Of a stretch of 64,000 nucleotides of DNA, positions 1-64,000 are shown piece after piece. The translations under genes were made by a program, and so were the position numbers. The DNA comes from Verrucomicrobiales bacterium (GTDB lineage Bacteria > Verrucomicrobiota > Verrucomicrobiia > Verrucomicrobiales > DEV007): the NCBI GenBank assembly GCA_029213065.1, contig JARGPH010000006.1, positions 1 through 64,000 of the forward strand. The letters are read 5' to 3'. A model generated the notes under the pieces. That model had not been told where the DNA came from. It saw only the letters and a list, made by a program, of their open reading frames with translations, and did no database searches. Positions within the stretch are counted from its first letter, which is position 1, and each line of letters starts with the position of its first letter.

Positions 1-53
1 CCAAGATCCAAGATCCAAGATCCAAGATCCAAGATCCAAGATCCAAGATCCAA
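1..53. repeat. tandem heptamer array (CCAAGAT)x7
   Basis: Seven perfect head-to-tail copies of CCAAGAT fill positions 1-49 and a partial copy (CCAA) follows. The array runs off the left edge, so the true copy number is unknown. It ends 17 bases before the pheT start codon, so it lies in the pheT leader or the gap to the upstream gene. Perfect copies suggest recent expansion by slippage. Confidence 0.95.
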
Positions 54-70
54 AAACCTTTTTAACTACT

Positions 71-2455
71 ATGAACGTCTCACTCAAATGGCTCAGTGAT
101 CATGTCGACTTCTCCGAATATTCGATGGAGCAGCTCGATGATTTGCTCACGTTTACCGGAATCGAAGTTGAAGGAATTCAGAGCCTTCCTGATCACCTTG
201 TTGTTGCTCAAATCAGTTCCTCGGATCCTCATCCGGATGCGGACAAGCTTTCGATTTGTCAGGTCGATGATGGTTCCGGCAAGCCCCGGCAGATCGTCTG
301 CGGTGCGAAAAACTATAAGGTCGGTGACAAGGTTCCTCTCGCGCTTCCCGGCTGTGTCCTCGAGTCAGGCGACGGGAAGACTTTCGAGATCAAAGAGGGC
401 AAACTTCGTGGCGTCCCTTCACTCGGAATGATGTGCGGTGCGCCCGAAATCGGGCTGACTGATGATCAGGATGGTCTCATGATTTTGTCACCGGATCTTA
501 AGCCGGGAACGCCTCTTTCCGAGGTTTTTCCTGCTGTTTTCGAATTGGAAATCACCCCAAACCGTCCCGATTGCCTGAGCCACCTCGGCGTCGCCCGTGA
601 ATTGGCGGCGCTCGCGGAGAAAACGCTCACTGGAGCTGCGCATCACGGGGCGTCAACCACACCGGTTCGTGTTGCCAAAGACGACGAAATCGAAATTTCA
701 TCAGAGAATTGCCCGCTCTACACCGCGCGTAAGATTAGCGGCGTGAAAGTCGGTCCTTCACCCGCCTGGCTCAAAGAAAAGCTCGAGTCGATTGGCTTGC
801 GTCCGATCAACAACATCGTCGATATAACGAATTTCGTGCTCATGGAAATGGGACACCCGCTTCACGCCTTCGATGAGGCGAAGCTGGACGGCGGGATCAA
901 GGTGCGTTCCGCTGCAGAAGGGGAGACCTTTCTCGCGCTCGACGGCGAAGAGTATGCCCTCGCTGAGAATGATCTCGTCATTGCGGATCAGAAGAAGGCT
1001 GTCGCGATCGCCGGAGTTATGGGTGGTGAGGACAGCGGTGTCACTGAAACGACGACGGATATCCTGCTCGAGTCCGCTTACTTCGTTTCTCCTGCGGTTC
1101 GCAAGACGGCGCGTCGTCTCAATTTGCACTCGGATTCGAGCTACCGCTTCGAGCGTGGCACCGATCCTTATCAGGTGAACGGGGCATCCGATCTCGCAAC
1201 GAAATTGATTTTGGAAATCGCGGGCGGAAAAGCCGAAGACGAAATCATCGTGTGCGGCGAAGCTCCGGCAGCGCCTGCTTCAGTCGATCTCGACAACGAT
1301 TACTGTCGCTCGGTGATCGGAGCGGAGATTCCCGATGAAAAGATCGCAGCGATCCTTTCCTCACTCGGCTTGAAGCAGTCCGGCACGACCTGGGAAATTC
1401 CCACCTATCGCCTCGACTTGATTCGCCCGATCGATCTCGTTGAAGAAGTTGCCCGGGTTTACGGCCTCGACAATGTCCCGTCGAATCTGAAAGCCTGGTT
1501 CTCTCCTGCTTCGAAAGCGGATCAGTCCTACGATTTTATCCGGGGGATTCAGAACACGCTGAGCAAGCTCGGATTTTTCGAAACGCGGAACCTCAAGCTG
1601 ATCTCGGAAGCGCAACTCGCTGACGACCTTGCAACGAATCACCGTGGGATGAGCCCGATTCGTCTGAAGAATCCGCTCAATGATGAGCAGGATTACCTGC
1701 GCCCCGGAATCGTTCCCGGATTGCTCGCTTCGGCGTCTCGCAACCAGCGCTTTGGAAATGCGGATGTTCGTTTTTTCGAAAGCGGTCGTGTTTTCACGGC
1801 GACTCCGAAAGGCGGAGAAGTCGAGCACGAGCACCTCGCACTCCTCATGACAGGAAGTCGAGTCGCTCGCAGTTGGGCGGATAACTCGGGAGCCAAGCTC
1901 GATATCCACGACTTGCGTGCTGCGCTTGATGCGATTTGTCCTGCGGGCCTCAACTTCCGCCCCGTCGAGGATGATCGCATGCTCTGTGCCTGCAGTATCG
2001 AGATCGGTGTCGGGAAGAAAGCTGCGAAACTCGGACTGGCGGGCATCGTTCCTCCGGCGAGAGCCCGCGAGCTGGGCCTCGATTCGGCCGTCGTCGTTGC
2101 TGAGATCAATCTAAAGAAACTCGCCGCCGCGAAAAGCGATGACCTTCGCTACGAAGAATTGCCTAAATTCCCCGGAAGTTCCCGTGATATGGCAATGGTG
2201 GTTCCCAGCTCGCTCCAGAGCGGGACGATAGCAGACTATCTCGCAACCTATGAGGAGCCCTTGCTGCAAAATGTTGAGCTTTTCGATCTTTTTGAAGACC
2301 CTTCAGGAGAAAAACTGGAGGCCGGGAAAAAGTCTCTCGCCTACTCCGTAACCTACCGTTCACCGGCCCGGACACTCGAGGCGGCTGAGGTCGAAACCGC
2401 CCATGGAAAACTTTTAGATTCCCTTAAGCGGGATTTGAACGTAGCATTTCGATAG
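71..2455 (+). CDS. pheT: phenylalanyl-tRNA synthetase beta subunit
   Basis: Beta chain of the heterotetrameric enzyme that charges tRNA-Phe in the cytosol. The 794 residues match the usual bacterial length. The N-terminal EMAP/OB-type tRNA-binding domain (about 40-150, with PHPDADKLSICQVD) is followed by the B3/B4 editing domain (about 210-385, with the signature SSYRFERGTDP near 355-365). A B5 domain, a catalytic-like core and a C-terminal FDX-ACB anticodon-binding domain (about 700-794, with FPGSSRDMA) complete it. The alpha subunit gene pheS usually precedes pheT and presumably lies off the left edge. No Shine-Dalgarno sequence is visible; the leader is the CCAAGAT array plus a short AT stretch. 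Confidence 0.97.
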   Translation: MNVSLKWLSDHVDFSEYSMEQLDDLLTFTGIEVEGIQSLPDHLVVAQISSSDPHPDADKLSICQVDDGSGKPRQIVCGAKNYKVGDKVPLALPGCVLESGDGKTFEIKEGKLRGVPSLGMMCGAPEIGLTDDQDGLMILSPDLKPGTPLSEVFPAVFELEITPNRPDCLSHLGVARELAALAEKTLTGAAHHGASTTPVRVAKDDEIEISSENCPLYTARKISGVKVGPSPAWLKEKLESIGLRPINNIVDITNFVLMEMGHPLHAFDEAKLDGGIKVRSAAEGETFLALDGEEYALAENDLVIADQKKAVAIAGVMGGEDSGVTETTTDILLESAYFVSPAVRKTARRLNLHSDSSYRFERGTDPYQVNGASDLATKLILEIAGGKAEDEIIVCGEAPAAPASVDLDNDYCRSVIGAEIPDEKIAAILSSLGLKQSGTTWEIPTYRLDLIRPIDLVEEVARVYGLDNVPSNLKAWFSPASKADQSYDFIRGIQNTLSKLGFFETRNLKLISEAQLADDLATNHRGMSPIRLKNPLNDEQDYLRPGIVPGLLASASRNQRFGNADVRFFESGRVFTATPKGGEVEHEHLALLMTGSRVARSWADNSGAKLDIHDLRAALDAICPAGLNFRPVEDDRMLCACSIEIGVGKKAAKLGLAGIVPPARARELGLDSAVVVAEINLKKLAAAKSDDLRYEELPKFPGSSRDMAMVVPSSLQSGTIADYLATYEEPLLQNVELFDLFEDPSGEKLEAGKKSLAYSVTYRSPARTLEAAEVETAHGKLLDSLKRDLNVAFR

Positions 2456-2481
2456 ACATAGAACGCTTCGTCTGAATTTTC

Positions 2482-2670
2482 GAATTTTCCTGCAGTGTTC
2501 GCCCCTACCCGATTTAATTACAGGTCCGGACCCTTAATACGTTAATGGGAGCTAAGCGAATCGTCGGCTGTCAGGCCTTCGCTGGAAGGCAAAAGTCGAT
2601 GCGCGGCACCCAACCTGTTGAGAGACGGGAACGTGGCCTTCCAATCGGTGACGACACAGGTGGGAATTAC
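2482..2670 (+). ncRNA. ssrS: probable 6S RNA
   Basis: The gap after pheT holds about 190 nt with hallmarks of 6S RNA, the regulator that binds RNA polymerase holoenzyme. The 5' end carries TTCCTGCAGTGTTCGCC (2488-2504) and the 3' end carries GGTGACGACACAGGTGGGAA (2648-2667). The two can pair into a long closing stem: TCGCC with GGTGA, TGT with ACA, and the UUC/GGGAA side with GU pairs. The motifs TGTTCG and GACGACACA also occur in E. coli 6S RNA. The length matches (E. coli 184 nt), and a strong terminator follows at once. Ends are estimates. Recognition is by motif and fold, not a covariance-model search. Confidence 0.6.
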
Positions 2671-2714
2671 AAAAAAAAGCGTCTCGATCCAAAGTGATTC
2701 GAGGCGCTTTTTTG
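2671..2714 (+). terminator. intrinsic terminator, probably bidirectional
   Basis: The left arm AAAAAAGCG-T-CTCGA and right arm TCGAG-G-CGCTTTTTT form a hairpin of about 15 bp with one G-T pair. It is bounded by an A8 run on the left and a T6 run on the right, so it can stop transcripts from both strands. It sits between the putative 6S RNA (plus strand) and the convergent pseudopilin gene (minus strand). Confidence 0.85.
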
Positions 2715-2730
2715 TGGGCGGTTTCCACTG

Positions 2731-5700
2731 TCAAGGAAGCCGTGCGTAGGCCTCATCGCTGAAGGCGACCGCTTCATCAGCGTAGAATCTTGCCTCCGCC
2801 GCGTAGGTTTCCGCCTCAGATGCGTAAATAGTGGCGTTGGTGGCAATGGATTCCGCAGCAGTGTTGGTTTCTGCAATCATTTTCGCCTGAACCGCGGATG
2901 ATCTGGAGTTGAATGCTTCGTCCTCTGCTGTCCCGGCTGCTTCGAGTGCTTCGTTTGCGGCGGCCTCGCTACCGGTCGCATTTTCCTGCGCTTCGGAAAG
3001 CTTCCCCTCGCTTGCTTTGTTTACGGTCTCTTCAGATTTCCTCTCCGCGATGTCGCGTGCCGACTTCGCATCGTCCCGCTCCGACTTTGCCGAATCGCGG
3101 GCCTGTTTCGCTTTGTCCTGAAGATATTGGGCAAATTCCACCGGGGTCCCCGTGGCTCCTGTCGAAAGGATAGATTCCCACTCACTCTCGGCTTGAGATG
3201 CCGCCGAGACAGCGAGGTCGGCGGCGACTCGTGCGCTTGTCGCGTAGTCAGATGCGTTGCTGCTGGAGGCATTGGCAGCATCCACGTAGTTGTCAGTTTC
3301 TCCTTCCCGTGTTGCAATGTCTGTTGCCTCGAATGCGAGCGCTCGGGCGCGAGTTGCTGCTTCTGCGGCTAAACTGGCTGATTTGTCGGAAGTAGCAGCC
3401 AACTGCATGATCTCAAAATAGAGGTTTTCCGCTTCAAGATACTTGCCTTCTGATATTTTCTTCGAGAGTTCACCCGACAGTGAAATGGTATTGTTGGAAT
3501 CGTGCACGCCGGAATCGCGAAGATCCTTGGCGTTGCCTTCTTCTGTTTTCGCTTTCTCAGCCAGGTATTTGGCATAGCTTTCAGATTCGTCCTCTGAGTC
3601 CGGCGCAGAAGAGAGAGTGTCTGCCCAGATGAATTCTATCTTCGCCAGATAGGAGGCGGCTTGATCCGCGAGGGATCTGGCTTCGTCTGAATAGGATCGC
3701 GCATCGATAGCAAGGCTTACGATTTCCTTTGCCTCATCCTCTGAGTTTGGATCGATGAGGGCATTGCCTCGGGCTCGTTCAGCGAAGCCCTCTGCTGCTG
3801 AGGCGGCTACGTTTGCTGCGTTGGCTTCCTGTTGGACGAGGCGTTCCTCGGTTCGGGCGAGGATCAGTTCCTTCTCTGCCTTGTAGTAGTCGCGGTCATT
3901 GTGTTCTGTGATGAATGCCGAGATGAAATCCGTCGTGTTTTTGTGAAAGTCGACCGCGTTGTCTCGAGCGCGCTCAGCATTCTCCAGAGCTATAGTGGCA
4001 TCGGCTAGAAGCGATTTTGAAAACTGTTCAGGATCCTGATAACCCAGTTTCTGATAGAGGGGGTCTGAGATCAGTCCAGTTCCTTCATCATCCGCGATGA
4101 TGAGTCCACCTTGTGTGCTGTCACCTGAGTTCCCGGAGGCGGGACCGATCAAGCTAAAGGTGCCGAACAGTTCCGCAGAAGCTTTCTTGTCTTCCAGCAC
4201 GTGAAACTGGTCGACAAAGGTAAATCCTTGTGCCGAAGAATTACCGAATTCGATTTTGAACTCGAATTCGTAATCATTGAAGACGAGGGTTCGGCTTGAC
4301 CGGGCATCGTCCAGGTAAACGAAATCAGCGGAGGCGATTTCGTCAGTCGTATTCGGATTGTTAATTAAGTCGAAGGCGAAATCAAAGTAGGGAGTGAAGG
4401 TTTCCCCGTTGATGTCGAGGGTCAGTTGTACCTCAAAATCGACAGCGGTGGCACCTGTTCCTGCCAGGATGGTTCCATTGTAGTAGTCGAGCGTTCCAAT
4501 ATTGAATTGCTGGCCGTCAACAATATTGCCGAAAGTAGCTCCTTTGAAATCAAGCCAACTCTCAGATAGGCCGCTTCCGCTTCCGTCGCCCCACTCGAAG
4601 TAGGAGAAAGCCTGACCCGGTGAAAGGTTGGAAACCAGTTGAGATGTTCCCGTTGGATTGCTGAATTCACCCACTGTTGAACCGACCAGTTCGAGGCTTC
4701 CTACCGGCAGGTATCTCAGCGTTGCGGAACTGGGGAGGTAGTAGGGAGAGCCGGATGATACGGACCGGGCTTCAATGGTTGCGCCTGAAGGAAACATTTC
4801 AGGGGCGAGGCGAAATGGTCCTGAGTAGGACATCCAGGGGCCATTGTTGATACTGAACTCCATCAGTGCTCTTCCTGGCAAATTGGTATCTACGAGGGTT
4901 ACCTTGAGATCATCTTTGGTGAAGAAGCCAAAGCTTTCCTTGTCCGGAACGATCACTGGTGGATCCAGAATTACCGGAACAATGTCATAGTTCTCGCGGG
5001 AAACCCCGCTTGCTGAATATGAAAACGGATTCTTCGGAATGGCCTGTGCCTCCACTCTGGAATAGGGCGAGAGGGTAAGTGCGCCCCCATCGTAAAGACT
5101 CCAGCCACCAAAATCGACCTGATAGTATATGTTTGCTGCTCCAGACGGGTTGGGATCGGTCAGAGTCAGGGCCATGGGGTAATCTTCCACCGCGTAGTCA
5201 CCGGACGGAATTGAATAAACAGGCGGATCGAGTGCCGCCGCAGGGGGAGGAGGGGTAATTGCAGGAGGAATGGGCGGAGCCGTCGTGGTTGGGGGGACGT
5301 AGACAACCGGCGTTGTGCCGAGCTTGGCTTCCGGTGAAACGTCTTCATAGTCCCAAATCCAGCCATCTTCTTTCGCCAGGTCCATAACGCCTTTTCGATC
5401 CTCATAGATAACCGGCGATTCTGCGAGGTCATTGTTCAGACGGACTTCCTTTACGCCGGGCTCGCCGCTCCACTTTAAAACGAAAGCCATTGAACTTGAA
5501 TCCCAAGTCAACCGGCGTCCCGAGAGGGCTGCTTCATCATCCGTTTGCATGATGAATTCTGTTCTCGAATCGATAAAGCTTCCTCTGAACCCGTTATAAA
5601 CAGCGCTGGAAGAAGCGCTGGCCTGAGATTTCAGCTTTTTTAAAACATCCGAACCGGTCTTGGCGGAGCTCAAATCGCCTGACGAAGCGAGATAGGCATT

Positions 5701-5877
5701 CGTAGCGGCGTTCAAGACACCGAGATCTGAGTCCAATTTTGCGTGTTTGGCGCTATCATTTAGATCGGAAATGACCGCGATCGAGAGAGTCGATGCGATT
5801 CCAATGATTGAAACCACCGCGAGGAGTTCGAACAAAGAGAAGCCTGATTTCCGGCCGCATGTAGGAGGGGGTGCCAT
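2731..5877 (-). CDS. giant pseudopilin-like protein with anchor-type and Ala-rich coiled domains
   Basis: The N-terminus has a type IV prepilin/type II secretion signal: a short basic leader, then G|FSLFELLAVVSIIGIA with Phe+1 and Glu+5, then a hydrophobic helix. The protein should be cut by a prepilin peptidase and held in the inner membrane or a pseudopilus. Next come a pilin-like globular part (about 35-190), a Pro-rich linker (about 195-220) and two segments resembling the chitobiase C-terminal-like repeat (about 216-395). A beta-rich region (about 398-600) resembles choice-of-anchor K domains. The last 430 residues are an Ala/Glu/Ser-rich, probably helical array with roughly 150-residue internal repeats. 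Pseudopilins are usually 130-300 residues, so 1048 is exceptional. It stands alone with no secretion genes nearby. Function unknown. Confidence 0.85.
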   Translation of the reverse strand: MAPPPTCGRKSGFSLFELLAVVSIIGIASTLSIAVISDLNDSAKHAKLDSDLGVLNAATNAYLASSGDLSSAKTGSDVLKKLKSQASASSSAVYNGFRGSFIDSRTEFIMQTDDEAALSGRRLTWDSSSMAFVLKWSGEPGVKEVRLNNDLAESPVIYEDRKGVMDLAKEDGWIWDYEDVSPEAKLGTTPVVYVPPTTTAPPIPPAITPPPPAAALDPPVYSIPSGDYAVEDYPMALTLTDPNPSGAANIYYQVDFGGWSLYDGGALTLSPYSRVEAQAIPKNPFSYSASGVSRENYDIVPVILDPPVIVPDKESFGFFTKDDLKVTLVDTNLPGRALMEFSINNGPWMSYSGPFRLAPEMFPSGATIEARSVSSGSPYYLPSSATLRYLPVGSLELVGSTVGEFSNPTGTSQLVSNLSPGQAFSYFEWGDGSGSGLSESWLDFKGATFGNIVDGQQFNIGTLDYYNGTILAGTGATAVDFEVQLTLDINGETFTPYFDFAFDLINNPNTTDEIASADFVYLDDARSSRTLVFNDYEFEFKIEFGNSSAQGFTFVDQFHVLEDKKASAELFGTFSLIGPASGNSGDSTQGGLIIADDEGTGLISDPLYQKLGYQDPEQFSKSLLADATIALENAERARDNAVDFHKNTTDFISAFITEHNDRDYYKAEKELILARTEERLVQQEANAANVAASAAEGFAERARGNALIDPNSEDEAKEIVSLAIDARSYSDEARSLADQAASYLAKIEFIWADTLSSAPDSEDESESYAKYLAEKAKTEEGNAKDLRDSGVHDSNNTISLSGELSKKISEGKYLEAENLYFEIMQLAATSDKSASLAAEAATRARALAFEATDIATREGETDNYVDAANASSSNASDYATSARVAADLAVSAASQAESEWESILSTGATGTPVEFAQYLQDKAKQARDSAKSERDDAKSARDIAERKSEETVNKASEGKLSEAQENATGSEAAANEALEAAGTAEDEAFNSRSSAVQAKMIAETNTAAESIATNATIYASEAETYAAEARFYADEAVAFSDEAYARLP

Positions 5878-6018
5878 AAACTCTTTCCGTTAAATACTTG
5901 TAATTTTAATAAAATCAATAATTTTTATAAAAATTTGGCAATTCACTCCAGATTGGGAAAGTTCAGGGTCTTTTAGTCGGTTCTTGTTTCAACATGAAGG
6001 GTTGTACCGGTGTTGGCC

Positions 6019-6046
6019 TTGACTCCTGAAGCGGGACCGCTATAGA
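6019..6046 (+). promoter_or_regulatory. sigma70-type promoter for the accessory fatty-acid cluster
   Basis: TTGACT (6019-6024) and TATAGA (6041-6046) are separated by 16 bp and end 41 bp before the first gene of the cluster. They match the housekeeping consensus at 5/6 and 4-5/6 positions. No other good match was seen in this gap. Transcription start is inferred, not shown. Confidence 0.5.
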
Positions 6047-6087
6047 TGAGCGCTTGTATTATTTGAACAATGAGCAAGTAAATCAGC

Positions 6088-6582
6088 ATGTCGGGACCAC
6101 TATCAGGAAAAGTTGCTTTCATCTCCGGGGGATCCCGTGGGATCGGTCGTGCTAATGCCCTGACGCTCGCGGGAGCTGGCGCTGACGTTGCGATCCCCTA
6201 TTACAACAGTCACGAAGAAGCTGAGTCTGTTTGCGAGGAGATTCGCGGTATGGGACGCAAGTCGATGCCGGTGCAGGCGGATATCAGCAACTCAAAGACG
6301 GTTGATGAAGCGCTTGAGGAATTTGAAACGGAATTCGATCGCGTTGATCTCGTTGTCAGCAACGCCGCTCTCAGGGGGCTCAAACCAGCTACGGACATGA
6401 CCTTGAAGCATTTCCCCAATCGCGAGCATTTGCTCGAAGAATACAAGACCCGCACCCCGCTCGGGCCGACCCTCGTTCCTGAGCAGGTCGCGGATGCCAT
6501 TTACCTCCTCTGTCTCCCTGAATCAGCGATGATCACAGGGCCCACCCTTTTTGTCGACGGAGGCTACGCAATTTCAGGATGA
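6088..6582 (+). CDS. internally deleted FabL-like short-chain dehydrogenase (probable pseudoenzyme)
   Basis: The first ~105 residues are a normal Rossmann half with the cofactor loop GGSRGIG (14-20) and the NAA motif near 92-94. The last 55 residues match the C-terminal end of FabL/enoyl reductase III types (LKHFPNREHLL, then ITGPTLFVDGG). The central ~85 residues that should hold the catalytic Ser and the Tyr-x-x-x-Lys are missing, so the protein is 164 residues instead of about 250. The reading frame is intact and the stop overlaps the next gene (ATGA), so it is still translationally coupled to fabG. The join is at LKHF (residues 106-109). It is probably inactive as a reductase; a binding role, recent decay or an assembly collapse are alternatives. 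Confidence 0.75.
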   Translation: MSGPLSGKVAFISGGSRGIGRANALTLAGAGADVAIPYYNSHEEAESVCEEIRGMGRKSMPVQADISNSKTVDEALEEFETEFDRVDLVVSNAALRGLKPATDMTLKHFPNREHLLEEYKTRTPLGPTLVPEQVADAIYLLCLPESAMITGPTLFVDGGYAISG

Positions 6583-7358
6583 GTGAAAAAAACAATATTA
6601 ACTCCGACGGGGGCGCCCCCGACGGTCTCGCTGGAAAAAATGCCATCGTCACCGGCGGAAGTCGCGGGATCGGACGTGCCATCGTTGAACGGCTCGCCGG
6701 ATCGGGGATGGACGTCACTTTCACCTATCTCGGCAACGAGGAGGCGGCGAACAAAGTTGTCTCGGAGAATCCGGATCTTTCGATCACCGCAGTGAAGGTC
6801 GATGGCCGTGACAGTGAAGCGGTCAATGCCTTCATCGAATCGGTTTATGATCGCGTCGGAACGATCGACGTGCTCGTGAACAATGCGGGGGTGATTCGCG
6901 ATAATCTCCTTCCGATGCTCGAAGACGAGGACCTCGAAACGGTATTTAAGACCAATATCGAAGGCGTATTTCACTTTTGCCGCGCCGCGGTGCCGTTCAT
7001 GATGTCGAAGCGCTCCGGCAGCATCATCAACATCAGTTCCGTCTCCGCTGAAAAGGGCGGGAGGGGCCAGACAAACTATTCGGCGAGCAAGGGGGCGATC
7101 AATTCTTTCACCAAGTCGCTCGCGGTTGAGGTGGGACGACGCAAAATACGTGTCAATGCGGTCGCGCCCGGTGTGATTGAGACTGAGATGTCGAAAGATG
7201 TGCGTGATTTAGCCGGTGACGAAATCATTTCCAATATCGTCCTTAAGCGCTATGGTCTGCCCTCAGAAATTGCGAACGCCGTCTGGTTCCTTGCTTCGGA
7301 TCTCTCCGCCTATGTTACAGGCCAGATCTTGAGCGTAGACGGCGGCTTTAAAATGTAA
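6579..7358 (+). CDS. fabG: 3-oxoacyl-ACP reductase (FabG-like SDR)
   Basis: NADPH-dependent ketoreductase that reduces beta-ketoacyl-ACP to beta-hydroxyacyl-ACP. A full classical SDR of 259 residues: cofactor motif TGGSRGIG near 25-32, NNAG near 105, catalytic Ser154, Tyr167 and Lys171 (NYSASKG), and the C-terminal TGQILSVDGGF. The start overlaps the stop of the preceding deleted SDR (ATGA), and the acyl carrier protein gene begins 7 bp after the stop. The context, with two ketosynthases and a dehydratase downstream, points to a dedicated acyl-chain pathway rather than the primary fab operon. Confidence 0.92.
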   Translation: MSEKNNINSDGGAPDGLAGKNAIVTGGSRGIGRAIVERLAGSGMDVTFTYLGNEEAANKVVSENPDLSITAVKVDGRDSEAVNAFIESVYDRVGTIDVLVNNAGVIRDNLLPMLEDEDLETVFKTNIEGVFHFCRAAVPFMMSKRSGSIINISSVSAEKGGRGQTNYSASKGAINSFTKSLAVEVGRRKIRVNAVAPGVIETEMSKDVRDLAGDEIISNIVLKRYGLPSEIANAVWFLASDLSAYVTGQILSVDGGFKM

Positions 7359-7365
7359 AAAACAC

Positions 7366-7782
7366 ATGAGTACACCTACCATCAGCCAGGACGAAATCGA
7401 CGCTATCTATCCACAGGTGGCCGATATCATTGCCGACGCGCTCGGCTGCGACGAGGACGAAGTGAAGCCTGATTCTTCTTTGATCAATGATCTCGACGCT
7501 GAGTCGATCGACTTTCTTGATATCGTTTTCCGCCTTGAGCGCGAGTTTAAAGTGAAAATTCCCCGCGGCAAAGCGGTCGAAGAGGCCCGCGGCGAGCTTT
7601 CCGAAGAGGAATTCGAGCAGGGCGGAGTCGTCACCGACGCCGGATTTGAGAAAATCAAAAGCTTCATGACTGAAGTTCCCGCCGACCGTTTCTCCAGCCC
7701 GATGAAGTCGGCCGAGATTCCCAAGCTCTTCACGACCGAGACTTTCTGTAAGATGGTCATCCGTGAGCAGAAAGGCGCCTAG
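7366..7782 (+). CDS. acyl carrier protein, long form
   Basis: Carries the growing acyl chain on a phosphopantetheine arm. The carrier fold occupies about residues 8-90, with the attachment motif DAES-ID and Ser47 as the predicted modified residue. At 138 residues it is longer than housekeeping AcpP (about 78). The extra C-terminal ~50 residues (SFMTEVPADRF onward) form a tail of unknown role, possibly for docking with the pathway's own enzymes. The start ATG has no clear Shine-Dalgarno sequence. A strong terminator follows 24 bp after the stop, although pathway genes continue beyond it. Confidence 0.88.
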   Translation: MSTPTISQDEIDAIYPQVADIIADALGCDEDEVKPDSSLINDLDAESIDFLDIVFRLEREFKVKIPRGKAVEEARGELSEEEFEQGGVVTDAGFEKIKSFMTEVPADRFSSPMKSAEIPKLFTTETFCKMVIREQKGA

Positions 7783-7805
7783 GCCTTTCGAGCCAACCGA
7801 ATTTG

Positions 7806-7836
7806 AAAAAGGCGTCGTGGAAGCGACGCCTTTTTT
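7806..7836 (+). terminator. intrinsic terminator after the acyl carrier protein gene
   Basis: AAAAAGGCGTCG and CGACGCCTTTTTT form a perfect 12-bp stem around a short loop and end in T6. It splits the acyl-chain cluster into an upstream part (SDRs, carrier protein) and a downstream part (dehydratase, ketosynthases, synthase/acyltransferase). Confidence 0.88.
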
Positions 7837-7873
7837 CGTGTTGGGGGGGTGGGTCATACTGTTGGGCTTTGCG

Positions 7874-7924
7874 GTCGGAACGAGTTTCGTTCCGCTACGG
7901 GTAGAGGAAGGAGAATTCCTTCCC
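7874..7924 (+). repeat. dispersed palindromic repeat, copy A
   Basis: The unit reads GTCGGAACGAGTTTCGTTCC, then GCTACGGGTAGA, then GGAAGGAGAATTCCTTCC. It contains two palindromic hairpins (GGAACGA/TCGTTCC and GGAAGGA/TCCTTCC). Other copies are near 26791, 26941, 34791 (inverted) and 57799 (partial, in a gene). It has no coding capacity and behaves like a REP- or MITE-type element. Confidence 0.85.
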
Positions 7925-8022
7925 TTTGAACGACTGCCTGGTCATATTTCATGACAAATTTTCAGTCATGATCGGTTTATTGAGCATTTCTTTGGGGAGG
8001 AGGTTGCGTTCCATAATTGCAA

Positions 8023-8883
8023 ATGGCTCCCGGCGGCATTAATTGGGGCTTTCAGATCATGAGCGAACAATTCAAAGCATTCTCCTTTGTCGATAGAATC
8101 CATTCGGACGAGGTCGGGGTGAAAATCTCCGGTTCCTACCATGTTCCGGAAAACATTGAGCAATTCCCGCTTTCGCTGGTGGCGGAGGCGATTGGACAGC
8201 TCGCGGCGATGTCTTCGATGAAGGCGGTGAATTTCGAATTTCGCCCTGTCGCAGGGATCGCGGGAGCGGTCGATTTCACCGGATCTGTGAAACCGGGCGA
8301 CACCCTCGAACTCGAAGCGACCCTTTCCAAGGCGGACGAGGAATCAGTGAACTACGATGGCGTTGCACGGGTGAACGGCGAGGCTGTCGTCGTTTTACAC
8401 GACAGCCTCGGTCCGATGGTTCCGATGGCGGATTTTTCCGACCCGGCGGAGGTGAGCGCCCGCTACGATCTGCTCATCGGCGAAGGCGCTGAGCCGGATC
8501 TCTTCGGCGGCGTTCCGGAATTCTCCTACGAAAAAACAGGCGGTGAAGCCGGCTCGAAATCCGAAGGGCAGTTCACGATTCCCTCTGAAGCGCCCTTTTT
8601 CGGGGACCATTTCCCGCGGAAGCCGGTCTTTCCCGGGACCCTCCTGATGAACCTGAATCTCCGTTTTGCTCTCGATCTCGTTTCGGAGCTCGAGGGGGAC
8701 GGGAAATGGGAGCCGGTGCAGATGAGCAACGTGAAATTACGCGATTTCATGCCACCCGGAGAGACGCTTGATTTACAGGCAAGTGTGGCCGAAGTCTCTC
8801 ATGACACGGCAACGGTGCGTATTCAGACCCGCAAGGGCAAAAAGCGCACCAGCAGCGCACAGGTGTTGCTGCGCCGCGTTTGA
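8023..8883 (+). CDS. double-hotdog 3-hydroxyacyl-ACP dehydratase (FabA/FabZ-like)
   Basis: Dehydrates beta-hydroxyacyl-ACP to the trans-2-enoyl form. Two hotdog domains lie in tandem. The N-terminal one (about 15-120) lacks an obvious catalytic motif. The C-terminal one (about 160-285) has GDHFPRKPVFPGT, the FabZ-type motif with the catalytic His near 196. Tandem hotdogs of this kind occur in polyunsaturated fatty acid and aryl-polyene type systems, while primary FabZ is a single domain of about 150 residues. The start is uncertain: ATG at 8023 was chosen, ATG at 8059 (MSEQFKAF) is a good alternative, and TTG at 8017 is in frame. Confidence 0.85.
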   Translation: MAPGGINWGFQIMSEQFKAFSFVDRIHSDEVGVKISGSYHVPENIEQFPLSLVAEAIGQLAAMSSMKAVNFEFRPVAGIAGAVDFTGSVKPGDTLELEATLSKADEESVNYDGVARVNGEAVVVLHDSLGPMVPMADFSDPAEVSARYDLLIGEGAEPDLFGGVPEFSYEKTGGEAGSKSEGQFTIPSEAPFFGDHFPRKPVFPGTLLMNLNLRFALDLVSELEGDGKWEPVQMSNVKLRDFMPPGETLDLQASVAEVSHDTATVRIQTRKGKKRTSSAQVLLRRV

Positions 8884-8898
8884 TAAACTCGTAAGTAA

Positions 8899-10215
8899 AT
8901 GGCTTCTCAGGAAAAGCGAAAGGTAGCGGTAACGGGCATTGGGCTGGTTACTCCGATCGGTAACGATGCTCCCACGACGTGGGCGAATCTGCAGGCGGGC
9001 AAAAATGGTGCGGCGACGACTCAGTCTTTCGACGCGAGCGGTTTCTCGACCACATTCAGCGCCGAGGTAAAGGATTTCGATCCGGAAACGGCGGTGCCGA
9101 ATCCGAAGATGCTGAAATACGCTTCGCGTTCGCACGGCTTTGCGCTTGCCGCGGCTGCTGAGGCATTGGCTGATGCGGGGATTGCTCCGACCGATGAGGA
9201 TTCCCATCGCTGGGGCCTTGCTGTCGGTGCCGGAATGATGTCGGTCGCCTACGACGATCTCAAGGTGGTTTATGATCATGCCACTGATGACGGGTATTTC
9301 GATTCGGACGGACTCGCTGATCCTTCTTTCCCTGCGAATCCGGTGAATTTCTGCCGCTGGCAGTCGAATGCAGGGCTCGGGCTCCTCACTAAGCAGTTCG
9401 GTATTCGAGGTTACTCGACTTCAGTTCACACCGCCTGCGCGTCGGGCGGACAGGCAGTGGGATCGGCTCTCAAGGCGATGCGCCGCGGGCAGTGCGACTA
9501 CATGCTCGCCGGTGGCTTTGATTCGATGATCAATCCGATCGGCATTTCCGGATTCTGCCTTCTCGGAGCGCTCTCGACCGACAACGACAACCCCGCCGGT
9601 GCGAGCCGTCCTTTTGATAAAACCCGAAATGGTTTTGTACTCGGTGAGGGCGCAGGTTTCCTCGTTCTCGAAGACTGGGATAAAGCGGTGGCGCGCGGTG
9701 CGACGATTTACGCGGAACTCGCCGGTGACGGCAATTCACTCAGTTGTTACCGAATTACGGATTCCCCGCCGGATGGAAACGGTCCGATCCAGGCGATCGA
9801 GCAGGCCCTCGGCGACGCGGGAATCACGGCGGCCGATGTTGACTACGTGAACGCTCACGGGACTTCGACGCAGATGAATGACCGAAGCGAGTGCGCCGCC
9901 CTGAAGCACGTTTTTGCCGGGCGTGTCGACGAGGTCAAAGTCAGTTCGACGAAAAGCTGCACGGGCCACCTCATTGCCGCAGCCGGCGCAGTCGAGGCGG
10001 CGGTTTGTTGTCTCTCGATTCGCGATGGGATCGCACCCTTCAATGCCAACTACGGTGAGCCTGACCCCGATTGTGATGTGAATCTGGTGCTCGAAAAGCC
10101 ACAGCCGGGTCGCATCAGAGCGGCGCTTTCGAATTCGCTCGGATTTGGAGGTTCCAACAGCTCGCTCGTTTTTCGCAACCCCGAAAGTGTGAACTCAAAG
10201 GAGGCAAATTCATGA
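8899..10215 (+). CDS. beta-ketoacyl-ACP synthase (FabF/KAS II-like)
   Basis: Condensing enzyme that extends an acyl chain with malonyl-ACP. The catalytic triad is complete: Cys180 in HTACASGG, His320 in VNAHGTST and His357 in KSCTGHLIAAAG. The 438 residues are typical of a thiolase-fold ketosynthase. It lies 15 bp after the dehydratase and overlaps the next ketosynthase by 4 bp (ATGA), so the two are probably made together and may form a heterodimer. The family is clear; chain length and substrate are not readable from the sequence. Confidence 0.93.
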   Translation: MASQEKRKVAVTGIGLVTPIGNDAPTTWANLQAGKNGAATTQSFDASGFSTTFSAEVKDFDPETAVPNPKMLKYASRSHGFALAAAAEALADAGIAPTDEDSHRWGLAVGAGMMSVAYDDLKVVYDHATDDGYFDSDGLADPSFPANPVNFCRWQSNAGLGLLTKQFGIRGYSTSVHTACASGGQAVGSALKAMRRGQCDYMLAGGFDSMINPIGISGFCLLGALSTDNDNPAGASRPFDKTRNGFVLGEGAGFLVLEDWDKAVARGATIYAELAGDGNSLSCYRITDSPPDGNGPIQAIEQALGDAGITAADVDYVNAHGTSTQMNDRSECAALKHVFAGRVDEVKVSSTKSCTGHLIAAAGAVEAAVCCLSIRDGIAPFNANYGEPDPDCDVNLVLEKPQPGRIRAALSNSLGFGGSNSSLVFRNPESVNSKEANS

Positions 10216-11489
10216 GTAACTGTGACGAGAAAATAGTTTTTACCGGAAGCGGAATCGTCTGCGGGGCCGGCGCCAGTGTCGACGATGTCTGGAGCACCCT
10301 CATCAGCGGTGAAACTTCCGTGGCTCCCTACACCCAGTGGGACGGGGAGAAGTGGCCGGTCAAAGTCGCTTCAGAAGTGAAAGAGAACAACCGGACCCTC
10401 GTGCCGGATCGGAAACTTCATAAGACGATTTCCCGCACTGATATGTTCGGAATCTACGCTGCTGAGAAGGCGGTGGAGAACTCAGGGCTCCTTGAGCATC
10501 GCGGCGAGTTGGGTGAGGAAGAGACCGCAGCTTTCAACGATCGCACCGGTCTCATCGTGGGATCAGGTGGTGGAAATTACACGAGCAACTACGACTACCT
10601 GCCGCTCATTCACGAGGCGAAAGGCGAGTTGCCTGCCTTTGGTAAAGAACTGAGTGCGCAGGTCACACCGATGTGGTTGCTGAAAAATTTGCCGAACAAC
10701 GTGCTCTGTCATGTGGGGATTCGCGGTCAGTTTAAAGGGACCAACGCCTGCATCACGAATCAGTGTGCGAGCGGGATCATGGCAGTGGCTGAGTCCGCTT
10801 CCGCGATTCTGAACGATGAAGCGGATCGCATCATTGCGGCGGGTCATGACGCTCCTTTTGAGCCTGAGATGGTGCTCTACTACCACAAGCTAGGGCTCAT
10901 GTCGGGCGAAGCGCCGCGTCCCTTTGATGAGGCGCGGAATGGCACCGTCTTCGGTGAGGGCGCTGCCGCGGTGACGCTGGAGAAAGCCTCTGATGCGGAA
11001 GCGCGCGGCGCGAATGTTCTCGGGGAGTTTTTGGGTTGGGGCTGTTGCAGCGAAGCAACCGGCGTGCTCGATCTGGAGCCGGACGGCGACGGCGTGAAGC
11101 GTGCTGTCGAACAGGCACTCAACGACGCGGGCCTTGAGCCGTCCGACATCGGAATGATTTGTGCCCACGGAAACGGAACCCCGGCCTCTGATTTGAGCGA
11201 GGCCATCGGAATCGGTCGGGTCTTCGGCGATGATATTCCTCCGGTGACTGGTTTCAAATGGGCCTACGGTCATCTCATCGGCGCCTCGGGGATTGCTGAC
11301 ATTGTCATGACTCTCGAAGCGCTGAAGCAGAAAACCCTGCCGGGCGTCGCGACTTTGAAGAAGGTGGATGACGAGATCAGTGCTTTTCCTGTCTCCAGCG
11401 CTTCAACGGCACCGCGCAGCAACAAAGCGCTCGTGATTTGCCGTGGCTTCGGCGGCATGAACGTCGCCGTGATCGTATCCGCGGGGTGA
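10212..11489 (+). CDS. second beta-ketoacyl-ACP synthase, divergent
   Basis: A divergent ketosynthase of 425 residues. The active-site Cys185 (NQCASGIM), His319 (CAHGNGTP) and His354 (YGHLIGASG) are all present, so it is not a chain-length factor of the Cys-less type. The motif around the second His reads GFKWAYGH instead of the usual TKSxTGH, which sets it apart from FabF. Tandem unlike ketosynthases are typical of polyene and type II polyketide-like pathways. The start codon overlaps the stop of the preceding ketosynthase. Confidence 0.9.
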   Translation: MSNCDEKIVFTGSGIVCGAGASVDDVWSTLISGETSVAPYTQWDGEKWPVKVASEVKENNRTLVPDRKLHKTISRTDMFGIYAAEKAVENSGLLEHRGELGEEETAAFNDRTGLIVGSGGGNYTSNYDYLPLIHEAKGELPAFGKELSAQVTPMWLLKNLPNNVLCHVGIRGQFKGTNACITNQCASGIMAVAESASAILNDEADRIIAAGHDAPFEPEMVLYYHKLGLMSGEAPRPFDEARNGTVFGEGAAAVTLEKASDAEARGANVLGEFLGWGCCSEATGVLDLEPDGDGVKRAVEQALNDAGLEPSDIGMICAHGNGTPASDLSEAIGIGRVFGDDIPPVTGFKWAYGHLIGASGIADIVMTLEALKQKTLPGVATLKKVDDEISAFPVSSASTAPRSNKALVICRGFGGMNVAVIVSAG

Positions 11490-11537
11490 CAAAATCATTG
11501 TATTTCAGCCCGTCCTGCGCCTCTATGCGTGACGCCT

Positions 11538-12758
11538 ATGCGCACGGGAATTGACACGGTCGAAATTGCTCGCATCGAAAAGCTCCTCGCTGATCTCGAT
11601 GAGGAGGGGTTATCGCGTTTTTTTTCCGCGGAGGAACTCGCCGATTCCGGCACAAGCGGAAACCGTGCCCAAAAGCTCGCTGCCCGTTTCGCCGCAAAAG
11701 AGGCCTGCTGCAAACTCTTCCCCAAAGAGATTTGCCTCGGGACGATTGAGCCGGTCGATTTTTCAGTGACGAAAGACGGTTACGGTAAGCCATCTGCTCT
11801 CCCGAGCGCGAAAGCGAAAGCGGTCATGGATCGCCATTTTATTGATACGATTGATCTCTCTATGACTCATACAGAAGGTAGCGCTACGGCGGTTGCGAAC
11901 GCGGAAGTAAAAAACATCACCGCTCCGTGGTACGGAAAAGCGATGTATCGCTGCCTGCCGATCAAGCGCGCAACGGTCCTTTCCAACCTCAACCGCGTCT
12001 TCGGCGAAACGCTCGACGAGCAGCAGATTGAGACACTCGCGCAGGCATTTTACGGCCACTTCCTCAAGTTCTTTGCCGAGTTTGTGAGCCTCCCGTTTAT
12101 GTCGGCCCGGAAGAAAGAGACTATCATTCGCGTTGAGGGCGGGGAGCATGTCGACGCGGCGAGAGAGCAGGGGAAAGGCGTGCTCTTGCTTAGCGGGCAC
12201 TTTGGAAACTGGGAAGTCTCGACCGTCGCGGGAATCGCGCAGTTCAAAGAATATCATGGCCTCTTCCACTTCATTCGTCGCCCCTTAAAGCCGAAATGGT
12301 TCAACGATTTCGTGATGCGTCGCTTTCGCAAAGCCGGATTCGGAACGCTGGAGAAGAGCGGGTCGCTCGATGACATTCTCGATCTCCTTGAGGACAATCA
12401 CATCGTTGTCTCCATCTTCGATCAGCACACCATTCCCAAATACGGAATCGTATCCGAGTTCTTCGGCCACCCTGCGAGCACCTTCAAGAGCCTTGCGGTT
12501 CTCGCGCAGTTCACGGGGGCGCCGGTGATTCCATCGCACAGCTGGCGCGAGCCGGACGGCACTCACGTTCTCAAATTTTCACCGCCGGTCGACATCGTGA
12601 CCGAGGGAAGAACCCGCGATATCATCGCGAAAAACACGAAGCGTTTTAACGAAGTGTTAGAGCAATTTATCCTCGCTCATCCCGAGCAGTGGATCTGGAT
12701 GCACAAGCGCTGGAAAGTCGATCAGCCGCCGGCGGTGTCAGAACCGGACGTGAAGTAG
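11538..12758 (+). CDS. fusion of holo-ACP synthase (AcpS) and LpxL/HtrB-like acyltransferase
   Basis: Residues 1-125 are a complete AcpS-type phosphopantetheinyl transferase, with Asp6 in GIDTVEI and Glu55 in FAAKEAC as metal ligands and the end motif SMTHTEGSATAVA. Residues 130-400 are a lysophospholipid/lipid A acyltransferase-type domain with the HX4E motif HFGNWE (His221, Glu226) and a basic C-terminal end. The first half would activate the cluster's carrier protein and the second would move the finished acyl chain to a membrane lipid. The ATG at 11538 fits the AcpS N-terminus; a GTG at 11529 is in frame. Both halves normally exist as separate proteins. It closes the cluster, 48 bp after the ketosynthase. 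Confidence 0.88.
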   Translation: MRTGIDTVEIARIEKLLADLDEEGLSRFFSAEELADSGTSGNRAQKLAARFAAKEACCKLFPKEICLGTIEPVDFSVTKDGYGKPSALPSAKAKAVMDRHFIDTIDLSMTHTEGSATAVANAEVKNITAPWYGKAMYRCLPIKRATVLSNLNRVFGETLDEQQIETLAQAFYGHFLKFFAEFVSLPFMSARKKETIIRVEGGEHVDAAREQGKGVLLLSGHFGNWEVSTVAGIAQFKEYHGLFHFIRRPLKPKWFNDFVMRRFRKAGFGTLEKSGSLDDILDLLEDNHIVVSIFDQHTIPKYGIVSEFFGHPASTFKSLAVLAQFTGAPVIPSHSWREPDGTHVLKFSPPVDIVTEGRTRDIIAKNTKRFNEVLEQFILAHPEQWIWMHKRWKVDQPPAVSEPDVK

Positions 12759-12796
12759 ATCGGATTCGGTTTGGTAATCGCGCGAGTTTTCTTTGG

Positions 12797-12934
12797 GTGG
12801 GGAGAGGCGTCCCTGCCGATCCGCGTAGTCCTATGGCATGCTCAAAATCACCGCCGAGCTTCGCAGCGAGGTATCAGGGGTGAGGCTGGCATTGTATCGG
12901 ACCGCGCGGCTCGACGGGGACGTCTCGCCCCACC
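12797..12934. repeat. 138-bp element with imperfect terminal inverted repeats
   Basis: The left end GGTGGGGAGAGGCGTCCCTG (12797-12816) is matched by the inverse of the right end CAGACG-type sequence at 12909-12934, which reads GACGGGGACGTCTCGCCCCACC. The ends pair over about 22 bp with a few mismatches, and inner CCGCG/CGCGG steps add to the stem. The roughly 85 bp inside encode nothing recognisable. The form fits a MITE or a REP-type hairpin between convergent genes. Only one copy is seen here. Confidence 0.6.
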
Positions 12935-13017
12935 ATAAGTGATATCGATTCCGCTGCGACTTTCCAGGTCTGGCCGTGGAGAGGCTCTGGAAGATTGAGA
13001 TTAAGAGCAAGATTAGG

Positions 13018-13040
13018 AAAAAAAAGAGCGCGGGGGCTCT
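13018..13040 (-). terminator. terminator of the beta-helix gene
   Basis: Read on the minus strand, AGAGC-CCCCGC-GCTCT is followed by a T8 run. The hairpin overlaps the stop codon of the minus-strand gene that ends at 13039. Just beyond it is a purine-rich low-complexity stretch (12991-13020, AAGATTGAGATTAAGAGC). Confidence 0.7.
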
Positions 13041-13737
13041 AGTCTTTCATGTGTCGTGCGACGACGTCCTGAGGTTGCTTGGTCTTTACGATTTGCGCGT
13101 TGCCGAGGATTCCCTGCCAGTGGGTGAGGGGATAAACGATGCAGTCTTTTCCGAGAATCGAGCCGGGACTGAGAACTGAGTTGCAGCCGATTTCAGTTCG
13201 GTCTCCGATGATGGCGCTGAACTTTCTCAGGCCGGTGTCGAGGAGTTCACCTCCGTTGCCCCGGACGACGACATTGCGCCTGTCGAGTCGGACGTTTGAG
13301 CAAATCACTCCGGCACCGAGATGAGCTTTGTGGCCGAGGATGGCATCGCCCACGTAGTTGAAATGGGGCACTTCGACATTGTTGAAAAGAAGGCAATTCT
13401 TGAACTCGCAGGAATTCCCGAGGGTGCAGCTTTCTCCGACGATGACGTTGTTGCGGAGATAGGCACCGCTCCGAACCACGGTGTTGGCTCCGATCCAGGC
13501 GGGGCCCTGAATGACGGCTTTGGCTTCGACGATGGCGCCTTCAGCGAGGTAGACGTTCGTTCCCACGGTGGCGGTGGGATGGACCGAGCCTTTGATCAGG
13601 TCCCCGTCGACCTGTCCGAGGCGTTCTTCCAAATACGGCGCAATTTTCGAAAGCGCACTCCAGACAGGTGCGTCATTTTCGAAGAGCGAGCCGTGCTCTG
13701 TATGGGAAAAATCGAAGTAGTCTGTGGCTTCAAACAT
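13039..13737 (-). CDS. left-handed beta-helix (hexapeptide) protein, GlmU C-terminal-like
   Basis: About 50 N-terminal residues of mixed character are followed by a series of hexapeptide turns (roughly 50-210, for example GSVHPTATVGTN, GEGAIVEAKAVIQG-type and SGAYLRNNVIVG). This is the left-handed parallel beta-helix of nucleotidyl/acyl transferases. It resembles the acetyltransferase half of GlmU but has no pyrophosphorylase domain at 232 residues. Such proteins act on nucleotide sugars; the substrate cannot be told. The conserved HFNYVGDAILG and LTHWQG segments are typical of the GlmU-like class. It is the last gene of the minus-strand run after frr, 95 bp away, and has its own terminator. 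Confidence 0.75.
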   Translation of the reverse strand: MFEATDYFDFSHTEHGSLFENDAPVWSALSKIAPYLEERLGQVDGDLIKGSVHPTATVGTNVYLAEGAIVEAKAVIQGPAWIGANTVVRSGAYLRNNVIVGESCTLGNSCEFKNCLLFNNVEVPHFNYVGDAILGHKAHLGAGVICSNVRLDRRNVVVRGNGGELLDTGLRKFSAIIGDRTEIGCNSVLSPGSILGKDCIVYPLTHWQGILGNAQIVKTKQPQDVVARHMKD

Positions 13738-13796
13738 AATCCGGGCAAGTGCTTCGGTTCAGCGCGGTGATGTTTACGATTCAAGAAAGTTTGGTG

Positions 13797-13820
13797 GATG
13801 ACCTAACCCTGTCGGGTTTC
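13797..13820. repeat. short 3'-end motif, copy 1
   Basis: ATGACCTAACCCTGT followed by CGGGTT makes a small AACCC/GGGTT hairpin. It lies 13 bp beyond the frr stop codon (frr is on the minus strand). The 14-base core is shared with 29561-29589 and 40504-40538, each also just past a stop codon. Confidence 0.55.
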
Positions 13821-13832
13821 GACCGCTGAGAC

Positions 13833-14399
13833 CTAAACGGTCATGAGGTCGGTCTCTTTTGCCGCGAGGTGTTCGTCGATGCCTTTGACTTGTTTGTCGG
13901 TCACTTCCTGAACCTCTTTCTCAAGGTCGTGAAACTGATCTTCGGAAATGTCGCTGTTCTTGACCGCTGCTTTGAGTTTGTCCATCGCATCCTTGCGGGC
14001 ACCGCGGACGCGGACTCGACCTTGTTCAGCCATGTCCTTGATGATTTTGACGAGATCCTTACGACGTTCCTCTGAGAGTTCAGGGATGGGAAGGCGAATG
14101 ATGCGTCCGTCGGAGGCAGGGTTGATTCCGAGCTTGGACTCGCGGAGGGCGCGCTCGATGTCCTGCATTGTCGTAGGGTCGTGAGGCTGGACCGTGAGGA
14201 GGCGCGGTTCGGGCGCGGAGACGAGGGCGATCTGTTTCAGCGGCATCGTTGAGCCGTAAGCTGCGACGACGACATTGATGTTGTCGAGTAAAGCCGGGCT
14301 TGCTTTGCCGGTTCGAATGCCCGCCATTTCCTGTGAAACGAAATCAACTGCTTTTTGCATCGTTTCGTCGGTTTCGAGGATGAAGGTTTCAGTGTCCAT
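13833..14399 (-). CDS. frr: ribosome recycling factor
   Basis: Splits post-termination ribosomes together with EF-G. The 188 residues span the whole family: N-terminal helix with MQKAVDFVSQEMAGIRTGKASP, the domain II segment with YGSTMPLKQIA and QPHDPTT, and the C-terminal helices with RRKDLVKIIKDMAEQGRVRVR. The usual length is 185. The gene follows pyrH with a 43-bp gap, the common bacterial order pyrH-frr, so the two are probably co-transcribed. No Shine-Dalgarno sequence is obvious. Confidence 0.97.
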   Translation of the reverse strand: MDTETFILETDETMQKAVDFVSQEMAGIRTGKASPALLDNINVVVAAYGSTMPLKQIALVSAPEPRLLTVQPHDPTTMQDIERALRESKLGINPASDGRIIRLPIPELSEERRKDLVKIIKDMAEQGRVRVRGARKDAMDKLKAAVKNSDISEDQFHDLEKEVQEVTDKQVKGIDEHLAAKETDLMTV

Positions 14400-14442
14400 A
14401 GTCTTAATCTTGGCTGGTAAGGGTTCGCTGGTTCGGTGAAGT

Positions 14443-15156
14443 CTAGTTGATGATCGTGCCGACGGATTCCCCGGTAAGGGCTTTTCTAATGTTGCCGGGG
14501 TCGCCCATGTCGAAGACCACGATGGGAATATCGTTGTCCTGACAAAGGGTGAAAGCGGTGCCGTCCATCACTTTCAGATTCTGCGAGAGAGCGTCATTGA
14601 AAGTGAGGTTTTCGTAGCGCACTGCGTCGTCGTGCTGGTTGGGGTCTTTGTTATAGACGCCGTCGACGTTGGTGGCTTTAAAGATAACATCGGCACCAAG
14701 TTCGCTCGCACGGAGAGCGGCGGTGGTGTCGGTGGTGAAGAAGGGGTTGCCGGTGCCGGCTCCGAAAATGACAACGCGGCCCTTTTCAAGGTGGCGAATT
14801 GCGATGCGACGGATGAACGGTTCGGCGACATTTTTCATTTCAATCGCGGTCTGGACGCGGCTTGGAACGCCGACCGCTTCGAGCATGCTCTGCACCGCGA
14901 TCGCATTCATGACCGTGGCGAGCATTCCGACATAGTCAGCGGTGGCTCGATCCATTCCTCGACCGGCGGCGGCGGCTCCACGCCAGAAATTTCCTCCTCC
15001 GACAACGATAGCGATTTCGAGCCCGGTTTGGTGGGCTGCTTTGATCTGATTGGCGATATTTTCAACGATTTCCGGGGAAATGTTGTCTTCGCTGCCAACC
15101 TCACGGAGGGCCTCGCCACTGAGTTTTAGAACGACACGCTTATATTGTCTCGACAT
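14443..15156 (-). CDS. pyrH: UMP kinase
   Basis: Phosphorylates UMP to UDP using ATP in pyrimidine nucleotide synthesis. A bacterial amino-acid-kinase-fold hexamer protein of 237 residues with KLSGEAL near the N-terminus, the GGGNFWRG phosphate loop, [12 protein letters not shown], and the [16 protein letters not shown] segment that holds the catalytic Asp. Length and motifs are ordinary. It lies between fmt and frr on the minus strand, 60 bp after fmt. Confidence 0.97.
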
Positions 15157-15216
15157 ATTGAAAGGCTCTTAATTGGTTCATTCTCCGCTAACTGAGCCTA
15201 ATTTCAAAGGGCAATC

Positions 15217-16185
15217 TCAGCTTGTTCCAAGAATCGTGCCCTCTTTTACGGCGATTCCATTGAGAAAGCTGGCGGAATCGAGTCGTTTTCGACCTTCGAG
15301 TTGGAGATCGCCATTCAGCTTGAGGGCTCCGTCTCCGCAGGCGACCGTGAGGTCCTTTTCGGATGCGACGACGGTTCCGGCAGGTGCGTCGATGTCTTCA
15401 AGAACGGTGGATTGGGGGTAGATCTTGAGCTTTTTCGGCCCTCCTTCGGTGGGAAGGGTCGTGTAAGTGCCCGGCCAGGGGTCGTAGGCGCGGATCAGGA
15501 GTTCAATTTCTGCAGCGGGCAAGGTCCAGTCGATCTCGCCATGCTCGCGCTCGAGTTTTCCGGAGTAGGTCACGAGGTCTTCTTCCTGCGGCTCGGCCTT
15601 AATGCTGCCTTTTTCAAAAAGGGGCATGGCCTCGCGGAGCAGCGCTGGTCCGAGGTCGGCGAGTTTGTCGTGCAGCACCCCGCCGGTATCGGTCGGCTCG
15701 ATCGGGATTGTTTTCTTCAGGATCATGTCACCGGCGTCCAGCTTGGGAACGATGTGCATGAGGGTGATCCCGGATTCAGCATCGCCGTCGCGAATCGCGG
15801 CCTGAATCGGAGAAGCTCCCCGGTGGCGGGGTAAAAGGGAAGCGTGAAGATTGATGCAGGCGATCTTCGGAGCTTCGATGATGCTTCGGGGGAGGATCTG
15901 GCCATAAGCCATCACGATGGCGAGATCGCAATCAAGGGCACTGAACTCTTCGAGGGCGGCTTCGTTTTTGCGCAGCGTTTCGGGCTGAAACACGGGGATA
16001 CCGGCCTCTTCGGCGACGACTTTAATCGCGGGGGGAGTGATGAGCTGTTTGCGTCCGACTCGTTTGTCAGGCTGGGTGTAGACACCGGCGATATCGATTG
16101 CCGGCTGAGTTTCGATGAGGGCGCGCAGAGTCGGTAACGCGATCTCTCCCGCTCCCATAAAGACGATTTTTAACGATGAAGGCAT
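15217..16185 (-). CDS. fmt: methionyl-tRNA formyltransferase
   Basis: Formylates initiator Met-tRNA from 10-formyl-tetrahydrofolate. Residues 5-190 form the formyl-transfer domain with the signature NLHASLLPRHRGASPIQ and the catalytic Asp region PKLDAGDMI. Residues 210-320 form the C-terminal OB-like domain (REHGEIDWTLPAAEIE). At 322 residues it is near the family norm of 310-320. It is the first gene of the fmt-pyrH-frr minus-strand run; no def gene is adjacent. Confidence 0.96.
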   Translation of the reverse strand: MPSSLKIVFMGAGEIALPTLRALIETQPAIDIAGVYTQPDKRVGRKQLITPPAIKVVAEEAGIPVFQPETLRKNEAALEEFSALDCDLAIVMAYGQILPRSIIEAPKIACINLHASLLPRHRGASPIQAAIRDGDAESGITLMHIVPKLDAGDMILKKTIPIEPTDTGGVLHDKLADLGPALLREAMPLFEKGSIKAEPQEEDLVTYSGKLEREHGEIDWTLPAAEIELLIRAYDPWPGTYTTLPTEGGPKKLKIYPQSTVLEDIDAPAGTVVASEKDLTVACGDGALKLNGDLQLEGRKRLDSASFLNGIAVKEGTILGTS

Positions 16186-16319
16186 GTGAGGCTAATCACG
16201 CAGGGGAAAAGCGAAGGTCAAAAGAAATGTCACTCTCAGTGACGTGGCTTGCAATCGTGGGGCGGGGGATTTAACTATATTTTAAGGACCGGTTTGGTCT
16301 TTCTAACTTATTGATACTT

Positions 16320-17252
16320 ATGAAAGGATTTTTGGGCACACTTCTCGTTATTTGCGGCCTCATTGCCGCAGGGTGGTTTTGTTACGAGCCGTATATCAAG
16401 CCTCTCCTCGAAGGCAGTCCGACGATGACGGATGACAGCGTTATTCCCGACAAGCCGACGGTCGCTGAGAAGCCTGAGGAATCGGCTCCGGTTTCTAAAC
16501 CCAAGTTGGTGACCAAGCCCAAAGAGGTCGCAGCAACGCCCAAACCGAAAACTGAACTGGAGCAGTTTCTCGAAAAACGCTATCCGATGCCGGAGATTCT
16601 CCCTCTCGAAACGATCGTGGACGGCTGGCGCAATGTTCCCCCGAATGCCTATCCGAAAGCAGTGACCTCGACGGAAACGATCGCTTTTGACCTCGTCGTC
16701 GATGGCCAGAAAATCGGATCGAGCAATCTCTCACCGGGAACCGAGCTGAAGCCGGTTCGCCTTGTCGGGGATCAATTGACGATCACGAGTCTCGCCAATC
16801 CGGCGATGAATGAAGTGTTGCCGGTTGAGAAGACTGATTTCAAACAGCGCATCACGGCCCGTTATAATGAGTTTGTGGCCTTTAAAACGGATGAGGTGGA
16901 GAAGAAGCGGGCTACGGCGAAGGCGGCTCTCGAGAAAAATCCTGAGCGTCTCGCGGTTCTCCTTGGTAAGGCACCGGCGAAAGTCGACTCAAGCGGTGAT
17001 CCCCGGATCGGACCGGTTAAGGCGAGCCTCCGCAACGGTGAGGCGGCCAGCGTGACTTTGGAGGAAGCGAAGTCATTCACCTACAATGGAACGGAAACGA
17101 TCGGTGGCGAGTTTGCCGGAACCTACGAGACGGTGACGGTCCATTTTGAGGTCACGACAATTTTCGGGAAGTTCCCGACTGAATACAAAGCTCTTCTCAA
17201 GGGGGGCAAAGTTCACGCCTGGATTGATCCCATTACGGACGACCGCATCTGA
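16320..17252 (+). CDS. membrane-anchored hypothetical protein
   Basis: Not recognised. An N-terminal membrane helix (about 1-25, GFLGTLLVICGLIAAGWF) is followed by a Pro/Lys/Glu-rich linker (about 40-85). A soluble periplasmic part of about 220 residues follows, with a central predicted helical stretch (DEVEKKRATAKAALEKN). It would sit in the inner membrane facing the periplasm. ATG at 16320 was chosen; a TTG at 16311 is in frame. The stop overlaps the start of the downstream secreted esterase (TGATG), so the two are likely coupled, but this gives no function. Confidence 0.8.
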   Translation: MKGFLGTLLVICGLIAAGWFCYEPYIKPLLEGSPTMTDDSVIPDKPTVAEKPEESAPVSKPKLVTKPKEVAATPKPKTELEQFLEKRYPMPEILPLETIVDGWRNVPPNAYPKAVTSTETIAFDLVVDGQKIGSSNLSPGTELKPVRLVGDQLTITSLANPAMNEVLPVEKTDFKQRITARYNEFVAFKTDEVEKKRATAKAALEKNPERLAVLLGKAPAKVDSSGDPRIGPVKASLRNGEAASVTLEEAKSFTYNGTETIGGEFAGTYETVTVHFEVTTIFGKFPTEYKALLKGGKVHAWIDPITDDRI

Positions 17253-19246
17253 TGTCACTCCTTCCGCTTTCAAGACTGGCGTTCGGAGTGGGTGCGATAC
17301 TCTGCGCCCCTGCTTTTCTCACGGTCGCCTCCGCTCAGGATCTCGAACCGATCCCTGAGATCGAGCGCCGATTGCCTCCCGCGGGTGGCATCGAACTTCC
17401 CGGGGATTTAAAATCGTCTCTTGAGGCACGTATCGCTGAGTACGAAGATCGCATCTGGGAGATCGATCAAAAGTCTCATGCCGCCGATGTCGGCGTCCTC
17501 GTGAAGGCGGTCGACCTTGCGGTTCGGCTGGGTGAGTTCTACAAGGAAAATGAGATTCCACTCGCTGAAGAGATGCTGAATCTCGCTGATGAGCGGTATA
17601 AAGAAATCGACGAGAAGGAGACTCACTCCTGGACCTCTCAACGCGGGCTCATCGTGCGTGGATACCAGTCATCGATCGACGAGTCGTATCAGCCCTACGG
17701 CCTTGAGGTGCCCGAAAATCTCGACCTTACGAAGCCGGTGCCGCTTCTGGTCTGGCTGCACGGGCGGGGTGACAAGACGACCAATCTGCATTTCCTGAAG
17801 GGGTGCATGAGGAAAAGTCAGGCGCTCGGTGGCTTTGTGAAGGACCAGGAGAAATGCATTATTTTGCACCCTTTTGGACGTCAGTGCGTGGGATGGAAAC
17901 ATGCCGGTGAGATTGACGTCTTCGAAGCAATTGAAGCAGTGAAACGGGATTATAAAATCGATGCCGATCGAATCGCTCTCGCCGGCTTTTCAATGGGAGG
18001 AGCCGGAGCCTGGCACATCGGGGCGCACTATCCGGATCAGTTTTGTATGGTGCACGCCGGGGCGGGGTTTGCCGAGACGAAGGAGTATAACAAGCTGACC
18101 CCGGAGAACTACCCGGCTCCGTATGTGCAAACCCTGTGGAAACTCTACGACGTGCCTTTTTATACGCGGAATTTTCTTAATGTGCCGCTCCTCGCCTATT
18201 CAGGAAGCGACGACAAACAGAAACAGGCTGCCGACTTGATGGAGAGAGAACTGGCGAAGGTCGGCCATGACCTGACCCATGTCATCGGAGAGGGGATGGG
18301 GCACAAATACAATCAGGAATCGATCGATAAGATATGGTCAGCTCTGTTAAGTGCCTGGGAGAAAGGGCGCACCCAAACACCATCAAAAATTGAATGGCAA
18401 ACGCCAACGCTCCGCTATTCCGGTCACAGCTGGTTGGAGCTCACCTCACTCGATCAGCACTGGGAAAGTTCGACGGCCTCGGCGCAGTGGGACAAAAACG
18501 AGCAGAAGTTGACGGTCGACCTCGAGAATGTTTCGGCGTTTGAAGTCGGTGGTCATGGCATCGGTGATTTGTCGAATCTGAGTGTCGTCGTGAATGGTCA
18601 GACTTTGGAAGCGGCCAGTCCCGGTTTTGCTCTGGATGCTCTCTCTCTGAAGCGGGAAGAGAATCAATGGAAATGGGGGGAACCGACCGGGTTGAGAAAG
18701 CGCCCCGGTATTCAGGGGCCAATTGATGATGCTTTCATGAGTCATTTCGTCGTTGTCCCTCCCGATTCCGAGGTGAAATCGCCGAAATTGGCCCGCTGGG
18801 TGGACTTTGAGCGCTGGCATTTTACGAGCCGCTGGGAAGCGCTCATGCGTGGAAAAGCGATTGAGTACAGCGCGGGCGATCTGGATTCCGGTGATATAGA
18901 GACCGCCAATCTGATTCTCTGGGGCGATCCGAAGTCGAATGCGATGATTGCCGAGATCATCGATCAGCTTCCGATTGAGTGGAACGAAAAGGAGTTCACT
19001 TTCCGTGGAAAGACCTATTCCTGCGCTGAGCACGTCCCGGGTTTTATTTTTCCCAACCCGCTCAATCCGAAACGTTATGTCGTCATCAACAGCGGTCTGA
19101 CATTTCGCGAGGGACACGATGGAACCAACTCGCAACAGAATCCCAAATTGCCTGACTGGGCCGTGATCGGGCTGGATGAGTTGCCCGATAAAAATTCGCC
19201 CGGTCGGATCGTGGATGCCGGATTTTTCGATGAATCGTGGAAATGA
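17252..19246 (+). CDS. secreted alpha/beta-hydrolase, prolyl-oligopeptidase/esterase type
   Basis: A signal peptide (about 1-28, ending near ASAQD) precedes an alpha/beta-hydrolase domain (about 150-375). It has the nucleophile elbow GFSMGGAG (Ser247), an Asp in YSGSDDKQ near 327 and a His in GMGHKYN near 353. The first 130 residues are mainly helical. The C-terminal ~280 residues are another domain, with beta-rich character and a segment (NLILWGDPKSNAMIAEI) like those in secreted esterase/peptidase fusions. It is most likely a periplasmic or secreted carbohydrate esterase or peptidase; the substrate is unknown. It overlaps both neighbours by a few bases. Confidence 0.82.
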   Translation: MSLLPLSRLAFGVGAILCAPAFLTVASAQDLEPIPEIERRLPPAGGIELPGDLKSSLEARIAEYEDRIWEIDQKSHAADVGVLVKAVDLAVRLGEFYKENEIPLAEEMLNLADERYKEIDEKETHSWTSQRGLIVRGYQSSIDESYQPYGLEVPENLDLTKPVPLLVWLHGRGDKTTNLHFLKGCMRKSQALGGFVKDQEKCIILHPFGRQCVGWKHAGEIDVFEAIEAVKRDYKIDADRIALAGFSMGGAGAWHIGAHYPDQFCMVHAGAGFAETKEYNKLTPENYPAPYVQTLWKLYDVPFYTRNFLNVPLLAYSGSDDKQKQAADLMERELAKVGHDLTHVIGEGMGHKYNQESIDKIWSALLSAWEKGRTQTPSKIEWQTPTLRYSGHSWLELTSLDQHWESSTASAQWDKNEQKLTVDLENVSAFEVGGHGIGDLSNLSVVVNGQTLEAASPGFALDALSLKREENQWKWGEPTGLRKRPGIQGPIDDAFMSHFVVVPPDSEVKSPKLARWVDFERWHFTSRWEALMRGKAIEYSAGDLDSGDIETANLILWGDPKSNAMIAEIIDQLPIEWNEKEFTFRGKTYSCAEHVPGFIFPNPLNPKRYVVINSGLTFREGHDGTNSQQNPKLPDWAVIGLDELPDKNSPGRIVDAGFFDESWK

Positions 19247-20016
19247 TTGCCTTGTCCCATTCCGGTCATGACTTCGAGGAATTGATCTCGCGCTGGAGGA
19301 CTCTCGCTCATGAGCTCGAGCTGAAGGAGACCGTTATCTCAGTGGAGGGCGGCTACGAAGTTTTTGCTTTTGAGAATCAGCTCGCGGTTCCGCGCTGTCA
19401 GGCCGGGGGGCTTTACGTGTCGGCCGGCGTGCATGGAGATGAATGCGCTCCCCCCTGGGCGCTCTTGCAATGGGTTGAGTCCGAACCGGCGATTCTTACA
19501 GAGAAGCCGGTCGTGATTTTCCCCTGCCTCAACCCGTATGGATTCGTTGGCAACACACGCCACGACCATGCCGGAATGGACTTGAACCGGAACTTTCAGG
19601 ATGAAAACGTGCCGCTTATCGGAAAGTGGCAGGAATTCCTCGAAGACCGCGAGTTCGATCTCGCGATCAATTTGCACGAGGACTACGACGCGCTGGGGAT
19701 TTACTTATACGAAGTGGTGAGAACCGGAAGCCGCGGTGATACCCTGCTCAGGGCTTGCTCTGAATTGATCCAAACCGAAACAGCTGCGACCGTTGATGGT
19801 TCAGAGTTTAAAGACGGTCTTTTAAGCCACTCGACCAATGATGCGGATCTTCAGCGCATCATCGATGAAGATTTGGAAGGCGGTTGTCCCGAGGCGCTTT
19901 GGCTCGCGATGCACCATGCCACCGATTCGTTCACTTTTGAGACCCCCAGCGAACTGGCGCTTCCCGTGCGGATCGCGGCACACCGACGCTTTCTGGAAGA
20001 AGTGACGAGAGGCTAG
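19243..20016 (+). CDS. M14-family zinc carboxypeptidase / AstE-like amidohydrolase
   Basis: Zinc-dependent hydrolase of the M14/succinylglutamate desuccinylase superfamily. The zinc motif GVHGDE (His and Glu), the substrate-binding DLNRNF and the third ligand region LHEDYD are present in the right order, and FETPSEL near the C-terminus may hold the catalytic Glu. No signal peptide is seen, so it is probably cytoplasmic. ATG at 19243 overlaps the esterase stop (ATGA); a GTG at 19237 is in frame. It could trim a peptide or acyl-amino acid released by the secreted upstream enzyme. Its stop overlaps the stop of the convergent DUF1963 gene. Confidence 0.82.
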   Translation: MIALSHSGHDFEELISRWRTLAHELELKETVISVEGGYEVFAFENQLAVPRCQAGGLYVSAGVHGDECAPPWALLQWVESEPAILTEKPVVIFPCLNPYGFVGNTRHDHAGMDLNRNFQDENVPLIGKWQEFLEDREFDLAINLHEDYDALGIYLYEVVRTGSRGDTLLRACSELIQTETAATVDGSEFKDGLLSHSTNDADLQRIIDEDLEGGCPEALWLAMHHATDSFTFETPSELALPVRIAAHRRFLEEVTRG

Positions 20017-20972
20017 TGGCAGTCCCAATTGTAGATCACTTTTGAAAAATCCCGTTTCGCGAGATCTCCCGGTGTGATGAAGAAATTGGCGATTCCGACG
20101 TCTCCCCACATGATTTTAGATTCGTTGTCGGAATCGATTTGGAGGAGAAGCTTCCAGTCCTTGTCAGGGGCTGCATAGGATCTGGGATCGGTTTGAGTGA
20201 ATGATGCGTAGCCCCCGATCTGGTGGCCGAAAGTTTCCTGAGATTCGTAGGCGGCGTCCATCGCTTCGTATCGGTCCAGTCCGGGGAACTGATCGAAGAA
20301 TTCGGACGGGAAGTAACGTTTAAAGCGATAGTCGGAAGGTGTCGCGAGATGGTCCATCCGGGAAAACTTCAGTCCGCATTCGACTTCACCGGGCAGAAGA
20401 ACCATGTCACCGGTCTCATTGCCGGGGTGAGGGAGAAATGTAAAATCGGTTTCAAGATTTGCTTCATCAGTGTCGATTTCAGGGTAAAACCGGACCTCGT
20501 AGCCGTTTTGCGACGCGAAGTCGAATCCCTCTGAAAAACCCTCAAAATGACTTCCGTAGTGGTCATCATGAGCGCTGATGAAAATCTGGAGTAATCCCGA
20601 TTGCGGGTATCCCTCCAGTGGGGGCGACTCAGCGAAATTGATCTGAGCCAGAAGTGCCATGGGGCGGTCCTTCTTGTCCTTTGGGAACGATTTTCCCTTG
20701 GGTAAATAGAAACTTCGTCCGAAGAACTTACTTTCAGTCAGAGCTGTCTCACGCGAGGGACGGGTCTCAACTTTTATCGCTGGAAGACGAGTCTTTTCCC
20801 AGGTTGGGCTCATTTTTTTGAGCACTGCCTCCTTTGTAGCCCCTGAGCTTCCCGCGTTGTCCGCCTCTCTTTTTTCGGCTGCCTCGAGCGCTTGTTTTTC
20901 ACGCTTGGGCCACGCATAAAGGCCCATCAGAGCTATGACGAGAACCAGGGCGATGAGAATGTATTTGAACAT
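20013..20972 (-). CDS. DUF1963 (YwqG-like) protein with N-terminal membrane anchor
   Basis: One N-terminal membrane helix (about 3-20) is followed by a charged stretch and then a DUF1963/YwqG-type domain (about 95-315). Its typical core is seen: MALLAQINFAESPPLEGYP, GLLQIFISAHDD, the metal/ligand-like Tyr/Asp-rich strand and GGYASFTQTDPR. The family function is unknown. ATG at 20972 was chosen; a GTG at 20978 is in frame. Family members are usually soluble, so the membrane anchor is unusual. It converges with the M14 gene, and the two coding ends overlap. Confidence 0.78.
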   Translation of the reverse strand: MFKYILIALVLVIALMGLYAWPKREKQALEAAEKREADNAGSSGATKEAVLKKMSPTWEKTRLPAIKVETRPSRETALTESKFFGRSFYLPKGKSFPKDKKDRPMALLAQINFAESPPLEGYPQSGLLQIFISAHDDHYGSHFEGFSEGFDFASQNGYEVRFYPEIDTDEANLETDFTFLPHPGNETGDMVLLPGEVECGLKFSRMDHLATPSDYRFKRYFPSEFFDQFPGLDRYEAMDAAYESQETFGHQIGGYASFTQTDPRSYAAPDKDWKLLLQIDSDNESKIMWGDVGIANFFITPGDLAKRDFSKVIYNWDCH

Positions 20973-21017
20973 ACCCACATTTCTAGCGCTCTAAATCGCT
21001 CTTTGAAAATCAAATCT

Positions 21018-22439
21018 CTAGGCAAGAAGGTCGTGGAAGACCTCGCCGTGGACGTCGGTGAGACGAAAATCCCTTCCCGCGTAGCGGTAAGTGAGCTTCT
21101 CGTGATCGAATCCTAACAGGTGTAAAATGGTTGCGTGGAGATCGTGGACGTGCATCGGGTTTTCGACGGCTTTGAATCCGAACTCATCGGTCTTCCCGTA
21201 TTGGAAACCGCCTTTGGTTCCTCCGCCGGCCATCCACATCGTGAAGCCGTGGTGATTGTGATCTCGGCCCAGTTTGGTGTTCGCCGCGTTCGCTCCCGGA
21301 GTGGGTAACTCCACTGTCGGAGTCCGTCCGAACTCACCGCCCCAGATCACGAGAGTGTCTTCGAGCAGTCCCCGCTGCTTAAGATCCACGAGCAGCGCCG
21401 CGATTGGTTGATCCGCTTCAGCACCGAGCTTACCGTGAAATTTTTCAATTTCCGCATGACTGTCCCATGGCTGTCCGGCACCGTGCCAGACCTGGACAAA
21501 CCGCGTTCCGCGCTCGACGAGACGTCTCGCAATGAGCATCTGCCGGCCGTGCAGGGTGTCGCCGTAAAGTTCGCGAATGTGCTTCGGCTCACGGTCTACA
21601 TTGAAAGCATCAGTGGCCTCGATCTGCATTTTGTAGGCAAGCTCGAGGGAGTGCATGCGCGCTTCCACATCCTGGTCGACCTGAGATTGACCGATGTCCT
21701 GGCGGTTCATTTCCTGAACGAGATCGAGCTGTTTCCGCTGGATATCCATCGGCATGCGTTGATTGCGAATGTCGGGGATCAGCTTGGAAATGAGAGAGTT
21801 TTTTGTGTCAATGTGAGCCCCTTGATAGGCTCCCGGAAGAAAGGCGGAACGCCAATTCTGGGTTTCGACGATAGGCACGCCACCGGGGCAAAGCGAAACG
21901 AAACCGGGAAGGTTCTCATTCTCGGTTCCGAGTCCGTAGGTAACCCAGCTGCCCATGCTCGGGCGTACCAGATTGACGCGCTCAGCTCCCGTGTTCATGA
22001 GCATCAGTGAGGGCTCGTGATTGGGGACGTTCGCATACATCGAATTGATGACACAGAGGTCGTCTGCCAACTCTGCTACTTTGGGAAAAAGATCGCTCGC
22101 CCATAGACCGGACTTTCCGTGTTGGGAGAAATTGAAGGGGGACTTCATCAGTGTCCCTGTTTTCCGCTCGGTCCTGAGACCTCCGCCGGGAACTTCCTGC
22201 CCGTGGTATTTTTCGAGGGCGGGCTTGTAGTCAAAGGAATCGACCTGTGACGGTCCGCCGTTTGCGAAGATGTGGATGACCCGTTTTGCTTTCGGCGCAA
22301 AATGCGTCTTCCCCGGTGCGAGCGGGTTGAGGGAGCGGTCTCCCGCGTTGAGCGATGAAAGGAAAGGGCTCAGGCCCAGTGCCCCCATTCCCATGCCGGT
22401 GCGTTGGAGGAGTTCGCGTCGTGAAAAAGATTGTGTCAT
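21018..22439 (-). CDS. DUF1501 protein (sulfatase-like fold), Tat-type leader
   Basis: A 473-residue member of DUF1501, distantly related to alkaline phosphatase/sulfatase folds and abundant in Planctomycetes and Verrucomicrobia. The N-terminus FSRRELLQRTGMGMGALG has the twin-arginine character of the family. Typical segments follow: HIFANGGPSQVDSFDYKP, PSMGSWVTYGLGTEN and WGGEFGRTPT. It starts 20 bp after the PSD1 gene, the standard two-gene arrangement for this system. The biochemical role is unproven; the pairs are often linked with polysaccharide use. Confidence 0.9.
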   Translation of the reverse strand: MTQSFSRRELLQRTGMGMGALGLSPFLSSLNAGDRSLNPLAPGKTHFAPKAKRVIHIFANGGPSQVDSFDYKPALEKYHGQEVPGGGLRTERKTGTLMKSPFNFSQHGKSGLWASDLFPKVAELADDLCVINSMYANVPNHEPSLMLMNTGAERVNLVRPSMGSWVTYGLGTENENLPGFVSLCPGGVPIVETQNWRSAFLPGAYQGAHIDTKNSLISKLIPDIRNQRMPMDIQRKQLDLVQEMNRQDIGQSQVDQDVEARMHSLELAYKMQIEATDAFNVDREPKHIRELYGDTLHGRQMLIARRLVERGTRFVQVWHGAGQPWDSHAEIEKFHGKLGAEADQPIAALLVDLKQRGLLEDTLVIWGGEFGRTPTVELPTPGANAANTKLGRDHNHHGFTMWMAGGGTKGGFQYGKTDEFGFKAVENPMHVHDLHATILHLLGFDHEKLTYRYAGRDFRLTDVHGEVFHDLLA

Positions 22440-22459
22440 GATAAGTCCGGGGAGGAGGG

Positions 22460-25324
22460 TTATTCGATGAAGAGAAACCGGTTTGTATTCAGGAGGGCGT
22501 GGACGTAGGCACTGTGAGGTGTCGCCGGAGTGGCGGGACCGGAGAAGGATTCAGCGAGGCCCCACTTGGGGTTGACTCCGCTCGCGTCCACCACCTGTGG
22601 GCTCCAGTTTACCGAGTCGAATGAGGAATTGTTCTCATGCGGGTCGATGATGAAATAAATGAGATCGTTTTTCGCGACGTCGAAGGGATCCACGGTGACG
22701 GGGAATGTCTTTTTCGCCGGATCCATGACTTGATCAAAGAGGAGACGACCTTTGTGGGTAACCACTTTCACCCTGACCCCGTTCCCTTTACCGACGGCGC
22801 TCCGCTGAACCGCTCCGGCGATGCTTACCTTCAGATCTGATGGTGCCTGCCACTGGTAGATCGAACTCTCTTTGGAAGTGTGTCCCGGGTGCGTCGCTCC
22901 TGCTCGTGCGTAGAGATAGGAGAGCGGGTTGTCTTTGATCGGAGTTTCTTTCTCGATCTGCCACTGCTTCCCGGTCCAGAGCGGATAAGGGGTGAATGAT
23001 ACTTTCCCGCTTTCATCATTGTGAGTGCCGTAGCCGTAGCTCCACGCCGTGTTTGTCTGGCGCTTCGAATAGTCTTTCATTTCCGACTCCACCGAGGTAA
23101 AGAAACTGTCTGCAAGTAGTCTGTCATTTTCGGTCGGCTCCGTCGCGAAAATAGCGCGATGATAGTGCTGAATGGGGTCCTCCTGAGGTGCGACCTTTTT
23201 CGCAAGATTGGCAGCCTGATTCTGTATAAAATCGCTGTTCATCGTGAAGAGCGCCTGCATCGGGATCGTCGTTGTTGGACGTTGCGCGGTGGTTTCCTGA
23301 GGGTTGGAGAAATCAAAATTCCGGAACACCGGATTCAGATTCTGCCTGTCGATGAACGCATAGACAGAGCGCCGGTTTGAATAGGGAGGTTCGAGGATTT
23401 TGACGGCGCGCCCGAACATCTCATCGCTGAGGGTTCCCGTGACTTCGAGAATCCCGTCGCGCAGTTGCTCAAGATCGAGGCGGCGCTTGTTGTATTTCCA
23501 GAGGAGCCGGTTCTCCGGATCAACGAGCATATTTTTATCCTGCACTGGATTCGATGACTGCTGCTGCCAGGTATGCGAAGTCAAAATGAGTCGGTGCAGC
23601 TTCTTGATCGACCAGCCATTTTCGATGAACCAGGTCGCGAGGAAATCGAGAAGCTCAGGGTTGTCAGGCAGCTCACCCTGAATTCCGAAATCATCGATCG
23701 TGCGGACGATTCCTTCCCCGAAGTGCCACATCCAGACGCGGTTGACGATGTTGCGCGCCGTGAGAGGATTGTCAGGACTCGCGATTTGCTGAGCGAGTTC
23801 GAGGCGTCCGCTTCCTTTGGTGAACGCAACCGGCTCAACATCTTTACCGAAAGTGAGAAAGCGACGGGGTGCTTCATCCCCCTGCCGTCCCGGCGCTCCG
23901 CGGACGAAGATGCGCTGTTTGCGTATGTTCTCTGCATCTGTCAGGATAATTGCCTTGTCAGGATCCATCTGCGCGTCTGCGATGAACTTGTCGAAGACTC
24001 CCTGTTTCTTTGCCAGTTCGCGGCGGTCTTCGCGACTGAGCATTTTGATGAGCTGCTCTCGGCGTCCCATCAGTTCAGGTTTCTCCTTTTCGATCTTTGC
24101 GAGTTTGGGCGCGAGGAAATCGTCGATCACTTTCTGCTTCTCGGCTCTCTCTTTCAGATACTTATCGTATTCCGGCCCGCTCTTCGGTTCGCCGATGACG
24201 GGACGCTCCTCTTTGAAAGAGTTCATGAAGACGCCGTAGACGCCGTAGTATTCTGAAGTGGAAATGGGATCGAATTTGTGATCGTGACAACGGGCGCAGG
24301 AAACCGTCAGGGCCATCATTCCCCGAAAGGTTGTATCGATTCTGTCATCGATGATGATCTCGTTCTTCCCGTTCTTGCTCAGGGAAAGAAATCCGAGCGC
24401 GGCGAGATGAGCTTTTTCAGGGGAATCCCAGTCGACGAGCTGTTCCGCGGCGAGTTGATAGAGCACAAATTTGTCGTAGGGCAGGTCGTCGTTGAATGAC
24501 TTGATGAGCCAGTTGCGGTAGGCATAGCTGTAGATGAAGCGGCGTTCGCGACCGGCACCTTCGTAGCCGATTGTATCCGAGTAGCGGGCCACATCCATCC
24601 ACTGCCGGGCCCATCGCTCCCCGTAGTGAGGCGATGCCATCAATTCGTCGACGAGTGCAGACCAGGCATCGGAATCGGGGCGGGGATCGTCGACGAATTT
24701 TCTTAACTCTTCATATTTGGGAGGGAGACCGAGAAGGTCGAAATGCGCGCGTCGGTAGAGCGTTTCACGATCCGCTTTCTCCGCCGCAACGACACCGGCT
24801 TTCTCTCGCGCTTCGTTCAAAAAGTAGTCGATCGGATTTCCTGCGCCTTCAGGGAGTTCCTGCTTTTTCACCGGCTGGAAAGACCAGTGCTCCGACGGGT
24901 CTTTATGTTCAGATATTTCATTCTCCGGCCATGGCAACCCCATCGCGATCCACTCCGTGATCCTCGCGATCGTTTCGTCGGGGAGCTTGTCGCCTTTCTC
25001 CGGCATCGCCACGATATTTTTCTCAGCGGCATGAGAGATCGCCTTAATCAAAACACTTTGCGCCGGATTCTCGAGGTCGACTACTTTCCGGTAATCACTT
25101 CCCGAGAGCCACCCGCCGCGATGGTTCAGTTCCAAACCGACTTTTGCTTTGGTGCCGGAGTGACATTTGAAGCAATTGTCCGCCAGAACCGGACGAATCT
25201 CTTTCTCGAAAAATTCAATTTGGGCCGGTTCGAATCCAGGATTCGTATCGGCACAATAAACCGCGCTCGTTGCCGAAATCGACACGAGAAGAAGAGGGAG
25301 GAGGCTGGCCTTAGGGACCGTCAT
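22460..25324 (-). CDS. PSD1-type protein (planctomycete cytochrome c, DUF1549, DUF1553)
   Basis: Exported protein: signal peptide 1-25 (MTVPKASLLPLLLVSISATS), then a planctomycete cytochrome c-type domain with heme motif CFKCH, then DUF1549 (about 130-330) with a second CxxCH (VSCARCHDHKFDPI) and DUF1553 (about 490-740). About 180 C-terminal residues follow. It is 954 residues from ATG at 25324; a TTG at 25360 is in frame. Two heme motifs suggest a periplasmic redox or binding role, but none is proven. It is paired with the DUF1501 gene downstream. Confidence 0.9.
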   Translation of the reverse strand: MTVPKASLLPLLLVSISATSAVYCADTNPGFEPAQIEFFEKEIRPVLADNCFKCHSGTKAKVGLELNHRGGWLSGSDYRKVVDLENPAQSVLIKAISHAAEKNIVAMPEKGDKLPDETIARITEWIAMGLPWPENEISEHKDPSEHWSFQPVKKQELPEGAGNPIDYFLNEAREKAGVVAAEKADRETLYRRAHFDLLGLPPKYEELRKFVDDPRPDSDAWSALVDELMASPHYGERWARQWMDVARYSDTIGYEGAGRERRFIYSYAYRNWLIKSFNDDLPYDKFVLYQLAAEQLVDWDSPEKAHLAALGFLSLSKNGKNEIIIDDRIDTTFRGMMALTVSCARCHDHKFDPISTSEYYGVYGVFMNSFKEERPVIGEPKSGPEYDKYLKERAEKQKVIDDFLAPKLAKIEKEKPELMGRREQLIKMLSREDRRELAKKQGVFDKFIADAQMDPDKAIILTDAENIRKQRIFVRGAPGRQGDEAPRRFLTFGKDVEPVAFTKGSGRLELAQQIASPDNPLTARNIVNRVWMWHFGEGIVRTIDDFGIQGELPDNPELLDFLATWFIENGWSIKKLHRLILTSHTWQQQSSNPVQDKNMLVDPENRLLWKYNKRRLDLEQLRDGILEVTGTLSDEMFGRAVKILEPPYSNRRSVYAFIDRQNLNPVFRNFDFSNPQETTAQRPTTTIPMQALFTMNSDFIQNQAANLAKKVAPQEDPIQHYHRAIFATEPTENDRLLADSFFTSVESEMKDYSKRQTNTAWSYGYGTHNDESGKVSFTPYPLWTGKQWQIEKETPIKDNPLSYLYARAGATHPGHTSKESSIYQWQAPSDLKVSIAGAVQRSAVGKGNGVRVKVVTHKGRLLFDQVMDPAKKTFPVTVDPFDVAKNDLIYFIIDPHENNSSFDSVNWSPQVVDASGVNPKWGLAESFSGPATPATPHSAYVHALLNTNRFLFIE

Positions 25325-25545
25325 TACTATGAACTTCGATGCGAAGTGAAGGCGTCGCAAACAGCGTATTTGCGCGAATACGGTAGTGAAATAGGGCTAT
25401 GATAGGTGCGCCGAATTTGGTGTCGAGGGGATGTTTGGGTCGGGAACAATCGGCCCGATTGACTGTTGCAGGAAAAACCCCCGTAAAACCTGCTAAAGAA
25501 CATATGTCAACCGGGCCGACGTTTTGGTTTCAACCCTTTTGCCGG

Positions 25546-25573
25546 TTGGCCAATGGCCTTCCGACGGTATTAT
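25546..25573 (+). promoter_or_regulatory. weak candidate promoter
   Basis: TTGGCC (25546-25551) and TATTAT (25568-25573) are spaced 16 bp apart and end 44 bp before the acetyltransferase gene. The -10 box is good and the -35 box moderate. The 293-bp divergent gap before it (25325-25617) shows no other clear element. Confidence 0.3.
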
Positions 25574-25617
25574 AGTGACGCATTCGTTGTGCCAAGATGG
25601 GATGCTAAAACAAGCCA

Positions 25618-26115
25618 ATGAGTGAAAATTTAACTAAAAGAGTAAAAATACGACAGGCAGTGCCCGATGATGTCTCCGGAATCTTGAAAATGGTCGCAGA
25701 ATTGGCCGAGTTCGAGGATTTGACCGATCAGCTCGTCGCCACAGAGGAGGACTATCAAGAGTCGCTTTTCGGAACCGTGCCGGTGGCGGAAGCACTCGTC
25801 GCCGAGCACGAAGGAGCCCTGATTGGCTATGCGATTTTCTTTTCGACCTTCTCCACTTTCATCGGAAAAGCCGGAATCTGGCTCGAAGATCTTTATGTGA
25901 AGGAGGCTTTCCGCCATCAGGGGGTGGGAAAAAGACTTCTCAAGGCGCTTGGTAAAATCGCTCAGGAGCGGGACGCCGGTCGCTACGAGTGGTGTGTCCT
26001 CGATTGGAATCAGAACGCGATCGATCTCTACAAGCAGGTTGGAGGCGAAATTCTTGAGGAGTGGCGAATAGTGCGTATGGATCGTAAAGGGATTGAGAAC
26101 CTTCCTGAAAAATGA
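25618..26115 (+). CDS. GNAT acetyltransferase, diamine N-acetyltransferase-like
   Basis: Transfers acetyl from acetyl-CoA to an amine. A complete 165-residue GNAT fold: IRQAVPDDVSGILKMV at the start, WLEDLYVKEAFRHQGVGKRLL covering motif A (the R/Q-x-x-G-x-G/A loop is HQGVGK), and the end RYEWCVLDWNQNAIDLYKQV typical of spermidine/spermine and thialysine acetyltransferases. The exact amine cannot be read from sequence. The stop overlaps the yggS start (ATGA), so the two are translationally coupled. Confidence 0.9.
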   Translation: MSENLTKRVKIRQAVPDDVSGILKMVAELAEFEDLTDQLVATEEDYQESLFGTVPVAEALVAEHEGALIGYAIFFSTFSTFIGKAGIWLEDLYVKEAFRHQGVGKRLLKALGKIAQERDAGRYEWCVLDWNQNAIDLYKQVGGEILEEWRIVRMDRKGIENLPEK

Positions 26116-26765
26116 GTATTGCTGAAAATCTGAAAACGGTGCAGGCGGCGACGTCGCCCGCAACCCTCGTCGCGGTGAGCAAAACCTGGCCTGCGGAAGA
26201 TGTGCAGGAAGCTTACGACGCCGGGCAGCGCATTTTCGGGGAGAACAAGGTTCAGGAGATTCTCGAAAAGGCCCCGGTCCTGCCTCACGACATCGAATGG
26301 CATCTCATCGGGCATCTCCAGAAGAACAAAATCCGGAAAGTGCTTCCGCATTGCGCGATGATTCACAGTGTCGATTCGTTGGCGCTTGCCGCGCAGATCT
26401 CACGCATCGCCGGAGAGTTGGAAATGGAGTGCTCGATTCTATTGCAGGTGAATATCTCCGATGACGAAGCCAAGTTCGGATTCACGGCCGCTTCGCTACG
26501 TGAGGCGTTTGCTGAAATCAAAGCGCTTCCGAATGTGAACGTCGAGGGCCTCATGACGGTGCCGAAATTTGACCCCGATCCCGAGGCAGTGCGCCCCGCT
26601 TTCGCCGCGCTGCGGGAATTGCGCGATGAGCTCGCGAGCGAATACGGACTGACTTTGCCGCATCTTTCCATGGGAATGAGCCACGACGCCAAAGTCGCCG
26701 TTGAAGAGGGCGCGACCCTCGTGCGGGTCGGCTCGTCGATTTTCGGGAAGCGTGATTATTCGTGA
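26112..26765 (+). CDS. PLP-binding homeostasis protein, YggS/PROSC family
   Basis: Binds pyridoxal phosphate and helps control free PLP; no enzymatic activity is established for the family. A TIM-barrel of 217 residues: [19 protein letters not shown] (with the PLP Lys), [28 protein letters not shown], and the phosphate-binding end [28 protein letters not shown]. The gene overlaps the acetyltransferase stop. Its last 25 codons are the left end of a 150-bp tandem duplication, so a fragment of its own 3' end follows in the next gap. Confidence 0.93.
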
Positions 26766-26790
26766 GGATGAGCGGCGGAAGGGCAGTGAC

Positions 26791-26840
26791 GTCGGAACGA
26801 TTCTCGTTCCGCTACAGGTAGAGGAAGGAGAACTCCTTCC
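26791..26840 (+). repeat. dispersed palindromic repeat, copy B
   Basis: GTCGGAACGATTCTCGTTCC then GGTAGA and GGAAGGAGAACTCCTTCC; the second half is a perfect palindrome. It closes the first unit of the 150-bp duplication. Confidence 0.85.
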
Positions 26841-26940
26841 AAAGTCGCCGTTGAAGAAGGGGCGACCCTCGTGCGGGTCGGCTCGTCGGTTTTCGGGAAG
26901 CGTGATTATTCGTTAGGATGAGCGGCGGAGGGGCAGTGAC

Positions 26941-26979
26941 GTCGGAACGATTCTCGTTCCGCTACGGGTAGAGGAAGGG
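26941..26979 (+). repeat. dispersed palindromic repeat, copy C
   Basis: This copy begins GTCGGAACGATTCTCGTTCC and continues through GGTAGAGGAAGG, but the second palindrome is missing because it runs into the degraded third duplication unit. Confidence 0.75.
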
Positions 26980-27149
26980 GCGATGCTCGTGCGGGGACGC
27001 ATCGTCGATCTTTGGGAAGCATCCATTTTATTTAATGCGAAATACTTGCGTTAGATATCGTTGAACGTTACCGGCATTTGTCAGTGCTCTGAATTACCGG
27101 GCCGCTCGCGTCTTCAGCGCGGGCCTGGATTGTCGCTGAATTTTTTTAA

Positions 27150-28115
27150 ATGGCCATTCTAATGTCTAAGCCTCTCCTTTTTATTACCGGCTTTCTGGGA
27201 GCTGGTAAAACGACCCTGCTGCGAGCCCTGCTTGATGAATACAAGCGGTTGGATCTGACGGCTGATGTCATTTTGAATGATTTTGAGAACGCTGAGATCG
27301 ACGCTTCCACTCTGCCTGAATCGGAGGCCTCTGTCTTCCCTCTCGCGGCGAGTTGTGCGTGCTGCGACAGTCTCGATGAACTCAAAAATCTCTGTCTTGC
27401 CGCGCAGACAGGGAGGGGGGATGCCCTTTTTATTGAGCTGAACGGCACTGCCGACCCTCTGCCGCTCCTCGAGGCTTTCACGGTGATGGAAAAAGAAATG
27501 CCGTTTTCGCCGCGGTGGCAGGTCGCGGTGGTTGATGCGCGGTATTGGCGAAAACGAAAAGAGTTCGATGCCCTCGAAACCCGACAGGTTGAGACCGCGA
27601 CCCATTGGATTCTAACGCACCGGGAGGGGCTTTCTGATGAGGAGATTGATCTCATCGTTCAATCGGTCGAGGAGACGAATCAGTATGCGACCCGAATCGA
27701 TGCCTCCCGGCTCGCCGGAGAGATCGAGGCAGCCGCAATGCAGCCGCTGAGAGCAAAAGAAGATTCTTCATGGAGGGTGGGGGAATCAGGAGGGGAGCAT
27801 CTTCATGATCATGAACATGCGCTGTCCCATCGTTTTACAGGGTGTCAGATACCCCTGCCGGGGCGTTACAGAAGTTCTCAAATGGTGCGTTTTCTCGAAT
27901 CACTGCCTGCTGAAGTGCTGCGTGCCAAGGCTCTCGTAAAACTCAGCGAAGCGCCCGGTTACCGTTGGATCTTTGAGCGAACCGGTCGTCATCCCGTCGG
28001 CGAGCCTTTGAAGGGCGATATCTTTTCGAAGGCTTCGCCATCGCTGGTGTGTATCGGGCCGGCGCTTGATCCGGTCCTTTTACGCGAGATGGTGAGAGAA
28101 CATTTCGGTATTTGA
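27150..28115 (+). CDS. COG0523/CobW-type G3E GTPase (metal homeostasis)
   Basis: P-loop GTPase of the COG0523 family, which handles zinc or other metal delivery or insertion. The Walker A motif GFLGAGKTTL lies near 14-23, the metal-binding CxCC-type motif reads SCACCDS near 67-73, and a His-rich stretch HLHDHEHALSH lies near 218-228. The C-terminal ~80 residues form the CobW_C-like domain. The 321 residues are typical. ATG at 27150 was chosen; ATG at 27162 (MSKPLLF) is also possible. It is monocistronic between two repeat-rich gaps, and no clear Zur box was found upstream. The metal and client are unknown. Confidence 0.87.
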   Translation: MAILMSKPLLFITGFLGAGKTTLLRALLDEYKRLDLTADVILNDFENAEIDASTLPESEASVFPLAASCACCDSLDELKNLCLAAQTGRGDALFIELNGTADPLPLLEAFTVMEKEMPFSPRWQVAVVDARYWRKRKEFDALETRQVETATHWILTHREGLSDEEIDLIVQSVEETNQYATRIDASRLAGEIEAAAMQPLRAKEDSSWRVGESGGEHLHDHEHALSHRFTGCQIPLPGRYRSSQMVRFLESLPAEVLRAKALVKLSEAPGYRWIFERTGRHPVGEPLKGDIFSKASPSLVCIGPALDPVLLREMVREHFGI

Positions 28116-28201
28116 AGATGGAGCGGTGATTCCGCCACATTTCGCGGTTGCGCAGTGCTCCGGTTTTAGACAACATCAGAGGTCTTCATTAATTGATTGC
28201 T

Positions 28202-29545
28202 ATGGCAGAAACCAAACCGAAATCCGCGATGCCGATATTGAGCATCATGATGTTCCTTCAGTTTTTTACCTGGGGGGCGTGGTTCGCAACGCTCGGTCAG
28301 GCGCTGGGTGCGAATGAACTGGGCGGTGCGATCGGTGACGCCTACGCATCGGCCCCCTGGGGTGCGATTATTGCCCCGCTCTTTTTAGGGGTCATCGCCG
28401 ACCGGTTTTTCCCGTCTCAGGTCGTCTTCGGTGTGCTCTTTCTGCTCGGCGGAGTCTTTATGTTTATGGCTGCCGATGCCGGCGCGGCCGGTAATGCTGA
28501 CAAGGTCGTCTTTTACCTGATCGCTCACATGCTTTGCTACATGCCGACGCTCGGTTTGGGTAACACGATTACCTTTGCCAACCTCGAGCGGCTCCAGTTT
28601 CCGAAAGTGCGCGTCTGGGGAACGATCGGCTGGATCGCAGCCGGGCTCGTTGTCGGTTTCCTCGGTTGGACCTCCAGTTTGGAGATTTTCAAACTCGCCG
28701 GGGTGAGTTCGCTCCTTCTCGGTGTCATGGCGTTTTTCCTTCCTCACACACCGCCTCCGGCAAAAGGCGAGCCGATCAATATGCGGGCGCTGCTCATGGT
28801 CGATGCGTGGAAGCTGCTCGCAAAGCCCGGCTTCCTCGTCTTCATCATCTGTTCGGGGTTGATCTGTATCCCCCTCGCTTATTACTACGCCTACACTTCC
28901 AATTTCCTCGCCAACACCGGTTTTGAAGAGGCGGCATCAACCATGACGATCGGTCAGATGTCGGAGATCGTCTTTATGCTCCTGATTCCGTTCTTCTTTC
29001 GAAAGCTGGGCGTGAAATGGATGATCCTCGTCGGGATGCTCGCCTGGGTGGTTCGGTATTTACTTTTCGCCTTTGGCGCGCCGGACCAAGTCGCCTGGAT
29101 GATGTTCGCGGGTATCGCGCTCCACGGAATCTGCTACGATTTCTTCTTCGTTACGGGCTTTATGTACACTGACAAGGTGGCGCCCAAGGCGGTGAGCGGG
29201 CAGGCTCAGAGTCTGCTGGTTTTCGTCACCCAGGGGCTGGGTATGTTTTTCGGATTCAAGGTAGCAGGAGCGAAATTCGCGGGAGTTCCGGGGTATGGGC
29301 CGCTCGACGAGGCGATCAGTGCGGCACGTCCGGAAGTCGATTTGTCCTTTGGGGACAAGCTCACGAAGCTGTTTTCCTTCAACATGCCCGAGTCTATCGA
29401 TCCCGGTCTCGTCTCGACGGCGATGGAGCAGTGGAAAGGTTTCTGGCTTTTTCCTGCGCTTCTCGCCGGCATCATTGCGGTGATTTTCTTTGTCGGCTTC
29501 TGGGATAAAACGAAGGTTACCGAAGACGATCTCGAGGACATATAG
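28202..29545 (+). CDS. MFS transporter, nucleoside:H+ symporter-like
   Basis: An inner-membrane carrier with about 12 predicted helices and 448 residues. The N-terminus (SIMMFLQFFTWGAWFATLG), the ADRFFPSQ loop and the VRVWGTIGWIAAGL motif are typical of the nucleoside:H+ symporter branch (YegT/NupG-like) of the major facilitator superfamily. The first helices, the short loop with DRF and the central hydrophilic segment (PPPAKGEPINMRALL) are plain. A TTG at 28193 is in frame; ATG at 28202 was preferred. Next to a sugar-type oxidoreductase, it may serve catabolism of an extracellular compound, but the substrate is unknown. Confidence 0.88.
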   Translation: MAETKPKSAMPILSIMMFLQFFTWGAWFATLGQALGANELGGAIGDAYASAPWGAIIAPLFLGVIADRFFPSQVVFGVLFLLGGVFMFMAADAGAAGNADKVVFYLIAHMLCYMPTLGLGNTITFANLERLQFPKVRVWGTIGWIAAGLVVGFLGWTSSLEIFKLAGVSSLLLGVMAFFLPHTPPPAKGEPINMRALLMVDAWKLLAKPGFLVFIICSGLICIPLAYYYAYTSNFLANTGFEEAASTMTIGQMSEIVFMLLIPFFFRKLGVKWMILVGMLAWVVRYLLFAFGAPDQVAWMMFAGIALHGICYDFFFVTGFMYTDKVAPKAVSGQAQSLLVFVTQGLGMFFGFKVAGAKFAGVPGYGPLDEAISAARPEVDLSFGDKLTKLFSFNMPESIDPGLVSTAMEQWKGFWLFPALLAGIIAVIFFVGFWDKTKVTEDDLEDI

Positions 29546-29560
29546 AACTCCAGACTCAAG

Positions 29561-29589
29561 AGGGTTGGGTGCATGACCTGACCCTGTCT
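29561..29589. repeat. short 3'-end motif, copy 2
   Basis: AGGGTTGGGTGCATGACCTG then ACCCTGTCT; AGGGT/ACCCT can pair into a hairpin. It lies 16 bp after the MFS stop codon. The core ATGACCTGACCCTGT is shared with 13797 and 40504. Confidence 0.6.
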
Positions 29590-29617
29590 GATTAGATTGA
29601 AACCGGTCACCTTCGGG

Positions 29618-30694
29618 ATGAAACGTTGGAGAGTCGCGGGGATCAATTTTGATCATTTTCACATGGGGGATCTGTTGCGTCTCGCGCACGATCACCCTCA
29701 GGTCGACCTCGTCGGGATTTGCGATGAGAAGCCGGATCGCATGGAGGAGGCGGCCCGGAATTTTTCGCTGCGGAGCGATCAGGTGTTTACCGATCATGAA
29801 GATTGCCTGAAGACGACGAAGCCGGATCTCGTGATTCTCTGCCCGGCGGCAGCGAGGCATGCCGAGTGGGTGGAGAAAGTCGCTCCGTTCGGGGGCCATG
29901 TGCTCGTGGAGAAGCCGTTCGCGACCTCTCTCGCTGAAGCGGATCGCATGGTGGCGGCGATGGCCAAATCGGGACGGAATCTCGCGATCAACTGGCCGCT
30001 CGCATGGGTGCCTGCACATGCCAAATGCCATGAACTGATCGCCACCGGTGCGATCGGAGAGGTCTGCGAAGTGCATTTCTACGATGGCAATCGCGGGCCG
30101 CTCTGGCATGGCGCTGACAAGATCGAACACGAGCCTACGGACGAAGTCAAAGAGGCGAGTTGGTTTTACCGCGAGTCCGATGGCGGCGGGAGCATGCAGG
30201 ATTATCTGGGTTACGGGACGACGCTGGGGACCTGGTTTAACGGGGGGCAAAAGCCAGTCGAAGTGATGGCGATGTGGGACCGTGAGGGCAACGGTCTCGA
30301 AGTGGATGAGCACAGTGTCACGGTGGCCCGCTACGCCGGAGGGCTTTCAAAATTTGAAACGAGATGGGGGACCTTTTCGGATCCGTGGACCCATCAGCCC
30401 CAGCCGAAATGCGGTTTCGTTGTCAAAGGCACAACGGGGACGATTTCCAGCTACGACTACGAGTCTTTTGTGACCCTTCAGGATTCGGGTTCGCCTGAGG
30501 GCCGCCGTGTCGAGGCGCCCGCATTGAGCGCGCCATTCCGGAATCCGATCGAGTATTTTCTCCACTGCATTGAGGAGGGGATTCCGGTTGAGGGGCCGCT
30601 CAGCGTTGAGACCTCCCGGATCGGTCAGCAGATCGTCGATACCGCGTATGAGAGTGCGAAGCAGGGACGGGCCCTGCCGCTTGTGGGCGAATAG
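29618..30694 (+). CDS. Gfo/Idh/MocA-family oxidoreductase
   Basis: NAD(P)-dependent oxidoreductase of the glucose-fructose/inositol dehydrogenase family. The N-terminal Rossmann half has VAGINFDHFHMG near the start, then VDLVGICDEKPDRM, the PAAARHAEWVEK segment and the catalytic motif EKPFA (GHVLVEKPF). The C-terminal alpha/beta half carries HSVTVARYAGGL. ATG at 29618 was preferred over a TTG at 29597. It follows the MFS transporter in the same direction and may use the same substrate; the substrate is unknown. Length (358) is typical. Confidence 0.88.
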   Translation: MKRWRVAGINFDHFHMGDLLRLAHDHPQVDLVGICDEKPDRMEEAARNFSLRSDQVFTDHEDCLKTTKPDLVILCPAAARHAEWVEKVAPFGGHVLVEKPFATSLAEADRMVAAMAKSGRNLAINWPLAWVPAHAKCHELIATGAIGEVCEVHFYDGNRGPLWHGADKIEHEPTDEVKEASWFYRESDGGGSMQDYLGYGTTLGTWFNGGQKPVEVMAMWDREGNGLEVDEHSVTVARYAGGLSKFETRWGTFSDPWTHQPQPKCGFVVKGTTGTISSYDYESFVTLQDSGSPEGRRVEAPALSAPFRNPIEYFLHCIEEGIPVEGPLSVETSRIGQQIVDTAYESAKQGRALPLVGE

Positions 30695-30736
30695 AGTGGC
30701 TCCGTCGTCCACTCGCTGGCGCTCGCCGCCACAGAA

Positions 30737-30950
30737 GGGGGGGGGGCTCTGAATGGGCTGAAAGCCCTATCGAATAGAGCCCGGGACTTCAGTCCCGGGA
30801 ATGAAATAGTAAATATCCGCGACCTGAACGACCGCCCGGAAATTCTCTTTGGATTCTGTATCTGCGAGCGGCCTTTCAGGACGCAGGTATTGAATGTGCC
30901 ATAACCCCGGATTGAAATCCGGGGCTGTTTACAGTGATGCTTTCAGCATC
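30737..30950. repeat. hairpin cluster with a poly-G tract
   Basis: This gap holds a G10 run (30737-30746) and four stems: GGGCTGAAAGCCC (30755-30767), CCCGGGACTTCAGTCCCGGG (30780-30799), CCCCGGATTGAAATCCGGGG (30905-30924) and GATGCTTTCAGCATC (30936-30950). The loops all carry TTCAG or its complement CTGAA/TTGAA, so they form one related set. The cluster separates a plus-strand gene from the convergent pheA and may act as a double-sided terminator or a REP-type element. Confidence 0.75.
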
Positions 30951-30955
30951 TCAGT

Positions 30956-32014
30956 TTACGCGGGGTAGCTTCCGAGAGTCTTCACGAAGGAGCAGTTCTT
31001 GCCGACTTCCTCGATGGCGTTGGCGAGCTCGGGCTCTTCGCAGTGCCCTGCGATGTCGACGAAGAAGTAATACTCCCAGGCACGGCGTTTCGAGGGACGG
31101 CTTTCGATTTTTGACATGTTGATCGAAAGTTTCTCGAAGGGCTCAAGAGCACGATGGAGGGAACCGGGTTCGTCGCGAACCGAGAACATCACCGAAGTGC
31201 GGTCGTTGCCGGTCGGAGGGCAGGTCTTGTGACTGATGACGAGGAAACGGGTCGTGTTGTTCGCGATGTCCTGAATGGAACGCTCCAGCAAGTTGATGTT
31301 GTAGAGTTCGGAAAGGAGCGAACCTCCGAGGACCGCTGAGTTGGGCTCCTTCGCCGCGATCTCTGCAGCTGCGGCGGAACTCGATTTCTCGATCGGCTGA
31401 ATCTCGTTGAAATTCTTGGCCAGCCAGCCACGACACTGGGCGATAATCTGCGGGTGGCTGTAAATCTGCTGGATCTCTTCGCGCGGGCAGTTCGCCATGA
31501 GGTTGTTCTCAATCGAGAGCATGACCTGCCCGTAGATTTTGAGCGGGGAGTCGGCGAAAAGATCGAGGGTGTGGGTGACAGCTCCTTCGGTTGAATTCTC
31601 GATCGGAACGACTCCGTAGTCGGCGATGCGCCGTTCGACCTGATTGAAAACATCCCCGAAGCTGGGCTGGGGAAGGTATTTCACGCTGTGACCGAATTTT
31701 CCGATCGCGGCCTGGTGGGTCCAGGTGCCGGCAGGGCCGAGGTAGGCGATCTTGAGGTCCTCTTCGAGGGCGAGAGCTGCCGACATGATCTCGCGGTAGA
31801 TCGCACGAATCGAGTCATCGGGAAGGCGGCCTCCTTCTCCTTTTTTGCAGAGGCTGCGGAGCAATTTTTCCTCGCGCTCGGGAGCGTAAATTTCGAGTCC
31901 GTTCTGCTTTTTGATTTCACCGATTTCATGGACAACGTCGGCCCGCTCATTGAGGAGTCGGATGATGTCAGTATCGATCGCGTCGATTTTGATGCGCTGT
32001 TCTTCGAGGCTCAT
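30956..32014 (-). CDS. pheA: chorismate mutase / prephenate dehydratase
   Basis: Bifunctional enzyme of phenylalanine synthesis in the cytosol. Residues 1-85 are an AroQ-type chorismate mutase (DAIDTDIIRLLNERADVV). Residues 92-270 are prephenate dehydratase (YLGPAGTWTHQAA, PIENSTEGAV, NTTRFLVIS). Residues 275-352 are an ACT domain for feedback by phenylalanine (DEPGSLHRALEPF, ESRPSKRRAWEYYFFVD). The 352 residues match the normal fusion. It follows scpB by 13 bp, so it is probably co-transcribed with scpA-scpB, an arrangement seen elsewhere in this lineage but not of obvious functional logic. Confidence 0.95.
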   Translation of the reverse strand: MSLEEQRIKIDAIDTDIIRLLNERADVVHEIGEIKKQNGLEIYAPEREEKLLRSLCKKGEGGRLPDDSIRAIYREIMSAALALEEDLKIAYLGPAGTWTHQAAIGKFGHSVKYLPQPSFGDVFNQVERRIADYGVVPIENSTEGAVTHTLDLFADSPLKIYGQVMLSIENNLMANCPREEIQQIYSHPQIIAQCRGWLAKNFNEIQPIEKSSSAAAAEIAAKEPNSAVLGGSLLSELYNINLLERSIQDIANNTTRFLVISHKTCPPTGNDRTSVMFSVRDEPGSLHRALEPFEKLSINMSKIESRPSKRRAWEYYFFVDIAGHCEEPELANAIEEVGKNCSFVKTLGSYPA

Positions 32015-32026
32015 AAAAATGGTGGG

Positions 32027-32806
32027 TCAGTTGGCGGGCTGATCGGTTTCCTCAGCTTCGTCTTCAGAGGATTCATTCTCCTCTGATTGATTGCTTTCGT
32101 CGGATGATTCTTCTTCGATTAAATCCTCTTCGGCTTCGAGCGCGGCGATTCGCGCTGCATTGTCGTCCATTTCTACGGCTTCCGCCTCAGCATCTTCGGC
32201 GGGCGCGGCTTCTTCCGCAGCCGGTTCCTCCTCGGCGGTGGGCAATTCCACGATACGCAATTCCGACGCGTTGGGAAGGTCGTCCAGTTCCTTGATCCCG
32301 AAGTGGGCCATGAACTCTTCGGTGGTTTCGTAGAGCATGGGGCGGCCGGGGAGATCGGCACGACCTCCGATACGAATGAGCCGGCGATCGATCAGTTTTT
32401 GAATCTGCCCGTCGACGGAGACACCGCGGACGGCCTCGATGTCTGCCTTCGTGATCGGCTGGCGGTAGGCGATCAGCGCGATCGTTTCGAGAGCGGCGGC
32501 GCTGAGTTTTTCGGGCCGCATCTCAGGAAGAAGGGCCCGGATCCAATCGGCGTAGATTTCCCGGGTTACAAATCGCCAGCCGTTTGACCCTTCGCTCAGT
32601 TGGATCGCACTTCCGTTCTGAACCAGTTTTTCATCAAGTTCCGCGATGACGACTTCGATGTTGGATGCGTTGATCGTTTCCCACTCCTGTGCTTCGGGGA
32701 TGGCAGAGTCTTCCGCGGCGCGCCGAACCGCTTTCGCTATTTCAGCGGAAGTAACAGGTTCAGGAGCGGCATAAATCAAGGCCTCGACGATGTGAATCAG
32801 TTCCAT
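32027..32806 (-). CDS. scpB: segregation and condensation protein B
   Basis: Kleisin-associated subunit of the SMC-ScpAB condensin-like complex. Residues 1-180 hold the two winged-helix domains ([62 protein letters not shown]). The last ~75 residues are a very acidic, disordered tail (Glu/Asp/Ala-rich). At 259 residues it is longer than the usual 180-200 because of this tail. It sits between scpA and pheA on the minus strand. Confidence 0.93.
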
Positions 32807-32898
32807 TTAGGTCTCGTTGAAGAGGTGGCGGGAGGGCTCGTAAGCTGCGCTGAATTTGAAGGAATTAAAGTGGATTCTTATTCGGTTTCCGTTCGCGT

Positions 32899-33792
32899 CT
32901 AGAATTCGTTTCGTCTCATCTGGATTTCTCCGAGGACAATTTTCTGAACCACTCTGAAATAATTGAGCTTCATCAGTTCAAGAACGGCGAGGAAGGTGAC
33001 AATCAATTCATTTTTGCTCGCTGCACCGGTGAAAAGATCGACGAACTTGATGGTTCCTCCGGGTTCCACCTTATCGAGGATGAAAGCGATTTTGTCACTC
33101 ACGGTGAACTGATCATCGACGATCTCTCCGAGGCTGTCATCCTGAAAGCGGTCAAGGATGCTCTGAAAGGCGCGGATCAGATCAAAAACGTTTACGTCAT
33201 CGGAAAGAGGGCGCTCTTCCCCTTCGGCGCTTTTGATTTTGTCGGGCTTGTGGGAAAAGTGATTCTGCTGCTTCGATTCCTTCTCTGCGAGCTGACGCGC
33301 GGCTTCCTTGAATTTTTTATATTCAATGAGCTGTTTAATGAGATCCCAGCGTGGATCCTCTTCGTCCGCATCTTCCTCGGGCGGCTGCACGTGCTTCGGC
33401 AGCATCATGCGACTCTTGATGTAGCAGAGGTTCGCGGCCATGACGAGGAATTCACCGGCGAGGCCGATATTCAGCATCTTAAAGGTTTCGAGGTAAGCCA
33501 TGTATTGCTTCGTGATCGCTTCGATCGGAATATCGTAAATATCGATCTCGTCCCTTTTGATGAGGTAGAGAAGGAGATCCATTGGCCCTTCGAAGATATC
33601 GAGTTCCACTTTGTAGGAGGACTCGTTGTCGTCGCCGGAAAATGAGTCGTCATCGGAAGAGGTATCGTCGCTCCCTGATGCCTCGGAACCGGCTTCGTCA
33701 GAGGCTGTGGCTTCCTCTGAAACGTCTCCTTCCGGGGGCGTCTCGTTTTCAGGAATCTCAGGTTCCTCTGCTTCTGTGGTGTCGTCGTTCAA
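32899..33792 (-). CDS. scpA: segregation and condensation protein A
   Basis: Kleisin subunit of the SMC-ScpAB complex. The family core begins at YKVELDIFEGPMDLLLYLIK (about 60-80) and has ANLCYIKSRMMLP, then the C-terminal winged helix (FLAVLELMKLNYFRVVQ). The N-terminal ~60 residues are an acidic, low-complexity extension (Asp/Ser/Glu-rich) missing in most ScpA proteins. The only in-frame start covering it is TTG (33790-33792), directly after an in-frame TAA, so the start is uncertain. It precedes scpB, as usual. Confidence 0.92.
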   Translation of the reverse strand: MNDDTTEAEEPEIPENETPPEGDVSEEATASDEAGSEASGSDDTSSDDDSFSGDDNESSYKVELDIFEGPMDLLLYLIKRDEIDIYDIPIEAITKQYMAYLETFKMLNIGLAGEFLVMAANLCYIKSRMMLPKHVQPPEEDADEEDPRWDLIKQLIEYKKFKEAARQLAEKESKQQNHFSHKPDKIKSAEGEERPLSDDVNVFDLIRAFQSILDRFQDDSLGEIVDDQFTVSDKIAFILDKVEPGGTIKFVDLFTGAASKNELIVTFLAVLELMKLNYFRVVQKIVLGEIQMRRNEF

Positions 33793-33950
33793 TTAGACCG
33801 AATGGTTGAATAGATCAAAGCCCCCGCAGGGGACATTTGCAAGGTGAGAGGTGGAGGAGTTGCGATGAGATTCGGCCTTTTCCGGGAGGCATTTTAGTTG
33901 AAGGATCCTTAATTCTTGAAATGCTCAATAATTACTCTACTTTCTAGCAG

Positions 33951-34184
33951 ATGAGCGATTCCAAGGCAGATCCAAAGCCCATTTCCCGCTCCGAAGCGAA
34001 GCGGTTATGGAGCTTGATGAAGCAGAAAAAGCCTCTATCGCAGGCGGATCGGGATCTCGTGAAGCAGGCGGCAGAGTGGCAGATGTTTCACCACCACGGG
34101 ATCCGGCTGAAGCCTGGGAGCGAGCCCTCAGCAGCCAGTTCCGAAATCTCATCTCGTTCGCAAGGGAACGTGACTGTCTCCTGA
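33951..34184 (+). CDS. small ORF overlapping the next gene, possibly its shifted 5' part
   Basis: A 77-residue frame starting ATGAGCGAT. Residues 14-50 (EAKRLWSLMKQKKPLSQADR onward) look like real helical protein, and the local codon choice is like that of neighbouring genes. From about 34105 the coding-like signal moves to the other frame, which continues to 34693. Either two genes overlap or one gene carries a -1 frameshift near 34100-34110. No slippery heptamer is obvious. Confidence 0.4.
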   Translation: MSDSKADPKPISRSEAKRLWSLMKQKKPLSQADRDLVKQAAEWQMFHHHGIRLKPGSEPSAASSEISSRSQGNVTVS

Positions 34185-34693
34185 CGCGTGCGGATTTGCC
34201 CTCTCTCGATTACGGGAAAGGCGGCATGGAGCACGAAATTTTCCACGACCCTCACGAGGACCGGTTCTGGAAATCCACCTTTGCCGGTTTTGCAGGATTC
34301 GGCCCGTCCGGCTACTCGACGCCATTCGGGTATTTGAGACGATTGCGCCTTTCCAATCTGGTTTTCGGCGATGATGTCCGTTTTGAGGGGATTTGGGAGC
34401 GCCCCGATGGCCCCGGTATTGTTACCTCGCAGCGTTACATTCTTCCCGATCCCATGGCGGGGGTTCCGACGATGGAAGCGGTCTGCGAATTCATGACCGG
34501 TCTCGGTTTTACGCGGGACGGTGAAAATGTCAGCTTTCTCCGCGAGTCGGACGGCGTGCTCGCTCAGGATGCGCACCCGAGGAATTACATCCGTGCCGTC
34601 GATGGCGACATATACGCAATTGATGTGCAGCCTTTTCTGGAGAAAGGCCGCCCCTGGGAAGAGGTGCATGCCTTCGAAGATGTTGCGAGGTAG
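34007..34693 (+). CDS. conserved-looking hypothetical protein
   Basis: A 228-residue frame that I do not recognise. The first ~35 residues are low in complexity and probably not real coding; from about residue 33 (DPAEAWERALSSQFRNLISF) it reads like a soluble protein. Features include Gly/Phe-rich FAGFAGFGPSG, YILPDPMAG and the C-terminal YIRAVDGDIYAIDVQPFLEKG. An alternative start is GTG at 34076. It may join in frame with the 33951 ORF if a frameshift is corrected, giving about 245 residues. No signal peptide or membrane helix is visible. Confidence 0.55.
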   Translation: MELDEAEKASIAGGSGSREAGGRVADVSPPRDPAEAWERALSSQFRNLISFARERDCLLTRADLPSLDYGKGGMEHEIFHDPHEDRFWKSTFAGFAGFGPSGYSTPFGYLRRLRLSNLVFGDDVRFEGIWERPDGPGIVTSQRYILPDPMAGVPTMEAVCEFMTGLGFTRDGENVSFLRESDGVLAQDAHPRNYIRAVDGDIYAIDVQPFLEKGRPWEEVHAFEDVAR

Positions 34694-34742
34694 CTGCGTT
34701 TGCCAAAACGTGGCTCAAAGCCAATCAGCTCTTTGAAAAAGC

Positions 34743-34772
34743 CTTTATCCTTATCTTTATTCTTATTTTTTC
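34743..34772. repeat. low-complexity TTATCT-like stretch
   Basis: Pyrimidine/A-rich degenerate hexamers (TTTATCCTTATCTTTATTC, then T6) lie in the gap between two plus-strand genes. The T-rich end could aid termination but no stem is present. Confidence 0.5.
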
Positions 34773-34790
34773 CCCTCCCAGTCATGAGAG

Positions 34791-34836
34791 CGGAATCTCC
34801 TTCCTCTACTCGTAGCGGAACGAAGCTCGTTCCGCC
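34791..34836 (-). repeat. dispersed palindromic repeat, copy D (inverted)
   Basis: On the minus strand this reads GGCGGAACGAGCTTCGTTCC, then GCTACGAGTAGA, then GGAAGGAGATTCCG. It matches copies A-C with a shortened second palindrome. Confidence 0.75.
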
Positions 34837-34893
34837 ATAGATGCCTGAACGCGGGCTTTACCGCACACGGTTTATCCGCTTCAGTAGTCCTGT

Positions 34894-37503
34894 ATGCGGC
34901 GCGTTTTCTCTCTCATCATTCTGCTGATCAGCTTGAGCGGTTCTGTCTTCGGGCAAGCGGACTACAAACGTTATTACGATGAGGATAACCTCCCCAAGGC
35001 GCGGGAGATTTTCCGGGCGGGGCGTTACGATATCATTGTTCAGATTTGTGATTACTCGCTGCAGCGGGGGCAGCCGTCCTGGGAATGGCGCACCCTCCGG
35101 TTTCAGGCGCTTAAAGCTCTCGGTCGATACGAAGAGGCGCTCGAGGAAGCGAGGACGACGACGGAACTGTTTCCCGATGCCCTCGGGGCTTTGTTGGAAG
35201 CTCATGCCTTTTTTAAAGAAACGGGGCATTCCGAAGATGCGGACCGGATCCTCATGGGGATCAATAAGGCGGCGCAGGCGGTTCCGACGCGTGAGCGAAC
35301 CCCGCTCGATCTCGTCTTTCTGGGACGTGCTGCGGTTGTTCTCGGCGGGGATCCCGATCTGGTGATCGATAAGTATTACGGCCCTGCCAAAGACACCAAA
35401 TTTAAAGGGCGTGAGGCTCCGGAAGGCGTTCTCGAAGCGCATCTTTACACCGGCTACCTTGCATTGGATAAAGACGATTTTGGAAAAGCGGCGACTGCCT
35501 TCGAGGCCGCCCTGAAGCTCGATCCGGATCGCACTGATACGCTTTTCGGATTGGCTCGTTCCTATTTCCCGACGAGTCGTCAGATTGGCGGGAAGTATCT
35601 TGAGAAACTTCTCGAGATTTCTCCGCGACATTACGGAGCACTTCTTCTCGAAGCCGAATACGCGATTATTTACGAAAATTACGAAGAAGCGGTGCGCCGG
35701 CTTCAGATCGTTCTCGCGATGAATCCACGGCATCCGCTTGCGTGGACTTACAGTGCGATTCTCGCTGAACTGGTTGAGCCGAACAGCGGTGAATTTGATG
35801 TCGCACGCGAGAAAGCGCTTTCAGTCTGGAAGAACAATCCGGAGATCGATCACGTCATCGGTCGCGTTCTTTCGAAAAAGTATCGCTACGCGGAGGGTGC
35901 TGCAGCACAGAGGCGTGCCCTCGAATTTGATCCTCAATACCTTCCCGCGAAACTCCAGCTCGCGCTCGATTATCTGAGACTCGGGGAGGTCGAGAAAGCC
36001 TGGCCGCTCGCGAAAGAAGTGGGAGCAGCGGACGAATACAACGTTCTCGCCTACAATCTGGAAGTGCTTCAAAAGGAGATCGACAGTTTCGCCTCCGTGA
36101 CGACGGATGATTTCATTATTCGTCTCCCGCCGGAAGAGGCACCGATCTATGGTGATCAGGTGGTGTCCCTCCTGACAGATGCGAAAACAGTTCTCACCGA
36201 AAAATACGGACTCACGATCGATGAGCCGACCCTGATCGAGTTCTACCCGAATCAGCAGGATTTTGCGGTTCGATCATTCGGGGCTCTCGGCGGCGAAGGG
36301 TTGCTCGGGGTCTGCTTTGGATCCGTCGTGACGATGAACAGCCCCGGAAGTCTTACTGCCGGCAAAAACAACTGGGAGGCAACGCTCTGGCATGAGTATT
36401 GTCACGTCATCACTCTCACGGCGACGAAAAACAAGATGCCGCGCTGGCTCAGTGAAGGGATCTCGGTTTACGAGGAAATGCAGCGCCAGTCCAACTGGGG
36501 GCAGCGCATGTCTCCGCGCTATCGGAAAATGATTCTCGAAGAGGAGGCCCTCACTCCGATCGGGAAAATGAGTGAGGCATTCTTCAGCCCGAAGAATGCT
36601 GAATACGTCATGTTCGCCTACTACCAATCGATGTTGGTGGTTGATTACATCGTGAAGAATTTCGGCGAAGCATCGCTGCGCGGGATTCTCGCTGATCTCG
36701 CCGGGGGTGTTCTTATCAATGAGGCGATCGAGCGGAACACGACTAAGCTCGACGACTTGGAGAGCAATTTCGCTGCCATGGTTCTGGATCTCGCGACCAA
36801 CTATGGAAACGGCGTCGACTGGTCGGAACCGGCCAGAGAGGAAGTGAATCCGCTGAGCGGACTTGCCGTGGCTGCGTTTGTGAAGAAGAACCCGAAGAAT
36901 CTCTGGGGCCTGCAAATTCATACCGGCAATCTGTTGAAAAATGAGCAATGGGACCTCGCCATAGAGTCGGCTGATCGACTCATCGCGTTGCTTCCTGAAT
37001 TTGCCGGGTCGGGCAATGGCTATGCGATGAAGGCCAGGGCGCTCCGCGAAAAAGGGGACTCCGCCGGTGAGGTCGCTGTTTTGGAAAAGGTCGCGAGTCT
37101 TTCCGCCGAAGCTTTAGCGGCTTACAACCGCCTTATCGAAACCAAGTTCGATGCGACCGATTGGAGCGGCGTGGTGGAAAACTCCGAACGCAGCCTCGCG
37201 ATCAATCCGTTTATCGAGCGGACGCACTACTGTCAGGGTTGCGCTCACGAAGGGCTCGAAGAAGTCGCTCCGGCAGTCGGTGCCTTTGAAAAGTCGCTCG
37301 CTCTCGATCCTGCCAATCCATCGGAGGTGAGGTTCAGGCTCGCCCGACTCCTTGCTGGGACGGATAAGGAAAAAGCAAAGCGCTACGTCCTCGACTCACT
37401 CGCCGATTCGTTGCGGTATCAGGAAGCGTATGAATTGCTCTCGGAGATGACTGTGGAATCGGATGCCGGGCATGAAGAAGGAGACGCTCCTCTGCCTCAA
37501 TAG
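34894..37503 (+). CDS. exported TPR protein with gluzincin-type peptidase domain
   Basis: Signal peptide 1-20 (MRRVFSLIILLISLSGSVFG), then several TPR-like repeats (about 45-390). A peptidase MA-type metallopeptidase domain follows (about 400-640) with HEYCH (His500, Glu501, His504) and a downstream Glu521 in LSEGISVYEE as third zinc ligand. More TPR repeats follow (about 680-850). The zinc-binding pattern is that of gluzincins, so it is probably an active periplasmic or surface protease whose TPR arms bind partners. The substrate is unknown. At 869 residues it is within the range of such fusions. Confidence 0.82.
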   Translation: MRRVFSLIILLISLSGSVFGQADYKRYYDEDNLPKAREIFRAGRYDIIVQICDYSLQRGQPSWEWRTLRFQALKALGRYEEALEEARTTTELFPDALGALLEAHAFFKETGHSEDADRILMGINKAAQAVPTRERTPLDLVFLGRAAVVLGGDPDLVIDKYYGPAKDTKFKGREAPEGVLEAHLYTGYLALDKDDFGKAATAFEAALKLDPDRTDTLFGLARSYFPTSRQIGGKYLEKLLEISPRHYGALLLEAEYAIIYENYEEAVRRLQIVLAMNPRHPLAWTYSAILAELVEPNSGEFDVAREKALSVWKNNPEIDHVIGRVLSKKYRYAEGAAAQRRALEFDPQYLPAKLQLALDYLRLGEVEKAWPLAKEVGAADEYNVLAYNLEVLQKEIDSFASVTTDDFIIRLPPEEAPIYGDQVVSLLTDAKTVLTEKYGLTIDEPTLIEFYPNQQDFAVRSFGALGGEGLLGVCFGSVVTMNSPGSLTAGKNNWEATLWHEYCHVITLTATKNKMPRWLSEGISVYEEMQRQSNWGQRMSPRYRKMILEEEALTPIGKMSEAFFSPKNAEYVMFAYYQSMLVVDYIVKNFGEASLRGILADLAGGVLINEAIERNTTKLDDLESNFAAMVLDLATNYGNGVDWSEPAREEVNPLSGLAVAAFVKKNPKNLWGLQIHTGNLLKNEQWDLAIESADRLIALLPEFAGSGNGYAMKARALREKGDSAGEVAVLEKVASLSAEALAAYNRLIETKFDATDWSGVVENSERSLAINPFIERTHYCQGCAHEGLEEVAPAVGAFEKSLALDPANPSEVRFRLARLLAGTDKEKAKRYVLDSLADSLRYQEAYELLSEMTVESDAGHEEGDAPLPQ

Positions 37504-37518
37504 TCGCTCCAGTTCGTC

Positions 37519-38349
37519 CTACGAAAACACCCCGTAAACCTCCCTCGCTGATTCGATGAATCGCGTGAAGAGGGTTCTTGTGTTTTCCAACAGTGAGACG
37601 CCGAATCCCTCAAAGGTCGCGGTGGGGGAGGCGATGATCAGCATGGTGCAGATCAGAAGAATGTTTGCGATGAAGATGATTACGAAGGAGAAGAGTCGTC
37701 CGTTTTGATCGAGATCGGGCTGTTCGCGGCGAATCATCCAGATCGTGAAGGTGAGATGAAACATCCAGCTCACGCCGATGAGCCCGTAGAGCCAGACCGT
37801 GTCGGGGTGTTTGATTTCCTTCAGGGTCCATTCCATGAGGGCCCAGATCAGAATGACCACGGCGGTGTAAAAGGGGAAAAAGTAGGGGGAGAGCGAGATG
37901 AGAAAATTGTTCCGGTTCGTGAGGACGTGGCCGCCCTCAGCGGAGATGTGGATCTTGGTGACTTTCCCCTGACAGATTAGAACAAAAAGCGCGTGGGTGA
38001 GCTCGTGCCCCGCGACGTAGCACCACATCATGAAGCGGGTCCGGAACCCGTAGAAGAGGGCCAGCCAGAGAAAGCAGCCGACGCCGAAGAAGAGAAATTC
38101 CTTCGAGCGCCAGTAGTCGCCGCCGAAGGTGTCGGCGGTGAGGAGAACGAGAAAGGTCTCGATGAGTACCCAGCAGAAAGGAAGCAGGAGAATACCGATC
38201 CAGAATTTGAAAAGGATCAAGGCCGACTGATCAAACCCGGTCGAGCGGGTCTTCGTTTTTGCGGGAACAAAGGCGGCGAGGCCCTGACGGGGAACGGGGC
38301 GCCGCTTTCGCGTGCGCTTGTTCCGTATTCTTTTCCGTTTTGCCGGCAC
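37519..38349 (-). CDS. M50-like membrane metalloprotease (HELTH)
   Basis: A basic N-terminus (about 1-35) is followed by six or so membrane helices. The helix with AGHELTHALF (His115, Glu116, His119) matches the HExxH motif of site-2/M50 intramembrane proteases. No PDZ domain is present and a clear second motif (NxxPxxxxDG type) was not found, so activity is uncertain. The start is GTG at 38349; no ATG lies near. It ends 15 bp from the convergent TPR protease gene and is followed upstream by efp. Confidence 0.65.
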   Translation of the reverse strand: MPAKRKRIRNKRTRKRRPVPRQGLAAFVPAKTKTRSTGFDQSALILFKFWIGILLLPFCWVLIETFLVLLTADTFGGDYWRSKEFLFFGVGCFLWLALFYGFRTRFMMWCYVAGHELTHALFVLICQGKVTKIHISAEGGHVLTNRNNFLISLSPYFFPFYTAVVILIWALMEWTLKEIKHPDTVWLYGLIGVSWMFHLTFTIWMIRREQPDLDQNGRLFSFVIIFIANILLICTMLIIASPTATFEGFGVSLLENTRTLFTRFIESAREVYGVFS

Positions 38350-38397
38350 AGCTCGTCTTCGCTGGAAAATTTAAGGAGCGAAGCTCAGGCCGGAGCC

Positions 38398-38958
38398 TCA
38401 GGCCCGACCTACGTATTTTTTGTCAACGCTGCCGACTTTAATCTTGTCGCCGGGGCCGATGAAGAGAGGCACCTGAACGCGGAGACCGGTTTCGAGAACC
38501 GCTTCCTTCGTCGCTGCTGTCGCGGTGTCACCTTTGACGCCGGGAGCGGATTCCGTAACTTCGAGTTCGATGCTCGCAGGCAGTTCGATCGTGACCGGTT
38601 TTCCGTCGACGAAGAGCACTTCCACTTCAATCGCGTCGATGAGAAGATCTTTGCTGTCTTCGACAAACTCCTCCTGAAACGTGATCGTGTCGTAGGTCTC
38701 CGTATCCATGAAGTGGTAACCCATCTGGTCGGCGTAGCTGAATTCGAGCTTCTGACGGTCTGACTGAACGATGTCGACCTTATCACTGGAGGCGAAACGA
38801 ATGTCCTTGGTTTTGCCGGAGTTGAACGACCGGATCGTGGCCATGATCAGCGCGTTTCCTTTACCGGGCGTGCGGTGCTCCAGTCCGAGGACGAGTCCGA
38901 GTTCGCCTTTGTAGCTGATGCATTGTCCGCGTTTCAAGTTGGTTGCTACGATAGCCAT
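38398..38958 (-). CDS. efp: translation elongation factor P
   Basis: Binds stalled ribosomes and helps them form peptide bonds at poly-proline stretches. The 186 residues hold the three family domains: KOW-like N-terminal domain (MAIVATNLKRGQCISYKGEL), and two OB folds. The loop TPGKGN places Lys33 at the position that is modified (beta-lysylation) or left as such in other bacteria; no epmA/epmB genes are in the window. Just after the stop a GC-rich hairpin run lies at 38370-38400. Confidence 0.95.
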   Translation of the reverse strand: MAIVATNLKRGQCISYKGELGLVLGLEHRTPGKGNALIMATIRSFNSGKTKDIRFASSDKVDIVQSDRQKLEFSYADQMGYHFMDTETYDTITFQEEFVEDSKDLLIDAIEVEVLFVDGKPVTIELPASIELEVTESAPGVKGDTATAATKEAVLETGLRVQVPLFIGPGDKIKVGSVDKKYVGRA

Positions 38959-39011
38959 GTGTTCAGTGAGGTTATTTAAGGATTCTTAATTAAAATTCTG
39001 CAGCCTTCATT

Positions 39012-39040
39012 TTGACATCGATTTCATCAATAACAAGATT
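39012..39040 (+). promoter_or_regulatory. candidate promoter of the CPBP protease gene
   Basis: A perfect -35 box TTGACA (39012-39017) lies 17 bp before AAGATT (39035-39040), a poor -10 box. It is 23 bp upstream of the ATG at 39063. Confidence 0.3.
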
Positions 39041-39062
39041 GGAAATAGTGATTTGAGTGGTG

Positions 39063-39803
39063 ATGAGAAAGGCTGAAACTGGACGGGTGATTGATTCAAC
39101 CGCTACCCCAGATCGAAACGCGAAACGCTGGTTTCTCGTCGTGCCCGCAATGTGCCTCCCCCTTGCGGCCTCGTTTTTCTACTTTGTTTTATTCCCCGGA
39201 ACGATTCTGGGGAACTCGTTTTATTCGGGAATCAAAGTTTTCCTTCTCATCTGGCCCTTCCTCGCGGTCTGTCTCTGGCTCAAGGAGCCTCTGATTGAGA
39301 GGGGCCGGGAAAAGCGACATCTCCCGGCCGCGGTGGCAGGGTTTGCCTTTGGCGCTGTGGTGTTCGCCCTCCTCGTCTGGCTCGTGAAAGAAAGTCCTTT
39401 TGCGTATCTGATCACTGAGAACAGCGCCCGCATCTCGGAGCGGATTCATGGGCTCGGTGTCGCGGAACACTACCTCTGGTTTGCGCTTTTTATCTCCTTT
39501 GCCCACGCAGCGCTCGAGGAGTTTTTCTGGAGATGGTTTGTTTTCGGGCAATTACGCAGATTGATTTCAGTCCCGTGGGCCTGTTTTTGGGCGGCGGTGG
39601 GGTTCGCGGCTCACCATATTGTGATTCTGACACAGTTCTTCCCTCCGGCCTGGGCGATTGCGCTCGGTGTCTGTGTCGGAATCGGGGGGGCGGTCTGGAG
39701 CCTTATTTACCACCGATACGGAAGTTTGCTCGGGGCGTGGATCAGTCACATGATCATCGACCTCGGTCTCATGTGGGTGGGCTGGATCGCTCTGAACGCG
39801 TGA
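39063..39803 (+). CDS. CPBP-family intramembrane metalloprotease (CAAX protease-like)
   Basis: Membrane protein with about seven helices. The conserved glutamates lie in HAALEEFFWRWFVFGQL (EExxxR motif) and the later His-containing helix reads VGFAAHHIVIL, the normal metal-binding pattern of CPBP (Abi/CAAX) proteases. The ATG at 39063 was chosen; two GTG codons precede it in frame. Members process prenylated or secreted proteins; no substrate is evident. The stop lies two bases from the convergent lectin gene. Confidence 0.88.
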   Translation: MRKAETGRVIDSTATPDRNAKRWFLVVPAMCLPLAASFFYFVLFPGTILGNSFYSGIKVFLLIWPFLAVCLWLKEPLIERGREKRHLPAAVAGFAFGAVVFALLVWLVKESPFAYLITENSARISERIHGLGVAEHYLWFALFISFAHAALEEFFWRWFVFGQLRRLISVPWACFWAAVGFAAHHIVILTQFFPPAWAIALGVCVGIGGAVWSLIYHRYGSLLGAWISHMIIDLGLMWVGWIALNA

Positions 39804-39805
39804 AC

Positions 39806-40453
39806 CTATTCAACGATGTCGACGATCTGAAAGAGCCATTTTTGATCGTCGGTGTCAGCTTTGGGTTTCTGAAGCAGGTTGCGACCGTGGCTGCCTCCTT
39901 TGCTATTGGTCGTGAGGTAGAGGCCGCTGCTTCTATTTTTGAGACGGGCGAATCCGTCTTCATCGAACTCCATTTGCCAAAGCTGTGAGTCCTCATCGAG
40001 GATTTCCCATTGAATCGCACCGGTATTTTCCTCCGTCTTCCCTTCCAGAATCGCGAGGGCTTTCCCTGAATGTCTTGCGATGAGATGAATCCAACCGTCT
40101 TTGTGCCGGACGATGCGCCATTGCTGATCATCGGTGCGATGCTGCTCCCATTCAATAATCCCGGTGCCGTTTTCGTGGTAGGCGGTGGATACGGAAATCG
40201 CGTTTTGGGAAGACTTGCAAATGATGGAGTGCCATACGGTCGGCTCATTTTCTGCCGCCGGGGCACAGTAGGGGTGTTCCAGGGGCGTTTCAGGTTCGCC
40301 CTTCGCTTCAGGCGGAGCAGGCGGGTGCTTTGAGGGAAGTGTGATGATTTCGTAGCCGTCCCGCGTGGCGGTGATTTCCACGGTCCCGGCGGGAGCTTTT
40401 GCAGGTATCAGCGCGCAGCTGATGGAGATCACGAGGGGGATCAAGGCTTTCAT
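39806..40453 (-). CDS. secreted ricin-type beta-trefoil (RICIN) protein
   Basis: Signal peptide 1-22 (MKALIPLVISISCALIPAKA) is followed by a Pro/Glu-rich segment and a ricin B-like carbohydrate-binding domain (about 75-215). Three repeats carry QQWRIV, QLWQME and QKWLFQ, the QxW signature of beta-trefoil lectins. There is no attached enzyme. It probably binds a glycan in the periplasm or at the surface. ATG at 40453 was chosen over GTG at 40492 because the signal peptide starts there. Confidence 0.82.
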   Translation of the reverse strand: MKALIPLVISISCALIPAKAPAGTVEITATRDGYEIITLPSKHPPAPPEAKGEPETPLEHPYCAPAAENEPTVWHSIICKSSQNAISVSTAYHENGTGIIEWEQHRTDDQQWRIVRHKDGWIHLIARHSGKALAILEGKTEENTGAIQWEILDEDSQLWQMEFDEDGFARLKNRSSGLYLTTNSKGGSHGRNLLQKPKADTDDQKWLFQIVDIVE

Positions 40454-40503
40454 TGCAGGTCGATTTTGCCAGAAAGGCGGGAAAAGGACCACCTTCTTTT
40501 CAG

Positions 40504-40538
40504 ACCCAACAGGGTTGAGTCATCGACCTGACCCTGTT
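40504..40538. repeat. short 3'-end motif, copy 3
   Basis: ACCCAACAGGGTTGAGTCAT then CGACCTGACCCTGTT; AACAGGGT/ACCCTGTT form an 8-bp stem. It abuts the uvrB stop codon (uvrB is on the minus strand). The core is shared with 13797 and 29561. Confidence 0.6.
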
Positions 40539-42682
40539 CAATACGAGATCTTCTTCCGTTTAACCGAAAGCGGCTTTTCGCCGGAATCCTTCTTCAATTT
40601 GTTGATCTGGTCGCGGATGAGGGCGGCGCGCTCGAATTCGAGTTTGGTGGCGGCTTCCTGCATTTCCTCCTCGAGCTCGCGGATCACGGCGAGGGTGTCG
40701 ACGTCATCTCCCGATTCGGCGACGAGCGAATCTTCAACCGCTTTGCCGTTGGTGTACATCCGCAGGGTTTCCTGATCGCCGCGTGTCACGGTGTGGGGAA
40801 TAATGCCGTGTTTCTCGTTGTGCTCGGACTGAACGCGACGGCGGTATTCGGTGATACTGAGGAGGCTCTGGATCGAATCAGTGACGTTGTCGGCGAAAAG
40901 AACCGCTTCGCCGTTGATGTGTCGGGCGGCGCGTCCGGCGGTCTGGATGAGGCTGGTTTCGCTTCGCAAAAAGCCTTCTTTATCCGCGTCGAGAATGCAG
41001 ACGAGGCTGACTTCGGGGAGGTCGAGGCCTTCCCGAAGGAGATTGATCCCGATGAGAATATCGAATTCAGCGGCGCGGAGGCTTCGCAGGATCTCGACTC
41101 GCTCGATCGCATCGACGTCGGCGTGGATGTAGCGCACTTTGAGTCCGATATTCCTCATGTAATCGGTGAGGTCTTCGGCGGTGCGCTTTGTGAGGGTCGT
41201 GACGAGGACACGTTCGCCTTTCTCAATCCGCTGCTGGCAGAGTTCAATCGTTTCGTCAATCTGGCCTTTGAGCGGCCGCAGGGTGATGACGGGATCGATC
41301 AGCCCGGTCGGACGGATAATCTGTTCGACGATGAGATCGGTTCCTTTTTTCCCGGGATCGAATTTGTCGACGGGCTGCCGGCTTCCGGAGATGCGGGGGA
41401 GTCGCTCGGGAACCAGTTCCGGTTCGCCGATCACTTTGCGTTTGTGAGGCAGGTAGCCTTTGCGTCCCGCTGTGGAATTTTTGATCTCAAACTTCGCCGG
41501 TGTCGCGCTGACGTAGAGGCGCTGACCGGTTGCCTTCATGTATTCGTCGAACTTGAGGGGCCGGTTGTCGAGGGCGCTGGGGAGGCGGAAGCCGAAGTCG
41601 ACGAGGGTGGTCTTCCGCGACCGGTCGCCTTCATACATCCCTCCAATCTGTGGAATGCTGACGTGTGACTCATCGATCACGGTGAGGAAATCATCGGGGA
41701 AAAAGTCGATCAGGGTTCCGGGCTTTTCCCCGGGAGGCCGTCCCGTGAGATGACGGGAATAGTTCTCGATGCCCTGACAGAAACCCATTTCCTGCATCAT
41801 TTCGATGTCGTATTCGGTGCGCTGCTTGATCCGCTGCGCTTCGAGATACTGCTGGTTGGCCTCGAACTTTTCGACCTGCTCTTTGAGTTCCTTGCGGATC
41901 GCGACGATGGCTTTTGCCATTTTGTCCTTCGGGGTCACGAACTGCTTCGCGGGGTAAAAGGTGATCTCGTTGAGCTGGGAACGCGCCGTGCCGGTGAGAG
42001 GATTGAAGGCGGAGATCCGGTCGATTTCGTCGCCGAAAAACTCCACGCGGATCGCCTCGTTGTCGAGGTAGGCGGGGTAAACTTCGACGACGTCGCCGCG
42101 GACGCGGAAGTGGCCGCGGGTGAATTCGATGTCGTTTCGTTCGTAGAGGATTCCGACGAGGCTTTTGAGAAAATCATCACGGTCGATGAGCTGCCCAACG
42201 CGAACGGGGATCATCATGTTTTTGTAATCGTCCGGTGAACCGAGACCGTAGATACAGGAAACGCTTGAGACGACGATGACGTCTTTTCGCGTCAGCAGCG
42301 AGCTCATCGCGGAGAGGCGGAGGCGCTCGATCTCATCGTTGATCGACGAATCCTTCTCGATGTAGGTGTCGGTCCGGGGGATGTAGGCCTCGGGCTGGAA
42401 GTAGTCGAAGTAGGAGACGAAATACTCGACCGCGTTGTCGGGAAAGAAGCTTTTGAACTCGCTGTAGAGCTGCGCCGCGAGGGTTTTGTTGTGCGACATG
42501 ATCAATGTCGGCTTTTCGATGTTCTGGATCACGTTCGCGACTGTGAACGTCTTACCGGAACCGGTCACCCCGAGGAGCGTCTGGTGATTGTTGCCGGCGC
42601 GGAGGGACTTCGTGAGTTTGGCAATGGCCTGCTCCTGATCGCCCTGGGGAGAGTAGTCGGAACTGAGGCTGAAGAGAGACAT
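40538..42682 (-). CDS. uvrB: excinuclease ABC subunit B
   Basis: DNA-damage helicase of nucleotide excision repair, working with UvrA and UvrC. Walker A GVTGSGKTFT lies near 39-48, then the beta-hairpin region (VVSSVSCIYGLGSP), DESHVSIPQIGGMYEGDRS, the helicase motif VTTLTKRTAEDLTDYM and motif VI QTAGRAARH. The C-terminal UVR domain (about 665-700, EEMQEAATKLEFERAALIRD) contacts UvrC. The 714 residues are slightly longer than the usual 670. It is followed downstream by the small 3'-end repeat. Confidence 0.97.
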   Translation of the reverse strand: MSLFSLSSDYSPQGDQEQAIAKLTKSLRAGNNHQTLLGVTGSGKTFTVANVIQNIEKPTLIMSHNKTLAAQLYSEFKSFFPDNAVEYFVSYFDYFQPEAYIPRTDTYIEKDSSINDEIERLRLSAMSSLLTRKDVIVVSSVSCIYGLGSPDDYKNMMIPVRVGQLIDRDDFLKSLVGILYERNDIEFTRGHFRVRGDVVEVYPAYLDNEAIRVEFFGDEIDRISAFNPLTGTARSQLNEITFYPAKQFVTPKDKMAKAIVAIRKELKEQVEKFEANQQYLEAQRIKQRTEYDIEMMQEMGFCQGIENYSRHLTGRPPGEKPGTLIDFFPDDFLTVIDESHVSIPQIGGMYEGDRSRKTTLVDFGFRLPSALDNRPLKFDEYMKATGQRLYVSATPAKFEIKNSTAGRKGYLPHKRKVIGEPELVPERLPRISGSRQPVDKFDPGKKGTDLIVEQIIRPTGLIDPVITLRPLKGQIDETIELCQQRIEKGERVLVTTLTKRTAEDLTDYMRNIGLKVRYIHADVDAIERVEILRSLRAAEFDILIGINLLREGLDLPEVSLVCILDADKEGFLRSETSLIQTAGRAARHINGEAVLFADNVTDSIQSLLSITEYRRRVQSEHNEKHGIIPHTVTRGDQETLRMYTNGKAVEDSLVAESGDDVDTLAVIRELEEEMQEAATKLEFERAALIRDQINKLKKDSGEKPLSVKRKKISY

Positions 42683-42781
42683 GCTTTTACAATCGTCATG
42701 AGATGACGGCAGTTAAAGCACTCTTTTTTGCTTTTTCCTGCTCCCTGCCTTCCGCGCGGAAGGATTGAGATGAGGAGTCAG

Positions 42782-42823
42782 AAAAAGAAAAAGGTTCGAT
42801 ACGGACGTAGTTATCCGTATCGA
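42782..42823 (-). terminator. rpoZ terminator
   Basis: Read on the minus strand, TTCGATACGGA and its exact complement TCCGTATCGAA (42795-42823) make an 11-bp stem, followed by CCTTTTTCTTTTTC. A second palindrome CCTTCCGCGCGGAAGG lies at 42748-42763. Confidence 0.8.
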
Positions 42824-42872
42824 AAGGTGTGTGGCAGAGCCACCCGGAGCTGAAAACCGAGTCCTATGAACT

Positions 42873-43163
42873 CTAGTCTTCTTTTTCGTCGACGCTGATT
42901 TTGCCTTCGATGATTTCGGTGAGGGCGATGTCAGCGGCACCCATGCGGTGATCGGTCTCGACGAGTGGCGTCCGTCCCAGATTCAGCTGCTTTACGCGGC
43001 TGGAAACAAGATTGATAAGAACCGGTGGTTCAGGAATTACTTTTGATGCCTCTACGACTAAGTCACTTCTCATATTAATGGAGCCTGTTCCCGATTGGTA
43101 TCCGGAGGGTTTTGGTTTCTCCTTGCCGGGGAAGTCAACGATGTTCGAGCCTTCTTTTGACAT
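42873..43163 (-). CDS. rpoZ: RNA polymerase omega subunit
   Basis: Small subunit that helps assemble beta-prime of RNA polymerase. The family core starts at INMRSDLVVEASKVIPE and continues to SSRVKQLNLGRTPLV with the helical end GAADIALTEIIEGKISV. The ATG at 43163 (MSKEGSNIVDF) gives 96 residues, with an N-terminal ~30-residue extension; the MRSDL codon is a shorter alternative. It stands between khpB and uvrB; the gap to khpB is 130 bp. Confidence 0.9.
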   Translation of the reverse strand: MSKEGSNIVDFPGKEKPKPSGYQSGTGSINMRSDLVVEASKVIPEPPVLINLVSSRVKQLNLGRTPLVETDHRMGAADIALTEIIEGKISVDEKED

Positions 43164-43292
43164 GGGTAGCGGTTTCCGGATGGGATTTTCGGGTGAAAAC
43201 AGCTTGTTGCTCAAATTAAACGAACAACAAGCCCTTGCGCATAGCGCTGTTATTAAAAAAATCAACTATTTTGTAAAACAATTAATGCTCCT

Positions 43293-43763
43293 TCAGCCTT
43301 CTGAGCTCGTTTTTGACGCATTTTTCAAAGAAAGCGTGATCCGCTTGAGTCGGGCTGAATCCCCCGGGCTCCACGTCTTGATTTCAGGATGTTCCTTGAA
43401 ATGGTGGTGGACGAGGCGCCGCTGGTAGGAGTTCATGGGCTCCAGTTTTGCGGGGGTGCCGCTGGCGATGACACCGGCGGCGGCTGATTCGGCGTCTTCG
43501 ATGAGACGGTAGTCGCGGGAGGCGACGTAGCTGTCGATATCGACTTTCACCTTGGGAGCCTCGGGGACGCGATCCTGAAGGACGCGGTTCACGAGATACT
43601 GAATCTCATCGAGGCGTGCTCCGTTGTGGCCGATGAGCAGTTTGCCCTCTGCGCAGGTCACATTCAATGTGCCGGATTCACGATCGAGATCAACCTTGGC
43701 GGCAAAGCCGAGGTATCCCAGCATGGCATCGAGAATTTCCTGTGCGGTGTCAAAATGGTCCAT
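43293..43763 (-). CDS. khpB: KH-R3H RNA-binding protein (KhpB/Jag, short form)
   Basis: RNA-binding protein of the Jag/KhpB family. A KH domain covers about 10-85 (EGKLLIGHNGARLDEIQYLVN is the KH loop) and an R3H domain about 95-156 (MNSYQRRLVHHHFKEHPEI). The Jag_N domain found in Firmicutes is absent. Its position immediately downstream of yidC is the conserved rpmH-rnpA-yidD-yidC-khpB order; the gap to yidC is 30 bp. Confidence 0.92.
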   Translation of the reverse strand: MDHFDTAQEILDAMLGYLGFAAKVDLDRESGTLNVTCAEGKLLIGHNGARLDEIQYLVNRVLQDRVPEAPKVKVDIDSYVASRDYRLIEDAESAAAGVIASGTPAKLEPMNSYQRRLVHHHFKEHPEIKTWSPGDSARLKRITLSLKNASKTSSEG

Positions 43764-43793
43764 CGTGAATCGAGTCGGTGAGGTGAGAGGGGA

Positions 43794-45728
43794 TTAACGG
43801 CGTTTCTTTTTGCCTTTGGTGTGGCGGTCGCCTTTTTCTCCGGGCATTTTGGTTCGGCTCTTCGCGCCGCCGGGACCGGGTGAACCTCCTGCTGCTTTCG
43901 CTTTTTGAGCGGCTTCAGCCTGCTCCTGCATTCTCGCCATGAACCCTTTTTTGCCTGAGGTTGCTTTCTTTTTCAATTCAGGCTCAGGCATTTTGTTCAT
44001 GAGCCAGGTCTGAAGGATGGAGAAGGCGTTCGAAGTCGTCCAGTAGAGAGCGAGTGCTGCCGCGAAGTTGTAACAGATCACGAGGAAGATCAGCGGCATG
44101 AACATGAAGATCATCTGCTGCGTCTTATCACCGGTTTTAGGAGTGATTGCGATCTGAATGAAACTCGTCACTCCCATGAGGATGGGAAGAAGGTTGAAGG
44201 GAATGTCGAGTCCGGGAATCGTGAAGAGATAGTCGGGCATCGAGAGGTCATCGACCCAGAGGAAAGATTCGTGTCGCAGTTCCACGGCGCTCCAGAGCAT
44301 GCGGTAGAAGGCGAGGAAAACGGGCAGCTGGATGAACATGGGGAGACAGCCGCCGAGGGGATTGATGCCGTAGGTCTGATACAGCTTCATCGTCTCCTGG
44401 TTCATCTTCTGAGGATCGTCCTCATACTTCTCCTTAATTTCCTTCATCAACGGCGTCAGCTTGGACATCCGTTTCATGCTTCGTGCCGATTTGGCGTAGA
44501 CCGGCCAGATGAGGAGGCGGATCAGGATTGTGATGATGATGATCGCAATCCCGTAGTTTCCGACGAGGCCATTGAGCGCTACGAGGCCCATGATGAGCCA
44601 GGAGGCGAGGGGTTTGATCGCCCAGCCGAAGAGGAAACCGAAAATCGGAATCGCGTCGTAGTGCATGACCCGTTCGCGCTGGTCTCCGAGGCCTTTGAGG
44701 CGGGAGAATTCCTTCGGCCCGAGGTAGATGCTGTAGCTAAGGGTCTTTTGATCGCCCGGGTTCAGCGAGAGGTCGGGAAGTCCCACACCCATTTCGGCGG
44801 CGAACATGCGCTTTTTGAGAGAGGAGGCTTCGTCGTCCTCGACGACAACCGGGAAGCGGCTGGCCCAGAGCTTGGTAGCATAGGGCTCCTCGGCGCGAAT
44901 CATCGTAGTGAAAAACTGATCGTTCACTCCGGCCCAGTCGAGTTGCTCGACCCCGAAGGAGTCCGAAGGGATGAGGCCTTTTCCGAAAATGCCGAGGGTC
45001 TTCTTCTCGCGACCGAAGTGGTCGACGGTTTCGTAGTCAAACTCACCGCTTTGATCCATCCAATACATGCCGATCTGCATGGACATTTCATTGAGGTGCA
45101 GCGGTGCCGCTGACCCGGTGTAGAGGTAGTTGTTCGCAAAGTTCAGCGGGGTTTCCGCTGTATTCTTCACCGTCAGCTCCATGAGGACTTCGTGCGAATC
45201 GTATTCCGTGCCGGTGGGCAGGGTGAAGGTTTTCGTCAGTTCAAAGCCTGCCGCGGTCGTCGTTTTGAAGGTTGCCGAGGTGGCGTCCTGCGAGACAAAT
45301 TCCCAGTTGGTTGAGTCAAAGAGACCGGGGCCTTCCGAAAGAACCGCGACCCCGTTTGAGGCGGTGCGGTTGATCGTGATGTTCTCATCGCCTTCGATAA
45401 AGCGTTTGTGATCGCGCAGTTCGGCGACGCGAATTCCCGCCCCGCGAGTCGTGAGATGGAGTTTTACGCCGTCGTTCTCAAGAACGGATTCTTTTGCTTC
45501 CGCTTCAGGTGCAGCCGCTGTCGCAGCCGTTCCCGGTGCGCCTGTCGCAGCGGCGGGGGAAGTTCCGGCGCTCTTGGGATCCGCCGCCGGAGGAGCATTG
45601 GCGGCTTCGATCTCAGCGAGACGCGCGCGTTCTTCGGCTTGTTTGACTGCCTCTTTGGAGCTCCACCAGCCCCATCCGAAAAGCAATCCGAGGCAAACAA
45701 GTGCCCCAATCCAGGATGTTCGATCCAT
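43794..45728 (-). CDS. yidC: membrane protein insertase YidC
   Basis: Inserts and folds inner-membrane proteins with or without SecYEG. A start helix (MDRTSWIGALVCLGLLFGWGW) is followed by an Ala/Pro-rich linker and a large periplasmic P1 domain (about 75-345). The five-helix core starts near 375 (PIFGFLFGWAIKPLASWL) and has LLIWPVYAKSARSM, GGCLPMFIQLPVFLAFY and PLIFLVICYNFAAALALYW. The C-terminal ~55 residues are strongly basic, like the ribosome-binding tails described for some YidC proteins, including Rhodopirellula. ATG at 45728 was chosen over GTG at 45737. Confidence 0.96.
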   Translation of the reverse strand: MDRTSWIGALVCLGLLFGWGWWSSKEAVKQAEERARLAEIEAANAPPAADPKSAGTSPAAATGAPGTAATAAAPEAEAKESVLENDGVKLHLTTRGAGIRVAELRDHKRFIEGDENITINRTASNGVAVLSEGPGLFDSTNWEFVSQDATSATFKTTTAAGFELTKTFTLPTGTEYDSHEVLMELTVKNTAETPLNFANNYLYTGSAAPLHLNEMSMQIGMYWMDQSGEFDYETVDHFGREKKTLGIFGKGLIPSDSFGVEQLDWAGVNDQFFTTMIRAEEPYATKLWASRFPVVVEDDEASSLKKRMFAAEMGVGLPDLSLNPGDQKTLSYSIYLGPKEFSRLKGLGDQRERVMHYDAIPIFGFLFGWAIKPLASWLIMGLVALNGLVGNYGIAIIIITILIRLLIWPVYAKSARSMKRMSKLTPLMKEIKEKYEDDPQKMNQETMKLYQTYGINPLGGCLPMFIQLPVFLAFYRMLWSAVELRHESFLWVDDLSMPDYLFTIPGLDIPFNLLPILMGVTSFIQIAITPKTGDKTQQMIFMFMPLIFLVICYNFAAALALYWTTSNAFSILQTWLMNKMPEPELKKKATSGKKGFMARMQEQAEAAQKAKAAGGSPGPGGAKSRTKMPGEKGDRHTKGKKKRR

Positions 45729-45758
45729 GTTTTTCACAGCAATGGTGTCTTTCTAAGT

Positions 45759-46076
45759 CTAAGGTTTTAAATTGTCTGAGTGCGGAATATCGCACTTCCG
45801 GCGGCCTACATAAGCGGCTTCCGGGTGTTCCGCCACATATTCTTCCCAACCCGGAGGCGGATCATGTCCGAGACCTCCCCAGGGGTTGCATCGTAAAATT
45901 CTACAAAAGCCCTGCCAGGACCCTTTGAGCGCGCCGTTCACCGTAACCGCGTCGATGAAATACTGGGAGCACTGGGGGGTGAAGCGGCAGCCGCTGAAGG
46001 GCCCGCAAATAAAATGAAGCGGTGTGGAAATCACCACCTGGTAGATGCGAACGAGAAATATGAGGATCGCTTTCAC
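45759..46076 (-). CDS. yidD: membrane protein insertion efficiency factor
   Basis: Small membrane-associated protein thought to assist YidC. Contains the full family signature: FLVRIYQVVISTPLHFICG, GCRFTPQCSQYFIDAV and GFCRILRCNPWGGLGHDP. The start is GTG (46074-46076); no ATG is near. It lies 5 bp after rnpA and 30 bp before yidC. The 105 residues are slightly longer than the usual 80-90. Confidence 0.93.
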   Translation of the reverse strand: MKAILIFLVRIYQVVISTPLHFICGPFSGCRFTPQCSQYFIDAVTVNGALKGSWQGFCRILRCNPWGGLGHDPPPGWEEYVAEHPEAAYVGRRKCDIPHSDNLKP

Positions 46077-46081
46077 TTTCT

Positions 46082-46441
46082 TCAGTCAGTCGCAGGTTGC
46101 ATCAGGCCGGATTGGTGGAGCATCCATTTCCACTCTTTCTCCAATTGTTCGGAAGTCGCCTCTGCAGCACGAAAGCGTGCGATGACGACGAGTCGGAAAC
46201 CGGGGCGAATACGTTCGCCGGTGCGGTGGATGATCCCGCGTATGCGACGTCTCACCCGGTTGCGAACGACGGCACCACCGATCTTTTTTGTGGTGATGAG
46301 TCCCAGCTTGAACGGTTCGCTCATGCTTTTATCCGCGAGGAACCCGAGCACGAGGAATTTTCCTCGTATCGATTTCCCTTCCTTGCGGACACGAAGAAAC
46401 TCCGATCGTGATCGAATTCTTCGTGTGCGGGGGATCTTCAT
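46082..46441 (-). CDS. rnpA: ribonuclease P protein component
   Basis: Protein subunit of RNase P, which trims the 5' leader of tRNAs. The conserved basic helix RNRVRRRIRGIIHR (about 60-74), the preceding LGLITTKKIGGAVV, and the phenylalanine/arginine pattern FRLVVIARFRAAEA are clear. The 119 residues match the family. It follows rpmH by 86 bp and precedes yidD in the usual order. Confidence 0.94.
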   Translation of the reverse strand: MKIPRTRRIRSRSEFLRVRKEGKSIRGKFLVLGFLADKSMSEPFKLGLITTKKIGGAVVRNRVRRRIRGIIHRTGERIRPGFRLVVIARFRAAEATSEQLEKEWKWMLHQSGLMQPATD

Positions 46442-46527
46442 GGCCCCGGAACCGGTGAATCACCGGTATTGGCTGGTAACAGCACCGACAGGCATTTCCT
46501 TCCCTGAAAACCGGGAAGAGGAAACGA

Positions 46528-46713
46528 CTACTTCGTGTTGTGCTGAACCGTGTGGCGCTTGTACTGAAGCTCAGCACCTTTAGGCACAAGGCGCTTACGT
46601 CCCTTTTGGCGGCGACGCTTGATGAGATCGCGTCCTGCTTTGGTTGACATACGTACGCGAAAACCGTGCTGATTTTTACGTGTGCGCTTGGATGGTTGAT
46701 AGGTCCGTTTCAT
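46528..46713 (-). CDS. rpmH: 50S ribosomal protein L34
   Basis: Basic small ribosomal protein with the full signature [20 protein letters not shown] and [17 protein letters not shown]. The 61 residues exceed the usual 44-47 owing to a C-terminal extension ([18 protein letters not shown]). It heads the rnpA-yidD-yidC block. In many bacteria dnaA and oriC lie beside rpmH, but no DnaA-box cluster was seen in the 150 bp upstream. Confidence 0.95.
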
Positions 46714-46863
46714 CGTTCCGAATGTAAATTGGCTGTTCCCCCGGGTCTTTTGTCTCTACAAATGCCGCTTGTTTATCAATCGGCGCAACCATGATGGGAG
46801 GGCCGGAACAATAAAAGCGGAGATCGAATTGTCAACGAGACTTATGCAATGAGTTTTCAGAGA

Positions 46864-48348
46864 TTATTCAAGCCTCTGAAGCTGTCCGATGCCGTAGTTG
46901 GTAAGCTGCTGGTTCACCACTTTGGAGGCGCGGTCGTCGACGTAGATAATTTTCGGGAAATCGCTGAACTCGATCACGTGGATCCCGTCTGCAGGCGGGG
47001 TTGAAATAGCTCTCGCGAGATCCTGGATGTTTTTGATGGTTTGCCCGTTCACATCCGTGATGATGGCTGAGTTGATGCCTTCGTAGCCGAGGGTGCTCGG
47101 GGTTTTGAGGACATTGCTGAGGAATACGAGCTTCTCACGGCCCTCTGCTTCAAACGGCTCCGGATTGGCGTTTGCGTGGACGAGCTTGAACGGGGCCCGG
47201 TTCGGCCATTCGTCGCCCCAGCTCTGAAGATACGGGAGGGTGAGTTCCTGAAAGATGAGGCCACCGAAAATGAGGTATTTCGGCCCGCGATCGAACATGT
47301 AGGGATCGATGAGGTAGTCTTCGGGGAGCTTTCTGGCGAGCTCGACGTCGATGCTCATGGGTTCGCCGTCGCGAATCACTTCGACTTTGACGACGTCGCC
47401 GGTCCGGGCGTCTCCTCTCACGATGTGCGAGAAGCTGAGTTTTCCGTATTCGGCGTGCTCGTAGTTGCCGCGTGAATCAATCGGGTGGCCGTCGATCGAA
47501 AGAATGACGTCTCCCTTCTTGATGCCCGCCTTGTCGGCGGAACCTTCTTTGGCGATGTTTCGCACGAAAATGCCACCGTCTTTGTCTTTGATTCCGACAA
47601 AGTCGCGCAGCGTTTCGTCGAGCGTCTGCGAGAAGCTGATACCGAGATTGGGAAATCCCTTGTAATCACCATCCTCGAGATCGGCGAGGAATTTTTCGAT
47701 GATGGGGGTCGGGAGGACGTTGGCGGTTTGTTCCTTCGAGGAATAGCTGAGAAGCATTCCGGCAAGCTTGCCTCCTTTAATGACAGGGAGGGTGAAGCTG
47801 TTCACGCGGGACTGAAGGGAGCCTTTGACTTGATAGAGCATGAAGACGGAGTCGGGGATGAAGTAGCGGCCCACGGTGACGCGCAGCACTTCAACCCCGG
47901 TGGAAACGCCGTCCCCGTTGTCTTCGATTTGCCAGACATCGAGTTGGTCGCCCGCCTTGGTTGAGCTCCCCAGTTCGAGCGGGGTGAGTCCTTCGAAAAC
48001 GGCGGTGTCGGAGTTGGCAGGCTCGAGAACGGCAAGATTGGCTTCGTAGTCGATTCCGGCGATTTTCGCAGGGACCCGGGCTCCGCTTGAGGGGTGCTCC
48101 AGTTCGAGGAAAGTGGAGTTGACGCACATTTCAGCGGTGATGAGGACGCGATTGTTGCTCAACAGTGCCCCGAGGCCGCGTCTCGGAGTCGGTGCTCCTT
48201 TCTCCCAGGGGCGGAGAAAGCTGTAGCTCTGGAGTGTTGCGTTGACGCGAACGATGGAATTTTCGGGCGACGAATCCTGAGCGCTTACGGAAAGGGCGCT
48301 GAGGCCGAAGCAGGAAACCGTTACGAGAAGGGTTTTGATAAAAGACAT
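46864..48348 (-). CDS. degenerate trypsin/PDZ protein (pseudoprotease)
   Basis: Signal peptide 1-23, then a DegP/HtrA-like trypsin fold (about 30-240) and a PDZ domain (about 245-345, GIFVRNIAKEGSADKAGIKKGD). A second PDZ-like region lies near the C-terminus (IITDVNGQTIKNIQDLARA). The catalytic His position reads TAEMCV instead of TNAHVV, and the Asp position reads NLAVL instead of DLALL. The Ser region VNSFTLPV has lost the GNSGGP motif. It is probably inactive and may act as an adaptor for its active neighbour, 52 bp upstream on the same strand. Length 494. Confidence 0.85.
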   Translation of the reverse strand: MSFIKTLLVTVSCFGLSALSVSAQDSSPENSIVRVNATLQSYSFLRPWEKGAPTPRRGLGALLSNNRVLITAEMCVNSTFLELEHPSSGARVPAKIAGIDYEANLAVLEPANSDTAVFEGLTPLELGSSTKAGDQLDVWQIEDNGDGVSTGVEVLRVTVGRYFIPDSVFMLYQVKGSLQSRVNSFTLPVIKGGKLAGMLLSYSSKEQTANVLPTPIIEKFLADLEDGDYKGFPNLGISFSQTLDETLRDFVGIKDKDGGIFVRNIAKEGSADKAGIKKGDVILSIDGHPIDSRGNYEHAEYGKLSFSHIVRGDARTGDVVKVEVIRDGEPMSIDVELARKLPEDYLIDPYMFDRGPKYLIFGGLIFQELTLPYLQSWGDEWPNRAPFKLVHANANPEPFEAEGREKLVFLSNVLKTPSTLGYEGINSAIITDVNGQTIKNIQDLARAISTPPADGIHVIEFSDFPKIIYVDDRASKVVNQQLTNYGIGQLQRLE

Positions 48349-48399
48349 GGCAAAAATGGTAGTGACGTTAATGGGAGTGCCGGATAATTGGCGATTGGA

Positions 48400-50154
48400 T
48401 CAGGCGGCTTTCTTTTCCTCTTCAGCTTCGGCAGTCGGTGTTTCCTGCTCTTCCTTTTCCGGATTAATTTCTTCGCCGTCCTCGTCGAAGAGATCCTTGA
48501 GCTGAAGAATTTCGGGCTCTTCAATAAAGTGGTCGAATCCAACGTTGTATTTCGCTTTGACCCGCTCGTGGGCAATCGCGGATTCTTTGCGTTTCAAAAC
48601 GAGGGGACGTCCTTCGCCGATCAGTCGAATGACGTGGTAATCCTCGTGGCCTTCTTCGTGAAAATCGCCGTGGAAGGCATCGAAGACATCCTGAAGGAGT
48701 CGGATCTTCTTGCCGTTAATCTCGTCGACGACCTTGTGCACATATGACTGCAGGTGAGTGTTAGTGGTGTCGGGAAGCACTTCAGTAAGGGCGATGACCT
48801 GGGGGCGTTCGCGGTAAAGTTCGTCTTGGCTGTAGTAGTTGTAGAAATAGCGGGTCTCGAGGTCGGTGACGGAGTGGGCTGCCATCATATTGCGATCCAG
48901 TGGCTGAAACTGAAGGCCAGCGTAGAGGACAAAGTTAGGGAGCTTGTCATACTGGCTCGCCTGAATGAGGTAGGGGATGAAACGCTTGAGTTCGAGGATG
49001 ACTTCCTTGCGGCTGCCGTCTCTCCAGATTTCAAGGTCAACGGTGTCGCCTGCAAATTTGCGTTCGATGATCTCGTTGAGGTCAACGCGTTCGCCTTCGA
49101 TTTCGATGAAGCCGTCGGAGGCGATGGGGTGACCATCGATAGAGAGGAGGACGTCTTTGGTTTCAAGGATGCCCCCGGCGGAACCGGAAACGTCAGCGAC
49201 GGCGACCATCACGCCGATGCCGTCATTGGGGAGGCCGAGGGCGCGTCGCTGGGCGGGGTTGAGAATATTGAGGAGGCTCGTCGCGATGTCGACGTAGTGA
49301 TCGTAGCTGCCGTCTTCGACATCTTTGAGGAATCGTTCGATCACGGGGACGGGGATCATGTAGCCGGTGTTCTGCGCGACGGAACCGGAGTAGCCCTGGA
49401 AGGCAACGCCGACGACCTGATTGTTCTGGAGGACGGGACCACCGGAGTTTCCGGGGTTGATTGCGGCATCGACCTGGATCGCGAGGTGATTGTCGACACT
49501 CGAGTGGCTGTAAGCACGGAAGTCGATTCGTGAGACAACGCCCCGTGTTACCGAGATGCGCTCACCGCCGATGGGGTAGCCTACTGCAACGACGGTGGTG
49601 TTCAGTTTGGGAAGTCCTCCTATATAAAGAGGGGTGAGGTCTTTGAAAGCGGAGTCAAATTCGGTATCCGACTCCAGTTCGAGGAGAGCGAGGTCGCAAT
49701 CGTGAGCGACATTGACGACGCGGGCCTTGTAGGGTTTCGGGTCGCTGACTTTTTTAATGTAGATGAGGCGGCTGTTGCTGACAACGTGTGCGTTGGTGAG
49801 GAAGCGGTTCGGTCCGATGAGGAAGCCGGTTCCATTGCCGCTTCCCATTCCGCCGATATTCCATGGGACGCGGAAGTTTGGCTGTTTGGTGTCTACCTCG
49901 ACACGCACGATGGCATCGAAATCGATTTCCGAGATATCAGCCTGCTGTGATTCGGGAATAGTCACATCCGCTGAAGGCGCCGTCGGCGGGGTGATAGGGC
50001 CCGGAACGAGGACAGGTGTTTCCGTCGCCGGGGCGAGTCTCGGGCCGGGGGCGGGAGCGGATGTAGTCTGAGCCAAAACGTAAGCGGTGTTCGCGGCCAG
50101 AAGGAGGCTCACGATCAATGTGGAGCGGGAAAAGAAAGGATTGAGGGCTTTCAT
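48400..50154 (-). CDS. DegP/HtrA-like serine protease with PDZ domain
   Basis: Exported protein (signal peptide about 1-29) with a Pro-rich linker and a trypsin domain (about 80-300). The triad is complete: His123 (LTNAHVV), Asp154 (DCDLALLEL) and Ser237 (NPGNSGGPVL). One PDZ domain follows (about 305-410). The last 180 residues hold a second PDZ-like region and a charged tail rich in Glu/Lys. It probably degrades or chaperones misfolded periplasmic proteins. ATG at 50154 was preferred over GTG at 50187 because of the signal peptide. It sits just upstream of the degenerate homologue. Confidence 0.88.
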   Translation of the reverse strand: MKALNPFFSRSTLIVSLLLAANTAYVLAQTTSAPAPGPRLAPATETPVLVPGPITPPTAPSADVTIPESQQADISEIDFDAIVRVEVDTKQPNFRVPWNIGGMGSGNGTGFLIGPNRFLTNAHVVSNSRLIYIKKVSDPKPYKARVVNVAHDCDLALLELESDTEFDSAFKDLTPLYIGGLPKLNTTVVAVGYPIGGERISVTRGVVSRIDFRAYSHSSVDNHLAIQVDAAINPGNSGGPVLQNNQVVGVAFQGYSGSVAQNTGYMIPVPVIERFLKDVEDGSYDHYVDIATSLLNILNPAQRRALGLPNDGIGVMVAVADVSGSAGGILETKDVLLSIDGHPIASDGFIEIEGERVDLNEIIERKFAGDTVDLEIWRDGSRKEVILELKRFIPYLIQASQYDKLPNFVLYAGLQFQPLDRNMMAAHSVTDLETRYFYNYYSQDELYRERPQVIALTEVLPDTTNTHLQSYVHKVVDEINGKKIRLLQDVFDAFHGDFHEEGHEDYHVIRLIGEGRPLVLKRKESAIAHERVKAKYNVGFDHFIEEPEILQLKDLFDEDGEEINPEKEEQETPTAEAEEEKKAA

Positions 50155-50311
50155 ATAAATTCTGTAAAAATTCCCCGTTCGGGTCACAACGGACCGCTAT
50201 CGAGGAGGAGGGAAGTGTAGGGTTCAGAGGACGAAAGTCAACGTTATCGAACTGCCTGTTCGTGTGAAAATTCGGATAATTTTAGTCCGTCACGCCCGTA
50301 GTGGGAGGAGA

Positions 50312-52090
50312 TCAAGGGAGCTTTGGCCGGGGAGGTGGTGCTGTTTCCTCGGGTTCCTCGTCTCCGGGGTAGGCGTTGTGTAACGTGATCTGAGTGAACG
50401 GAATTTCCCAGCCATTTTCATTACAGCACTCCACGGCGAGTCGTTGCATCGCGCGAGTGAGGGCCTCGTATCTGGGTGCGTGAATTCCGTCAAAGTCGGC
50501 GATGATCTCGTAGTCGAGGGAGGAGGCACCGGCGCTGGCGAATTCAACTCTGAGGCTGAGCAGTGAATCCCGGTCTTCGATGATCGTGTAGATTCCCTTG
50601 GTGATGTAGGCCCAGAGGATTTCGGGGATCTTGCCGGTGCAGTCAGCTTGATGCTTGTAATCAATTCCGAAAGTCGACTTGATGCGGAAATTCTGGGAAA
50701 GATTCTTCGGCGCTTTCGCGAGGAAATCAGTGGTGGGGATCGTAATTTTCGCCCCGCCGAGTTTCACGAGCTGGACGTATTCAGGCGTTTGTGCGATGAC
50801 GCGTCCCCGTCCTTCATCGGGAAGCTCGACCCAGTCGCCTTCATGGCAGGGGAACCACAGTTCGCCCTCTTCGCTGATGGGTCTTGAAATGTGATCAGCG
50901 AGAGCCCGGACCGGCAATCTGAGGAGGCCGCCCCGGAGATGATCGTTGATCAGAATCGAATAGAAGCTCAATCGCTCGACCCGCCAGGGCAGCCCGTTTA
51001 CGATGACCCTTTCGCCCTCGCGCACCTCCCCGAGATTGAGAAGAATTCGCGCGTGGTCGTAGAATTTCGGGAGACTGTTTTTAGCGGCGAGGATAACGCC
51101 GACGAGAATAATGATCGCGAGACCCATGAGGACCCAGTCGCCGGTCGCGTAGAGAACGATGAGTGATGCGATGACCGCTCCGATCAGTGAAAAGACGTTC
51201 AGTCCCACATCGATGAGGCGAATGTAGAAGGGGCGTTTCCCTTTCCTGCGCCAGGGGGCGAGTCGGTCGAGGCGCTGGTGTAGAAAGCGGAACAGGAAAT
51301 AGGTCAGGAAAAAGACAACGAAGCAGAGGAGAAAGTTCTGTCCCCGGCTGCGAAAGAATCCCCGGAAGCCTTCGCTGATCGTGGCAAGGAACGAAGGCTT
51401 GTTTCGCTCGGCCTGCTCAAGTTGATAAGAAATCGCCTGGATCCGGTTTTCGGCCTGATTTTTCCGCTCGGTCCATTTTTGCCTCGTCTCAGCGAGATGG
51501 GTCCGGAGCTCTCCCTCGGTGTCTGAAGGAATATCGCTCAGGTTGACGAGTGCCGTTTCAGTGGTGGTGAGACGTTTTTGCCAACTTGCGAGATCGCTTC
51601 GCAGCGCTTCGATTTCGCGGGGCTTTTCGGTGAGATCTTTTAACTCGGCTATGATGGGTTCGAGGATGCTGTCGAGTTCGTCCCCGAGGACAAAGGTTTC
51701 TTCGGTCGATTGATCATACTCGGCCGTGTCGATGCCCGTGGCGATCGCTTCAAAGTCTGATTTCAATTCCGTTTTGACGGCGGTGAGATCACGAATCTGT
51801 TTGTTTATCGCTTCCTTTTCCACTTCCGGCGCATTGGCGAGAGCGTTGTTGAGTTCCTTGATCCGGTTCTGATTGGTCTTGATCGACTCGAGAACTGAAG
51901 TGAGTGCATCGACGGATTTTTCAGCGTCTGAAGGTTCTTCAGGCACGGTCTCCTTCACCGGCAACGCCACTGCTTCCAATTCAGTAGCGACCGGCCCGGT
52001 CTGAGTCTGCGCAGTGGCCGAACAGTGGAAAAGAAAGAACAGGCAGGCAGTCAGGATTGCTGTTTTCACTGTTACCAAAGGTGGACGCAT
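50312..52090 (-). CDS. MscS-family mechanosensitive channel with coiled-coil domain
   Basis: Exported, with a signal peptide (MRPPLVTVKTAILTACLFF onward), a long coiled-coil region (about 50-255) rich in Glu/Lys/Gln, then a membrane domain with about four helices. It ends with the MscS core (GEVREGERVIVNGLPWRVERLS onward) and a cytoplasmic beta/alpha vestibule. Family members release solutes on osmotic downshift. ATG at 52090 was preferred because it begins the signal peptide; ATG at 52159 is in frame and gives 615 residues. It resembles the larger MscK/KefA-type proteins. Confidence 0.87.
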   Translation of the reverse strand: MRPPLVTVKTAILTACLFFLFHCSATAQTQTGPVATELEAVALPVKETVPEEPSDAEKSVDALTSVLESIKTNQNRIKELNNALANAPEVEKEAINKQIRDLTAVKTELKSDFEAIATGIDTAEYDQSTEETFVLGDELDSILEPIIAELKDLTEKPREIEALRSDLASWQKRLTTTETALVNLSDIPSDTEGELRTHLAETRQKWTERKNQAENRIQAISYQLEQAERNKPSFLATISEGFRGFFRSRGQNFLLCFVVFFLTYFLFRFLHQRLDRLAPWRRKGKRPFYIRLIDVGLNVFSLIGAVIASLIVLYATGDWVLMGLAIIILVGVILAAKNSLPKFYDHARILLNLGEVREGERVIVNGLPWRVERLSFYSILINDHLRGGLLRLPVRALADHISRPISEEGELWFPCHEGDWVELPDEGRGRVIAQTPEYVQLVKLGGAKITIPTTDFLAKAPKNLSQNFRIKSTFGIDYKHQADCTGKIPEILWAYITKGIYTIIEDRDSLLSLRVEFASAGASSLDYEIIADFDGIHAPRYEALTRAMQRLAVECCNENGWEIPFTQITLHNAYPGDEEPEETAPPPRPKLP

Positions 52091-52198
52091 GGCGTATCTT
52101 CTCATTGAACCGCAATTTATACCAGTGTAGAGAGATGTTTCCCCGTTAGTGCGAATCATACGTTTAACTTTCCAGACGTCACCCTCACCTCCCCCGAA

Positions 52199-54055
52199 AT
52201 GGACGAACGCCTTATTTATTTTACGTCAGTGCTCGCACTTGGGATCAGTGCTCAATGGCTTGCCTGGAAACTGAAGCTTCCTTCGATTCTTCTCCTCCTT
52301 GCGTTCGGTTTCGGTGCGGGACTGATTTATGATCAGTCTCAGATCATCGAGGTGGAAACGCTCTTTGCTCTCGTCTCCCTGTCGGTCGCGATCATTCTCC
52401 TCGAGGGAGGGCTGACATTGCGATTTTCTGAATTGAAAGAAGCCGGTCCCGCCGTTTTTCGCCTCGTGGGACCCGGTTCGATGGTCTCGTGGGGGCTTTC
52501 CTCGGTTGCGGCGCACTACCTCGCCGGGTTCAGCTGGCCGGTTGCGGTGTTGGTCGCCGCCCTCGTTGTTGTCACCGGTCCGACCGTGATCGGACCTATT
52601 TTAAAGACGATCAAGCCGCGCCGTTCTGTAAATTCTATTTTGAAATGGGAGGGGATCGTGATTGATCCGGTCGGAGCCATTCTCGCCGTCCTCGTTTTCG
52701 GAGTTTTCTTCGGTCATGGTCACGGTCAGATGGGGTGGGCCGGCGTCGCTCTCGGTATCGGGAAAACGCTCCTCGTGGGCGTTGGCCTGGGTTACCTTGC
52801 TGCCTGGGCGCTGTCGTTCGCTCTCAGCAAGCACTGGGTCCCGGACTTCCTGCAAAGTGTTGTCGTGCTGACGGTCGGACTGGCGCTTTTCACGGTGTCG
52901 AACCTGATTCAACACGAGTCGGGATTGCTCACGGTGACGATCATCGGGATTGGTCTCGCGAACCAGCACCGGGCCAAGATTCGCCATGTTGTCGAGTTTA
53001 AGGAGGTTCTCAGGACAGTGCTCATTTCGTGTCTCTTCATTGTTCTCGGAGGCAGAATCGGGGTCGACGATTTCATGCTCGTTTGGAAAGAAGCGCTTCT
53101 CTTCCTTGTCGCCCTGATCGTGGTGATTCGCCCCGCTTCGGTATTCATCAGCACCCTGGGGCTGAAAAATGTCACTTTTAAGGAGAAAGTGTTTCTCTCG
53201 ATGATGGCTCCACGGGGAATCGTGGCAGCAGCGGTTTCCTCTGTGTTCGCCCTCGATCTCGCGGCGCAGCATACCGAATATGCTGCCGAGGCGGCCCGCA
53301 TTGTGCCGGTGGTGTATGCGGTCATCGTGGGGACGGTTGCCTTTTACGGTCTCCTCGCGGGATTTGTTTCAAGACGTCTGGGGCTGGCGACGAAGAATCC
53401 TCAGGGAGTGCTTTTTATTGGTATCAAAAAATGGTCGATCGAGGCTGCTGCTGTGATTCAGGAGGCGGGGTTTCGCGTTCTCATGATGGATACCAACTAC
53501 GCCGCGACGGCTGAAGCCCGGATGGCGGGAGTGCCGGCGGTAAACGCGAATGTTCTTTCTGATTTTGCGGCCGAGGAACTCGATCTCGTCGGTATCGGCA
53601 GCATGGTCGCCGCGACCGGAAACGATCAGGTGAATACGCTCGCCTGTGTCAGTCTCGGGCATACCCTTGGGATTTCGCATGTCTTTCAGATCAAGCCCGA
53701 AGACGTTGAGGAATCCGAGCGAAAGTCATCATCCACCGAGTACAACGGGCGTCTCATCGGTAACCGCTCTTTGACCGCCGCAGAGTTTGATAAACGCGAA
53801 AAATCCGGTGCTGTCGTGAAGCGCACTACCTTGAACGAAGCGTTTACTTTGGCTTCCTTTGAAGAAGTCTACGGGGAATCCGCAACGATACTGTTCCGTA
53901 TTACTTCGTCAGGCGGGCTCAAAGTGGTGACCCCGGAGTCAACGCCTCCTTCGGTTGGGGATCAACTCATCAGTCTCGTCGTCGAACCCGATTCCGAAAA
54001 TGACCCCGTTCCGGTGAATTCGCCGGCGTTGGAAGGGCCTGTGAACCTCCCTTGA
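52199..54055 (+). CDS. cation/proton antiporter with TrkA-N domain
   Basis: Inner-membrane antiporter of the CPA1/NhaP-type family. About 12 helices cover residues 1-390 (start LGISAQWLAWKLKLPSILLL, the conserved VVTGPTVIGPIL and GIVIDPVGAILAVLVFG). A TrkA-N-like nucleotide-binding domain follows (about 395-530, with GIKKWSIEAAAVIQEAGFRVLMMDTN) and then a C-terminal TrkA-C-like part. The ion (Na+ or K+) cannot be told. The gene starts 109 bp from the MscS gene, which runs the other way, so the two are divergent and may share osmotic-stress control. Confidence 0.88.
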   Translation: MDERLIYFTSVLALGISAQWLAWKLKLPSILLLLAFGFGAGLIYDQSQIIEVETLFALVSLSVAIILLEGGLTLRFSELKEAGPAVFRLVGPGSMVSWGLSSVAAHYLAGFSWPVAVLVAALVVVTGPTVIGPILKTIKPRRSVNSILKWEGIVIDPVGAILAVLVFGVFFGHGHGQMGWAGVALGIGKTLLVGVGLGYLAAWALSFALSKHWVPDFLQSVVVLTVGLALFTVSNLIQHESGLLTVTIIGIGLANQHRAKIRHVVEFKEVLRTVLISCLFIVLGGRIGVDDFMLVWKEALLFLVALIVVIRPASVFISTLGLKNVTFKEKVFLSMMAPRGIVAAAVSSVFALDLAAQHTEYAAEAARIVPVVYAVIVGTVAFYGLLAGFVSRRLGLATKNPQGVLFIGIKKWSIEAAAVIQEAGFRVLMMDTNYAATAEARMAGVPAVNANVLSDFAAEELDLVGIGSMVAATGNDQVNTLACVSLGHTLGISHVFQIKPEDVEESERKSSSTEYNGRLIGNRSLTAAEFDKREKSGAVVKRTTLNEAFTLASFEEVYGESATILFRITSSGGLKVVTPESTPPSVGDQLISLVVEPDSENDPVPVNSPALEGPVNLP

Positions 54056-54111
54056 GGAACGTTTTTCCGCCGCCGAAAGCCTCATTTTCTTACCGTCTCA
54101 AAATTTGATGC

Positions 54112-54140
54112 TTGCGGAAAAAACCCCAATAAGTTATAAT
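54112..54140 (+). promoter_or_regulatory. strong-looking promoter of the CelD-like gene
   Basis: TTGCGG (54112-54117), a 17-bp spacer and a perfect TATAAT (54135-54140) lie 38 bp before the GTG start at 54178. It is the best sigma70-type match seen in the window. Confidence 0.55.
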
Positions 54141-54177
54141 TTCCATAATATAATGGGTCTTTCATATCTTTAGGTCG

Positions 54178-55431
54178 GTGATTACCGGGATCAACGAGGA
54201 GTGGACTACCCCGGAACACACTGAACCGATGCAGAAAAACCTCAACGTTGAAGGGACAGACCTGAGCAATCCCGGTCTCGAGCGACGCCCTCACTCCAGC
54301 CTTCATCATGCGCCCGAATTCGGTTCGATGCGCCCCTCTGCGGAAGTGCCGATGCACTTGAACGTCATTTCAGAGATGGGCGCGATGGATCGGATCGAGC
54401 ATTCGTGGAACCGGCTCGTTCAGTCCGATGCCTCTCCTTATGTGACCTTCGGATGGGTCCAGGCATTTTTTCATCACTGGAGTGAGTGGATTGATGAAAT
54501 GCTCGTTTTCACCCTGACCGGTGAGAAGGGGATTGCCGCTATTCTGCCCTGTTATCGTATCGGCGCGAAATTGCATCTCGCTGCCGATGAAATCAGTCCT
54601 TACAACGACATGGTTGCGGTGGATCGGGAAGCTGCCGCTGAACTGGTGGCTCGGGCAGGCACCTGGATGAGAGAATTTCGCAACGGTTACAAGTTTCATT
54701 TTCAATCGGTTCGGGAGGAGAGCCTCATTCATGATGCCGTCCGCAGAATCGTTGAGGATGAAGTGGGTTGGACCTATACCGCTCGCGATGCGGGCGGGAG
54801 TGATTCCTTCAATTTGAAAGCAGGAGCCGAAAGTTACCTCAAATCTCTCAGTGATACCGGCGAGATTCGTCTACGGCAGGCGGGGATGTTTTTGAATCAG
54901 AAATTCCCGATGGACCGGCTCACCGTTTTGCGCGGCTGCGAACTGCGGGTGAATGATCTTGCGAACGCATTCGAGTTTTTTGCACGCTGCAAAGCGGAGG
55001 GCGCTGAACTGCCGGAGCTCGATTTTCAATTGTTCAGCGCGCTTGGCGAAGCCTCAAAGGACTGCGATCTCGGGATGCAGTTGGCGAGCCTCAGCAATGA
55101 GGGGGAAATCCTCGCGGTCAGCTGCGGTTTCGCGATGAATGGGGTTTGGCACGAGTATCTGCGTGCGGAAGCGGAAGAGCACGCTCGTTTCGAGCCGGCC
55201 GCGAATCTGTTCATTCGGAGTATCGAACGGTGGCACCGTGAGGATGGTCTCTCAGCGTGTTCGGAAATGGGCCCCGGTATTCCGGCGTCAGGTGAGATCG
55301 AGCGCGAGCGAACGAACTTTCTGTCGATCATACTCAAGCCGGATACGAAGCGTCACCGCCTTTACGACCGCCTTCTAGGGAGAAACCGGGTTGAGGACAC
55401 CGACGATTCGGACATTTTTCTGGCCCGCTGA
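54178..55431 (+). CDS. CelD/BcsL-like GNAT acetyltransferase
   Basis: A protein of 417 residues from GTG at 54178 (400 from ATG at 54229). The second half has the GNAT fold of the CelD/cellulose-biosynthesis acetyltransferase group (Acetyltransf_6): FGWVQAFFHHWSEWIDEM, then ILPCYRIG, the ARFEPAANLFIRSIERWHRED motif near the C-terminus and EMGPGIP. Such proteins acetylate or transfer acyl groups during exopolysaccharide or cell-wall assembly. The first ~60 residues are unstructured-looking. It is preceded by a good promoter and ends 1 bp from a convergent gene. Confidence 0.72.
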   Translation: MITGINEEWTTPEHTEPMQKNLNVEGTDLSNPGLERRPHSSLHHAPEFGSMRPSAEVPMHLNVISEMGAMDRIEHSWNRLVQSDASPYVTFGWVQAFFHHWSEWIDEMLVFTLTGEKGIAAILPCYRIGAKLHLAADEISPYNDMVAVDREAAAELVARAGTWMREFRNGYKFHFQSVREESLIHDAVRRIVEDEVGWTYTARDAGGSDSFNLKAGAESYLKSLSDTGEIRLRQAGMFLNQKFPMDRLTVLRGCELRVNDLANAFEFFARCKAEGAELPELDFQLFSALGEASKDCDLGMQLASLSNEGEILAVSCGFAMNGVWHEYLRAEAEEHARFEPAANLFIRSIERWHREDGLSACSEMGPGIPASGEIERERTNFLSIILKPDTKRHRLYDRLLGRNRVEDTDDSDIFLAR

Positions 55432-55432
55432 T

Positions 55433-56734
55433 TCAGACGAAGAGTTCCTCTATGATCCCGGTGGAATCCCCGTGGGATTCAGCCTCGATGCCGGATCCAT
55501 TGAGGAGGCTGAGCCACAAATTGCAGAGTGGGCTTTTGGGATCTTTCATCACGAGGTGGCGTCCGTGTTTGATTCCTGAACCGCCTCCCGTGACGAGCGT
55601 GGGGCAGTTGTTGAGGTAGTGAATCGAGTTGATGTTGGTTCCCAGGGTCAGGGTTGTGTTGTCGAAAAGCGAGGAGCCGTCAGCCTCTTGAATCCCTTTC
55701 ATCCGATCGATGAAGTGAGCGAAAAGCTCCGATTGTTTCGCGTCGCGTTGCTCTGATACGTCTTTACGCGGGCCGTCGCTGTAGTGGCTCATGTTGTGAG
55801 CCGTGATCGTCGATCCCATGCTTCGAATCATCGTGTCGAGTGGCTGGCGGTAGGAGAAAACCCGCGAAGCATCGACTTCCATGGCCGCGAGGATGAGATC
55901 ATACATCACCTTCATTTCCTCGACTCCTTCGAGCCCTTCACCCGGTTCTTTCAACGGCTGCGAAGGTTTCAGCTTCGGGACATCGAGCCATTCCTCCTCC
56001 TTGGAGAGCCGGGTTTCAATCTCGCGGATCGATTGGAAGTATTCGTCAAGCTTGTCGGTGTCGGTCTTTGAAAGGCCCTTCTGCGTCGACTTTGCATCTT
56101 CGAGGACGGTATCGAGGACACTTCGTTGCTGAAGCAGAGCCGCCTGACGCTCCGCGAGCGGTGTCGAATCATCGGAAAAGAGCCGGTGAAACGCGGCCAC
56201 GGGCGTATTGAGGGCTGCGACGGGTTTTCCCTGACGGTTCCAGGAAAGCGAAAGACCGGGGCCGTGGCCTGAATTGTCCCCGCCCCGGTAGCCGAGCTGG
56301 ATGGATGAAAAACGCGTTTCTTTTCCCAGTGTTTCCGCCGCGACCTGATCGACGGAAATGCTGTTGTGGAAACTCTGCCCCGGCTCGGCGTAACGATTCG
56401 CTCCCGTGAGCCAGAAGGTGCTTCCCCAGTGCGCTTCGTTGTTGAACTGGTTCGACAAATTTTGAATCACAGTGATGTCGTCTTTGTGCCGCGCAAGCGG
56501 GGAGAGTCCCGGTGTCAGTTCGTAGTCAGTGCCGGTGGTTTTCAGATCCGGAAACCAGGAGTCGCGGGTCACTCCGAAACCCATTCCGAGAAAGGCGAGG
56601 CGTTTCGGTGGTGTTATCGGAGTGGCGGCGGAAGCAAAGCGTCGAAATCCGAAAGACTCCAAAAAGGGAAGTCCGATCAGAGCGGAGCTGCTTCGCAAAA
56701 AGGTTCTCCGGTTGGAGGTAAGGTCCGGTTTCAT
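55433..56734 (-). CDS. DUF1552 protein, Tat-type leader
   Basis: A 433-residue member of DUF1552, found mainly in Planctomycetes, Verrucomicrobia and Acidobacteria. The N-terminus NRRTFLRSSSALIGLP has the twin-arginine form of the family. Typical core parts are GFGVTRDSWFPDL, FWLTGANRYAEPGQSFHNS and HNMSHYSDGPRK. It overlaps the DUF1592 gene by 4 bp, the standard pair. The role is unproven; the pair is usually thought to act in the periplasm, possibly with polysaccharides. Confidence 0.9.
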   Translation of the reverse strand: MKPDLTSNRRTFLRSSSALIGLPFLESFGFRRFASAATPITPPKRLAFLGMGFGVTRDSWFPDLKTTGTDYELTPGLSPLARHKDDITVIQNLSNQFNNEAHWGSTFWLTGANRYAEPGQSFHNSISVDQVAAETLGKETRFSSIQLGYRGGDNSGHGPGLSLSWNRQGKPVAALNTPVAAFHRLFSDDSTPLAERQAALLQQRSVLDTVLEDAKSTQKGLSKTDTDKLDEYFQSIREIETRLSKEEEWLDVPKLKPSQPLKEPGEGLEGVEEMKVMYDLILAAMEVDASRVFSYRQPLDTMIRSMGSTITAHNMSHYSDGPRKDVSEQRDAKQSELFAHFIDRMKGIQEADGSSLFDNTTLTLGTNINSIHYLNNCPTLVTGGGSGIKHGRHLVMKDPKSPLCNLWLSLLNGSGIEAESHGDSTGIIEELFV

Positions 56735-59334
56735 TTTTTCGTTCTGAAGGGTTTGGATTGAACGAGTGCTAGAATAAATTCGCGCATCTCACCGTTTTTG
56801 GCGCGGGCGCGTTTCAGTAATTTTTCGCGCAAACTCTCATCGGAAAAGCCATAGGGGCGGCCGAGGGCATATTCGATGAGCGCTTCAATGAAGCCGCGTT
56901 CAAAAGCGCTCCCCTGATTCGCGATTGCGTCGCGCAGGCCGGCAAAATCGTCGAATGCAGCGCCACCGGGGAGCTGGCCATGGGCGTCTATGTCAATGGT
57001 TTTTCTCAGCTTCGCCTTCTTTTTTCGGCCCGCCTGCGTCAGGATCATTGTCTCGCGCCACTTTCCGGCGGCATCGAAGTTTTCGAGACCGTAGCCGATC
57101 GGATCGATCTTGCGGTGGCACTGCGCGCACTGGGCTTCCTCCATGTGCGCGTTTTGCAGCTCACGCGGAGAGAGCAATTTCCCCTGCAGCCTGCTCAGTT
57201 GGGGAACGTTGGCGGGAGCGGGAGGGGGTGGATCGTCGAGCAGTTTCCGCATCACCCACGCTCCGCGTTCGACGGGTGAGGAGCGGTTGCCGTCGGACCC
57301 CATCGCCATCGTTGCCGCCATTCCGAGCAATCCGCCGCGCGGGGAATCGGCGGGCAGGGATACTTTCCTGAATTCCCCGCCCTCGACTCCTTCGAGCCCG
57401 TAGTAGTCGGCGAGGAGGTTGTTAACGACGACATGATCCGTTTTCAGCAAATCCTTCAGCGGGCGTCGTTCGTTGATGACCGAACGCATCGTTTCATAGA
57501 CCTCCTGACGTGCCGCCGCTTTGACGCTGTCATCGAATTCGGGAAACTGACGGAAGTCGAACTGGAAGAAGTCGAGGCGTTCCATGTGCAGCCATTGATG
57601 GGCGAAACTGGAAATGAAGGCATCGCTTCGCGGGTCCTTTAGCATTCGGTTAGTCTGCGCTGCCAGTTTTGCGGGATCGCTCAACTCACCTGCCCGTGCC
57701 ACATCGTAGAGGGCTTTGTCAGGAGGCGAGCTCCACAGGAAATAGGAAAGTCTCACCGCGAGCTCCGGATCGGTCAGTTTGCGTTTCGGTTCCCTCTTGG
57801 TAGAGGAAGGAGAATTCCTTCCCTCTCCCGAAGCCGGAACCGGTTCGATCAGATAAAGAAAGCCGGGAGAGGCGAGGATCGTCGCGAGCGGTTCGCGGAT
57901 TGCTTCGTGGAGTTTCTTGCCGTCCGATTTTCCCTTGGCGTAAAGTTCGTACAGTTTCTCGAGATAAGCGGGGGACGGTTCTTTAATCCTGAAAGCTCGT
58001 GCCGCGAATCGCTCAATGATCTCCCGGGCGTAGGCATCCTCATCCGGTCGCTTCCACCACTCACGCCCTTTGAAAAAGAGATCAGTGACACCGCGTGGCG
58101 GCCACGTCTCGAAATGCGGGCCCGAAATCTCAATCCGGTCGATCCAGAGAGCAGGAGGAGGCCCCACCTTGTTTTTAACCTGCGCCTTGAGGAAATCGGC
58201 CCGTGCCGCATCGCGATTGTTGTGCTGCCGCTGGCGAAGCCCGTAGCTCCGGCTTCCCGTTTTTTCAACGGTCACGGGGATTTCGAGAATCTGAGGGTCG
58301 GCCATCGTCCCGGTGACTTCAACGCATCCCAGTAAGTCTAATTCGCCGGCTCTTCCATTGGCGGTTTTGATTCCGTATTCGAGAAAGCGCTCATGCGAAG
58401 GCGCTCCCTCGAGTGCCGCGACGCGAACTTTCAGGGTATACTCTCCTGCGGGCCATTTCGGAGAGACGTTGACCGTATCGAGAACCGCTCCGTTAAAAAG
58501 CCGATAAAGGAGGATGCCGGTTTTCGATTCGGGGCGGTCCAGATACTGCCGGTAAGTGGCATACTGCTGGTTGTAGAGTCGCTCGTGAAAGGCGACGTCG
58601 TTCTCGTCGATGAACCCGAACGCTTTCGGTGGTTTCTCTTTCGCGACAGCGCGCCATTCCTGCGCTTTGTCGTAGTTGCTTTTCAGCTTGGTCGACTGCT
58701 TCTCAAAGAACTTATTGATCGAGGGCTCCGACTCCCGTTCGAATGACATCACCTTGGGCGCCTCCTTTGAGAGGAGGAACGTTTTATCCAATGCGTTGTG
58801 GGCGAGTTTGAGGTATTGCTCGAACTGATCGCTTGAGAAAAAGAGCGATGCCCCGGTCGTATCGAAACCGTCGGAATTGGTGTCCGCAGGCAAATCCTCA
58901 GCATCGATCCTCACCCCGAGGAGGTCGTAGATCGTGTTTTCATATTCGCGCCGGTTGAGCCGACGCATCGTGATCATTCCCCCCGAGTCGCTGAGGATTT
59001 CCCGGGCGGCGACGAGCTCGTGCGAAAGATCGTCGAGAAACCCGGTCTTCTCTTTATCGGAAAGTTGAGGCTCGTCTTCCGGGGGCATCTCGCCCGAGTT
59101 CAGCGAGTTGAGAACTTTCTGCCAGAGTTCCGCTGAAGCGACTGAGTCAATCTTGAAGGAAAGGTCGTCGAGATTGACCCCTCCTTCTTCGGTCAGTGAA
59201 TCATGACATTCGAGACAGTATTTGTCGAAGATCGCAAAATGCGCTTCGGGCATTTTCGCGGTGGCCTCATCCGCTGCACTGGCGGGGAAAGCTAGCAGGA
59301 AAATGAGAACCGCCGGGAGGAGAGCGAACTTCAT
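56731..59334 (-). CDS. DUF1592-type protein with planctomycete cytochrome c domains
   Basis: Exported protein: signal peptide 1-20, then a planctomycete cytochrome c-type domain with CLECH (about 38-43), DUF1587 (about 100-180), DUF1595, DUF1592, DUF1588 (about 480-690) and C-terminal DUF1585 (about 780-867). A second heme motif lies near the end (CAQCHRKIDPIGYGLENFD). The 867 residues match family size. A 27-bp copy of the dispersed palindromic repeat lies inside the coding frame near 57799-57825, adding the residues GEGRNSPSSTK between two conserved blocks. The downstream partner is the DUF1552 gene. Confidence 0.9.
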   Translation of the reverse strand: MKFALLPAVLIFLLAFPASAADEATAKMPEAHFAIFDKYCLECHDSLTEEGGVNLDDLSFKIDSVASAELWQKVLNSLNSGEMPPEDEPQLSDKEKTGFLDDLSHELVAAREILSDSGGMITMRRLNRREYENTIYDLLGVRIDAEDLPADTNSDGFDTTGASLFFSSDQFEQYLKLAHNALDKTFLLSKEAPKVMSFERESEPSINKFFEKQSTKLKSNYDKAQEWRAVAKEKPPKAFGFIDENDVAFHERLYNQQYATYRQYLDRPESKTGILLYRLFNGAVLDTVNVSPKWPAGEYTLKVRVAALEGAPSHERFLEYGIKTANGRAGELDLLGCVEVTGTMADPQILEIPVTVEKTGSRSYGLRQRQHNNRDAARADFLKAQVKNKVGPPPALWIDRIEISGPHFETWPPRGVTDLFFKGREWWKRPDEDAYAREIIERFAARAFRIKEPSPAYLEKLYELYAKGKSDGKKLHEAIREPLATILASPGFLYLIEPVPASGEGRNSPSSTKREPKRKLTDPELAVRLSYFLWSSPPDKALYDVARAGELSDPAKLAAQTNRMLKDPRSDAFISSFAHQWLHMERLDFFQFDFRQFPEFDDSVKAAARQEVYETMRSVINERRPLKDLLKTDHVVVNNLLADYYGLEGVEGGEFRKVSLPADSPRGGLLGMAATMAMGSDGNRSSPVERGAWVMRKLLDDPPPPAPANVPQLSRLQGKLLSPRELQNAHMEEAQCAQCHRKIDPIGYGLENFDAAGKWRETMILTQAGRKKKAKLRKTIDIDAHGQLPGGAAFDDFAGLRDAIANQGSAFERGFIEALIEYALGRPYGFSDESLREKLLKRARAKNGEMREFILALVQSKPFRTKK
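57799..57825 (+). repeat. dispersed palindromic repeat, partial copy E, within a coding sequence
   Basis: GGTAGAGGAAGGAGAATTCC then TTCCCTC lies inside the minus-strand DUF1592 gene, in frame. It matches the right half of copies A and B, including the full palindrome. The frame stays open through it. Confidence 0.75.
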
Positions 59335-59342
59335 GAGGGAGA

Positions 59343-60575
59343 TCAGGGGACGAGGTTAGCCGTGGCAAATTTCAGATATTGCTCCCAATCGTAGTCGGTT
59401 ACGTCGTGTTTGCCAGTGCGCATGTGGTAACCGATTTGTCCCTGCACCGGTGTGTTCACCGCCGGCATCTCAGTCGCAGGAAGTCCTTTCGTTCCGAGAA
59501 GTTTGTATACGGGTGAGGCGTGGAGACAGGAGAGGAATTCGCCCTTGGGATCGGCCCAGGTATCCTCTTCTGCGCTCGCCACGTAGAGGGGGCGCGGGGC
59601 GATGAGCGCAAGAAGGGTGTGGTTATCGAAGGGCATTTCGCCTTCTTTATTCGCGTAGCGCAGGAAATTGCCACAGAACCAATGCGGAAATGAATCGGTG
59701 ATTCTCCAAACCGTCTCGCCAATGGCGCGGCGCGAAAGGGCGGCGCCTCCGCAGCCCGAGTTGTTTGAAATCACGAGTGCGAATCGTTCGTCCGACGCTC
59801 CCGCCCAGAGAGAGGTTTTGCCGAGTCTGGAATGGCCCATCACGGCGACTTTTTCACCGTCCACTTCCGGGATTGAGTCGGTGAGGACGTCGAGAATACG
59901 GCTCAGAGCCCAGGACCAGGTCGCGATCGAAGCGGCTTCGTGGTTTTCGGGCTGACCTAGTTCCCCGTGAACGCCGTTCGCAAACTCATCGTGAAAATCG
60001 GGATCGACGTCGCCGTAGTAAGCGGTCACGAGCCCGAACCCGCCGTTGATGATGCGTTCGACAGCCCAGCGGCTTGCGCTCGCTCCGCGATCTTCCTCAC
60101 TGGCGGTGCGGTCTTTTCGCTTCATCATCCAGCTCGAGGGAAGGATGATGTCAGGATCGTCAAAAACGGCATGGTTGCCGGCGAAATTGTAGCCGAGGAA
60201 GACCGGAACCGGCTTCTCAGCAGCGCTCTTCGGCAGAAACAGAGCCACATTGATGTCCTCTCCCGCGAGCTTCACGACGATTTGTTTCAATACTCCTTTT
60301 CCTCCGAGAATTGCTTTGTCCGGCGCCGCGGGAGCCATCGTTGTTTTCGTCGCCAGCATCGCCTCTGTCTTCTCGCCGAACATTTCGCGGGCGATCAGTG
60401 AATACCATTTCGTCCGTTTTTCCGGCCATTCGGCGGCGGTTTTCACTCCTTCAAGAACGTCGGGGAGGGTGTAGGCGGGGATTTTTGACTCATCGTAGTT
60501 GGGTTCAAAAACGAAGTCGTCTGCGATAATGAGAAAAGGTGCCGCGAGTATCGCGAGAAAAAGTGAGCGCATCAT
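59343..60575 (-). CDS. CE15-like glucuronoyl methylesterase
   Basis: Secreted esterase, probably of carbohydrate esterase family 15, which cuts 4-O-methyl-glucuronoyl esters linking xylan to lignin; other uronate esters are possible. A signal peptide (MMRSLFLAILAAPFLI) precedes the alpha/beta-hydrolase domain, with the nucleophile motif GHSRLGKTSLW (Ser) and the SNNSGCGGAALSRR segment. The catalytic His lies in MRTGKHDVTDYDW near the C-terminus. ATG at 60575 was chosen over GTG at 60608. It lies 8 bp after the DUF1592 gene, so it may be part of that operon. Confidence 0.82.
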   Translation of the reverse strand: MMRSLFLAILAAPFLIIADDFVFEPNYDESKIPAYTLPDVLEGVKTAAEWPEKRTKWYSLIAREMFGEKTEAMLATKTTMAPAAPDKAILGGKGVLKQIVVKLAGEDINVALFLPKSAAEKPVPVFLGYNFAGNHAVFDDPDIILPSSWMMKRKDRTASEEDRGASASRWAVERIINGGFGLVTAYYGDVDPDFHDEFANGVHGELGQPENHEAASIATWSWALSRILDVLTDSIPEVDGEKVAVMGHSRLGKTSLWAGASDERFALVISNNSGCGGAALSRRAIGETVWRITDSFPHWFCGNFLRYANKEGEMPFDNHTLLALIAPRPLYVASAEEDTWADPKGEFLSCLHASPVYKLLGTKGLPATEMPAVNTPVQGQIGYHMRTGKHDVTDYDWEQYLKFATANLVP

Positions 60576-60911
60576 TCGGAAACCATAGCGACTTCGTCTC
60601 GCTTTCACAGCACCGAATTCGCGTGATCTCGCGGTCTAAGCCCTTCTTTCGCCAAGGCTGCTGAGGGTTTTGCACATCCCTGCGCGTAAGTTGCTGCAGT
60701 TATCGCCCCTTTAATTAAGCAGGGGTGGAAACTTGAGAAGTGGGGGCGCACCGGGACAGTCTGCGGGAAGGGCGAACCGGTCTTATGAGGCGGAATCGCC
60801 TCCTAATTCTTTCCCAATTGTATTTGATCGATGTTTGAAATCAGGTAAGTCTTCTCGGATATGCCCCTGTTCTTTCATGCGGAAACTTGAAGGCCGGTAT
60901 TTAAAAATTTC
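60576..60911. other. intergenic region with a small hairpin
   Basis: This 336-bp divergent gap carries a GAGGCG-GAAT-CGCCTC hairpin (60787-60802) but no clear promoter, repeat or gene. Confidence 0.4.
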
Positions 60912-61847
60912 ATGATGCGCACTCTAGTTACAGGCGGAGCCGGCTTTTTGGGCTCCCATCTCTGCGATTCGCTTATCGCGAAAGGTCACGAGGTGATCTG
61001 CCTCGACAATTTCTTCACAGGGCATAAGAGCAATATCGCTCACCTTATCGGCAATCCCAATTTTGAATTGATGCGCTGGGATGTGATTGACCCCTTCAAG
61101 GTGGAGGTCGATCGGATCTACAATTTAGCGTGCCCTGCTTCCCCGGTTCACTACCAGCACAATCCGATCAAGACGATCAAGACGTCGGTGAGCGGTGCGA
61201 TTAATGTATTGGGTCTCGCGAAGCGGACCGGAGCAAGAGTCTTTCAGGCGTCAACTTCGGAAGTTTACGGCGATCCCACCGAAGGCAACCACCCTCAGGT
61301 GGAGGCCTATTGGGGAAATGTGAACCCCATCGGGATTCGGAGCTGTTACGACGAAGGAAAGCGCTGCGCTGAGACTTTGTTTTTTGACTACCACCGCTCC
61401 AACAATGTCGATATCCGCGTGATCCGCATTTTCAATACCTACGGACCACGCATGAGCCCCGGTGACGGGCGCGTCGTTTCCAATTTTATCTGTCAGGCCC
61501 TTCGCGGGGAACCACTTACGATTTTTGGAGAAGGGCAGCAGACACGCTCTTTTTGCTACGTGAGCGACTTGATCCGGAGCTTCGAATTGCTCATGGAGAA
61601 GGAAGGCATCACCGGGCCCGTCAATGCCGGCAATCCCAACGAAATTACGATGTTGGAGCTCGCGGAGAACGTGCTCGCGATCACGGGGAGCAAGTCGGAA
61701 ATCGTTCACAAGCCACTCCCGCAGGACGATCCTCAGCAGCGGCGCCCCGATATTTCACTGGCCCGCCGTGAACTTGGCTGGGAACCGGGCGTTGCCTTGA
61801 AAGAGGGCCTGGAGAAAACGATTCAGTATTTCGAATCCATTATTTAG
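60912..61847 (+). CDS. UDP-glucuronate decarboxylase (UDP-xylose synthase)
   Basis: Makes UDP-xylose from UDP-glucuronate. Extended short-chain dehydrogenase of 311 residues with the cofactor motif [12 protein letters not shown] near 8-19, the active-site region [12 protein letters not shown], the YDEGK motif (Tyr and Lys, YxxxK), and the [12 protein letters not shown] segment. The match over the UXS-specific [18 protein letters not shown] region is strong. It is followed 10 bp later by the UDP-glucose dehydrogenase gene, which supplies its substrate. Confidence 0.92.
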
Positions 61848-61857
61848 ATTTTTCGTG

Positions 61858-63267
61858 ATGAAAATTACCTGTATAGGCGCCGGTTACGTGGGCGGTCCCA
61901 CCATGGCAATGATTGCCAATAAGTGTCCTGACATCGAGGTCACGGTGGTTGATGTGAATGAAGCGCGCATCGCGGCGTGGAACGATCCGGATTTGTCAAA
62001 ATTGCCCGTATTCGAGCCGCAGCTCGACGAGGTCGTTGCTGAAGCGAGAGGGCGCAATCTCTTCTTCAGTACCGAGGTCGATACGGCAATTCGGGAAGCG
62101 GATATCATTTTTATCTCGGTAAACACGCCCACGAAAACCTACGGGGCGGGAGCGGGGCAGGCCGCTGACCTCAAATGGGTTGAGCGATGCGCGCGTCAGA
62201 TCGCGGAACTGGTCGAGAAAGACATCATCATTGTCGAGAAATCGACCGTCCCGATTCGAACCGCGGCGATGATCAAGAGCGTCCTTCGCGCCGTCGGCAA
62301 AGGCGATCGGGTCAAGGTACTCTCGAATCCCGAGTTTCTCGCCGAAGGAACCGCGGTCGCCGATTTGAGCAATCCCGACCGCGTTCTCATCGGCGGAGAG
62401 GATGAAACCGCGATCGAAACCCTCGTTTCCGTCTACGCTCACTGGGTGCCGCGCGAAAAGATTCTCACGACGAATCTCTGGTCATCCGAACTTTCCAAAC
62501 TGACTGCCAACGCCTTTCTCGCTCAGCGGGTTTCGTCGATCAATTCGATCTCCGCGCTCTGTGAGGAAACCGGCGCCGATGTCAACGAAGTGGCCCGCGC
62601 CGTCGGCACCGACAGCCGTATCGGTCCCAAATTTCTTAAGGCCTCGGTGGGTTTTGGGGGATCCTGTTTTCAGAAGGATATCCTGAACCTGACCTATCTC
62701 TGCGACTACTTCGGTCTTCCCGAGGTCGCTAATTACTGGAAGAGCGTCATCGAGTTGAATGACTGGCAGAAAGGGCGTTTTGCCCAGAAGATCATCGCGA
62801 CGCTTTTCAATACCATCGCTGAGAAGAAGATCGGGATCCTCGGATTTGCCTTCAAGAAGAACACCAACGACACCCGCGAATCGGCTGCGATTTCGGTCTG
62901 TCGGGATCTCCTCATCGAGCGTGCTCACCTCGCGATCTACGATCCTCAGGTTTCCCTCGATCAAATCATTCGGGACCTGGAAGGCGTCGGGATTTCCGAT
63001 GCCGCGGAACGGGCCGCCAACGGCGAGATCACGAAAGTCGCGAGTCCCCTCGAGGCGGCCGAATCGGCGCACGCGCTCGCGGTTCTGACCGAGTGGGACG
63101 AGTTCACATCGCTTCCCTATCAGGAAATTTTCGACCACATGCTGAAGCCGGCCTGCCTCTTTGACGGTCGGAACATTCTCGACGCCAAAGCGGCGACGGA
63201 AGTCGGCTTCGAGATCTACTCGATCGGGCGTGGCAGAAGCCTCGACGGCGAGTGGCAGGTGCGGTGA
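61858..63267 (+). CDS. ugd: UDP-glucose 6-dehydrogenase
   Basis: Oxidises UDP-glucose to UDP-glucuronate with two NAD+. The NAD-binding motif [14 protein letters not shown] lies near 6-19, and the catalytic Cys lies in [14 protein letters not shown]. At 469 residues and with VKTYGAGAG-type [13 protein letters not shown] and [15 protein letters not shown] segments it resembles the eukaryotic/long form more than the short bacterial form. ATG at 61858 follows GTG at 61855. It feeds the UDP-xylose synthase just upstream, so the two make UDP-glucuronate and UDP-xylose for a surface glycan. Confidence 0.94.
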
Positions 63268-63279
63268 TTTCCTGTCCGC

Positions 63280-63297
63280 AGGAGCGCTCCTTTTTTT
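63280..63297 (+). terminator. weak terminator after ugd
   Basis: The palindrome AGGAGCGCTCCT runs straight into a T7 tract. The loop is short, so it is a weak candidate. It ends the ugd transcript before the leader region described next. Confidence 0.45.
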
Positions 63298-63490
63298 CCT
63301 GCTTTCGTTTCTCTATTGGCTGGGCCGCGGAGGAGGAGAGGGCGGATTGTCGTATTTTGTATCCTGAAACAGGTGTCTCGCGATCCGGTTCGAAGCCTTG
63401 CGGAAGCGAACGCTCAGCAATTCCTGAAATTTTCATTTTTGTTTGAACAAAAGGGGGAGTGCGCTACTTGTCCACTATCCCTATGGGATC

Positions 63491-63579
63491 GGCCCACAAA
63501 TTAAATGGAAAATCAGGAATTTTGGCCCTCCGGGGGTGAATCTCCAGGGGCGGTAGCTTGCTGTTTCCCCTTGTGGGCC
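63491..63579 (+). promoter_or_regulatory. JUMPstart-like leader with outer stem
   Basis: GGCCCACAA (63491-63499) pairs perfectly with TTGTGGGCC (63571-63579). The enclosed ~70 nt hold AAAAT/ATTTT and CCC/GGG stems and the ops-like core. Just before the core, GGGGGTGAATCTCCAGGGG resembles the JUMPstart half GGGAGCTGAAACTCAAGGG from memory. The rest of the 358-bp gap (63268-63490) shows no gene. Confidence 0.55.
63549..63560 (+). promoter_or_regulatory. ops-like element (RfaH recruitment site)
   Basis: GGCGGTAGCTTG matches the ops pattern GGCGGTAGnnTG at every defined position. It sits inside a hairpin (GGGG-CGGT-AGC-TT-GCT-GTTT-CCCC, 63547-63570), 65 bp before the start codon of a sugar aminotransferase gene. 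In E. coli the same motif recruits RfaH to polysaccharide operons. Confidence 0.55.
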
Positions 63580-63586
63580 AAATCGG

Positions 63587-63614
63587 AGCGGTGTTTCCGC
63601 TGCTTGTCTTTTTT
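63587..63614 (+). terminator. leader terminator before the aminotransferase gene
   Basis: AGCGG-TGTTT-CCGCT followed by GCTTGTC and T6 forms a small hairpin plus U-tract, 12 bp before the start codon. Its stem is only 5 bp, so it may be a regulated, antitermination-sensitive stop rather than a strong one. Confidence 0.45.
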
Positions 63615-63625
63615 AAAGCCTCGTG

Positions 63626-64000
63626 ATGCAGTTTATTGATCTCAAAGCGCAGCAGGAGCGAATTCGCGAGGATATCGATCAGCGAATCGCGGCGGTTCTC
63701 GACCACGGTCAGTACATTCTCGGCCCCGAAGTCCGCGTCCTCGAATCGGTTCTTTCGGATTTCCTCGGGGGGCGTCATGTCTTAGGCGTTTCTTCGGGGA
63801 CAGATGCGCTTTTGATCGCCCTCATGGCGCTTGATATCGGTCCCGGCGACGAGGTGATTACGGTTCCCTACACCTGGATCTCCACGGCCGAGGTCATTGC
63901 CCTGCTCGGAGCCCGCGTCGTCTTCGTCGATATTGAGGAAGACACTTGGAATATGGATCCGGCTCTTCTCTCAGCGGCGATTACGGACCAGACCAAAGCG
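63626..64000 (+). CDS. DegT/DnrJ/EryC1-family sugar aminotransferase, 5' part
   Basis: PLP-dependent aminotransferase that makes amino sugars on nucleotide-sugar ketones. The first 125 residues are in view and match the family: FIDLKAQQERIREDIDQRI, then YILGPEVRVLES, VSSGTDALLIALMALDIGPG and VITVPYTWISTAEVIALLG. The conserved Lys and the C-terminal half lie off the right edge. The start has no Shine-Dalgarno sequence and is preceded by the ops-like leader. It is likely the first gene of an envelope-glycan transcription unit. Confidence 0.88.
   Translation, partial: MQFIDLKAQQERIREDIDQRIAAVLDHGQYILGPEVRVLESVLSDFLGGRHVLGVSSGTDALLIALMALDIGPGDEVITVPYTWISTAEVIALLGARVVFVDIEEDTWNMDPALLSAAITDQTKA

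Follow-up and report, generated by a model that had tools for sequence, protein, structure and literature searches.

The window, that is, the whole 64,000-nucleotide stretch of DNA analyzed here, contains two adjacent open reading frames on one strand (−), placed as a sequence-only reading of the same DNA had them and as the ORF coordinates and the sequence itself confirm. The upstream gene, gene A (48400..50154, −; 584 aa, ATG at 50154), is a predicted active HtrA/Deg protease, based on the ORF, Pfam, alignment, and fold. The downstream gene, gene B (46864..48348, −; 494 aa), is classed as a catalytically dead paralog, or pseudoprotease, based on ORF, profile, pairwise, and fold comparisons. 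The gap between the stop of A and the start of B (48349..48399, −) is 51 bp, not 52 bp as previously given. A promoter scan gave four promoter-like matches (shuffle mean 1.5, sd 1.3), one of them upstream of A and none between A and B; terminator-like matches numbered seven (shuffle 4.9, sd 2.4), with none inside the gap.

Domain structure and catalytic residues of A and B

Gene A encodes a signal-like N-terminus, a Trypsin_2 domain, a PDZ_2 domain slightly under the Pfam cut-off (26 versus 27 bits), and a PDZ_3 domain well above it (48535..48963, −; 64.2 versus 22.8 bits), which is the Deg2/Deg9 architecture. The triad named in the sequence-only reading, His123 (49786..49788, −; counted from the ATG at 50154), Asp154 (49693..49695, −), and Ser237 in GNSGGP (49444..49446, −), is indeed present and is invariant across a 56-sequence alignment. 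With triad and GNSGG in a trypsin-like domain and PDZ domains at the C-terminal side, A has the features of a Deg/HtrA serine protease and, judged by its sequence, is a secreted protease of the Deg2/Deg9 type with an intact triad. We presume a periplasmic quality-control role, as for Escherichia coli DegP/DegQ. In the PDZ_3 domain of A, the GY motif is replaced by His467–Leu468 (48751-48756, −).

Gene B encodes a signal-like N-terminus, a degenerate trypsin-like domain, and PDZ_2 and PDZ_3 domains (PDZ_3, PF17815: 46885..47301, −), both over the Pfam cut-offs. Its Trypsin_2 match is under the cut-off (14.7 versus 27.6 bits), but the AlphaFold model (pLDDT 93.9) has a complete Deg fold, the nearest folds being those of plant Deg2/Deg9 (versus 5ilb: Z 38.7, 2.5 Å, 453 residues). 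B thus combines a trypsin-like fold with PDZ_2 and PDZ_3, in the Deg2/Deg9-type arrangement, and the earlier claim that it keeps its N-terminus, fold, and PDZ domains holds. The two proteins are 27% identical (117/428 aligned positions, E = 3e-34), indicating paralogy over most of the length of B. Opposite His123, B has Glu73 (48130..48132, −; LITAEMCV versus LTNAHVV); the Met previously assigned to this position is Met74, one residue on. The Asn assigned to the Asp position was correct (Asn104; 48037..48039, −), as was the loss of GNSGGP, which reads VNSFTLP in B. The PDZ_3 GY motif, in turn, is kept in B as Gly421–Tyr422 (47083..47088, −). Pro47–Trp48 (48205..48210, −), in the loop joining strands 1 and 2 of the domain, is found in 100% of B and of 36 unpaired active proteases and in 89–100% of A.

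Conservation and co-inheritance of the pair

We collected 147 A–B loci, 109 from the phylum of the window and 38 others, 37 of which came from three further phyla, where 37 of 43 side-by-side loci were read. Because loci were chosen for their match to B, the figure of 147/147 is not a pairing frequency. Narrow second copies of some loci and, in L178, an unrelated HtrA ORF were removed prior to alignment. Genomes are not independent events (the A proteins of L187 and L360 are 95% identical). A lies upstream of B on the same strand, as a separate ORF, in all 147 loci, and a start for B is possible no more than 60 nt past the stop of A in 141/146. The full triad is present in 143 of the 147 A proteins, the other four being cut by contig ends, and the pattern G[NS]SGG in all 147. 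No B has the full triad (0/147), and B was therefore filed as a pseudoprotease rather than a protease.

In the phylum of the window, 90/240 genomes had a PDZ_3 match; at least two matches were found in 57 of these 90, side by side in 53 (read from the table). The corresponding side-by-side counts for the three other phyla were 15/33, 4/18, and 24/26 genomes with a match, also read from tables. In G525 and G746, both outside the phylum of the window, one PDZ_3 match each was flagged for a single in-frame stop. Searched with B, all 141 genomes of the order yielded some match. Of the four weakest, G135 has a contig that stops 2 bases past the match to A, and G081, G055, and G062 have no PDZ_3 gene and distant A matches only, so A is absent from those assemblies too. 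In genus g30, A and B are unlinked, yet both are present in 4/4 genomes; linkage is not needed in this split genus.

The sequence-only reading had held that a B absent from, or intact in, close relatives would point to simple decay. The search made on this point, with a B match in 141/141 genomes and no intact B in 147 loci, left its idea standing: the pair is conserved in relatives together with the catalytic losses. Of the 16 closest comparisons, one was saturated and the other 15 gave dN/dS values of 0.031–0.156 for B and 0.025–0.102 for A; by this measure, B is under purifying selection. That B might be the decaying pseudogene of a recent duplication would fit the loss of its catalytic residues, but open reading frames, low dN/dS, occurrence in several phyla, and the high-confidence fold refute decay for the set examined, and we give this explanation practically no weight. 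Occurrence of the live/dead pair in distantly related bacteria likewise suggests that the inactive copy works as a partner and has not simply decayed.

In a tree of 44 hand-chosen pairs out of the 147 plus 16 active proteases (quick method, SH-aLRT only; long-branch warning for the B proteins of L369, L370, L375, and L376), B is confined to one side of one branch. In an earlier tree (125 rows after thinning at 62% identity), every B likewise fell to one side of a branch with a support of 100. Separate A and B trees, built with the quick method and SH-aLRT only, have 27/41 splits in common, versus a maximum of 3 upon shuffling, and these shared splits include groupings that cross phyla. The mirror-tree correlation of A and B is 0.84–0.89, a value that shared ancestry alone yields and which is therefore not counted as evidence of contact. 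As far as these trees tell, the pair is co-inherited. Co-inheritance together with purifying selection makes B, as a partner of protease A, well supported by sequence comparison, which upholds the partner part of the earlier suggestion that such pairs work as protease plus adaptor or regulator.

To delimit the unit, ORFs up to 5 kb on each side were clustered for the 130/147 loci longer than 7 kb, many with 2 to 4 kb of flank only, and for the window's own place. The commonest shared neighbor family occurred in 18/130 loci; the yidC-like and the rnpA-like family were each found in 10, exclusively within the window's order. A larger operon was rejected on these counts, and the conserved unit appears to be limited to these two genes.

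Reciprocal loss of motifs and the role of B

The losses in A and B mirror each other. Gly421 is kept in 36/36 unpaired active proteases and 97% of B versus 1% of A, and Tyr422 in 36/36, 90%, and 0%, respectively. These two GY columns are the only fully reciprocal ones; G231, P233, and G362 are weaker, Gly362 being retained by B and the unpaired proteases less strictly. Conversely, 26 columns are retained in A but not in B. An alignment-free GY pattern gave 118/147 B versus 2/147 A; it was found in only 21/36 unpaired proteases, as the second half of the pattern varies among these. The unpaired set, from which L168, L170, and L176 were left out since their B is unlinked or off contig, stands in for the ancestor by assumption. 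At the level of sequence, A and B have thus diverged by reciprocal loss, A being without the PDZ_3 GY motif and B without the catalytic motifs.

The best reading of these data is a two-subunit HtrA protease in which B would serve as structural or regulatory subunit. That they are two subunits of one envelope protease, derived by duplication of a single-chain Deg2/Deg9-type HtrA, is in our view somewhat better than an even chance. After duplication of this ancestor, A would have retained the active site and B the PDZ_3 Gly421–Tyr422. Both chains would be made from one transcript, exported to the periplasm, and built into a mixed HtrA oligomer, with A as the cutting chain and B contributing a PDZ-mediated surface for assembly or docking and part of substrate capture; without B, the assembly or the regulation of A would be poor. 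As described in PMC4877387, PDZ2 of plant Deg2 is the docking site that joins two trimers in the resting hexamer, a job that B may have taken over here. A fuller picture, to which we give slightly less than an even chance, is that of an ancient two-gene HtrA machine in four phylum-level groups, apparently passed between groups as a unit, in which reciprocal degeneration divided one ancestral single-chain cage protease into a catalytic A and a pseudoprotease B for assembly or gating, such that proteolysis needs the mixed A–B cage.

B could also be a PDZ chaperone or adaptor in its own right, capturing unfolded envelope proteins and passing them on to A without a mixed oligomer. A glycine in a loop of the first PDZ domain, which we take to be the peptide-binding loop, is present in 84/84 B versus 21/84 A in the order of the window, and a crude measure scores the N-terminus as hydrophobic in 145/146 B. 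Co-inheritance and co-transcription fit an adaptor equally well. However, outside this order A mostly has the glycine too (54/63), and a PDZ adaptor would not need the full trypsin-like domain that B keeps with a high-confidence fold. The spread of conserved B residues across all three domains and the reciprocal loss of PDZ_3 residues in A likewise argue against an adaptor, which we consider unlikely, though the strongest of the alternatives. More generally, co-inheritance and operon structure would also suit a partner that does not bind A stably. The C-terminus of B was considered as a PDZ ligand and dismissed, as an RLE/RLD end occurs in only 37/147 B and is not general.

Residues conserved in B and absent from both A and the unpaired proteases, such as Asp100 (0.92–1.00) and Gly302 (0.89–1.00), would suit an independent, non-proteolytic function, for example metal or ligand binding like that of MamO, with B merely co-expressed with A. 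Yet no column with one residue in at least 75% of the 147 B holds His, Cys, or Ser. A conserved metal site or a new catalytic one is therefore not apparent and was rejected; the former His position has at least 10 different residues. Moreover, the seven B without an adjoining A, excluded from the pair counts, comprise four from a genus with A elsewhere in the genome and three at contig ends. We regard independence as improbable, more so than an adaptor. A different, cryptic hydrolase site is far less credible still: many B have an NS pair ahead of the former GNSGG place, but its Ser is variable (S, T, G, and others) and there is no conserved His to go with it.

Relation to known HtrA systems

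The two-subunit reading departs from the usual description of HtrA proteases as one-chain oligomers, such as Deg9 or E. coli DegP/DegQ, which are oligomers of one active chain. A and B are far below the NCBIfam DegP/DegQ cut-offs, and PDZ_1 (PF12812), a domain of Nma111, is under the cut-off in both. No description of the A–B pair was found among the matches listed from open-license PMC literature. The best solved relatives of A and of B, by sequence and fold, are Deg2/Deg9 (PDB 4fln, 5il9), with the same protease–PDZ–PDZ_3 architecture; the matched Deg9 and Deg2 chains also carry the PDZ_3 GY. Deg2, a hexamer of one chain according to PMC4877387, and Deg9 carry an intact triad on a single chain; here, activity and PDZ_3 features are divided between two genes. 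In plant Deg7 (clade III Deg), a single long polypeptide, PMC3473262 reports the inactive domain of AtDeg7 to be involved in trimerization. A and B are not active and inactive halves of one polypeptide, as in Deg7/Nma111-like double proteases, but two ORFs in 147/147 loci.

Active and inactive copies have been paired repeatedly, as PMC4794232 reports: MamE is an active HtrA, and MamE-dependent proteolysis needs the HtrA-like MamO, the triad of which is dispensable; its authors did not detect a physical MamE–MamO interaction. MamE/MamO is magnetosome-specific. MamO has a di-His metal site besides its TauE-like domain, whereas B has PDZ_2/PDZ_3 and no conserved His. A–B is not such a pair by MamO family match or TauE-like domain: B has no NCBIfam MamO match listed, A scores 39.6 versus a cut-off of 800 bits, and Pfam lists no TauE domain at E ≤ 1. 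Pairing of active with inactive HtrA is thus already known from MamE/MamO and Deg7. What the present locus offers is an inactive partner that several phyla have kept, along with reciprocal motif loss, which would make a two-subunit HtrA directly testable. If this reading is true, some proteins of these phyla that are likely to carry a serine protease annotation would be non-catalytic subunits, and A–B would be a bacterial example beyond magnetosomes of pseudoproteases controlling proteases.

The active protease gene and its inactive paralogue

Gene A, an ORF at 48400–50154 on the minus strand, encodes a protease of 584 residues with a signal-like N-terminus. Its paralogue, gene B (46864–48348, minus strand, 494 residues), lies 51 bp downstream, and the two products share 27% identity across 428 aligned positions. 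In Pfam searches, A matched Trypsin_2, Trypsin, and PDZ_3 above the cut-off and PDZ_2 slightly under it; B matched PDZ_2, PDZ_3, and two further PDZ models above the cut-off and Trypsin_2 only below threshold. A and B are exactly the two PDZ_3 matches in this genome. The triad H123, D154, and S237 is present in A, whereas B carries Glu73 and Asn104 at the first two positions and VNSFTLP where A has GNSGGP. The sequence-only reading had thus identified the triad of A, the lost motif and retained PDZ domains of B, the shared strand, and the Asn correctly, but its Met at the His position is Glu, and its spacing of 52 bp is 51 bp.

Plant Deg2 and Deg9 are the best solved relatives of both proteins. 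The AlphaFold model of B (mean pLDDT 93.9, pTM 0.88) aligns with Deg2/Deg9 at Z 37–39 over approximately 453 residues (VIA-align), the next HtrA reaching Z 24.9, so that the claimed retention of the fold agrees with the prediction. The model of A (pLDDT 86.1) matches Deg9/Deg2 at Z 36–37.

Directly downstream of the pair is an rpmH-rnpA-yidD-yidC type cluster (43797–46712, minus strand), in which YidC is the name supported by a Pfam search; rnpA-like and yidC-like neighbors occur at 10 of the 130 loci clustered. Upstream, the gene at 50312–52159 (minus strand) matches the MscS beta domain weakly, below threshold (19.6 versus 20.2 bits), and several coiled-coil families also weakly; it is possibly a divergent mechanosensitive channel.

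Conservation of the pair and of the residue losses

Within the phylum, the analysis covered 109 loci that carry both genes (84 of the order and 25 others), with A upstream of B on the same strand at every one. The triad of A is complete in 106, the remaining three being cut at contig ends, and that of B in none; B has E, Q, or D at the His position in 90 cases and N at the Asp position in 99, with loss of the GNSGG loop. The pair is thus conserved with the same residue losses, as the sequence-only reading had proposed to check. A scan of named genomes also revealed a dead B directly downstream of A in metagenome-assembled genomes L185 (Planctomycetota), L186, and L187 (Proteobacteria), L186 being labeled Deltaproteobacteria in the scan and Myxococcota in the cross-phylum tree; 33/199, 18/188, and 26/58 genomes of the respective phyla had a PDZ_3 match. 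Among 38 pairs outside the phylum set (37 from three phyla plus one in L184), order and strand are identical in all, the A triad is complete in 37 (one is cut at a contig end), and no B has a full triad. L184 is a metagenome-assembled genome titled Akkermansia muciniphila, and its label may be wrong; its A is nearest that of L144 in family f10 (58% identity), not the order's small-genome genus g15.

Simple decay, which the earlier reading would have seen in a B absent or intact in close relatives, finds little room here, given the 0/109 intact triads. The B query matched in 141/141 genomes of the order (E ≤ 0.001), although a match may be A or another HtrA; best matches are mostly full-length with 40–77% identity outside g15 and have 27–33% identity within it. 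Eight genomes were rechecked. Among the four weakest, G081, G055, and G062 contain no PDZ_3 gene and only distant A matches, and A is therefore missing there too; in G135, the contig stops 2 bases past the A match. In the 16 closest comparisons, which are not all independent and one of which is saturated, dN/dS was 0.031–0.156 for B and 0.025–0.102 for A.

Reciprocal loss and origin

Unpaired PDZ_3 proteases exist too. The triad is present in the 33 active genes that stand alone in the first set, among them three A of the pair type whose B is unlinked or lies beyond the contig, and in six singles of the other-phyla set (L351–L356). Four of the unpaired, active L171–L175 form one separate branch in a 125-protein tree; L189–L191 belong to this single type as well, and no B was found next to them.

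The yardstick was the set of columns in which a single residue occurs in at least 85% of 36 unpaired active proteases; a column was scored as kept at 70% or more and as lost at 30% or less. A keeps 26 such columns that B has lost; 24 fall within the protease domain, among them those of His, Asp, Ser, and the oxyanion loop. The opposite holds for two columns, both in PDZ_3: Gly421 (100% of unpaired actives, 97% of B, 1% of A) and Tyr422 (100%, 90%, and 0%). Gly231, Pro233, and Gly362 show a weaker version of this pattern. An alignment-free GY pattern points in the same direction (118/147 B versus 2/147 A), though it occurs in only 21/36 unpaired actives, where the later NG varies. B-specific residues exist, such as Asp100 (92–100%), and a Pro-Trp loop between the first two strands, presumably loop LA, is kept in both proteins. 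A PDZ_2 loop glycine is present in 84/84 B versus 21/84 A in the order; since most A outside the order (54/63) keep it and only 17/36 unpaired actives have it, we regard this as a side observation.

All B fall on one side of a branch with support 100 in the 125-protein tree, opposite A and the unpaired actives. The 104-protein cross-phylum tree again sets B apart (support 100), and another branch (89) separates A from the unpaired actives. For 44 pairs, the A and B trees have 27/41 splits in common (500 shuffles: mean 0.29, maximum 3). Among the common splits are some that cross phyla, uniting L145 and L146 of this phylum with L186 and L357–L359, and L165 with L350, L185, and L337. On these sequence trees, the simplest reading would be that the pair arose once and was later transferred between phyla as a unit; because the trees were built by a quick method and B branches are long, a single origin is favored, not proven. 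In genus g30, the genes are unlinked (2.03 and 3.59 Mb, thus 1.56 Mb apart, in single-contig genome G103), yet both are retained in 4/4 genomes (B: L067, L073, L077, L090; A: L168, L402, L403, L404), with the A triad in all four.

Proposed working and known systems

The model builds on demonstrated steps: the pairing itself, purifying selection on both genes, a fold predicted to be intact, and the reciprocal loss. A and B are probably encoded on one transcript and are likely periplasmic; by a crude measure, 145/146 B and 134/147 A have a hydrophobic N-terminus. In plant Deg2, PDZ1 binds the substrate, whereas an internal ligand blocks PDZ2, through which two trimers dock to form the resting hexamer (PMC4877387). 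The PDZ_3 landmark that is gone from A and retained in B suggests that B supplies a docking surface. In the most likely model, B would provide this Deg2-PDZ2-like surface, A would contribute the sole active site, and the two would assemble as a mixed cage, a physical complex in which B may control A.

Searches of open-licence PMC papers gave no description of the A–B pair among the papers listed, which is weak evidence of absence. Deg7 combines active and inactive domains within one chain, and its inactive domain is reported to take part in trimerization (PMC3473262); B, in contrast, is a separate gene. Unlike MamO, B has no MamO or TauE match among the NCBIfam and Pfam matches listed. B is therefore not a member of the MamO or Deg7 groups. 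MamE/MamO is the closest functional precedent for the pair: according to PMC4794232, MamE-dependent proteolysis needs MamO, though not MamO's own triad, the authors detected no MamE–MamO physical interaction, and active and inactive paired copies arose repeatedly in the magnetosome group.
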